DNA of 37,909 nt from Ignavibacteria bacterium (GTDB taxonomy: Bacteria > Bacteroidota > Ignavibacteria > Tepidaquicellales > OLB5). Below, piece by piece: positions 1-37,909 of this stretch (position 1 is its first letter; every line of letters begins with the position of its first letter). The translations under genes were made by a program, and so were the position numbers. The notes below the pieces were generated by a model. The model was not told the DNA's origin. It was given only the letters and a program-made list of their open reading frames with translations, and did not search any database. The stretch is taken from positions 1 through 37,909 of the forward strand of contig JANWKI010000097.1 of assembly GCA_025451455.1 (NCBI GenBank). Direction: 5' to 3'.

Positions 1-314
1 GCACCGCCCCCATCACCAAGAAATGTATTTGAGTCTGTGGTTTCATGGTTAACAAACAGCCAGCCGCTGGTACTGGAGCCGTTGTTCGGGATATAGATAA
101 TATAATCATTCACCCCTCTTGCCGGGTAGGAGGGCCCGTTGCCGACGAGTACCGGCTGGTTCTGCTGGAAAAGTATTGAGAACTGAAATCCCGGTGGCAG
201 AAGCAAAAAATTAGTTGTGAAGTTTGTATCAAGCTGCGTGAACGGATATGACTGAGATACCGCACTGCCTGAAACCGCAATAAACAAAAGGCAGGAAATT
301 ATAATTCTTTTCAT
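1..314 (-). CDS. Truncated secreted PhoX-like/DUF839 protein (N-terminal part; continues past the window edge)
   Basis: Reverse-strand translation from ATG at 314: MKRIIISCLLFIAVSGSAVSQSYPFTQLDTNF...GVNDYIIYIPNNGSSTSGWLFVNHETTDSNTFLGDGGG. Signal peptide plus GWLFVNHE motif typical of PhoX/DUF839. Not in the supplied ORF track because it is open at the edge. Confidence 0.65.
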   Translation of the reverse strand, partial: MKRIIISCLLFIAVSGSAVSQSYPFTQLDTNFTTNFLLLPPGFQFSILFQQNQPVLVGNGPSYPARGVNDYIIYIPNNGSSTSGWLFVNHETTDSNTFLGDGGG

Positions 315-494
315 GTTGGATTCCTCAATTTTTTGATTAATTAATTTTAATATTTGTAAGACAAAAATAGAAGGTATCTGTTAGGAAATGTTTAAGCCCC
401 CATTCGGCAATGATTGCATAAAGGTTAAAAACTTGTAAGAAGAACATTAGATGATTAACAGTATGTTAATAAAGCAATTTCCCCCAAATGAAGA

Positions 495-1418
495 CTACTG
501 GTAATGGAAGAAAGAGAGGAGAATTAACAATATCCCTGAAAGCATCATCAGTCCGTCGAGATAAAAGTAAAATAGAAGATCAGAGCCATTCCTTCTGCTT
601 ATTTCGAAGCTGAATGACGTAAGTATTGCGGGAATTATCAGTATCACTGTTCTCAAAGCTGAGTATCCCCCGGTAAACAATAGAATTGAAAAACAAACGG
701 CAGCGCATATACTGATGTAAAAGATAGCTGAAATTTTCTGTAGGCTTAGAAGTGTTATTATACTCTTAATTCCCAGAGCTGAATCCGCTTCTTTATCCCT
801 TAGATCGAACAATATACATATTGAAAAAATAAAGAAGAACTTGCTTAGCGTGAAATATGTATAAACTGCACTCCACGCCGTTTGAGAGATCACCAGAGGA
901 ATGATCACCGTTACGAGCACCCACACAATTGCAAGATAAATTGTTTTGGCAAGTATGTATTTCCTTAGAAAAATGAACGGCTTCTTCGGAATTTTTGGCG
1001 CAATATACAAAAAAGTGAAAAAAAACAGCGGAAAGAGATATATAAAGAATTCTTTAAGCTGAATAAATGCGAAAAGAGAAAAGAGTGTCCCCACTGCGAA
1101 AAATATGAACAGGAGGGGCCTATGCCGGATACTCCAGATCTCGCGGCGCGAACACGGCAAATGTGCTGAAGGCAGGAACCAGTGGAAACTGTAACTGGCA
1201 AGCGTTCCGGAAAATACAAATACAAGCAGGGCGGTGTTGAGAGAAAGACTGAAAAACATTAAAGTAAAAAATACCATGGTAAGAGAACAAACGGATATAA
1301 ATATATTACTGAATACAAGGAAATCCAGTATGTTGAAAATGATATTAAACGGTTGATGGATTTTTGAAATGCTGCTCATTGATTTATGCCGTGGCTTCTT
1401 TTGCGTAACAGCCGGCAA
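495..1418 (-). CDS. Polytopic membrane protein, UbiA prenyltransferase-like
   Basis: Multiple hydrophobic segments; CILFDLRDKEADSALGIKSI resembles the second Asp-rich motif of UbiA-like proteins; the first Asp motif is not recognisable. Confidence 0.55.
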   Translation of the reverse strand: MPAVTQKKPRHKSMSSISKIHQPFNIIFNILDFLVFSNIFISVCSLTMVFFTLMFFSLSLNTALLVFVFSGTLASYSFHWFLPSAHLPCSRREIWSIRHRPLLFIFFAVGTLFSLFAFIQLKEFFIYLFPLFFFTFLYIAPKIPKKPFIFLRKYILAKTIYLAIVWVLVTVIIPLVISQTAWSAVYTYFTLSKFFFIFSICILFDLRDKEADSALGIKSIITLLSLQKISAIFYISICAAVCFSILLFTGGYSALRTVILIIPAILTSFSFEISRRNGSDLLFYFYLDGLMMLSGILLILLSFFHYQ

Positions 1419-1428
1419 TAATGAAACT

Positions 1429-1770
1429 CTACTCTTTCGTCCCGTACTGGATTATCTTCACTTTTTCCTCAGTAATCAGCGCACTGCCGATCATGTTAGT
1501 TTCTTCGAATACCTTCTTAAGTCCCGTTATTTTTTCTTCGGTATCAACAATTTCGATGACTATGGGCAGGTCGCTGGAGAGTTCAAGAAGATCTGAAGAG
1601 TGAATTTTGCTTGCCCTTCCGAAGCCCGTTATTCCCCTCAGTACAGTTACACCGGCGAAATGATTTTTGCGAAGATATTCGGTCAGGAATTGATAAAGAT
1701 TCTTACCTTCAAACTTATCTGATTCTCCAACAAATATTCTAAGCAGTATTCCGATTGATTCTTTCTGCAT
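1429..1770 (-). CDS. DUF190 family protein
   Basis: 113 aa; pattern LLRIFVGESDKFEGKNLYQFLTEYLRKNHFAGVTVLRGITGFG...LPIVIEIVDTEEKI is typical of DUF190; adjacent to crcB. Confidence 0.8.
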   Translation of the reverse strand: MQKESIGILLRIFVGESDKFEGKNLYQFLTEYLRKNHFAGVTVLRGITGFGRASKIHSSDLLELSSDLPIVIEIVDTEEKITGLKKVFEETNMIGSALITEEKVKIIQYGTKE

Positions 1771-1779
1771 ATTTTTAGA

Positions 1780-1839
1780 AACCGTTAAAACGGTTCAGTC
1801 ATTTTTATCAGCTCTCAGCCCACGACTTAAATCGTGGGC
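1780..1839. repeat. Tandem hairpin element between DUF190 and crcB genes
   Basis: AACCGTT-AA-AACGGTT (1780-1795) followed by GCCCACGA-CTTAAA-TCGTGGGC (1818-1839). Confidence 0.6.
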
Positions 1840-1883
1840 GGGTTTAGTTAGAAACAATGAAAACGATTCAGTGGTTTCAAATA

Positions 1884-2267
1884 TCATTTTGTAATAAGCA
1901 CTGCAAGTTCTTTGCCTGCATATATTGCCGCTATGCAAAGAACAAAGTTCAATATCATATTCAGAGTAAAAAGCATTATCTGATCTAGTTCAAAGAGCCT
2001 GAAAGATTCATAAGCAAAAGTTGACATGGTCGTGAATCCACCAAGAACACCGATGGTAATAAAATCACGCATATCAGGCGAAATATTTCTGCCAAGAGAT
2101 ACTGAATAAACTATGAAACCGAGTATGAAACTCCCAATTAAGTTAACGCTCAATGTACCCAAAGGAAATGACGGAATAAGGTTATTTAAAAATCTTGATA
2201 CAAGGAAACGCGAAACAGCTCCTATGAATCCCCCAAAACCTATATAAATGATCTGCATCATTGGCAA
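1884..2267 (-). CDS. crcB: Fluoride ion channel CrcB/Fluc
   Basis: 127 aa, four TM segments, GGFIGAVSRFLVSRFLN, PLGTLSVNLIGSFILGF, GVLGGFTTMSTFAYE signature. Confidence 0.93.
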   Translation of the reverse strand: MPMMQIIYIGFGGFIGAVSRFLVSRFLNNLIPSFPLGTLSVNLIGSFILGFIVYSVSLGRNISPDMRDFITIGVLGGFTTMSTFAYESFRLFELDQIMLFTLNMILNFVLCIAAIYAGKELAVLITK

Positions 2268-2349
2268 AAATAGCTATATTAGTGAATAATTTAAAGGTGC
2301 AATGAATAATGTTCTCTATGAAGCCAGCGATATAAATCCTGTTCCAAGG

Positions 2350-2392
2350 TGACAAATATCATTTGAAGGGCTGATGCCTTGACATATTTTTG
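2350..2392 (+). promoter_or_regulatory. Candidate promoter with FNR/CRP-type palindrome upstream
   Basis: TTTG (2362-2365) - 19 nt - TATTTTTG (2385-2392) matches the Bacteroidetes TTTG-N19-TAnnTTTG pattern; imperfect palindrome TGACAAATATCA (2350-2361) abuts the -33 box. Confidence 0.5.
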
Positions 2393-2394
2393 TA

Positions 2395-2847
2395 ATGAAA
2401 GGGGCGCGCGTTATGTACTTTCTTCAAAGAATTAACAGCTGGTCAGATAAGCATTACCCGCTGTGGCTTGATTTTATAAGGATGATACTCGGAATTATTT
2501 TCGTATGGAAGGGTCTTTATTTCCTTTCACATAAACAGGCAGTCGTTGAAATTGTACAAATGTACGGCTACGGGTTTTATACCATGACTCTTGTGCATTT
2601 TGTAATCGGCGTACATCTTGCCGGAGGGCTGTTGATATTCACGGGACTGCTCACAAGGTTTGCCGTGATACTTCAGCTGCCTGTTTTGCTCAGCAGCCTG
2701 ATCTTTGTCGTGATACCGAACGGATTTATGTCTATCGGGCCTGAGGCAGAACTTACTATTATAGTACTTGCACTCCTCGTAGTTTTTCTGTTCGAAGGTT
2801 CAGGACATTTATCGCTGGATGAATATATTAACAGGCATCCGGAGTGA
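2395..2847 (+). CDS. DoxX family membrane protein (true start probably ATG at 2413)
   Basis: WLDFIRMILGIIFVWKGLYFL...HLAGGLLIFTGLLTRFAVILQLPVLL; DoxX-like four-TM pattern. Confidence 0.75.
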   Translation: MKGARVMYFLQRINSWSDKHYPLWLDFIRMILGIIFVWKGLYFLSHKQAVVEIVQMYGYGFYTMTLVHFVIGVHLAGGLLIFTGLLTRFAVILQLPVLLSSLIFVVIPNGFMSIGPEAELTIIVLALLVVFLFEGSGHLSLDEYINRHPE

Positions 2848-2938
2848 AGTGATTTAAAGAAGATGAATCGAAACATCCTAAAAAGGTTCATGAACTGTGA
2901 TTAGCTTACCGTTTACAGGATTTCTTTAAGCATATATT

Positions 2939-4030
2939 CTATGCTCCTGCAGGAATTGCCACGGCGGTCAATGAATTTATATTTGCTCTTCTCTTTGCAA
3001 TCCTTGTCAAAATTATCACTGTAACAAAAAACCCAATGATAGCTATTCCGTTGAGCAGTCCTGCCAGCTGTTTATATTCCGCATTACCGGTGAAGACAAC
3101 AGATATCCTTAAAAGAAGTGTTGCCTGAAGAAATATGAACCAAATATAAAGCACAGGGCTGAAAGGATTGACCTTTAATTTTAAGACTGCAGGGAGGATC
3201 ATTGGGGCGTGTGCGAATATCATTGAGAATACGAAACCAAGGAAGAATGAATGCAGCGCTGCATCATACAATAATCCGTAATATGAACCGTATGCCATGA
3301 AGAGCCCGGTAATACCAAGCCAAACATATGCTGCAAGAAGCAATATGCCGTTGTAAAAGGTCTGCCCTGGTTTTTTAAGGGAGTGTTTTGCCATGTCGTA
3401 TTTCAAAAGCCACAGAGAAGAACCCGTCATTGAGAGCCCAAGTATGTAACCGCCGGCTGAATGGAACGGTGAAAATATCCCTGCAATAAAAAGTATCAGC
3501 AATGAAACTAATATTGCCTGCCTGAGGCCGGAAACATTCAGGTAACGCGAAAATTCCAAACGCTCACCTGTAATTGTGAAAAACAAAAATGCTATCCACC
3601 ACATAACTGCCGATGGATAGAAAGATGTTTTGATGAGCATCAGGTTCCCTATCACATAGCAGAGAGCGCCGCACATCAGTACAAGGATGAAGATTTTTTT
3701 GTGGTCTGCATAAAGTTTGAGATATACAAAGGTAAGACCAAGCCCTCCGAGCACCATGCAAATGTATGCCGCCTTTGAAATTCCTGCAAGCAGAAACACA
3801 ATGCTGAGCGAGTTTACGGCTGGAACCAAAAGAGCAAGCTTGTTTGGATTATTAACTGTTCTCTCAAGGCATATAAGCGTTCCCAAAAACCCGCCGACCA
3901 TGAAAGCGCCGTGATCGCCAATAGTACCAGCTGCCGGGAAATTCCAGCCGATGCGTATCCATCCATTCAAAATCCCGGTCAAAAGACTAATTAAAACAAG
4001 CGGTAAAATTAATATATGTTTATTCTTCAT
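2939..4030 (-). CDS. NnrS-like polytopic membrane protein
   Basis: 363 aa, about 12 hydrophobic segments, GDHGAFMVGGFLGTLICLERTV and FVFSMIFAHAPMILPAVL typical of NnrS-like proteins. Confidence 0.65.
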   Translation of the reverse strand: MKNKHILILPLVLISLLTGILNGWIRIGWNFPAAGTIGDHGAFMVGGFLGTLICLERTVNNPNKLALLVPAVNSLSIVFLLAGISKAAYICMVLGGLGLTFVYLKLYADHKKIFILVLMCGALCYVIGNLMLIKTSFYPSAVMWWIAFLFFTITGERLEFSRYLNVSGLRQAILVSLLILFIAGIFSPFHSAGGYILGLSMTGSSLWLLKYDMAKHSLKKPGQTFYNGILLLAAYVWLGITGLFMAYGSYYGLLYDAALHSFFLGFVFSMIFAHAPMILPAVLKLKVNPFSPVLYIWFIFLQATLLLRISVVFTGNAEYKQLAGLLNGIAIIGFFVTVIILTRIAKRRANINSLTAVAIPAGA

Positions 4031-4096
4031 TTTTTTTAATTGTCAGTAGGTACTTTATTCATTACTCAAAATTAGCTTAAAGAGGTCGTATTTCAT

Positions 4097-4110
4097 TTGA
4101 TTTAAGTCAA
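4097..4110 (-). promoter_or_regulatory. Candidate FNR/DNR-type operator upstream of the NnrS-like gene
   Basis: TTGATTTAAGTCAA, one mismatch from TTGAT-N4-ATCAA, about 67 bp upstream of the start at 4030. Confidence 0.5.
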
Positions 4111-4353
4111 AATTAGCAAATTTCTAAAGGAATAATCATTTTTCAGCCACATTTGGGGAACATCAAACTCAAACCCCGCATTGCACATTACCCGGACTGT
4201 AATGCAAAGGATTAGCGGTAATCGGGAAGCGAATCAGGTACGAAAAAAAGAAACCTTACAGCTTATATATCTCAAGTTACTATTTATGATTCTTATTATT
4301 CCGTTGTAATAAGCGAAATGAATTGCTAAAATTGCAGTACAGAATAAATTACT

Positions 4354-5241
4354 ATGAAGAGTTTCCCTCTATTGGTCTTGTGTATTACTATATTTACAGG
4401 AGAAGTATTTTCACAGTGCTCTGATGCAGGTGTGTGTATTATTGGTAAGTATCACAGACGGGAGCTGAAGCAAAATGAAAGCAGTATTTCGTTTGGTTAT
4501 ATTTTCGGAACCAGCGGAAAGGATCCGGATATTAATGGTACGCTCAATAACCTGAGTTTTGGCACGGTGTTCCTTGAAGCCGATATCAATATTGCAAAAA
4601 ACTTCTGGCTCGATGGCGGGATCCCGTATTCTTTTATTTCAGGGCCGCTGGGAGAAAATAACGGTATTGGAGATCTTATTCTGGTTTTCTCCAGAAGTTT
4701 TATGATAAAAAAGACCCACCGGCTGACATTTTCGCTCGGAGGAAAATTCGCAACAGGAAAAGTTAATTCAGACGACACTCTTCCGCAGCGTTATATGCCC
4801 GGGCTCGGAACAAACGATCTGCTTGCAGGCGCAACGTATACTTACCAGAATTACTACTTCGGCGCGGGCTATCAAAAACCATTTGGCAGAAGCAGTAATT
4901 ATGAAACAAGGCTTAAACGCGGCGATGATCTGCTTTTTAGAGCGGGATTTTTTGAGCAGCTCGACAAAATTGGTATTAAAGCGGAAGTACTGACAATTCT
5001 CAGGATACAGACCTCCAGCGTACGCGACCCCAATGGACCCGAAGACAGTTTCGTGGAAATTGATGGAACGAACGAAACGCAGGTGAACCTGCTTACGACA
5101 GTAAGTTACAGAGCCTCAAAAGAGATAGGGCTTACCGGACAGGCTGCGATTCCGTTTTTACCGCGGAACTATAATTACGACGGATTGAAAAGAACTTTGG
5201 CGATCTCAGGCTCGGTCAGTTACTTTTTTGGATCGAAATGA
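4354..5241 (+). CDS. Outer-membrane beta-barrel protein (transporter-like)
   Basis: Signal peptide, alternating amphipathic strands, terminal aromatic strand ISGSVSYFFGSK. Confidence 0.6.
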   Translation: MKSFPLLVLCITIFTGEVFSQCSDAGVCIIGKYHRRELKQNESSISFGYIFGTSGKDPDINGTLNNLSFGTVFLEADINIAKNFWLDGGIPYSFISGPLGENNGIGDLILVFSRSFMIKKTHRLTFSLGGKFATGKVNSDDTLPQRYMPGLGTNDLLAGATYTYQNYYFGAGYQKPFGRSSNYETRLKRGDDLLFRAGFFEQLDKIGIKAEVLTILRIQTSSVRDPNGPEDSFVEIDGTNETQVNLLTTVSYRASKEIGLTGQAAIPFLPRNYNYDGLKRTLAISGSVSYFFGSK

Positions 5242-5303
5242 ATTTAAAGCGGGATTGATTTAAGCACACATGAAAAAATTGAATTTACTATAATCCTAAT
5301 ATT

Positions 5304-6410
5304 ATGAAAACAGAAATAAGCCCCGAAATTTCGGAAATAATCAGACAAAAATTCAACGGCATTCATCACATGGTAGGCAACACACCGTTGCTTTCAATAA
5401 ACTTTACCTATCAGGGTAAGAACAGGAAGTTATTTGCCAAGAGCGAAAACCTGAACATGACCGGCAGCATAAAAGACCGAATGGCACTGCATATTCTGCG
5501 TAAAGCCTATTTAAGCGGAGCAATAAAGCCCGGCGACCTGATAGTGGAAGCAACAAGCGGTAATACGGGAATTTCATTTGCAGCGATCGGAAGAGCCATG
5601 GGGCATCCTGTTACTATATTTATGCCGGACTGGATGAGCCGCGAAAGAGTTGATCTTATTACCAGTATGGGAGCGAAGATTAATCCGGTAACCAGGGAGC
5701 AGGGCGGCTTTGTAGGCAGCATTAAACTGACAGAAGAGCTTGCAGAGCAGAACGAGAATGTTTTTTTGCCTCGCCAGTTTTCAAATGAATCGAACATTGA
5801 TGCCCATTATGAAAACACCGGACCCGAAATATGGTGGCAGCTTATGTTCAGCAATTTAAAGCCCGATTCGTTTGCTGCAGGCGTGGGGACAGGAGGAACA
5901 ATTATGGGAGTCGGTAAACGGCTGAAAGAGCTGAATCCAAATGTAAAGATACACCCTATAGAACCGGCTGAATCGCCAACATTAACTACTGGGCATAAAA
6001 TAGGGCACCACAGGATACAGGGGATCTCTGATGAATTCATACCTGCAATTGTGAATCTTGAACAGACGGATAACGTAATTGCTGTTCATGACGGCGATGC
6101 GATTATAATGGCTCAAATGCTGGCCTCTCAGCTTGGGCTTGCAGTCGGGATATCTTCCGGCGCGAATTTTATCGGAGCACTGATGGCGCAAAATGAATTA
6201 GGCGAAGATTCTGTTGTTGCAACAGTGTTTCCTGACTCAAACAAGAAATACTTAAGCACTGACTTACTAAGAAAAGAGCCCGTCAGAAACGGGTATTTAT
6301 CACCGGATATAGAGCTGATAGATTTCCGCGCATATAAAAGGGTTTGCCATACCTGCTGTGATTATACGGACTGCGAACAGAAAATTTCAATTACAGGCAT
6401 AAATCCATGA
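5304..6410 (+). CDS. Cysteine synthase-family PLP enzyme with C-terminal Cys cluster
   Basis: [21 protein letters not shown] (PLP Lys), [35 protein letters not shown]-terminus [14 protein letters not shown]. Confidence 0.88.
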
Positions 6411-6411
6411 G

Positions 6412-7656
6412 TTACTTCACAAGTATCATCTTCAGTGTTTTGGAGAATTTCTGATCGTCGCCTTCAATAATAATTCGGTAAAAATACACACCGGTTGCAA
6501 AGTTTGAACCGTCGAACTCAACAGTATGGTAGCCGGCACTTAAAGTTTCATTAATAAGTTCGGCGATTTCTCTTCCTGTAATATCCAGAAGGGTAAGCTT
6601 TACAAAAGATTTACCGGGCAAATCAAATTTAATTACAGTTGCAGGATTAAAGGGGTTTGGATAATTTTGGTAAAGATTATAGGTAACAGGTATCATATTA
6701 CTGTTTGAAATCAATGAAGTAAATATCCCTCCGCCATTAGTTGTTTTAAATATTTTGCCCCCAAACCCGCAGGTAAAACCAGTATTCTGGTTTACAAAAC
6801 AGACCGACTTTGGTGTAAAAGACGGGATGTCCTGCGCTGTCCAGTTCAAGCCTCCGTTAGAAGTAGCAAATATCCCGTTATTTTGTGAAGCAACATACGC
6901 TACAGCTGAGTTCACAGAGTGAATTGACAAATAAACTGTAATCGGAAGAAATCCAAAATTGGTTATCCAGTTTTGACCACCGTCAGTTGTTTTTTGCAAA
7001 GTTCCTAATTGAGATATTGCATAACCTGAGTTATCATCTGAAAAACTCATCGAAATAAGTTCTGATGAATTATTAGTGGGAGGTGTGATAATCCAGTTTA
7101 ACCCCCCATCTGTTGATTTCCATATCCTTTGCGCCGAGGATATATAACCTGTATCAGGAGAAGTAAATTGAATATTTCTTATATTAAGGAATCCGCTGGT
7201 TATTTGTTCTATCCAGTTCTGGCCGCCGTTTGTGGTTTTATAAAGTTTTCCGCTGGCTCCTCCTGTAAAACCCGTCACGTTATTTATAAACCAAATATCA
7301 AACTGGTTAAAAGGCGCATCATCCGGCAAGGTGAGCCAGTTTAACCCCCCGTTAGATGTTTTGAATCTTTTGCCGGCACTTCCAATTGCATAGCCGGTAT
7401 TTACCGAAGGGAAGTGAATAGATACAATTTCGGTATTAACGGGCACGGAAGACTGGAGCCAGTTGCTGCCGGAGTTTGTAGTACTAAGAAACGTATTCCT
7501 TCCTCCGATATGACCGTTGTTTGAGTCTAAAAAATAAATACAATTCAGAATACTATCAGTTGGTGAAGATTGTTGTACCCACTGCGAATGAGCAGTATCC
7601 GAAAAAATAACTGATAATAAAATTAAACCCGCGAAAAGCTTATAATAATTTTGCAT
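6412..7656 (-). CDS. Secreted Ycf48-like beta-propeller protein with T9SS sorting domain
   Basis: Signal peptide; repeats of the type KTTNGGQNWI...NTGY; C-terminal YQNYPNPFNPATVIKFDLP...GVYFYRIIIEGDDQKFSKTLKMILVK. Confidence 0.85.
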   Translation of the reverse strand: MQNYYKLFAGLILLSVIFSDTAHSQWVQQSSPTDSILNCIYFLDSNNGHIGGRNTFLSTTNSGSNWLQSSVPVNTEIVSIHFPSVNTGYAIGSAGKRFKTSNGGLNWLTLPDDAPFNQFDIWFINNVTGFTGGASGKLYKTTNGGQNWIEQITSGFLNIRNIQFTSPDTGYISSAQRIWKSTDGGLNWIITPPTNNSSELISMSFSDDNSGYAISQLGTLQKTTDGGQNWITNFGFLPITVYLSIHSVNSAVAYVASQNNGIFATSNGGLNWTAQDIPSFTPKSVCFVNQNTGFTCGFGGKIFKTTNGGGIFTSLISNSNMIPVTYNLYQNYPNPFNPATVIKFDLPGKSFVKLTLLDITGREIAELINETLSAGYHTVEFDGSNFATGVYFYRIIIEGDDQKFSKTLKMILVK

Positions 7657-7675
7657 AATTTTATGAAATTACTTA

Positions 7676-8434
7676 TTATTTTATTAAAATAATTTTCTTT
7701 ATGTCTGAAAAATTCCCTGCATTCATTCTATAGAAATATACTCCGCTTGCCAGATTTGAGCCGTCAAACTCAACCGTATAGTATCCTGCATCCTGCATCT
7801 TATCCACAAGCGCAGCAACTTCCCTGCCAGTTACATCATATACTTTTATGGATATTTTCATTTGGACCGGAAGCTCATAACCTATCTTTGATTTTGGATT
7901 CGAAGGATTCGGATAGTTCTGGCCTAAAGAAAAGATGTTTGGGGGCACAATTACGACATCACTTTCCAGTTCAAAATATTCAAAAATACCGTTGTAATCT
8001 AATTGTTTAAGGCGGTATTTATATGACCCCGTTTGAAGTTTTTTATCTTCATATACGTAACTTTTGGGAGTACTAGATGTACCGTTGCCGTGTACAAAAG
8101 CAATTTTCTGCCACCCTTCGACTCCGCTCAGGGTGACACGGCGTTCAACATCAAACCCTGAATTATTCAGTTCGGCTTCCGTTATCCAGCTTAAAGCTGC
8201 ATTGTTCTTATTGACCGAAAAACTGAAAGAGGAAAGCAGAACAGGAAGCGGACCCTGGCATATTGTCCCCCCGCCCGAGTATGTTCCGTTGATTATGATA
8301 GCATCGGCACAAACATCGGCTCCCGAGCTTATATCGATCAGCGAGCCCGGATCGTATGTAATGTTGCTCTGAGAAAATTGAAAATCGCAGATTAGCAGAT
8401 TAAAGATTAAAAGAATAAATATCTTAGTTTTCAT
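7676..8434 (-). CDS. Secreted T9SS-sorted protein, partner of the upstream S74 fibre gene (ORF track start 8467; MKTKIF at 8434 more likely)
   Basis: Signal peptide MKTKIFILLIFNLLICDFQFSQ; DISSGADVCADAIIINGTYSGGGTICQGPLPVLLSSF; C-terminal YPNPSNPKSKIGYELP...KKIILIK; paralog of 11522-12349. Confidence 0.8.
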   Translation of the reverse strand: MKTKIFILLIFNLLICDFQFSQSNITYDPGSLIDISSGADVCADAIIINGTYSGGGTICQGPLPVLLSSFSFSVNKNNAALSWITEAELNNSGFDVERRVTLSGVEGWQKIAFVHGNGTSSTPKSYVYEDKKLQTGSYKYRLKQLDYNGIFEYFELESDVVIVPPNIFSLGQNYPNPSNPKSKIGYELPVQMKISIKVYDVTGREVAALVDKMQDAGYYTVEFDGSNLASGVYFYRMNAGNFSDIKKIILIK

Positions 8435-8470
8435 AATTATTTTGCCACGAATTACACCAATTTTCACGAT

Positions 8471-9826
8471 TTATTTTGAGTGTACTGTTAAATCTGTTGA
8501 ATTCCCGGTTTCATTCGGTCTCAATTTCTCAATTTCGAGCGCAAGCATATTCTGCATTTGTTCAAACTTCGCAAGCTTGTCCTTCAGTTCATCATTTTCA
8601 GTTTCTAAGTCTTCGCATTTTGAATTCAGTTCCTGAATAGCTTTCACCATTATTGGGAGTAAGTTCCCGGGTGTAGCCTCCCACTTCTCTGGATTGTCCT
8701 TCAGAACCAGGTTAAGCCATTCGGTATTTGCTGTTGTCTGCGCTTCGTCAAGCTCCTGTGCAATAAATCCTGCCGTCGGTGATTCCTGAACCTTGCTGCC
8801 GTCTGAAATATTATCATCATACCACTCACGTTTATCCCAGTTAAACTGGCGGGGTTTGAGCTTTGCGATGAAATCCAGCCCAAGTGAAAGGTCTTTTATG
8901 TTTTTCTTATCTCGTGCATCTGAAAGGCTTGTTATTGTAGTTACATTACACCGAAGGGAAGTAATCTGGTTATTGCCAAGGGTAATCTGATTAGAAACCG
9001 TTGCAATGCTTGAGAATGCATTATAGCCGATTAGCGTATTATTGCTTCCGGTTGTAATATTATAGCCGGCTGAATCACCAACTGCAGTATTATGTATCCC
9101 CGAAGAATTAGAAAATAATGAATATGTGCCCATACCGCTGTTACTGTAACCCGTTGTATTACTAAAAAGAGATTCATATCCTATTGTCGAATTATTTGAG
9201 CCTGTGGTGTTGGTAAATAGAGAAAGTCTTCCGAATGCTGAATTATAATTACCAGTGTTGTTTTCACCTAACGAATAATCTCCGAAGGCTGAATTCTCGT
9301 CACCAGTGATGTTGTTTAACAGCGCGGCAAATCCAAATGCTGAATTATGTTTCCCTGTGGTGTTGGAAGAAAGCGAACTCAATCCGAATGCCGAATTATT
9401 ATTGCCTGTTGTGTTGGAAGATAGCGAGGAGTAACCAAATGCGCAATTACTGTATCCTGATGTTAGGCTCTGCAAAGAAAAGCAGCCCACAGCCGTATTA
9501 TAGCTTGTCGCCGCACCTACGCCGCTCATTGTAAAGTTGCCCGAATTAATCCCTATAAATGTGTTATTACCAACTGCGCCCGGGGACTGGTAATTGTGTA
9601 TAAATCTGCTTGTTCCCTTATAAATTACCCCCAGGGTTGAGTCAGAAGTGACAGGCAGCAATATATTCCTGTTCAGCGTTAAATTCCCGGTTGACTGGCT
9701 TAAAGAAAGGTATGTACTTGAGCTGTTTTTAATTGAAAATAAACCGTTTGTGCCAAGAGTGTTCGTAATGTTTTGAGAGGAAGTATGAACAATTAAGCAC
9801 ATTAGTAAAACTATTGAGAACTTCAT
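8471..9826 (-). CDS. Surface fibre-like protein with 17-aa YadA-head-like repeats and C-terminal peptidase S74 chaperone domain
   Basis: About 10 units of SNTTGNNNSAFGLSSLS type; SDARDKKNIKDLSLGLDFIAKLKPRQFNW...SPTAGFIAQELDEAQ; C-terminal coiled coil. Confidence 0.85.
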   Translation of the reverse strand: MKFSIVLLMCLIVHTSSQNITNTLGTNGLFSIKNSSSTYLSLSQSTGNLTLNRNILLPVTSDSTLGVIYKGTSRFIHNYQSPGAVGNNTFIGINSGNFTMSGVGAATSYNTAVGCFSLQSLTSGYSNCAFGYSSLSSNTTGNNNSAFGLSSLSSNTTGKHNSAFGFAALLNNITGDENSAFGDYSLGENNTGNYNSAFGRLSLFTNTTGSNNSTIGYESLFSNTTGYSNSGMGTYSLFSNSSGIHNTAVGDSAGYNITTGSNNTLIGYNAFSSIATVSNQITLGNNQITSLRCNVTTITSLSDARDKKNIKDLSLGLDFIAKLKPRQFNWDKREWYDDNISDGSKVQESPTAGFIAQELDEAQTTANTEWLNLVLKDNPEKWEATPGNLLPIMVKAIQELNSKCEDLETENDELKDKLAKFEQMQNMLALEIEKLRPNETGNSTDLTVHSK

Positions 9827-9881
9827 TTTTACACCCCTTTTTAAATTTATCCAATTAGTGAAATCCCGGTTTCAGATACTC

Positions 9882-9916
9882 TCAACTTATTAATTCAGTG
9901 TCGGGTAAGCAAAGAA
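9882..9916 (-). promoter_or_regulatory. Candidate promoter of secreted operon A (shared TTTGCTTACC -33 element)
   Basis: GGGTAAGCAAAGAA (9903-9916, + strand) is identical over 14 bp to 16520-16533; degenerate -7 TAAGTTGA (9882-9889, minus strand). Confidence 0.45.
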
Positions 9917-10005
9917 TATTTGGGGGTTTTAATACAGAAAAATCTCGATATTTATTGTTTTATTAATAATAATTAAGCATTTTATACCATAATTTAATAC
10001 AGTAA

Positions 10006-11436
10006 ATGAAATCAAGCAGACTCATTCATTTTTTGAATGCTTTTACGGAAAAAGATTCAAAGGATTTTGGCAAATTCCTTCGTTCGCCATATTTCAGTGA
10101 CGGCAGAAAATATTCGTCCCTTTATGCGGAAATTGTGAAATATGGACCCGATTACCAGGATGTATCCTTATCAAAAGAAACCTTATATAAAGCAATTTTC
10201 CCCTCAAAAAGATACAATGTTCATACTATAAATACTCTGATTACCGGACTAACCGGGATGGCAAAAAAATTTACAGCTATTTCAAGTCTTACAGATGATA
10301 AAAACAGGATCAGCATTGAACACCTGAAATGGTCAAGAGAGAGGAATTTAATTAAGTACAGTAATCAGAAGGTGCAGCAGATGATAAATAAATTCAGCAA
10401 TACCGCTTTAAACGATGATGACTATTTAAGTTTGTTTGAACTGCATGATTTGCTGGCGCTCGGGCTTGGAGATGATAAGGAAAAAAACAAACGCATGTTA
10501 ATTAATTATTCAAAAACTGCATCGGCAGTGGAGAGCTTCTGCACGATCAAGATAATGAAAGCTATGACTGAAGCCAGAATGATGAATTCTTCAATGGGAG
10601 AAGATCTGAGCTGGCTTGAGGAACGATATAAATTTTTAGCGAATGAAGACCTGCTTCCGGAAGACCCGAAAATAAAACTATTGTATTATCTTTACAGCCT
10701 TTTCGCCGGCTATGATCAAAGATCAGAAGGATACTATGCCAAAATCATTAAACTGGAAAATGAATTTGATAAATACCTGTCATTTGATGATAAAGTTTTC
10801 GTTTACTGGCAAATGGAACAGTATTGCCTGAATTATGATGTCTTCAATTTGACCGCAAAATATTCAAATGAAAAATGGAGATGTACAAAAGAAATGCTTG
10901 GTGCAATGGTTAATACCAAAGACGTAATTTCCGATATCGGATACAGAAATTGTATCAGGAGGGCAGTTGCAAGAAAAGAATTTGATTTCGCGCTGTATAT
11001 TATGGATTCCCTATATGACAGAATAGATGCACACAAAGAAGATACTTATAACTACTGCAGAGCTTACTACCATCTTTATGTAAAAGAATTTGAGCTTTCC
11101 TTTCAGTATTTAAATAAATTACACCACAGCTTTTTCAGATCTCAGTTTATTGTAAAAGAATTACTGGCAATGCTGTATTTTGAAACCGGCAAATTTGAAG
11201 AGATATATTATATTATTGACAGTTACAAGCATCTGTACAAACAGAACAGGAAACTGAAATATGCCGATGTGGAGACAAAGCTTTTTATAGATTGCATTAA
11301 GTCTCTAACAATTTTCAGAACAGAAAAAAGCCCAAAAGCACTCGAAGAGATTCAGTTTTTGCTTGGAAAGGAATTCACTCCTTATAAAAACTGGTTCGAA
11401 GACAGGCTGGCAGAAATGCAAAGAAACAAATATTGA
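10006..11436 (+). CDS. Uncharacterised all-helical cytoplasmic protein, paralog A
   Basis: 476 aa, no signal peptide; RLIHFLNAFTEKDSKDFGKFLRSPYFSDGRKY...LSKETLYKAIFPSKRYNVHTIN aligns with 16604 and 23992 proteins. Confidence 0.85.
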   Translation: MKSSRLIHFLNAFTEKDSKDFGKFLRSPYFSDGRKYSSLYAEIVKYGPDYQDVSLSKETLYKAIFPSKRYNVHTINTLITGLTGMAKKFTAISSLTDDKNRISIEHLKWSRERNLIKYSNQKVQQMINKFSNTALNDDDYLSLFELHDLLALGLGDDKEKNKRMLINYSKTASAVESFCTIKIMKAMTEARMMNSSMGEDLSWLEERYKFLANEDLLPEDPKIKLLYYLYSLFAGYDQRSEGYYAKIIKLENEFDKYLSFDDKVFVYWQMEQYCLNYDVFNLTAKYSNEKWRCTKEMLGAMVNTKDVISDIGYRNCIRRAVARKEFDFALYIMDSLYDRIDAHKEDTYNYCRAYYHLYVKEFELSFQYLNKLHHSFFRSQFIVKELLAMLYFETGKFEEIYYIIDSYKHLYKQNRKLKYADVETKLFIDCIKSLTIFRTEKSPKALEEIQFLLGKEFTPYKNWFEDRLAEMQRNKY

Positions 11437-11481
11437 GTGTTGACTGTATTTTAAACTATCAATTGAAATAAGGCAATTTAC

Positions 11482-11528
11482 TTTACCAATCCGTCAAAGC
11501 CGGATTTCAAAAATAACTTCGTTATTTT
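11482..11528. terminator. Bidirectional double-hairpin element between convergent genes (copy 1)
   Basis: AATCCG-TCAAAGC-CGGATT (11488-11506) then AAAATAAC-TTC-GTTATTTT (11510-11528); near-identical to 18120-18166. Confidence 0.65.
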
Positions 11529-12349
11529 ATCAATATCATCTTTAATGTTTTGGAGAATTTCTGAGCGCCCCCTTCAACAATGATACGGTAAAAATACACC
11601 CCCGATGCAAGATTCGTGCCGTCAAACTCAGCGGAGTAATACCCCGCTAGCTTTGTTTCATTGACGATTGATACAGTCTCTTTTCCCAGAATATCATAAA
11701 GCCTGATTGTGACTTTTCCGTCCACGGGTATTTCATAATCTATCTTACTCTTCGGATTTGAGGGATTCGGGTAATTCTGACCTAAAGAAAAAACATTTGG
11801 CGGGACAATTACAACATCACTTTCCAGCTCAAAGTATTCAAAATTACCGTTGTAATCTAATTGCTTAAGGCGGTATTTGTATGAACCGGTTTGAAGTTTT
11901 TTATCTTCAAAAAAGTAACTTTTTGGGGTATTAGAAGTGCCTTCTCCTGGAATAAAAGCGATTTTCTGCCACCCAGAAGTCCCTCCTTCGGGGGGATATC
12001 GGGGGGTTTTTCTTTCAATATCAAACCCTGAATTATTCATCTCGGCCTCTGTTATCCAACTTAAAGCGGCATTGTTCTTATTTACCGAAAAAGTGAAAGA
12101 GGAAAGCAGGACAGGAAGCGGTCCCTGGCAAATTGTTCCACCGCCTGAATATGTGCCGTTGATAATAATTGCATCGGCGCAAACATCGGCTCCAGTGCTT
12201 ATATCAATCATCGAGCCGGGATCGTAAGTTATGTTGCTTTGCGCATATTGCAGATTACAGACTAGTAAATTGCATATTAAAATGATAAATATCTTAGTTT
12301 TTCCACCCAAGGCGGATTGACCCAGAGGGTGCCCCACTTCGTTCAACAT
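11522..12349 (-). CDS. Secreted T9SS-sorted protein, paralog of 7676-8434
   Basis: KTKIFIILICNLLVCNLQYAQSNITYDPGSMIDISTGADVCADAIIINGTYSGGGTICQGPLPVLLSSF; C-terminal YPNPSNPKSKIDYEIP...FSKTLKMILIK; N-terminus extended by 15 codons. Confidence 0.8.
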   Translation of the reverse strand: MLNEVGHPLGQSALGGKTKIFIILICNLLVCNLQYAQSNITYDPGSMIDISTGADVCADAIIINGTYSGGGTICQGPLPVLLSSFTFSVNKNNAALSWITEAEMNNSGFDIERKTPRYPPEGGTSGWQKIAFIPGEGTSNTPKSYFFEDKKLQTGSYKYRLKQLDYNGNFEYFELESDVVIVPPNVFSLGQNYPNPSNPKSKIDYEIPVDGKVTIRLYDILGKETVSIVNETKLAGYYSAEFDGTNLASGVYFYRIIVEGGAQKFSKTLKMILIK

Positions 12350-12350
12350 A

Positions 12351-14030
12351 TTATTTCTCGCCTAGTTTGACCTCTTTTATGTCGCTGTCTTTTTCTTTGA
12401 GTTTTTCAATCTCACTCACAAGTATATTTTGTGTTAGTTCCAATTTTAAAAGCAATTGTTTAATCTCTTCGTTTTCACTCTTAAGTTTAACGCTTTCAAC
12501 TTTTAACTTCTCACTTTCAACCCTTATTTCATCATTCTCAGCCTTTAATTCCTGCATAGCCTTTACCATTATAGGTAGCAAGTTCCCAGGTGTAGCCTCC
12601 CACTTCTCTGGATTGTCCTTCAGAACCAGGTTAAGCCATTCGGTATTTGCTGTTGTCTGCGCTTCGTCAAGCTCCTGAGCAATAAATCCTGCAGTGGGTG
12701 TTTCCTGCATTTTGCTGCCGTCTGAAATATTATCGTCATACCACTCACGCTTATCCCAGTTGAACTGGCGGGGTTTTAGTTTGGAGATAAAATCAAGCCC
12801 AAGACTTAAATCTGCAATATTTTTCTTATCACGCATATCTGATAAAGAGGTTATTGTTGTAACATTGCAGCGGAGAGATGAAACAAATCCATTTCCAAGC
12901 GTTACCTGATCCGTTGCAGTAGGTGATGTTGGCGCTGCATCAATGCCTATGCAGGTTAAATTGGCGCCTGTGGTAATTGTAGAGCCGGCGTTAAACCCCA
13001 AGGCAGTATTATAGTTGCCGTTGTTATTGTAAAGAGAAGAATCTCCAACTGCAGTATTCTGAAAACCCACGGTATTCCAGACTAAAGTAAGGCGACCTAA
13101 AGTCGTATTACGGGTGCCCGAAGTATTATTGTACATTGAATTGTTTCCAATAACTGTATTTCGGGAACCAGTACTATTATTTACTAAAGTATTCTGTCCC
13201 ACGGCTATGTTTTCAGATCCTGTGGTATTGTACAACATGGCATAATTCCCCACGGCTATGTTAGAATTTCCCGAGCTGTTTGTATACAAAGTAGAATGGC
13301 CCAAAGCAATGTTTGAAAAACCGGAGGTGTTGGAATATAAGGTCTGAGACCCTATTGCAGTATTATAACCACCAACGGAATTGGAGAATAATGACTGATA
13401 TCCCAAAGCTGTATTTAAATTACCCGTAGAGTTAGTATTTAAAGAAAAAGAGCCCACAGCCGTGTTATTTTGGCCGATGCTGTTGGCCATTAAGGATCCT
13501 GATCCCAGAGAGGTGTTATTATTTCCGGTGGTGTTTGCAAGTAAAGAATAACGTCCCAAAGCGGTGTTGTTATTTCCGGTGGAGTTGGTGTATAAAGAAT
13601 ACCTACCCATAGCAGTGTTATAATTTCCGGTCGAGTTGGTATATAAAGAATAACTTCCCACCGCTGTGTTTTCATATCCCGTAGAATTACTGAATAAAGT
13701 ACTCTCTCCAATCGCCGTGTTAAGTACTCCTGTCATTGTAAAATTTCCGGAGTTTACACCCAGGAATGTATTTTGAGTTCCGTAGTTGTGTATGAACCTG
13801 TCCAGCCCTTTAAAAACTACTCCCGTTGTTGGGCTTGTTGTATAGGGTATACTCATGCTCCTGTTGAGCGACAAATAACCCAATGACTGACTAAGTGTCA
13901 AGTAACTTGTTGAGCCGTCTTTGATAGTGAACACGCCGCTTGTGCCAAGAGTGTTGGTAATGTTCTGCGCAATTGACAGATTCCAGATCAACAGATTGCA
14001 CATAAAAATGACGAGTATTTTGATTTTCAT
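12351..14030 (-). CDS. Surface fibre-like protein with about 15 x 17-aa repeats and C-terminal S74 chaperone domain
   Basis: Repeats TNSTGNYNTAMGRYSLY / TNSTGNNNTALGRYSLL...; SDMRDKKNIADLSLGLDFISKLKPRQFNW; coiled-coil tail; paralog of 8471-9826. Confidence 0.87.
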   Translation of the reverse strand: MKIKILVIFMCNLLIWNLSIAQNITNTLGTSGVFTIKDGSTSYLTLSQSLGYLSLNRSMSIPYTTSPTTGVVFKGLDRFIHNYGTQNTFLGVNSGNFTMTGVLNTAIGESTLFSNSTGYENTAVGSYSLYTNSTGNYNTAMGRYSLYTNSTGNNNTALGRYSLLANTTGNNNTSLGSGSLMANSIGQNNTAVGSFSLNTNSTGNLNTALGYQSLFSNSVGGYNTAIGSQTLYSNTSGFSNIALGHSTLYTNSSGNSNIAVGNYAMLYNTTGSENIAVGQNTLVNNSTGSRNTVIGNNSMYNNTSGTRNTTLGRLTLVWNTVGFQNTAVGDSSLYNNNGNYNTALGFNAGSTITTGANLTCIGIDAAPTSPTATDQVTLGNGFVSSLRCNVTTITSLSDMRDKKNIADLSLGLDFISKLKPRQFNWDKREWYDDNISDGSKMQETPTAGFIAQELDEAQTTANTEWLNLVLKDNPEKWEATPGNLLPIMVKAMQELKAENDEIRVESEKLKVESVKLKSENEEIKQLLLKLELTQNILVSEIEKLKEKDSDIKEVKLGEK

Positions 14031-14105
14031 AACAATTCTATTATTAATTTTTATTTTCCACTCTATCGGGTATTTCTTTAGCGAACGCAGATTTTTTATG
14101 GTAGC

Positions 14106-14975
14106 CTATTTTTCCAGATCGGTCCACCAGAGGTCATCAATTTTAATAAGCGGAACTACATCTCCTATTTTTTCTCCTATCGTGCATTGATATCCTGCCT
14201 CGATGTTCTCACTCATTTTCAATTTTGATACTTCGTTTTTTATTGTATTAATATATTTGGCTGATTTCTCGTTAAATTCGTCAATTGTAATTTTCCCGTT
14301 TTGGAAATCCTCTCCCAGTTTTCTCATTTCTTCATTTGAATTAACAAGGTTGCCCTCATCGTATTTCTTCAGTTCCACTTTAACTGTACCTTCGTATACT
14401 TTGATAGTATTTTCTCCATCCTTGTGAATTACGGTAAATTCTGTTCCGCTCCATCCTATTGACATATAAGGTAGGCTGATTTCATAGCTTCTTTTCCCTT
14501 CAACAAAAGTATGAGTCATGAAATGAATTAATCCACCGTCAAGTATAAGCAGCTTCGTATTCATATTGAGTATGTCACAAGCACTTTTGGGGATATTTAT
14601 CTTGCTGTCTGCGCCTACCCAAAACTTGAAATCATTGCCTCTATTAGGCATTTTGATATATGCCTTGCTGTCAGGGCCAGTTTCGATATCTTCACCGGGT
14701 TTCAATTGGTCACCAGGCTTCAACTGCCTCTTTTCGTATGTTTCCATGCTGTCTTTCTCGCCACAAATATCAACGATTTCCCATTTTATAACCGTTCCTA
14801 TTACTTTTCCTTCTACATCTTCCACTTTTAGAGAACAGGGCTCATCGGATTTAAAAGTGTTTACACCAGCTCCGTCATAAAGAAGCGAATCAATTGTGCC
14901 AAAACCGAGAAAATTAATTCTTTGAGCAAACAAACTGCTTGCTGCAACCAAAAACAAAAAAATTAAGTTTTTCAT
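14106..14975 (-). CDS. Secreted FecR-domain protein
   Basis: Signal peptide MKNLIFLFLVAASSLFAQ; KLLILDGGLIHFMTHT...SLPYMSIGWSGTEFTVIHKDGENTIKVYEGTVKVEL typical of FecR-type domains. Confidence 0.75.
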   Translation of the reverse strand: MKNLIFLFLVAASSLFAQRINFLGFGTIDSLLYDGAGVNTFKSDEPCSLKVEDVEGKVIGTVIKWEIVDICGEKDSMETYEKRQLKPGDQLKPGEDIETGPDSKAYIKMPNRGNDFKFWVGADSKINIPKSACDILNMNTKLLILDGGLIHFMTHTFVEGKRSYEISLPYMSIGWSGTEFTVIHKDGENTIKVYEGTVKVELKKYDEGNLVNSNEEMRKLGEDFQNGKITIDEFNEKSAKYINTIKNEVSKLKMSENIEAGYQCTIGEKIGDVVPLIKIDDLWWTDLEK

Positions 14976-14984
14976 GATATTATA

Positions 14985-16205
14985 TTATTTAACCAGTATC
15001 ATTTTCCGTGTTTGAGTGAACCCTCCAGCAACCAGCTTATAATAATATACTCCGCTTGGATATCCAGATGCGTTCCAGTCAACCTCATATATACCCGGCT
15101 TTAGCTGCCAGTTTACCAGAATTTCAACTTGACTTCCCAATACATTATAAACTGTGATTAATATATCGGATGATTTCGAAATTTGAATTGTGAATTTCGT
15201 TGACGGATTGAAAGGATTGGGATAGTTTTGCCCTAAAGAATACTGTGCCGGGACAAGTTCTGAAATCGTTTTAATACCTATAACCTCAGCAAGCGGCCTT
15301 CTGTAAACGCTGTTATTGGTGCCGGCAAAAATGTAATTATTTATTATACATAAAGAATTTATTTGAAAACTGGTTAAACCCTCATTTCTTTGTATCCAGT
15401 TTATTCCATTATCATTGGATACAAACACACCGTTATTATCAGTACCTGCAAAGATGTTATTTCCGGTAACCGTTAATGATTTAATATTTTGATTATTTAA
15501 ATTAGTATAATACCAGGTTATGGCGTTATCAGGAGAGTAAAATACACCATAAGCATATGCTCCTGCATAGACTTCATCTCCATTTACTGTTAACGCATCA
15601 ACCTCTCTATTTTGTAAAGTAGTTTGGGACCAGCTTGCACCGTTATCTGTAGATAAAAATACACCATTACCGGTTCCGGCAAAGACATTATTTCCGTTTA
15701 CTGCTAATGAATATACATATTGTCCGAATAAAGTTTGAGTCCAGCTTGTGCCGTTATTTGAAGATAAAAATAAACCAAAAGTGCCTGCAAAGGCATAATT
15801 CCCGCTTACTGCCATTGACCAGACATTTTGACTATTTAAAGGAGTTTGAAACCAGGAAGCGCCATTATTTGCAGAATAATATACACCATTAGAAAAAGTT
15901 CCAGCATAGACATTATTTCCCTGTGCTGCTATTGAATATACAATTTGATTGTTTAAGGAAGTTTGAGTCCAGCTTGAACCGGCATTGACTGATAAATAAA
16001 CACCATAACCGCCGCCGGTACCGGCAAAGATATTATTTCCGCCGGTTGCTGATGATAATACAGGTAAATTGCCCATACCGTTTGACACTTGCACCCATTG
16101 TGCCATTGAGTAGTTTGAAAAACCATAAAGTAATAAAATAGATAATACAATTGTTAATTTGATTGAGTTCCCCGATGAAAATCGGGATTTCATTAAGTTT
16201 GACAT
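14985..16205 (-). CDS. Secreted beta-propeller-like protein with T9SS sorting domain
   Basis: About 40-aa repeats NNVFAGTGNGVFLSTDNGASWSQT; C-terminal YPNPFNPSTKFTIQIS...GVYYYKLVAGGFTQTRKMILVK. Confidence 0.85.
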   Translation of the reverse strand: MSNLMKSRFSSGNSIKLTIVLSILLLYGFSNYSMAQWVQVSNGMGNLPVLSSATGGNNIFAGTGGGYGVYLSVNAGSSWTQTSLNNQIVYSIAAQGNNVYAGTFSNGVYYSANNGASWFQTPLNSQNVWSMAVSGNYAFAGTFGLFLSSNNGTSWTQTLFGQYVYSLAVNGNNVFAGTGNGVFLSTDNGASWSQTTLQNREVDALTVNGDEVYAGAYAYGVFYSPDNAITWYYTNLNNQNIKSLTVTGNNIFAGTDNNGVFVSNDNGINWIQRNEGLTSFQINSLCIINNYIFAGTNNSVYRRPLAEVIGIKTISELVPAQYSLGQNYPNPFNPSTKFTIQISKSSDILITVYNVLGSQVEILVNWQLKPGIYEVDWNASGYPSGVYYYKLVAGGFTQTRKMILVK

Positions 16206-16217
16206 TATATTCCCCTC

Positions 16218-16454
16218 CTAAATTTGTGAAAGAATAACAGAACTTATTAATATTGAAATTATTAACGTTTTCAAAACTTTATTGTTAAAATCGTTCCCGT
16301 TCTCACTTTTAATTGTTCCGTAAAAGAGCCTCATTGCACGGGCTATGTCTTTATCCTGGCTCGAATTTAATTCTTCCTGAACTTTTTTTATCAGCTTGTG
16401 TGTCGATTCTTTTAAGCGGTAACCCCTGGGAATTGTTTTTTTACCCGTATTCAT
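16218..16454 (-). CDS. Small RHH-like putative DNA-binding protein with C-terminal hydrophobic segment (ORF track start 16490)
   Basis: MNTGKKTIPRGYRLKESTHKLIKKVQEELNSSQDKDIARAMRLFYGTIK... matches the hidden ORF at 23675-23848; C-terminal VLKTLIISILISSVILSQI. Confidence 0.6.
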   Translation of the reverse strand: MNTGKKTIPRGYRLKESTHKLIKKVQEELNSSQDKDIARAMRLFYGTIKSENGNDFNNKVLKTLIISILISSVILSQI

Positions 16455-16472
16455 TGTTATTGATATTTTAGA

Positions 16473-16490
16473 GTGCACCTTAGGGTGCAC
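16473..16490. promoter_or_regulatory. Candidate operator GTGCAC-CTTAGG-GTGCAC
   Basis: Palindrome GTGCACCTTAGGGTGCAC; same GTGCAC-N6-GTGCAC layout at 23865-23882. Confidence 0.6.
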
Positions 16491-16497
16491 ATGGTTA

Positions 16498-16533
16498 CAA
16501 AGTTATGCAATTGAAGCAGGGGTAAGCAAAGAA
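16498..16533 (-). promoter_or_regulatory. Candidate promoter of secreted operon B
   Basis: Minus strand: TTTG (16527-16530), 21 nt, TAACTTTG (16498-16505); includes the shared TTTGCTTACCC. Confidence 0.55.
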
Positions 16534-16570
16534 ATTTTAGAACTGACTTAACGAGAATTCGGGCACAGTA

Positions 16571-18091
16571 ATGTATTATTTTGTTGATTTTTACATTATT
16601 TTTATGGATTTTGTACCTATTAAGCTAACAAAAATGAAGGCCATAAAACTCATAAACCTGCTCAGGACTTTCTCAGCCGAAGAGATAAGATCTTTTGAAA
16701 AGTTTATTGCCTCCCCGTATTTTAACTCCGTTAAAAATCACATAAAGCTCCTTAAAGCGCTCGAAAAATTTTATCCGCAGTTTGAAAGCGATAAACTTAC
16801 ATACGAACATCTTCATAAAAAAATATACCCCGGCAAAAAATTCAATAAACAGGTAATGTGGAACCAGATCTCTGCGCTTGAAACACTGGCAAAAGAATTC
16901 CTGGAGCAGGTTGCTCTGAAAAAGAATAAGTTAGAAAGAATGGAGTTGTTGTTTTCGGAGTTTGGCAATAGAAAATTGTTAAAAAATTATCTTCAAACTC
17001 TGAATGAAATGGAAAAACTGCTCGAATCGAGCGGTATCGATTATGATTATTTTGAAAATAAGGGGCATCTTGAAAATTTCCGGCAGGAATATTTCCATTT
17101 ACTCGATAAGATACAGCCAATGTCTGACTCCAAATTAAAAGCTACTGAATACCAGATACTGTTATTCTTAAGAATGACCGTGGGGGGAATACATGATATG
17201 AATGTTCTGAGCAGAGATTATAACGCAAGATTTGATGTGAACATACCGCTGGAATTTGCAAAACATCTTGACCTGAAAAGTATTGTCGATTATGCCAGGA
17301 ACAAGAAATTTAAGTATGCTTTTTTGATCGAAATTTATTATCATTCTCTTATGATGATGTTAGAACCGGAGGAGACCGGGCATCTGAATGATGTCCGGGA
17401 GTTATACAAACTGAATTTTAACAGATTTACCATGAGCGAAAAGAGAACGATTATGCACTGGGTAGTAGCGTATTGCGTTTATCGTTCAGATGACAAGGAT
17501 TTTAAATATAAAAGAATAATTTTTGAACTAAACAAATTCCGATTAAAGGAAGGTTTGGTGTTTTATCCTGAAGGGCAAATTCCAAATGTGATCTACCTTC
17601 AAATTCTGAAGACCGCATTATCTCTTGATGAAATGAATTGGGCGGAAAATTTCATAAAAAATTATACATCAAAGCTTCATCCGGATCTTCAGCAATCGAC
17701 AAGAGCGATGGCATATGCGTTTGTGCACTTTCAGACAAAAGAATACGAAAAAGTGCTTAAAGACCTGACTGAAGTTGAGTTTATCGACCCAAGAGATAAA
17801 CGGTTTGCAAGGACTTTAGTGGCAAGAACTTATTATGAAATGAATGAAATGGAATCTTTACTGAACCATATAGATGCATCATTGCATTTTCTGGTTAACA
17901 ATCCTGCAATTTCAGAAATGACCCGTATTTCTCACAGGAATTTCTTTAATGCTTTAAAGAAAACTATATTTATTAAGGAAAATTCCGATCTGGACTCAAT
18001 TCCAATGCTGAGAAATGAGATTGACCAGTCAAAGAGCACAGAAAGCAAAAACTGGCTTCTGGAGAAATTAAATGAGCTGGAAAATAAATAA
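16571..18091 (+). CDS. Uncharacterised all-helical cytoplasmic protein, paralog B (start likely 16604)
   Basis: KLINLLRTFSAEEIRSFEKFIASPYFNSVKNH...LTYEHLHKKIYPGKKFNKQVMWNQISALETLAKEFL aligns strongly with 23992 protein. Confidence 0.87.
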   Translation: MYYFVDFYIIFMDFVPIKLTKMKAIKLINLLRTFSAEEIRSFEKFIASPYFNSVKNHIKLLKALEKFYPQFESDKLTYEHLHKKIYPGKKFNKQVMWNQISALETLAKEFLEQVALKKNKLERMELLFSEFGNRKLLKNYLQTLNEMEKLLESSGIDYDYFENKGHLENFRQEYFHLLDKIQPMSDSKLKATEYQILLFLRMTVGGIHDMNVLSRDYNARFDVNIPLEFAKHLDLKSIVDYARNKKFKYAFLIEIYYHSLMMMLEPEETGHLNDVRELYKLNFNRFTMSEKRTIMHWVVAYCVYRSDDKDFKYKRIIFELNKFRLKEGLVFYPEGQIPNVIYLQILKTALSLDEMNWAENFIKNYTSKLHPDLQQSTRAMAYAFVHFQTKEYEKVLKDLTEVEFIDPRDKRFARTLVARTYYEMNEMESLLNHIDASLHFLVNNPAISEMTRISHRNFFNALKKTIFIKENSDLDSIPMLRNEIDQSKSTESKNWLLEKLNELENK

Positions 18092-18119
18092 ATAAATGCT
18101 GTTAAAAATGCAACGCTAT

Positions 18120-18166
18120 TTTACCAATCCGTCAAAGCCGGATTTCAAAAATAGCTTCCCTATTTT
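18120..18166. terminator. Bidirectional double-hairpin element between convergent genes (copy 2)
   Basis: AATCCG-TCAAAGC-CGGATT (18126-18144) then AAAATAG-CTTCC-CTATTTT (18148-18166). Confidence 0.65.
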
Positions 18167-20316
18167 ATTAATACCATCTTCTTAGTTTCGGTATAGCTGC
18201 CGGCAGCCAGCCTGTAAAAATAAAGCCCCGAGGGCATTTGTGATGCATTCCAGTTAATTTCATATGTGCCCGGCGAAAGTTCTTCATCAACAAGTATTGC
18301 AACTTCGCGGCCAAGGATATCGTAAACAGTCAACCTCACCCCCAGCCCCTCTCCGAAGGAGAGGGGAGTGGCTGGGATTGAAAATTTTATTTTTGTTGAA
18401 GGATTGAAAGGGTTGGGGTAATTCTGCTGAAGTGAAAAATATTCCGGAATATTATTGTTGAGTGTCTGCACATTTGTAATTGCGCCTCCATTAGTGGTCT
18501 TTAATATCATTGCGCCTGAACCTATAATAAATCCTGTTACTGAATCAGTAAAAGTCATACTATAAGCCGCATTGTTTGTTCCGGTATTCAAATTGGTCCA
18601 GTTCAGGCCTCCATCGGTTGTCCTTTTACACATCGCCTCTCCGTCCCAAAGTCCAGCTCCGTAACCTGTATTTGCATTCCTGAAATATATTGTCCTGAAA
18701 CTTCCTGCAACAGCATTCACAAGGCTCCAGTTTGCTCCGGCATTGGTGGTTTTCAAAAAATTTCCCTGGAGACATGATGCAAATCCCGTATTTTGATCGA
18801 TGAAGAAAATATCACCTATTGACTGGGTTACACCTGAAACCTGCTGAACCCAGTTCACTCCCGAATTCGTTGTTGCAAGAATGTTTAATGAATTTGTGAG
18901 TATATAACCATTATTAACACTTGAAAAATATATCCTGCCGAAAGTCTGAGATGCAAATCCAGTATTAATTGTTACCCAGTTTGTACCGGCATTTGTTGTT
19001 TTAATAATCAGTCCGTTAAAAGCACAAGCAGCAAACCCTGTGTTTTGGTTTACAAAAACAAGATTTACTAATTGTTCTGAAACACCTGTTGTCAGAGTAT
19101 TCCAGTTTTCGCCGCCATCGGTTGTTTTGTAGATAATGTTGCTGAAAGTTGTAAAATAACCGGTGTTGTTATCCGTAAACTGAACGGATGATATATTTGA
19201 GTTAGTCGCAGGGGTTACGGTAATCCAGGTATTCCCCCCGTTTGTAGTTTTTAGCATAATGCCCGCAGATAGCCCTGCGTAACCCGTATTAGAAGAAGGA
19301 AAGCTGAGAGAAAAACCGTTTGAGTTTGTTCCCCCGAATAGAGGAGTCCAGTTAGTACCGCCGTTAATTGTAATTAACTGAGTGCCGTAATTCCCTGTAA
19401 TGATACCTTTGTTTACATCAAGGAAACAAATGCTCTTTAAGCTGTTTGAATTCGCCTCCGCAAGTATGCTAAAGCTCCAGTTGACCCCGCCGTTAGTGGT
19501 TGAGAGAAATCTTGCATTGTCTGAAACAGCATAAACATTCTGCATGTCCAGCGCAAAGATCTTATTTATTGATTGTGTAATGCCTGAAGCAAGTATGCTC
19601 CAGTTTACTCCTGCATTAGTTGTCTTCACTATTTTTCCCTGGAATCCGGCAGCAAATCCGTTATTGTCATCAACAAAGTAAATGGAATTTAAAGGAGTGG
19701 CAAGCCCTGTTGGTTGTGCTGACCAGTTCGCACCCCCGTTAGTTGTTTTGTACACATCACCTGAGGAACCGGCAATGTAACCGGTTAATGCAGAAGAGAA
19801 ACAAATTCCATATAAATTTACAATTCCTCCAACACTCAGCATATCCCAGTTTGCCCCGCCATTGGTCGTTTGCATCAATACTCCCACAGAACCGCAGACA
19901 AAACCTGTATTAACATCAATGAAGTGTATACCATAAGGACTCCCGCCGGAATTTATTATTGTCTCTGTCCAGTTTATCCCGCCATTGGTGGTTTTTAATA
20001 CTAACCATGTATTAAACCCTCCTGTTATAAATCCCGTATTTGCATTCAGAAATGAAATTGATTTCAGGTCTTCAGTTGTCGGGGAGGACTGGCTTATCCA
20101 GTTCAAACCGCCGTTTGTAGTTTTCAGAATTGTGCCGTAATTCCCAGCTGAATAACCTGTACTTGTTCCAATGAACTCAATATCATTTAAGCTGTTGCAC
20201 TGCGGAACCGGGTTTTGAGTTACCCAGACGGGCTGAGAGAATGAAACCGAAATTAAAAAAGCTGTTAATAGAACTGTGAGAAAAAGTCGTTTTATGGATG
20301 TTATTTTATTATTCAT
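18160..20316 (-). CDS. Large secreted Ycf48-like repeat protein with T9SS sorting domain
   Basis: 718 aa; many copies of KTTNGGxNW...FxDxNTGF; C-terminal YPNPFNPSTKIKFSIP...GLYFYRLAAGSYTETKKMVLIK. Confidence 0.88.
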   Translation of the reverse strand: MNNKITSIKRLFLTVLLTAFLISVSFSQPVWVTQNPVPQCNSLNDIEFIGTSTGYSAGNYGTILKTTNGGLNWISQSSPTTEDLKSISFLNANTGFITGGFNTWLVLKTTNGGINWTETIINSGGSPYGIHFIDVNTGFVCGSVGVLMQTTNGGANWDMLSVGGIVNLYGICFSSALTGYIAGSSGDVYKTTNGGANWSAQPTGLATPLNSIYFVDDNNGFAAGFQGKIVKTTNAGVNWSILASGITQSINKIFALDMQNVYAVSDNARFLSTTNGGVNWSFSILAEANSNSLKSICFLDVNKGIITGNYGTQLITINGGTNWTPLFGGTNSNGFSLSFPSSNTGYAGLSAGIMLKTTNGGNTWITVTPATNSNISSVQFTDNNTGYFTTFSNIIYKTTDGGENWNTLTTGVSEQLVNLVFVNQNTGFAACAFNGLIIKTTNAGTNWVTINTGFASQTFGRIYFSSVNNGYILTNSLNILATTNSGVNWVQQVSGVTQSIGDIFFIDQNTGFASCLQGNFLKTTNAGANWSLVNAVAGSFRTIYFRNANTGYGAGLWDGEAMCKRTTDGGLNWTNLNTGTNNAAYSMTFTDSVTGFIIGSGAMILKTTNGGAITNVQTLNNNIPEYFSLQQNYPNPFNPSTKIKFSIPATPLSFGEGLGVRLTVYDILGREVAILVDEELSPGTYEINWNASQMPSGLYFYRLAAGSYTETKKMVLIK
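18336..18376. repeat. In-frame palindromic mini-insertion in CDS
   Basis: CCCCTCTCC-GAA-GGAGAGGGG (18346-18366) flanked by CCCAG/CTGGG; encodes TPLSFGEGLGVRL. Confidence 0.65.
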
Positions 20317-20360
20317 AATAATTTAAGTTAAATATTTGGTTAACTGAATATATCGATCCA

Positions 20361-21797
20361 TTATTTTACCAGAACCATCTTTCTGGTTTCTGAATATTCA
20401 CCAGCAGATAGCTTATAATAGTATACACCGCTTGGAAAGTTTGATGCGTTCCAGTCGATCTCGTAAGTGCCCGCATTCATTTTCAGGTTTATTAATTCAG
20501 TTATTTGTCTTCCCTGTATATCATAAACAACAAGTTTAACATTTGATAATTTGTTAATCTGAAATCTGATAATTGTTCCCGGATTGAAAGGATTCGGATA
20601 ATTCTGCGATAAAGAAAATCCACCGGGTATTTCCGAGCTGATACTGATTATTCCAAGCGGATTCCCGGTCGGATCACGCTTATAATATATTTCCCGGTTC
20701 CCGTCACGTTCATCAGTCCAAATAACATGAACTGCCTGGCCTGATACCGTTACCGAAGGGATCTCTGAGACCGAAGGGTTATTTGTCAGCCGGGTATCAA
20801 TGCTCCAGGTTATTCCGCCGTCAACGGAACGTTTGTAATATATCTCCTGGTTTCCGTCGCGGTAATCCTGCCATACAATGTGAATCGCCAGGCCTGATAC
20901 CGAGACAGAAGGAGATGCGGGATCAGAAGGCCCAAATGTAAGCCTTGTATCAACTCCCCAGCTTGCACCTCCATCGGTTGATCGTTTATAAAATATCATC
21001 CAGTTGCCTTCGCGGATATCCATCCATGCGGCAACCGACAATTGACCTGATGCTGATAGCGAGGGATCACCGGAATCAAAAATGTTGTTTGTAAGCCTTA
21101 TATCAGCCCCCCAGCTTGCGCCTGCATCTGTTGAAAGTTTATAGTAGATCTCATAATTTCCGTCCCTGAAATCTCTCCAGACTACATGAACAGACGTACC
21201 GGATACCGATACAGATGGAGTCAGTGAGAATTGGGCATTGCTGGTTAAACGTGTCTCAGCACCCCAGATTACACCGCCATCTGTCGAGCGTTTATAGTAT
21301 ATTTCATAGTTACCATCTCGATTGTCGGTCCATACAACATGCACAACCGAACCGGAAGCCGCTACAGAAGGAAATTCCGAATAAGAAGCATCACTTGACA
21401 GCCTGGTATCAGTACCCCAGCTTATACCGCTGTCAAATGAACGTTTGTAATATATCTCCCAGTTACCATTTCGATTGTCGATCCACACAACATGCACAGC
21501 CGAACCCGAAACCGCTACGGAAGTATTCCATGATTGAGCAGTGTCAATTGTCAACCGCGTGTCAGCTCCCCAGCTTGTACCTTCATCTGTCGAGCGTTTA
21601 TAGTAGATCTCATTATTGCCGTTGCGAAGGTCAGTCCATACAACATGAACAGTATTCCCGCTTGCCCCAATAGACCATGCATTATTATAATATGTAGAAG
21701 AATAGGCAGGATTATTTGTCAGCCGCACATCTGTCTGCCACTGGGCGGTTATGTTTACTGAGATTATTAATATTATTGAGAGAAGTAAATTTTTCAT
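20361..21797 (-). CDS. Secreted sialidase/BNR-like beta-propeller protein with T9SS sorting domain
   Basis: About seven units of RDGNxEIYYKRSTDGGxSWGxDTRLT...PSVSVSGxxVHVVW; C-terminal YPNPFNPGTIIRFQI...ETRKMVLVK. Confidence 0.87.
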   Translation of the reverse strand: MKNLLLSIILIISVNITAQWQTDVRLTNNPAYSSTYYNNAWSIGASGNTVHVVWTDLRNGNNEIYYKRSTDEGTSWGADTRLTIDTAQSWNTSVAVSGSAVHVVWIDNRNGNWEIYYKRSFDSGISWGTDTRLSSDASYSEFPSVAASGSVVHVVWTDNRDGNYEIYYKRSTDGGVIWGAETRLTSNAQFSLTPSVSVSGTSVHVVWRDFRDGNYEIYYKLSTDAGASWGADIRLTNNIFDSGDPSLSASGQLSVAAWMDIREGNWMIFYKRSTDGGASWGVDTRLTFGPSDPASPSVSVSGLAIHIVWQDYRDGNQEIYYKRSVDGGITWSIDTRLTNNPSVSEIPSVTVSGQAVHVIWTDERDGNREIYYKRDPTGNPLGIISISSEIPGGFSLSQNYPNPFNPGTIIRFQINKLSNVKLVVYDIQGRQITELINLKMNAGTYEIDWNASNFPSGVYYYKLSAGEYSETRKMVLVK

Positions 21798-21815
21798 TTT
21801 TTGACCTTAATTTTG

Positions 21816-22853
21816 TTATTTTATCAGGATCATCTTCTTTGTTTCTGAATAGTCACCAGCAGATAGTTTATAATAGTATACACCGCTTGGGATGCCGGAA
21901 GCATTCCAGTCAACTTCGTATGTTCCTGCGTTTTTATTCTGATTCACTAACTCAGTTATTTGCTTTCCCAGAATATCATACACAACAAGCCTTACATCCG
22001 AGGATCTTCTTATCTGAAATCGGATAACTGTATTTGGATTGAAAGGATTCGGGTAATTCTGCGAAAGATCATAATCATCAGGAACTTCAGTTGAAATTTG
22101 CTGTATTCCGATAGGCGTACTGCTCGCATTATAGTTAACGGTTTTTGAGCTTGCAAAGAGAGTTCCGTTGAAAAGCAGGGTCGAATATACTATTTCAAAC
22201 ACCGGGTATTTTTTCCCCGGTACGAACCATACATATGATGTTGTATTAGTTACAAAAACAATGGGTGCCCCCGGGTTCGATGAATCCTTTGTGGAAATTA
22301 TATACTTTACTCTCAGTGCATTCGGAAAGGAACCGATAGGCAGGTTTATGGTACCCCATGCGTCTCCTGTGACGTTAATTGTTCCGCTCCTAACAGTCGG
22401 TGTGCCGTTTGAAATATAATTGCTACCGAAGTTATCACTGAAGCTGGTGTTATAAGTGAACGGGTACTGCATATATAGCTGCGGGTTGGAGTAAGGAATA
22501 ACAACAGCTGGATTCCCGTTCCCATTGAAAAGTATATTTGTAGCCGATGTAGTAAAATAATTGAATGATGAATTATCGTTTGATGATGCAACATTAGAAG
22601 TTGCGAACTGGCCCGAATAAGGTGTTGAGGCTGAACTTACAAAAGTTACATCAGTAGAATCAACTCTTGTAAGGTTCAGGTAACTCCATGTTTGATTTGC
22701 TCCTGCATTGCCCTGGAGAATATTTACAGTATCACAAATGGCGTATGAGTCAACATCACCCGGTACAGGGTTGTACTGATTTGTAAGCGTAAGCTGTGAG
22801 TATGCGCTGCCTGCCGAAAGTATAAATAGGATGAATGTAATTATTATTTTCAT
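21816..22853 (-). CDS. Secreted protein with T9SS sorting domain
   Basis: Signal peptide MKIIITFILFILSAGSAYSQ; C-terminal YPNPFNPNTVIRFQIRRSSDVRLVVYDILGKQI...ETKKMILIK. Confidence 0.85.
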   Translation of the reverse strand: MKIIITFILFILSAGSAYSQLTLTNQYNPVPGDVDSYAICDTVNILQGNAGANQTWSYLNLTRVDSTDVTFVSSASTPYSGQFATSNVASSNDNSSFNYFTTSATNILFNGNGNPAVVIPYSNPQLYMQYPFTYNTSFSDNFGSNYISNGTPTVRSGTINVTGDAWGTINLPIGSFPNALRVKYIISTKDSSNPGAPIVFVTNTTSYVWFVPGKKYPVFEIVYSTLLFNGTLFASSKTVNYNASSTPIGIQQISTEVPDDYDLSQNYPNPFNPNTVIRFQIRRSSDVRLVVYDILGKQITELVNQNKNAGTYEVDWNASGIPSGVYYYKLSAGDYSETKKMILIK

Positions 22854-22893
22854 GTTCTGAGCCCTGTTTCTATTAATTTATTAATTGATGTTC

Positions 22894-23652
22894 TTACAGA
22901 ACGAATTTCATGCCGGTGTAAATAAACCAGTTCTGGGTTTTGATAGAAGTGATATTATTTCCCTCCCCGCCCGGTTCCAGCAGGTTGTTCAAGCCGCCCA
23001 TTTCGTACTTAAACCCAAGGACTGTGCCAATGAAACGATTGAAGAAATAACTTCCCTGTAAAGTACCCACTACACCAAGATCGATGTTTTTCATACTGTA
23101 ATACTGGGAAGTATCATTTGAAAGGAGTATTCCAACATAAGGCCCGGCCGCAAGATCTATCTGCACTTTGCTCACATCAAAATTAAAAGCAAACATCACT
23201 GGTATATTTATATAATTAGCGCTGTATACATCGGAATTAGAAGTTGTAAATCCTTTGGATGAAATATTAAAACCGGTGCTCAGTGAAAACCCGATCAGAT
23301 TGAAATTCACATTGACCCCAAGCATTGGCCCTGTTTTTGAGGTTGTATTGTTTAAACCCGAAGTATCCTGGTTAACATCAAAATCTGTATTGGAAAAACC
23401 GATTCCAAAAATAACATCAAGGTTTAACCCGAAGAAACTGCTTCCCAGCCCCCGCTTCTTGCTTTCCTGTTTTTCCATCATCTTCTGGTAATCCTTGTTT
23501 TGCTGAGTGTAAACTTTCATTAAACTATCACGCATCTTGGCATAATTAGTGGTGTCACTGTAATTTTTATGCAGCGTGTCAGTTTGTGACCGTACTGAAT
23601 AGGTACAGACTGCCATGAAGATAAACAGGGTTATTAAGTTTTTTGTTGACAT
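22894..23652 (-). CDS. Outer-membrane beta-barrel (PorT-like) protein
   Basis: Signal peptide; GLNLDVIFGIGFSN...MLGVNVNFNLIGFSLSTGFNISSKGF...WFIYTGMKFVL; single-barrel pattern. Confidence 0.65.
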   Translation of the reverse strand: MSTKNLITLFIFMAVCTYSVRSQTDTLHKNYSDTTNYAKMRDSLMKVYTQQNKDYQKMMEKQESKKRGLGSSFFGLNLDVIFGIGFSNTDFDVNQDTSGLNNTTSKTGPMLGVNVNFNLIGFSLSTGFNISSKGFTTSNSDVYSANYINIPVMFAFNFDVSKVQIDLAAGPYVGILLSNDTSQYYSMKNIDLGVVGTLQGSYFFNRFIGTVLGFKYEMGGLNNLLEPGGEGNNITSIKTQNWFIYTGMKFVL

Positions 23653-23674
23653 TCTATTTCTCCTTTTTGAATAT

Positions 23675-23848
23675 TTATGAATTATTATTTTTTATTTGCG
23701 CTGTATACAATTTCATAGCAGATCTTATCACTTTATCCTGCGTACCACTTATCAGGGCCTGTAACTTCTTTATCATATTGTGAGTCGATGGCTTTAAACG
23801 GTAACCTTTGGAAACAGTGGAATTTTTACCCGGTTTCATATTTCTCAT
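23675..23848 (-). CDS. Small RHH-like putative DNA-binding protein, 57 aa (absent from the supplied ORF track)
   Basis: Translation MRNMKPGKNSTVSKGYRLKPSTHNMIKKLQALISGTQDKVIRSAMKLYTAQIKNNNS*; shares K-GYRLK-STH--IKK-Q-----QDK-I--AM-L----IK with 16218-16454. Confidence 0.65.
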   Translation of the reverse strand: MRNMKPGKNSTVSKGYRLKPSTHNMIKKLQALISGTQDKVIRSAMKLYTAQIKNNNS

Positions 23849-23864
23849 TTTTTTGGGGAAATTT

Positions 23865-23882
23865 GTGCACTTAATTGTGCAC
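23865..23882. promoter_or_regulatory. Candidate operator GTGCAC-TTAATT-GTGCAC
   Basis: Same half-sites and N6 spacing as 16473-16490, again upstream of the small RHH-like ORF. Confidence 0.6.
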
Positions 23883-23887
23883 CGCTA

Positions 23888-23919
23888 CAAACATATCCCG
23901 CACGGATAGGTAACACAAA
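23888..23919 (-). promoter_or_regulatory. Candidate promoter of secreted operon C
   Basis: Minus strand: TTTG (23916-23919), 20 nt, TATGTTTG (23888-23895). Confidence 0.55.
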
Positions 23920-23973
23920 GAGAAATTTTGCTTTGACTAACCGAAAAGTTCACTGCTTGCGATACTATTTAGG

Positions 23974-25506
23974 TTGATTTTTGCGTATTTTATGCGGAAT
24001 TTTAACAAAGGAACTAAGCAGGATTTGAAAGAAACCAGGCTCATAGAAACCCTGAAAACATTCTCAAAGGGGGAATGGAAGGAATTTGAAAAATTTGCAG
24101 CTTCTCCTTTTTTCAACAAGGGGCGGAACTACCTGCCCTTGCTTAAGCAACTCCAGCCCTTCTATACTGAATTTACAAGCGAAAAGCTCACCTATGAGTA
24201 TCTCCATAAAAAACTATATCCGGGGAAGCCTTTTAATAAACAGGTGATGTGGAACCTTGCCTCAGAACTTGAAAAACTGACAAAGGAATTCATGCTTCAA
24301 ACTGCTTTTAAAAACGAAAAACTTGCAAGATTTACTATTCTGTTTGACGAGCTTGACCGAAGAAAATTAGATAAGCTTTGTCTGAAAGAAATCCAGGAAG
24401 TTGAAAAAATATTTAATTCAATAAATTTAGGGGCAGAATATTTTAATTCCAAACGTATTATAGAGGATCATAAAGTTAAATACCTGAATGCTGTAAAAGG
24501 AAGGCCTGATAAAGGCTTCGAAAGTATTATTAAGGAAACTGAGTATTTGATCTTAGATTTTTTAGCGGGCCTTTCAGCGCAGGTTTGGGACCTGCATGTT
24601 ATGAAAATGATGTATAATGCGAGCGACAAAACAAATGTAGTTTTTGAGTTCGTTAAAAATCTTGATCTTAAGAAAATTGTAGACTATGCGGAGAAAAGCA
24701 ATTATAAATATGCCCCGGTCATGATGTTTTATTACAATAAAATAATGTGCGCCTTGTTTGATGAAGAGGAAAGCTACTTTTCGGATATGAAATTATTTTT
24801 TGATGAAAATTATAATATATTTGATATCAAAGAACAAAAGAACATAATAATTACTTTGGCAAACTACTGTGCATTTAAAATGAGGCTTGGTCAGGAATAT
24901 TACGTAAGGATTCTATTTGAAATAAATAAGTTCAGACTGGAAAAAGGAATAGTTGCCTATGGAAACGGCAGAATTACCAAAGCCCTGTACCACCAGGTTT
25001 TAAGGAATGCTCTTTCTTTAAACGAAGTGGAGTGGGCAGAAAGGTTTATAAAAGAGTACACTCCGATACTCAATACAGAACATCAGAAGACAATGGAAGC
25101 ACTGGCTTACGGCTATGTATACTATGTTAAGAAAGATTACAGGAAAGTTTTGATGTATCTCAATAAAGTAGAATTTATCGATATTCGTGATAAACTGCAT
25201 GTAAGAATATTATCTGCAAAATCTTATTATGAACTTGAAGAAACGGAACTGCTTATCCACTATATTGATTCATCCAAACATTTTATCGTCAGCAACGATG
25301 CAATAGAAACCGAAGCACGTGAAGCTTATCTTAAGTTTTTCAAATACCTTGAAAAACTTGTTTTGTTCAAAAACGGAAGTGATGAATTTGCGATCCGGAA
25401 ATTTAAAGAAGCCATTGATAACGACAAAACGCTCAGGCTGAGGCACGGAAGCTGGTTCAATGAAAAGATAAATGAACTGGAAAAACGAACCGCCGGATCG
25501 GCATGA
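23974..25506 (+). CDS. Uncharacterised all-helical cytoplasmic protein, paralog C (start likely ATG at 23992)
   Basis: RLIETLKTFSKGEWKEFEKFAASPFFNKGRNYLPLLKQL...LTYEYLHKKLYPGKPFNKQVMWNLASELEKLTKEFM aligns with paralogs A and B; the track start is a TTG. Confidence 0.87.
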   Translation: MIFAYFMRNFNKGTKQDLKETRLIETLKTFSKGEWKEFEKFAASPFFNKGRNYLPLLKQLQPFYTEFTSEKLTYEYLHKKLYPGKPFNKQVMWNLASELEKLTKEFMLQTAFKNEKLARFTILFDELDRRKLDKLCLKEIQEVEKIFNSINLGAEYFNSKRIIEDHKVKYLNAVKGRPDKGFESIIKETEYLILDFLAGLSAQVWDLHVMKMMYNASDKTNVVFEFVKNLDLKKIVDYAEKSNYKYAPVMMFYYNKIMCALFDEEESYFSDMKLFFDENYNIFDIKEQKNIIITLANYCAFKMRLGQEYYVRILFEINKFRLEKGIVAYGNGRITKALYHQVLRNALSLNEVEWAERFIKEYTPILNTEHQKTMEALAYGYVYYVKKDYRKVLMYLNKVEFIDIRDKLHVRILSAKSYYELEETELLIHYIDSSKHFIVSNDAIETEAREAYLKFFKYLEKLVLFKNGSDEFAIRKFKEAIDNDKTLRLRHGSWFNEKINELEKRTAGSA

Positions 25507-25522
25507 TTGGAAGAAGATTTAA

Positions 25523-26263
25523 TTGAGAGAATTTCACAAAATAATTTTTATACCTGTATTACTGCTCATCGTTTCCTGTTCCAAAAACGAGCCGGGTACA
25601 AACACAAAAAACAGTACGGATTCAACCGGAAATACCCCGGAAACACGGAAATTTGACCTGACAGCTGGTCAGCAAAAGATACTCGCCGGTGCAAAAAAAT
25701 GCCTTGAGGTAAAATTCAATTATGATGTAACCATGGGTTACTATATTCTTACTTATAAAGACGGAGTGAATACAGGAAGTAAGGTTTTTCCGGGTGGAGA
25801 TATGGACCCGGGGTTTGGAGTCTGCACAGAAGTCATAATACGCGCTCTAAGGTGGGGTGGCGTGTGCGACCTGCAGGAAGAAATATATAATGACATTAAG
25901 GCAAACTGGAGCGATTATCCAATGAGCCGCTGGGGTGCAAAAAAACCTGATCCCAATATCGATCAGCGCCGCGTGCCATGCCAAATGGTGTGGTTTCAAA
26001 GGCACTGGAAAACCATTACCTTAAGCTACTATGAACCGGGTGATATTATTGCATGGGATATGGATGGCGACTTGTGGGGCGACCATATTGGTATCGTCTC
26101 AGATAAATTTATCGAAGACCTCACCTTAACCCTTCCTGAAGATGAGGGAACAAACAAGCTTAAGCCTTTGCTAATACACAATTTCCCCAGTCCGGGCTAT
26201 GTAGCCGAAGAAAATGTCCTTAACAGGTGGAAAATTATCGGACATTACAGAATAACAGATTAA
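25523..26263 (+). CDS. DUF1287 family lipoprotein
   Basis: Lipobox LLIVSCSK; FGVCTEVIIRALRWGGVCDLQEEIYNDI...DPNIDQRRVPCQMVWFQRH...YEPGDIIAWD...DHIGIVSDKF. Confidence 0.8.
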   Translation: MREFHKIIFIPVLLLIVSCSKNEPGTNTKNSTDSTGNTPETRKFDLTAGQQKILAGAKKCLEVKFNYDVTMGYYILTYKDGVNTGSKVFPGGDMDPGFGVCTEVIIRALRWGGVCDLQEEIYNDIKANWSDYPMSRWGAKKPDPNIDQRRVPCQMVWFQRHWKTITLSYYEPGDIIAWDMDGDLWGDHIGIVSDKFIEDLTLTLPEDEGTNKLKPLLIHNFPSPGYVAEENVLNRWKIIGHYRITD

Positions 26264-26389
26264 TTTAAGTGATTACATATCTTTATGAAAGTAGTTACGA
26301 TTGTATAGAAATCCCGATACAACTTCTCCGGCAGACCCTTTATTAAATAATACATACAGTGAAATACTTCCACTGATTTTTCATTATAT

Positions 26390-29086
26390 TTGAAGATTCA
26401 AAAAAGTTATATCGGCAAAAACATGAGAAAGTCAGTAATTTTCTTCATTTTACTCTTCTTTTTTTCAGGCAGAGTTTTTTCACAGCTTGATGATATCCTC
26501 AAAAAAGTACCCGGTGTCGGCGATGTTCTTGAGGATGCTGTTACTACCAGTATAAAAGATGCATACCCAAGCGCTTACTGGCTCAGCGGACTTGATAAGA
26601 AAATGAGCTATGCCGAAGATAAAAAATTCAGCATGAACCTTGATGAAGGTTTATACAAATTCAGGTTCAATACATTCTGCCTGCATGCAGGAACGTATGC
26701 CCCGACAGAAGGAGCCGGGTATTTGGTCGCACCGCTCAAAGGCGCGAAGGCAGAACTTATCAAAAGCATACTCGGCAGGTATATGGACCATCCTGAAATT
26801 GACCAGAAAGATGTCCAGATGCTGATCTGGGGAATCGAAGCAGGGCAGAAGTTCAGCAGTTACGATCCCGCATTTCAATACAGGGTAACGCCGTTATTAA
26901 AGCCGGAAGAAATTGCAATGATGGAAGTTGGTGTTAAAGACATTGCTTATGATCTTCTTCCCCAGGAGGCAAAAGAAGTACTGAATCTTTACAGTGAAAT
27001 CAGGGGAAAATTAAGTGATGCAAATTCAACTTATGAAGATGTTGAGCGGCTTGCTGTAAAAACAGGAATTCCACCAATTGGAAAAGGAAGCAGGAATATT
27101 GAAGCTGGCCTGTGGACATCAATTGGAGACGGGGTATATATGCGGAGTTTTCCTGAGAACTATTCAAAATCAAAAGTTGAGATATATATACCTGATGACG
27201 TTAAGATAGAGAAAGACGCAGCAGGGAATATCATTTCCCTTGACGACGGACTGAACAGAATTGAAATACAGTTTGAACCGGGGGCAAAGGTCTTTACGAA
27301 AGCCGTAATAAAGAATCTGACAACATCAGATGAAACCACAATTGATAATAATATAACGGATTATACCGGCGAAAAAAAGGAATCAACAGACTTTTTGGCC
27401 CTGGTAAAAAAATCATTCGGCAAGAAGAAATCAAAACGGCTTAAAGGTGAATCATTAAAGACATTAACAGAGCTCAAAAGAATTGAATGGTTTTTGAACC
27501 AGAGCAGTGAAAGCAGCACATCTATTGAAAAAGGAAAAACAATATCCCTAAATGCTCTTAACAGTTTTATCAGCGGCATAGAATCAGGTAATAAAAAAGG
27601 GGGAGGAACAAGCCATAAGACAGGGCTGGGTAATATTAACGGATTGGTATTTGCTCCGGCCAATACCAGAAGCCAGAGGCTCGGCATCGGCGGCAATGAA
27701 GGTGACCCGCCGCCGGAGAAAGACAAAGACTGCAAAGTGAAAATGTATTTAAGTCAGGTAAATGAAACTGAAATCCCCAAGCCGGATTGGGTTTATACTG
27801 TAACTGCTGATATAAGCATTGAAGGAACTGATGAAAAATGCCAGGCAGAGGAAATTATTTTCACTCTTTATGATGTAAGTAAAGAAAGAGGAAGGTATAT
27901 GAATGATAAAGAAAAGTATGATGATGTTGAAGAAGACCTTCAGATGTCTGTCTTAAATTCTGGTTACCAGATCACAAAAACAACTGCAAAGAAAACTCTC
28001 AGCGGAAAAGCGCAGTCTCTCCAGATACAGATATTATGCAGGGATTACGGCGCTTTCGGAAAGCTAAAAGCCTCGGTTAAAGTAAAGGGCACCTGGTATG
28101 ATGCTGAAGCTGAATCAACATCCGATAAGTTCGTAACCATTCCGTTGGATCTTAATAACAACAAAATTGCCGATGGGTGGGAGAAAGCGAACGATGTTCT
28201 TGGAAAACCCGCAGAGTGGGATGAGGAAACAGATCCGCCGGGACAGTCAACCAATGGTGACGGGATGACAAATTACGAAGAATACCGCGGATTCATGACC
28301 TCTACAACAAGCAGCGGAACGCCGGAGCATATCAGAATGAATCCGAAACGAAAAGAGATCTTTGCTATTGATAATGGCACCCTGCTGCCGAAAAACCCGT
28401 GGCAGCAAGCCTCGGGAATAAGACTGTATTATCTGAAAGACAATGATGTGTTCTCAAATCTTGCAGGCGGAGATATAACCGTAAAATACAGATGGGTGGA
28501 TTTCTGCTCCGGGTTTGCCAAAGGTAATAAGTATGCGCTCAACATAATCAAAGTCAGCGGGCTTGCAGATCCGTATAATGTCTATCCATGGCCAAGCACG
28601 GCACTTGCATACGCTCTGAATCAGATTGGTTGTAAATCACCCAAGCAGTGTTTAAGGGTAGTTGTTTTCCCTGACCGAGTAAAATACGGACTTGAAAAGC
28701 TTAGGGATACACTTAGTTACCTTGTAAGTCTGGACCCGCCTGCCGGAACTATAAGCTTCAACGGTAATACATTAAACAAGCCTGATGTAAACGCACTTAT
28801 CAGTTTTCTAAGCAATTCTGGAACCTTTGACCTGTTCCTTAAATACCAGATGACGCTCTCAATGATCCATGAGATAGGGCACGGGCTTGGGCTGGATCAC
28901 CACACGGGATCAAGTGAGGAATGGTCGGGCGATGAATTTTGCCCGATGAGGTACATAGATATAAATGACCAGATAAAGTGGGTGAGTTTTTTGAAAACCG
29001 TAAGTGATCCGGATAGCTTTACACAGTGGCAATTCTGCTCAACGCCCGATAACTGCTGGAGCAAAATGAGCGTTAATGACAGATAG
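26390..29086 (+). CDS. Secreted zinc metalloprotease-like protein (true start likely ATG at 26423)
   Basis: Signal peptide MRKSVIFFILLFFFSGRVFSQ; C-terminal MIHEIGHGLGLDHHTG...CPMRY matches HExxHxxGxxH; the TTG at 26390 is part of a TATATTTG box. Confidence 0.7.
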   Translation: MKIQKSYIGKNMRKSVIFFILLFFFSGRVFSQLDDILKKVPGVGDVLEDAVTTSIKDAYPSAYWLSGLDKKMSYAEDKKFSMNLDEGLYKFRFNTFCLHAGTYAPTEGAGYLVAPLKGAKAELIKSILGRYMDHPEIDQKDVQMLIWGIEAGQKFSSYDPAFQYRVTPLLKPEEIAMMEVGVKDIAYDLLPQEAKEVLNLYSEIRGKLSDANSTYEDVERLAVKTGIPPIGKGSRNIEAGLWTSIGDGVYMRSFPENYSKSKVEIYIPDDVKIEKDAAGNIISLDDGLNRIEIQFEPGAKVFTKAVIKNLTTSDETTIDNNITDYTGEKKESTDFLALVKKSFGKKKSKRLKGESLKTLTELKRIEWFLNQSSESSTSIEKGKTISLNALNSFISGIESGNKKGGGTSHKTGLGNINGLVFAPANTRSQRLGIGGNEGDPPPEKDKDCKVKMYLSQVNETEIPKPDWVYTVTADISIEGTDEKCQAEEIIFTLYDVSKERGRYMNDKEKYDDVEEDLQMSVLNSGYQITKTTAKKTLSGKAQSLQIQILCRDYGAFGKLKASVKVKGTWYDAEAESTSDKFVTIPLDLNNNKIADGWEKANDVLGKPAEWDEETDPPGQSTNGDGMTNYEEYRGFMTSTTSSGTPEHIRMNPKRKEIFAIDNGTLLPKNPWQQASGIRLYYLKDNDVFSNLAGGDITVKYRWVDFCSGFAKGNKYALNIIKVSGLADPYNVYPWPSTALAYALNQIGCKSPKQCLRVVVFPDRVKYGLEKLRDTLSYLVSLDPPAGTISFNGNTLNKPDVNALISFLSNSGTFDLFLKYQMTLSMIHEIGHGLGLDHHTGSSEEWSGDEFCPMRYIDINDQIKWVSFLKTVSDPDSFTQWQFCSTPDNCWSKMSVNDR

Positions 29087-29217
29087 AGCAGTGTAATAAA
29101 CTGGCAAATCCATAAAAACCTTCGAAATTACCATGAAAATTGGCTTGAATCCTCCATTCATAGTCCAGTTTCCGGAAATGAGGTGCTAAAAACCGTCAGG
29201 AAAAGCACCCACATACC

Positions 29218-29248
29218 TTGCAAAAGGTTATAATAATCTATATATTTG
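29218..29248 (+). promoter_or_regulatory. Candidate promoter upstream of the nusA operon
   Basis: TATATTTG (29241-29248) with TTG at 29218-29220, 20 nt spacer. Confidence 0.4.
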
Positions 29249-29277
29249 TAAGATTTCATTATGTACTTGAGATTGAT

Positions 29278-29305
29278 ATGACGCTTTAGGAGCGTCATTT
29301 TTTTT
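29278..29305 (+). terminator. Intrinsic-terminator-like hairpin in the nusA leader region
   Basis: ATGACGCT-TTAGG-AGCGTCAT followed by a T-run. Confidence 0.6.
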
Positions 29306-29439
29306 CTACAAAGTTGAGGTTTTAACCTCTGTTCTGTTTCTATATCTACTATATAGGGCTTTGTTAAATAAATAATGAATTCCTGCAGAAAAATTTTTGA
29401 ACAATAATTTAATTTATATATACATATGAGGCTTAGAAA

Positions 29440-30771
29440 ATGAAATCCGAGATAGTTGACTCCTTTTCACAGATGGTGAAAGATAAAAAGATTGACCGTG
29501 ACCTGCTTGAGAGCATTATTAAGGAAGTATTCGGCATGATGATCAAGAAAAAGTACGGACAGAATGCAAATTATGATGTTATAGTGAACATGGATAAGGG
29601 CGATATTGAAATGTACCTCTCAAAAACGGTCGCCGAAACTGTTACAGACCCTGAAACCGAGATAACACTTGAAGAGGCAAATGAACGCTCAGGTGAAGAG
29701 CTTGAAGTAGGTGATGATTATACCGAAGTGCTTGATTATGTTTCTTTCGGCAGAAGGCATATTGTCAACCTGAAACAGAACCTGAACCAGAAGATACGGG
29801 AAGTTGAAAAGGAAATAATATACAATGACTACAAAGATCTTGTCGGCGAAATTATCGTAGGGGAAATATACCAGATAAAACCGCAGAGCATTCTGCTGAT
29901 TCATAACGGGCATGAGATACATTTTCCAAAGTCAGAGCAAATTCCCAAAGAAAGATATAAAAAGGGCGAATCTCTCAGAGTTTACGTTAAGGAAGTTTCC
30001 AAGAAATCATCAGGACCGCCTGCTATAATAGTATCAAGGGCAGCAGATGAATTCCTCAAGAAATTATTTGAGCTGGAAATTCCGGAAATATATGACGGTG
30101 TGATAGAGATCAAAGGTATTGCACGCGAGCCCGGAGAAAGAGCCAAAGTTGCTGTTTATTCATACGATGACAGGATCGATGCAGTTGGCGCATGCGTTGG
30201 AATGAAAGGAATCAGGATACACTCAATAGTACGCGAGCTTGCAAATGAAAACATCGATGTAATAAATTACAGTGATGATATCGGGCTTTATATAGCACGG
30301 GCACTGGCTCCCGCCAAGCTGAAGGATATCTACCTTGATAAAGAAAATAAGGTAGCAAAGATCGTTGCTGATGAAGACCAGATTTCCCTGGTAATAGGTA
30401 AGAACGGGCAGAACATAAAACTTGCAAGCAAATTAACGTCTTACGAAATTGACGTGGAGCGCAATACCGATAGAGCAAAGGATATTGAAGAAGCTCTTGA
30501 GCGCGAGCTTGAGCTACAGGCTGAGGAAGCTGAAGCTAAAGAAGCTGCCGAAACTGAGAGTAAAAAAGAAGGCGATAAATCCACCGGAAAGAAAAAGAAA
30601 AAAGCGGCAGAAAAAACTATAGCAAAAGAAGATAAGGACGAAGAAGATGACGAGGATGATGAAGATGATGAAGACGAAGAGGACGATGAAGAAGAAGAAA
30701 ATGATGAAGATGATAAGGATGAAGAAGAAGAAGGCGAAGAAGTAACTGAAGAGGATAAGAAAAAAGATTAA
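29440..30771 (+). CDS. nusA: Transcription termination/antitermination factor NusA with long acidic C-terminal tail
   Basis: S1/KH pattern: VGEIYQIKPQSILLIHNGHEIHFPKSEQIPKE, GVIEIKGIAREPGERAKVAVYS, DAVGACVGMKGIRIHSIVREL, ISLVIGKNGQNIKLASKLTSYEIDV; upstream of infB. Confidence 0.97.
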   Translation: MKSEIVDSFSQMVKDKKIDRDLLESIIKEVFGMMIKKKYGQNANYDVIVNMDKGDIEMYLSKTVAETVTDPETEITLEEANERSGEELEVGDDYTEVLDYVSFGRRHIVNLKQNLNQKIREVEKEIIYNDYKDLVGEIIVGEIYQIKPQSILLIHNGHEIHFPKSEQIPKERYKKGESLRVYVKEVSKKSSGPPAIIVSRAADEFLKKLFELEIPEIYDGVIEIKGIAREPGERAKVAVYSYDDRIDAVGACVGMKGIRIHSIVRELANENIDVINYSDDIGLYIARALAPAKLKDIYLDKENKVAKIVADEDQISLVIGKNGQNIKLASKLTSYEIDVERNTDRAKDIEEALERELELQAEEAEAKEAAETESKKEGDKSTGKKKKKAAEKTIAKEDKDEEDDEDDEDDEDEEDDEEEENDEDDKDEEEEGEEVTEEDKKKD

Positions 30772-30841
30772 ACCTGGAACAGACATCATATTGATCCGGG
30801 TAACAGAAGCATAAAAAGTAAAACGAAGGTAAAAATATTTA

Positions 30842-33826
30842 ATGCCCGAAACAAATAAAGCATCAAAAGGAATACAGATATCGAAGATTGCCAAAGAAGT
30901 AAACAGGCAGTCCGGCGAAGTGCTTGAATACCTGAAACGCATAGGCGTTGAGGTAGGCAGCGTTATGTCTAAAGTTGATGATGCAGCTTACCATAAGGTT
31001 TTGGGGCACTTTAAAAGCGATGTTGAAGAAGCCGAAAAGCATAAACAAAAGCTGATTGAGTTCAAAAAGAAACACATAGGAATTGAAATTACCGAAATTG
31101 AGGACGATCTAAAGAAAGAAAAAGAGAAGCGGGTAAAGGAAGAAGAAGAAAAAAAATTACGTCATGATGAAGAGGAAAAGCATAAAGTAAACAGAGAAAC
31201 CCAGCTGCAGAGAGATCTTGAGGAAAAACGGAAAAAGATTAAGGAAAAAGAAGAAGAGCTTGAAAAACAAAGGATAAAAGAAGAAGAAGATAAGAAGAAA
31301 GCAGCCGAAGAAGCCCTTAAGCCTAAGCCGGTAAAGAAAGCAGAACCGCCGGAATTAAAAACTAAGGCTAAAACTAAAGCTGAACCTGAACCTGTAAATA
31401 CAGCTCCGCAGAAGAAAACAGAAACGAGCGCTTTTAAGCCAAAGACACACGAAGACCGGCCTCCGAGAAAAGAAGGATTTAAGCCAAAGACCGGATACCA
31501 GGGTAAAAAACCGGACGGAACAGGTTACCAGGGCAAGAAGCCGGATGGAACAACCGGATATCAGGGCAAAAAGCCGGATGGCACAACAGGCTACCAGGGC
31601 AAGAAGCCCGATGGAGGAGGTTACCAGGGCAGGAAAACAGGCGGCACTTTTGAAAGGGTAACGATCAAGGATGATTTCCGGAAATCAAAAAAACCCGTTC
31701 CCGGGCAGAAACCGTTCTTTAAGAAACCGTTTGTATCGCGCGAAGATGAAAAGAAGAAAGATGATAAAGTGCGCGATCCTAAAACACCTGTAACCAGCGC
31801 TGAATTACAGGAAAAGAAACGTGATACCGAGAAGAAAGATAAAGCAAAGAAAAAGAATTATTCCGACGGTGCAGAAGCAAAGAGAAAGAAAAAATTTGCC
31901 GCAGAGGAGCTTACCCAGGAAATAGAAGAAGCTATCCGCGAAACGATGGCAAAGATGGATGAAACAGGCGCGACTACTGCAAGGCAGCAGCTAAGGAAAA
32001 GAAAAAGAAAAGAGCGCCTGGAACTTGAACTAAAAGAACACGAAGAGACGCTTGCACGGCTGAATATTATACAGGTAACCGAGTTTGTTTCTACTTCGGA
32101 GCTTGCAACACTGATGGATCTTGAAGTAAGCGAGCTTATTCAGAAGTGTTTTGAGCTTGGAATGATGGTAACTATTAACCAGCGGCTGGATAAGGATCTT
32201 ATCACACTGCTGACAGATGAATTCGGATTTAAGGTTGAGTTCCAGAAAGAATATGCAGTTGATACGCTTGCTGATATTGAAGAAGATACCGATAAGCTTA
32301 TTCACAGGCCGCCGGTAGTTACGATCATGGGCCATGTTGATCATGGTAAAACATCATTGCTGGATTATATAAGGAAAGCCGCAGTTGTAGCAGGCGAAGC
32401 CGGTGGAATAACACAGCATATCGGGGCATACCAGGTTAAGCTTGAAGACGGAAGGTATATATCCTTCCTGGATACTCCCGGCCACGAAGCATTTACCGCT
32501 ATGCGTGCAAGGGGTGCTCAGATAACCGATATCGTCGTATTGGTTGTGGCTGCTGATGACAGTGTAATGCCGCAAACCATCGAAGCTATCAATCACGCGC
32601 TGGCAGCAAATGTTCCGATAGTGGTTGCAATAAATAAGATTGATAAACCCGCATCAGACCCGCTTAAGATAAAGACACAGCTATCTGAAAAAGGAGTTCT
32701 TGTAGAAGAGTGGGGCGGTAAATACCAGTCAGTTGAAATATCCGCAAAGACCGGCGCAAACGTTGATAAGCTCCTTGAAAAAATACTGGTCGAAGCAGAA
32801 GTGCTCGATCTTAAAGCTAATCCCGAGAGGAATGCGCGGGGTGCAGTAGTTGAAGCCAAGCTTGATAAAGGAAAAGGCGTTACGGCAACAGTGCTTGTAC
32901 AAAAAGGCACGCTAAAACCGGGTGACCCATTTGTAGCCGGCAATTACAGCGGAAGAGTGAAGGCTATGTATGATGAGCGCGGCAAAAGAGTTGAGCTTGC
33001 AAGGCCGGCGACACCGGTACAGGTACTTGGATTTGACGGAATGCCGCAGGCAGGCGATGTGCTTGTTGTAATGGATACCGAAAGGGAAGCAAAAGAAATT
33101 GCTCTCAAGCGCCAGCAGCTAAAGCGTGAGCAGGATTTCCGCCAGGTGAGGTTCATAACACTTGATGATATTTCCAAGCAGATCAAAGAAGGCCGCCAGG
33201 TTGATCTTAACGTTATCATCAAAGGTGATGTTGACGGTTCGGTTGAAGCGCTTTCGGATTCACTCTTGAAACTTGGCACAAGCGAAGTAAAGGTAAGTAT
33301 TATTCACAAAGCAATCGGAGAAATTACCGAATACGATGTACTGCTTGCGGCAGCATCGAGCGCAATTATTGTCGGCTTCAGTGTAAGGCCGAACCTTAAG
33401 GCAAGAAAACTTGCAGAGGCCGAAAATGTTGATATAAGGCTTCACAATATAATTTACGATGTAATTAACGAGATCAAACTTGCCCTCGAAGGCCTGCTTG
33501 AGCCCGATAAATCAGAAGAAGTACTCGCAACAGTTGAAGTAAGGGATACATTCAAGGTCCCTAAAATAGGAACAGTTGCCGGATGTTACGTTCTTGACGG
33601 TAAGATAGTCCGCAATAATAAAGTCAGGCTGCTAAGAGACGGTCTGGTTATATTTGACGGCTCAATAAATGCTCTTAAGAGATTTAAAGATGATGTCAGG
33701 GAAGTTGAGCAGGGATTTGAATGCGGTATCAGCCTTGAAAATTATAATGATATAAAGGTCAGTGATATAATTGAATCATACACAATTGTTGAAACCAAAA
33801 GGAAGCTGGAACAGAAGAAAGATTAG
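30842..33826 (+). CDS. infB: Translation initiation factor IF-2
   Basis: [58 protein letters not shown]; long Lys/Glu-rich N-terminus. Confidence 0.98.
31493..31645 (+). repeat. In-frame tandem repeat in the infB N-terminal linker
   Basis: [51 protein letters not shown]. Confidence 0.9.
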
Positions 33827-33910
33827 GGTAGAGTGTGTAGAGTGAATTGAGTAGTTGAGTAAAGTTGGGAATAGCGGTAACGAATATTCAATATTATTTT
33901 TAGGAAAATT

Positions 33911-34291
33911 ATGTCAATAAGAACAGAAAAAGTTGCAGAGGAAATAAAGCACCAGATATCGGCTGTGTTATCAAAGGATCTTTCAGAGTTAAGTTCAGTA
34001 ATTGGCCTGGTGACAGTAACCAGGGTGAAGATAAGCAAAGACCTGAAAAATGCCAGGATATATGTGAGTTTTCTTGCGAATAAGGAACCTGCTGATGTTT
34101 GCCTTGAAAAAATTAAAGGCAGGGCTAAACAGATCAGGATGCATCTCGGTTCAAAAATTCATTTGCGCGTTGTGCCGGAGCTAGATTTCTATTTTGACGA
34201 TACTATTGAGTATGCAAGCAGGATCGATGAACTCATAAAAGAGATCCATAAAGACGATAATAAAAGCAGTGACAGCACATCTGACCAATAA
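33911..34291 (+). CDS. rbfA: Ribosome-binding factor A
   Basis: RTEKVAEEIKHQISAVLSKDL...VTVTRVKISKDLKNARIYVSFL...RVVPELDFYFDDTIEYASRIDELI; operon context. Confidence 0.95.
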   Translation: MSIRTEKVAEEIKHQISAVLSKDLSELSSVIGLVTVTRVKISKDLKNARIYVSFLANKEPADVCLEKIKGRAKQIRMHLGSKIHLRVVPELDFYFDDTIEYASRIDELIKEIHKDDNKSSDSTSDQ

Positions 34292-34982
34292 TTCCGTTTA
34301 TTTTGCCGATGAAGAAGCGAAGAAGCAGGGCATAATGCTTCTGCTTGATAAGCCGAAGGAATATACAAGCGCAAGGGTTGTAAACATTGTAAAGAAATTC
34401 CTGAACGTAAACAAAGCGGGGCATTCAGGCACACTTGATCCCAAGGCAACCGGACTAATGATAATATGCACAGGAAAAATGACTAAGAAGCTGAACGATC
34501 TTCTTGGAAGTGAAAAAGAATATGAAGGCACAATGATATTGGGAGAGAAAACTATGAGCTTTGATTCTGAAACAGAAGTTTATGAGCGGACTGAAATTTC
34601 GCATATTACCGAAGAAAGAATAAAAGATAATGTAAAGGGGTTTTTGGGCGATTTACAGCAAATACCTCCGATGTTTTCTGCAGTTAAGCATAAAGGCAAG
34701 CCGCTTTATAAAATGGCAAGAAAAGGCATCGTAATGGAGCGTGCTCCAAGGAATATCAACATTAAAGAATTTGAAATAACAGCAGTAGATATGCCCCGGG
34801 TGGATTTCAGGGTTAACTGCTCAAAGGGAACATATATCAGGACATTAGTAAGCGATTTCGGTGAAAAGCTTGGAACAGGTGCATACTTAAAGGAGCTTCG
34901 CAGAACCCGCATCGGCGATTATGATATTAAAGATTCTATAACGGTTGATGATTTTATAATCAGAAACAGCAGCAGGAACTAG
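34269..34982 (+). CDS. truB: tRNA pseudouridine(55) synthase TruB
   Basis: LLLDKPKEYTSARVVNIVKK, KAGHSGTLDPKATGLMIICTGKMTK, SKGTYIRTLVSDFGEKLGTGAYLKELRRTRIG. Confidence 0.96.
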   Translation: MTAHLTNNSVYFADEEAKKQGIMLLLDKPKEYTSARVVNIVKKFLNVNKAGHSGTLDPKATGLMIICTGKMTKKLNDLLGSEKEYEGTMILGEKTMSFDSETEVYERTEISHITEERIKDNVKGFLGDLQQIPPMFSAVKHKGKPLYKMARKGIVMERAPRNINIKEFEITAVDMPRVDFRVNCSKGTYIRTLVSDFGEKLGTGAYLKELRRTRIGDYDIKDSITVDDFIIRNSSRN

Positions 34983-35948
34983 ATGAAGGTTTATAAAGAT
35001 CTCTCGGAAATAAGTCGAAACGAAAACTCTGTTGTCACAATAGGTACATTTGACGGCTTTCATCTTGCACACAGAGAGATAATCAACCGGGTTGTGGCAA
35101 TTAAAGATCAGTCAAAACAAAAAGGTATTAATTCGCGTTCTTTCATAGTAACATTTGAGCCTCATCCGCAGGAAGTCCTTAAAAGCAAGACCCCCGATAT
35201 TAAGCTGCTGACAGCTATTGACGAAAAACTGCGGCTCTTTGAAGATGCCGGGATCGAAAATGTTCTTGTGATCAGGTTTACAGAAGAGTTTTCAAAAACA
35301 AATGCCAAAGAATTTTATGAAAAGTATGTTTACGGCGGCATTGGGATAAGCGACCTGGTTGTCGGATATGATCATTTGTTCGGGCACGACCGTGAAGGTA
35401 GTTTCCAGACACTTATTGAGCTTGGCAAGACATACAATTTTAATGTGCACAGGGTAGAAGAAATTGATATTGACGGGAAGCCTGTCAGTTCAACCCGAAT
35501 CAGGGCTGCACTGGCCGGCGGAAAGATAGAAGAAGCAAACAGGCTTCTTGGCCATGAATTTGGCTTTGACGGAATAGTGGTCGAGGGCGATAAGGTAGGC
35601 AGAACAATAGGCTACCCGACAGTAAATCTGAAGCCAGTAAAGGAAAACAAGGTAATGCCCAATGAAGGTATTTACTGTGTCAGGGTGATTCATTCAGGCA
35701 AAGAGTATTTCGGAATGATGTACCACGGCTTCAGACCTACTCTAAGCGAGGGCATAAAACGCGCGCTTGAAGTGCATATTTTTGATTTTGATAAAACAAT
35801 ATATGGCGAAAAGCTCAATATACATTTTTTAACCAGGATTAGAGACGACAAGAAGTTTGATTCAAAAGAAGAGCTGATAAAACAGATAGATAATGATAAG
35901 GAATTTTCGCTGAACTATATTAACGTGAAACGTCATCCCGCTAAGTAA
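34983..35948 (+). CDS. ribF: Bifunctional riboflavin kinase/FAD synthetase
   Basis: VVTIGTFDGFHLAHREII, FEPHPQEVL, PVSSTRIRAALAGGKIEEANRLLGHEF, GRTIGYPTVNL. Confidence 0.95.
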   Translation: MKVYKDLSEISRNENSVVTIGTFDGFHLAHREIINRVVAIKDQSKQKGINSRSFIVTFEPHPQEVLKSKTPDIKLLTAIDEKLRLFEDAGIENVLVIRFTEEFSKTNAKEFYEKYVYGGIGISDLVVGYDHLFGHDREGSFQTLIELGKTYNFNVHRVEEIDIDGKPVSSTRIRAALAGGKIEEANRLLGHEFGFDGIVVEGDKVGRTIGYPTVNLKPVKENKVMPNEGIYCVRVIHSGKEYFGMMYHGFRPTLSEGIKRALEVHIFDFDKTIYGEKLNIHFLTRIRDDKKFDSKEELIKQIDNDKEFSLNYINVKRHPAK

Positions 35949-36044
35949 AAACGCGGGACCAGCAAAAAGCGCTGGAACGTGAGACGTCAAACGTCAAACG
36001 TCAAAAGGAAAAAGTAAAAAAGCAAAAATCAAAACCAAATTTTG

Positions 36045-36056
36045 GAACCATGGTTC
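36045..36056. repeat. Perfect 12-bp palindrome GAACCATGGTTC in the rpsO upstream region
   Basis: Read directly; preceded by CCAAATTTTGG and by the short direct repeat ACGTCAA x3 near 35980-36004. Confidence 0.6.
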
Positions 36057-36122
36057 AGGGTTTAGTCAACAAAAGACTGAAATAAAATAAATACAATATA
36101 AATTCAAGGAGACAAAATAAAG

Positions 36123-36392
36123 ATGTTAACCAAAGAAGCAAAGCAGGAGATCATCACCAAATTCGGCACAAGCGCAAAGGATTCCGGCAAGGCAGAAGTG
36201 CAGATCGCAATTCTGACACAAAGAATAAACGGCCTGACCGAAACCCATTTTAACACTAAGAAAAAGGATAATCATTCCCGCCTTGGACTGCTCAAAATGG
36301 TAGGAAAAAGAAGAAGGCTCTTAAGGTATCTTGAGAACAAAGATATAGCAAGATACAGATCAATCATTAAAGAGTTAAACATAAGAAAATAA
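36123..36392 (+). CDS. rpsO: 30S ribosomal protein S15
   Basis: 89 aa; [20 protein letters not shown]-like, [29 protein letters not shown]. Confidence 0.97.
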
Positions 36393-36399
36393 ATTCAAA

Positions 36400-36632
36400 A
36401 GGGCTGTTATCTTTTCAATTTGAAAAGAAGTTTTTCTGAAGAAACAGGGCGACGAAAGTTATTTTTTAGAGGAAGAAATTCCCGAAGAATATCTTTCGCC
36501 ATCCTGTCCACTGCTCCTGCGGTTTAAATACCACCGGAGCCGCAGATCTGCCTGAAGATAATAGGCAGGTCTTCCCTCAGCGAAACTTCGAGAAATATTG
36601 AACGGATAGCCCTTAATTATTAATTAAGGAGA
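36400..36632 (+). ncRNA. Candidate structured cis-regulatory RNA in the rpsO-pnp intergenic region
   Basis: At least five nested/adjacent helices closed by AGGGC(TGT)TATC / GATAGCCCT, plus a 9-bp hairpin overlapping the pnp Shine-Dalgarno (see findings). Confidence 0.5.
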
Positions 36633-36644
36633 CAAAAAACAAAG

Positions 36645-37909
36645 ATGGTAACAGTAAAAGAAATTGAGCTTGGCGGAAAAACGCTTAAGCTCGAAACAGG
36701 TAAACTTGCAAAACAGGCCAACGGGTCAGTGCTTGCAACATACGGCGATACAGTAGTACTCTGCACGGTTGTAGCTGCAGACCAGCCCAAAGAAGGACAG
36801 GATTTTTTCCCGCTCCAGGTTGAGTACCGCGAAAAAACAGCTGCAGTCGGCAAAATTCCCGGAGGATTTTTCAAACGTGAAGCAAGGCCGAGCGAAAAAG
36901 AAATACTTTCCTCAAGGCTTATAGATAGGCCCATTCGCCCTCTTTTCCCCGAAGAATTCATGGTGGAAACACAGGTTATATGCGGTGTATATTCATCAGA
37001 CCAGGAAAATGATGCTGATGTTATTGCAGCAGTGGCAGCTTCGGCAGCGCTCATGGTATCAAATATTCCCTTTGACGGCCCGATCGGACAGGTAAGAGTC
37101 GGCAGGGTTAACGGTGAATTCATCGTAAATCCAACCCATACCCAGCTTAAGGAAAGTGATATGGATATGATAGTCGGCGGTACCGAAGATTCAATAGTAA
37201 TGGTTGAAGGCGACAGTAAAGAAGCATCTGAAGCGGATTTACTTAATGCTATAAAATTCGCTCATGAAAATATAAAGGTGTTATGCAAAGCACAGAAGGA
37301 ATTTGTAGCCGGGCTTAATATTACAAAGAGAGTCGTAAACCCTGCAGAAGTTAACAGCGAACTTGTTAACGAAGTAAAAGCACTTGCGGCAAATGCAATT
37401 AAGGAAATTCACAGGGCAGATGTTACCAAAGATGAAAGAAGCCAGAAGTATAAAGAGCTGTATGAATCGATTACTGCCGGGTTAAAGGAAAAATATCCTG
37501 ATAGCGAAAAGGCAATTGCAAAAGCTTTCGATGATATTCAATATTACGATATGCGCGAAATGATCCTGGGCGAAGGCAGAAGGCTTGACGGCAGGAAGAC
37601 AACCGATATCCGCCCGATAACCTGTGAAGTTGGTTTCCTTCCAAGGAACCACGGTTCAGCTCTGTTTACAAGAGGCGAAACGCAGAGCTTGACCTCTATG
37701 ACTCTTGGTACCAAATCAGATCAACAGATAATAGACGGTTTGCTGCCTGAGGAAAAAAAGAAATTCATGCTTCATTATAATTTCCCGCCGTTTTCAACAG
37801 GTGAAACCGGAAGATACGGCTCAACCGGAAGGCGCGAAATAGGACACGGGCATCTTGCAGAAAGATCGCTTGAAGGAATGCTTCCAAGCGCAGAGGATTT
37901 TCCATACAC
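36645..37909 (+). CDS. pnp: Polyribonucleotide nucleotidyltransferase (truncated at window edge)
   Basis: MVTVKEIELGGKTLKLETGKLAKQANGSVLATYGDTVVLCTVVAA...PGGFFKREARPSEKEILSSRLIDRPIRPLFP...FPPFSTGETGRYGSTGRREIGHGHLAERSL. Open at edge, so not in the ORF track. Confidence 0.97.
   Translation, partial: MVTVKEIELGGKTLKLETGKLAKQANGSVLATYGDTVVLCTVVAADQPKEGQDFFPLQVEYREKTAAVGKIPGGFFKREARPSEKEILSSRLIDRPIRPLFPEEFMVETQVICGVYSSDQENDADVIAAVAASAALMVSNIPFDGPIGQVRVGRVNGEFIVNPTHTQLKESDMDMIVGGTEDSIVMVEGDSKEASEADLLNAIKFAHENIKVLCKAQKEFVAGLNITKRVVNPAEVNSELVNEVKALAANAIKEIHRADVTKDERSQKYKELYESITAGLKEKYPDSEKAIAKAFDDIQYYDMREMILGEGRRLDGRKTTDIRPITCEVGFLPRNHGSALFTRGETQSLTSMTLGTKSDQQIIDGLLPEEKKKFMLHYNFPPFSTGETGRYGSTGRREIGHGHLAERSLEGMLPSAEDFPY

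Follow-up and report, generated by a model that had tools for sequence, protein, structure and literature searches.

What is the RNA that lies between the genes for ribosomal protein S15 and polynucleotide phosphorylase in an Ignavibacteria bacterium, and what might it do for the second of them? The question arises from a contig of 37,909 nucleotides (the window), on whose forward strand ribF and rpsO are followed by a spacer of 252 nt and then by the start of pnp at 36645. The original prediction placed a dense multi-helix RNA, perhaps of a new leader class, within this spacer. The rpsO-pnp context that it assigned to the RNA is borne out by Pfam matches for both genes:

36123-36392, + strand: rpsO, the open reading frame for ribosomal protein S15 upstream of the element (Pfam PF00312, E = 1.5e-32).
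36645-37907, + strand: pnp, for polynucleotide phosphorylase (Pfam PF01138, PF03725 and PF03726), which runs off the window.

The spacer is plainly structured. Its folding energy is -85.0 kcal/mol, compared with -55.8 ± 4.4 kcal/mol for 200 dinucleotide shuffles (z = -6.69), and 0/200 of these fold as low. All the helices originally read from the sequence are present at the positions given for them, including the closing helix formed by AGGGCTGTTATC (36400-36411) opposite GATAGCCCT (36605-36613), and the pairings of ACAGG (36444-36448) with CCTGT (36503-36507) and of CGAAAG (36453-36458) with CTTTCG (36493-36498). The architecture is indeed unlike that of described pnp leaders. No Rfam 15 family matches the window at the gathering score, and extension to E = 10 brings in five entries far below threshold, mostly eukaryotic, with nothing relevant among them; a search of the available papers did not find a published description of this leader. 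Neither terminators nor sigma-70-like promoters were found in 35940-36660, the promoter scan covering the sigma-70-like kind only. Upstream of rpsO there is a short tandem GACGTCAAACGTCAAACGTCAAAA at 35984-36007 that is absent from the aligned sister genomes.

How widespread is this RNA? A search with rpsO plus the spacer across 59 relatives brought the genus to 13 genomes, that of the window and 12 more. The element occurs once per genome in all 13, each time between rpsO and pnp. The spacer measures 187-243 nt in the 12 further genomes, and 10-177 nt in two other genera of the family and at 15 more distant loci. The pattern AGGGCGACGAAA-N20-50-TTTCGYYATCCT is present once in each of the 13 genomes and absent from both other genera of the family, and among 84,980 species the exact pattern occurs in 11 records, all of them Ignavibacteria/Chlorobi MAGs (the window's own genome possibly lying outside this set). 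Chlorobi bacterium OLB5 is among the records that match the window, as are several Ignavibacteria MAGs. A covariance model of the long arm of the element, termed P3, was run against 391 genomes of the class and reached E < 1e-14 in the 13 genus genomes only; 17 loci with weak matches (L071-L087) were examined, and rpsO or pnp is nearby in none of them. With filters off the same model detects a diverged homologue in a sister-genus genome (G013), on the correct strand of the rpsO-pnp spacer (locus L022; 23.4 bits, E = 1.7e-5 over 26 kb). The possibility that the segment is an interspersed repeat, raised at the outset as a ground for abandoning the prediction, is ruled out. The window's own genome contains one full match, all others being of 25 bases or fewer, the exact pattern is single-copy in 13/13 genomes, and there are no copies at unrelated loci. 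The element is genus-wide, single-copy and fixed at pnp.

Elsewhere in the order, outside this family, some rpsO-pnp spacers have features of their own. That of L031 (150 nt) is a long inverted repeat GUCAUUUUG...CAAAAUGAC resembling a mobile palindromic repeat, and those of L026 and L027 (about 112-128 nt) have a terminator-like CCCGUCC...GGACGGG hairpin between the two genes.

Alignment of the 13 genomes reveals a genus-wide core of three helices: P1, which closes the element; P2, which leads to a junction; and the long arm P3. The core and the more variable parts are placed in the window as follows:

36401-36408, + strand: 5' strand of P1, genus consensus GGGCUGUU; 97% of cells paired in 13 genomes.
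36605-36612, + strand: 3' strand of P1, genus consensus AACAGCCC.
36411-36427, + strand: hairpin CTTTTCA-ATT-TGAAAAG, in the alignment an insertion found in the window only.
36427-36438, + strand: 5' strand of P2, consensus GGUUAUUCUG, in the window GAAGUUUUUCUG; 90.6% of cells paired, with three pairs changed on both sides.
36578-36589, + strand: 3' strand of P2, consensus CAGAGUAAC, in the window CAGCGAAACUUC; it ends in CUUC, the eroded form that the window has of a conserved segment complementary to the Shine-Dalgarno sequence (anti-SD).
36445-36457, + strand: 5' strand of the lower P3 arm, CAGGGCGACGAAA, invariant in 13/13 genomes.
36494-36506, + strand: 3' strand of the lower P3 arm, UUUCGCCAUCCUG, identical in 12/13 genomes and UUUCGUUAUCCUG in L021.
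36458-36493, + strand: upper P3 arm, a covarying helix with an apical loop; the wobble pair U36464-G36487 is invariant in 13/13.
36508-36576, + strand: P4 region, one or more variable hairpins, of which the window has two, at 36513-36540 and at about 36544-36572.

P3 as a whole extends over 36445-36506 and has 21 modelled pairs, with 93.7% of cells paired in the 13 genomes. Its lower part is conserved as sequence, including two A·C oppositions that flank a G-C pair. For rpsO in the same genomes, 0/13 testable four-fold degenerate sites are invariant, and the average identity at third codon positions is 64%. The upper helix is conserved as structure, with 34 two-sided changes, compared with 13.4 ± 2.6 in shuffles; controls slid along the alignment have 4-7. 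Parsimony on a FastTree phylogeny of pnp gives about 20 standard-to-standard (compensatory) two-sided changes over seven pairs, a rough count on a tree that puts L022 beside the window and not outside the genus. The invariant U-G pair is embedded in this otherwise covarying helix, about one helical turn above the A-C mismatches of the lower arm. The L022 homologue keeps the U·G wobble and does not keep the mismatches. The near-invariance of both P3 strands exceeds the needs of plain RNase III cleavage. The apical end behaves otherwise: the predicted hairpin GGAA-GAAA-TTCC (36471-36482) is present, but it is the variable and unconserved apical loop of P3.

P1 begins about 7-10 nt past the rpsO stop codon in most genomes, and five of its eight pairs vary among the 13, on one side only. 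Jointly P1 and P2 are paired in 93.6% of cells, with six two-sided changes, compared with 1.8 ± 1.1 in shuffles. Thus both conservation and covariation are found in the 13 related genomes, the proposed structured RNA in the pnp leader is real and conserved in the genus, and its structure is well supported. Absent from the initial reading are P2, the invariance of the P3 sequence and of its U-G wobble, and the conserved anti-SD. Conversely, several helices that it contained are present in the window but are not part of the genus-wide structure. The hairpin at 36411-36427 is lacking in the other 12 genomes, and these are gapped or unrelated where the window has CTGCGG (36517-36522) opposite CCGCAG (36540-36545) and GATCTGCCT opposite AGGCAGGTC (36545-36571). 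In the minimum-energy fold of the window CTGCGG/CCGCAG is itself replaced by GCUCC (36513-36517) paired with GGAGC (36536-36540). The same fold pairs the P1 5' strand (36403-36411) not with the P1 3' strand but with the first pnp codons GGUAACAGU (~36647-36655, just past the AUG). This complementarity is partly common across the genus, and the pairing may represent an additional possible state that closes the start site.

How might such a structure reach the ribosome-binding site? Three segments near the 3' end of the spacer have to be considered:

36626-36631, + strand: Shine-Dalgarno (SD) sequence of pnp, AAGGAG, read from the sequence; GGAG is conserved in 13/13.
36586-36589, + strand: anti-SD segment, in the genus CUYC, followed by UU in most; CUUC only in the window.
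36611-36629, + strand: hairpin local to the SD, CCUUAAUUA-U-UAAUUAAGG, which is strong in the window and varies in the genus.

The original prediction had the ribosome-binding site partly covered by the last of these, read as CCTTAATTA-T-TAATTAAGG. The hairpin exists and does cover the AAGG of the SD, but it is variable across the genus: most relatives have a weaker form, L015 and L021 have none, and in L018, L019 and L020 it is replaced. In these three genomes another stable hairpin (UCCGAAG...CUUCGGA or UCCGGUU...AACCGGU) stands directly upstream of the SD in place of the AU-rich local one.

C-U-Y-C is found directly 3' of P2 in all 13 genomes, reading CUCCUU in nine, CUUCUU in two, CUCCCU in L020 and CUUCGA in the window. 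It can pair with GGAG in 13/13, with 6-11 contiguous pairs in 11 genomes and four in the window and in L020; in L020 the pairing extends the other way, as GUCUCC with GGAGAC. L015 and L021 have lost the local hairpin, and there the anti-SD remains able to close the SD. The window is the exception, having CUUC only and relying on the local hairpin. Covariation of the anti-SD with the SD is not demonstrable because the SD is itself constrained and both strands are nearly invariant (one two-sided change, with 324/500 shuffles scoring as high). Could the segment be conserved simply as part of P2? Its C, U, Y and C are invariant while the possible partner strand in P2 varies, and pairing of the anti-SD with the base of P2, tried as an explanation, occurs in 75% of cells, no better than a slide by one column. 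P2 alone therefore does not explain the anti-SD, whose role is moderately supported.

Partition-function folding of the leaders of the 13 genomes predicts that exposure of the SD depends upon the 5' half of the leader. In the full leader GGAG has a mean unpaired probability of 0.62, versus 0.13 in the 3' half alone (from the P3 3' strand onward), calculated at 37 °C for secondary structure only, with pseudoknots outside the model. In shuffled controls for the 3' half it is 0.43 when the upstream part is shuffled and 0.45 when the 8-nt anti-SD alone is shuffled. SD exposure drops on removal of the 5' half in 13/13 genomes, and the drop clearly beats shuffles in about ten. L013 and L021 do not stand out, and neither does the window, for which the 3' half gives 0.43 versus 0.41 in shuffles. 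The calculations support a model in which the anti-SD would close the SD after removal of the 5' half, which RNase III and PNPase together would bring about. An RNase III gene (TIGR02191) is found in 12/13 genomes, the one without it being a 75% complete assembly. As read from the alignment, an H-type pseudoknot over P1 would also be feasible by loop lengths; in L016, for example, there are about 2 nt from the anti-SD to P1 and about 7 nt from P1 to the SD helix.

We lean, with some reserve, towards a cis-acting leader that controls the translation of pnp, repressing it either after processing by RNase III and PNPase or as a pseudoknot. In an intact read-through transcript the spacer would form P1, P2, P3 and P4 with the pnp SD mostly exposed, and the anti-SD (CUYC-UU) would be held at the base of P2, available for pairing with the SD. 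Loss of the 5' side would let the anti-SD (in the genome of the window, the local hairpin) close the SD, and less PNPase would be made. The likeliest trigger would be cutting of the long P3 arm by RNase III, after which PNPase might digest the upstream fragment from its 3' end, generating negative feedback. In a variant of this mechanism the anti-SD would pair with the SD while the leader is intact, forming an H-type pseudoknot over P1 that is stabilized by a factor bound to P3. We infer the action on translation, its trigger and the feedback, and with it autoregulation of PNPase through this leader, from the elements described above.

Might the trigger be something other than nuclease processing? 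A protein or small ligand binding the invariant P3 could stabilize or break the anti-SD:SD pseudoknot. Near-invariant P3 strands and a wobble pair kept in 13/13 genomes within a covarying helix point to specific recognition; the wobble also persists in L022, and the pseudoknot geometry is feasible by loop lengths. Yet the lower P3 mismatches are absent from L022, no copy was found upstream of any gene other than pnp, and a distribution over one genus plus one diverged sister-genome homologue is unlike that of the widespread metabolite riboswitches. A regulator of this kind is possible but less likely than not. Rather unlikely, and offered as speculation, is a new class of leader that reads the RNA-decay machinery, where a nuclease or partner protein would recognize the invariant P3 with its U-G wobble and A-C mismatches and so decide whether the anti-SD pseudoknot forms on the pnp ribosome-binding site.

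The other explanations look to rpsO. P1 might protect the rpsO mRNA after cleavage, as a 3' stabilizer or processing site with little effect on pnp. Its position just past the stop codon of rpsO in most genomes would suit this, as would the finding that RNase III cleavage in the E. coli spacer leaves rpsO expression unaffected (PMC8708148); but the conserved anti-SD and the P1 3' end adjoining the SD would go unexplained, and no terminator-like site was found in 35940-36660, so that we think this role improbable. Alternatively S15 might bind the three-way junction together with a GU/GC motif, coupling pnp to ribosome assembly. The element adjoins rpsO and contains both G-U pairs and a three-way junction, and no conserved leader or structure is visible in the 170 nt upstream of rpsO in the genus. 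However, S15 sites have, in addition to a three-way junction, a GU/GC motif some 10 pairs from it (PMC4684408), and here no such motif is found at that distance; the steps at the conserved wobbles are UC/GG or GG/UC, and some 20 pairs separate the invariant U-G from the junction. The 16S locus shares only a few short words with the element, at chance level, and known S15 leaders precede rpsO and do not follow it. Mimicry of 16S rRNA was rejected on these grounds, and regulation by S15 is very improbable indeed. The preferred reading remains control of pnp translation in cis.

How does this leader compare with those already known for pnp? RNase III reportedly represses pnp in E. coli, Borrelia burgdorferi, Streptomyces coelicolor, Streptococcus pyogenes and Campylobacter jejuni (PMC8708148). 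Control of PNPase via its leader is on record for bacteria as distant as Proteobacteria, Actinobacteria, Borrelia, Streptococcus and Campylobacter. For E. coli, PMC3997798 cites autocontrol of PNPase via a double-stranded leader, and the RNase III-dependence of this autoregulation is cited in PMC3997798 and PMC5872136 (Robert-Le Meur and Portier; Jarrige et al. 2001; Carzaniga et al. 2009). The Ignavibacteria leader resembles that of E. coli in its position between rpsO and pnp, its long double-stranded arm, the RNase III gene of its hosts and the translation of pnp as a plausible target. It differs in its P1/P2/P3/P4 junction, its invariant P3 strands and its conserved anti-SD, and cleavage and feedback are here putative. 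In Streptomyces there is likewise an intergenic structure, a hairpin between rpsO and pnp that is cut by RNase III (PMC5872136), but S. coelicolor has a terminator and internal promoters there, whereas our scan for terminators and sigma-70-like promoters found neither here. The S15 leaders (PMC4137082, PMC4684408) are also junction or pseudoknot structures that act on translation in the neighbourhood of rpsO; they mimic the 16S site through a GGC triple and the GU/GC motif, and the present element has neither their position ahead of rpsO nor the GU/GC motif. Actino-pnp (RF01688) is, like our element, a conserved structured RNA of the pnp leader confined to one clade, in that case the Actinomycetales (Weinberg et al. 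2010, PMC2864571), but the window has no match to RF01688 at either the gathering score or E = 10.

The element is thus a real, conserved and uncatalogued pnp leader RNA of one Ignavibacteria genus, and a new family of a known kind of control. Its anti-SD and invariant P3 are concrete elements that can be mutated to find how a nuclease tunes its own synthesis. At most it would work like the E. coli, Streptomyces and Actino-pnp systems, to which we claim no kinship; a distinct and strongly conserved leader in the Ignavibacteria suggests that leader control of pnp arose repeatedly, with different RNA designs.
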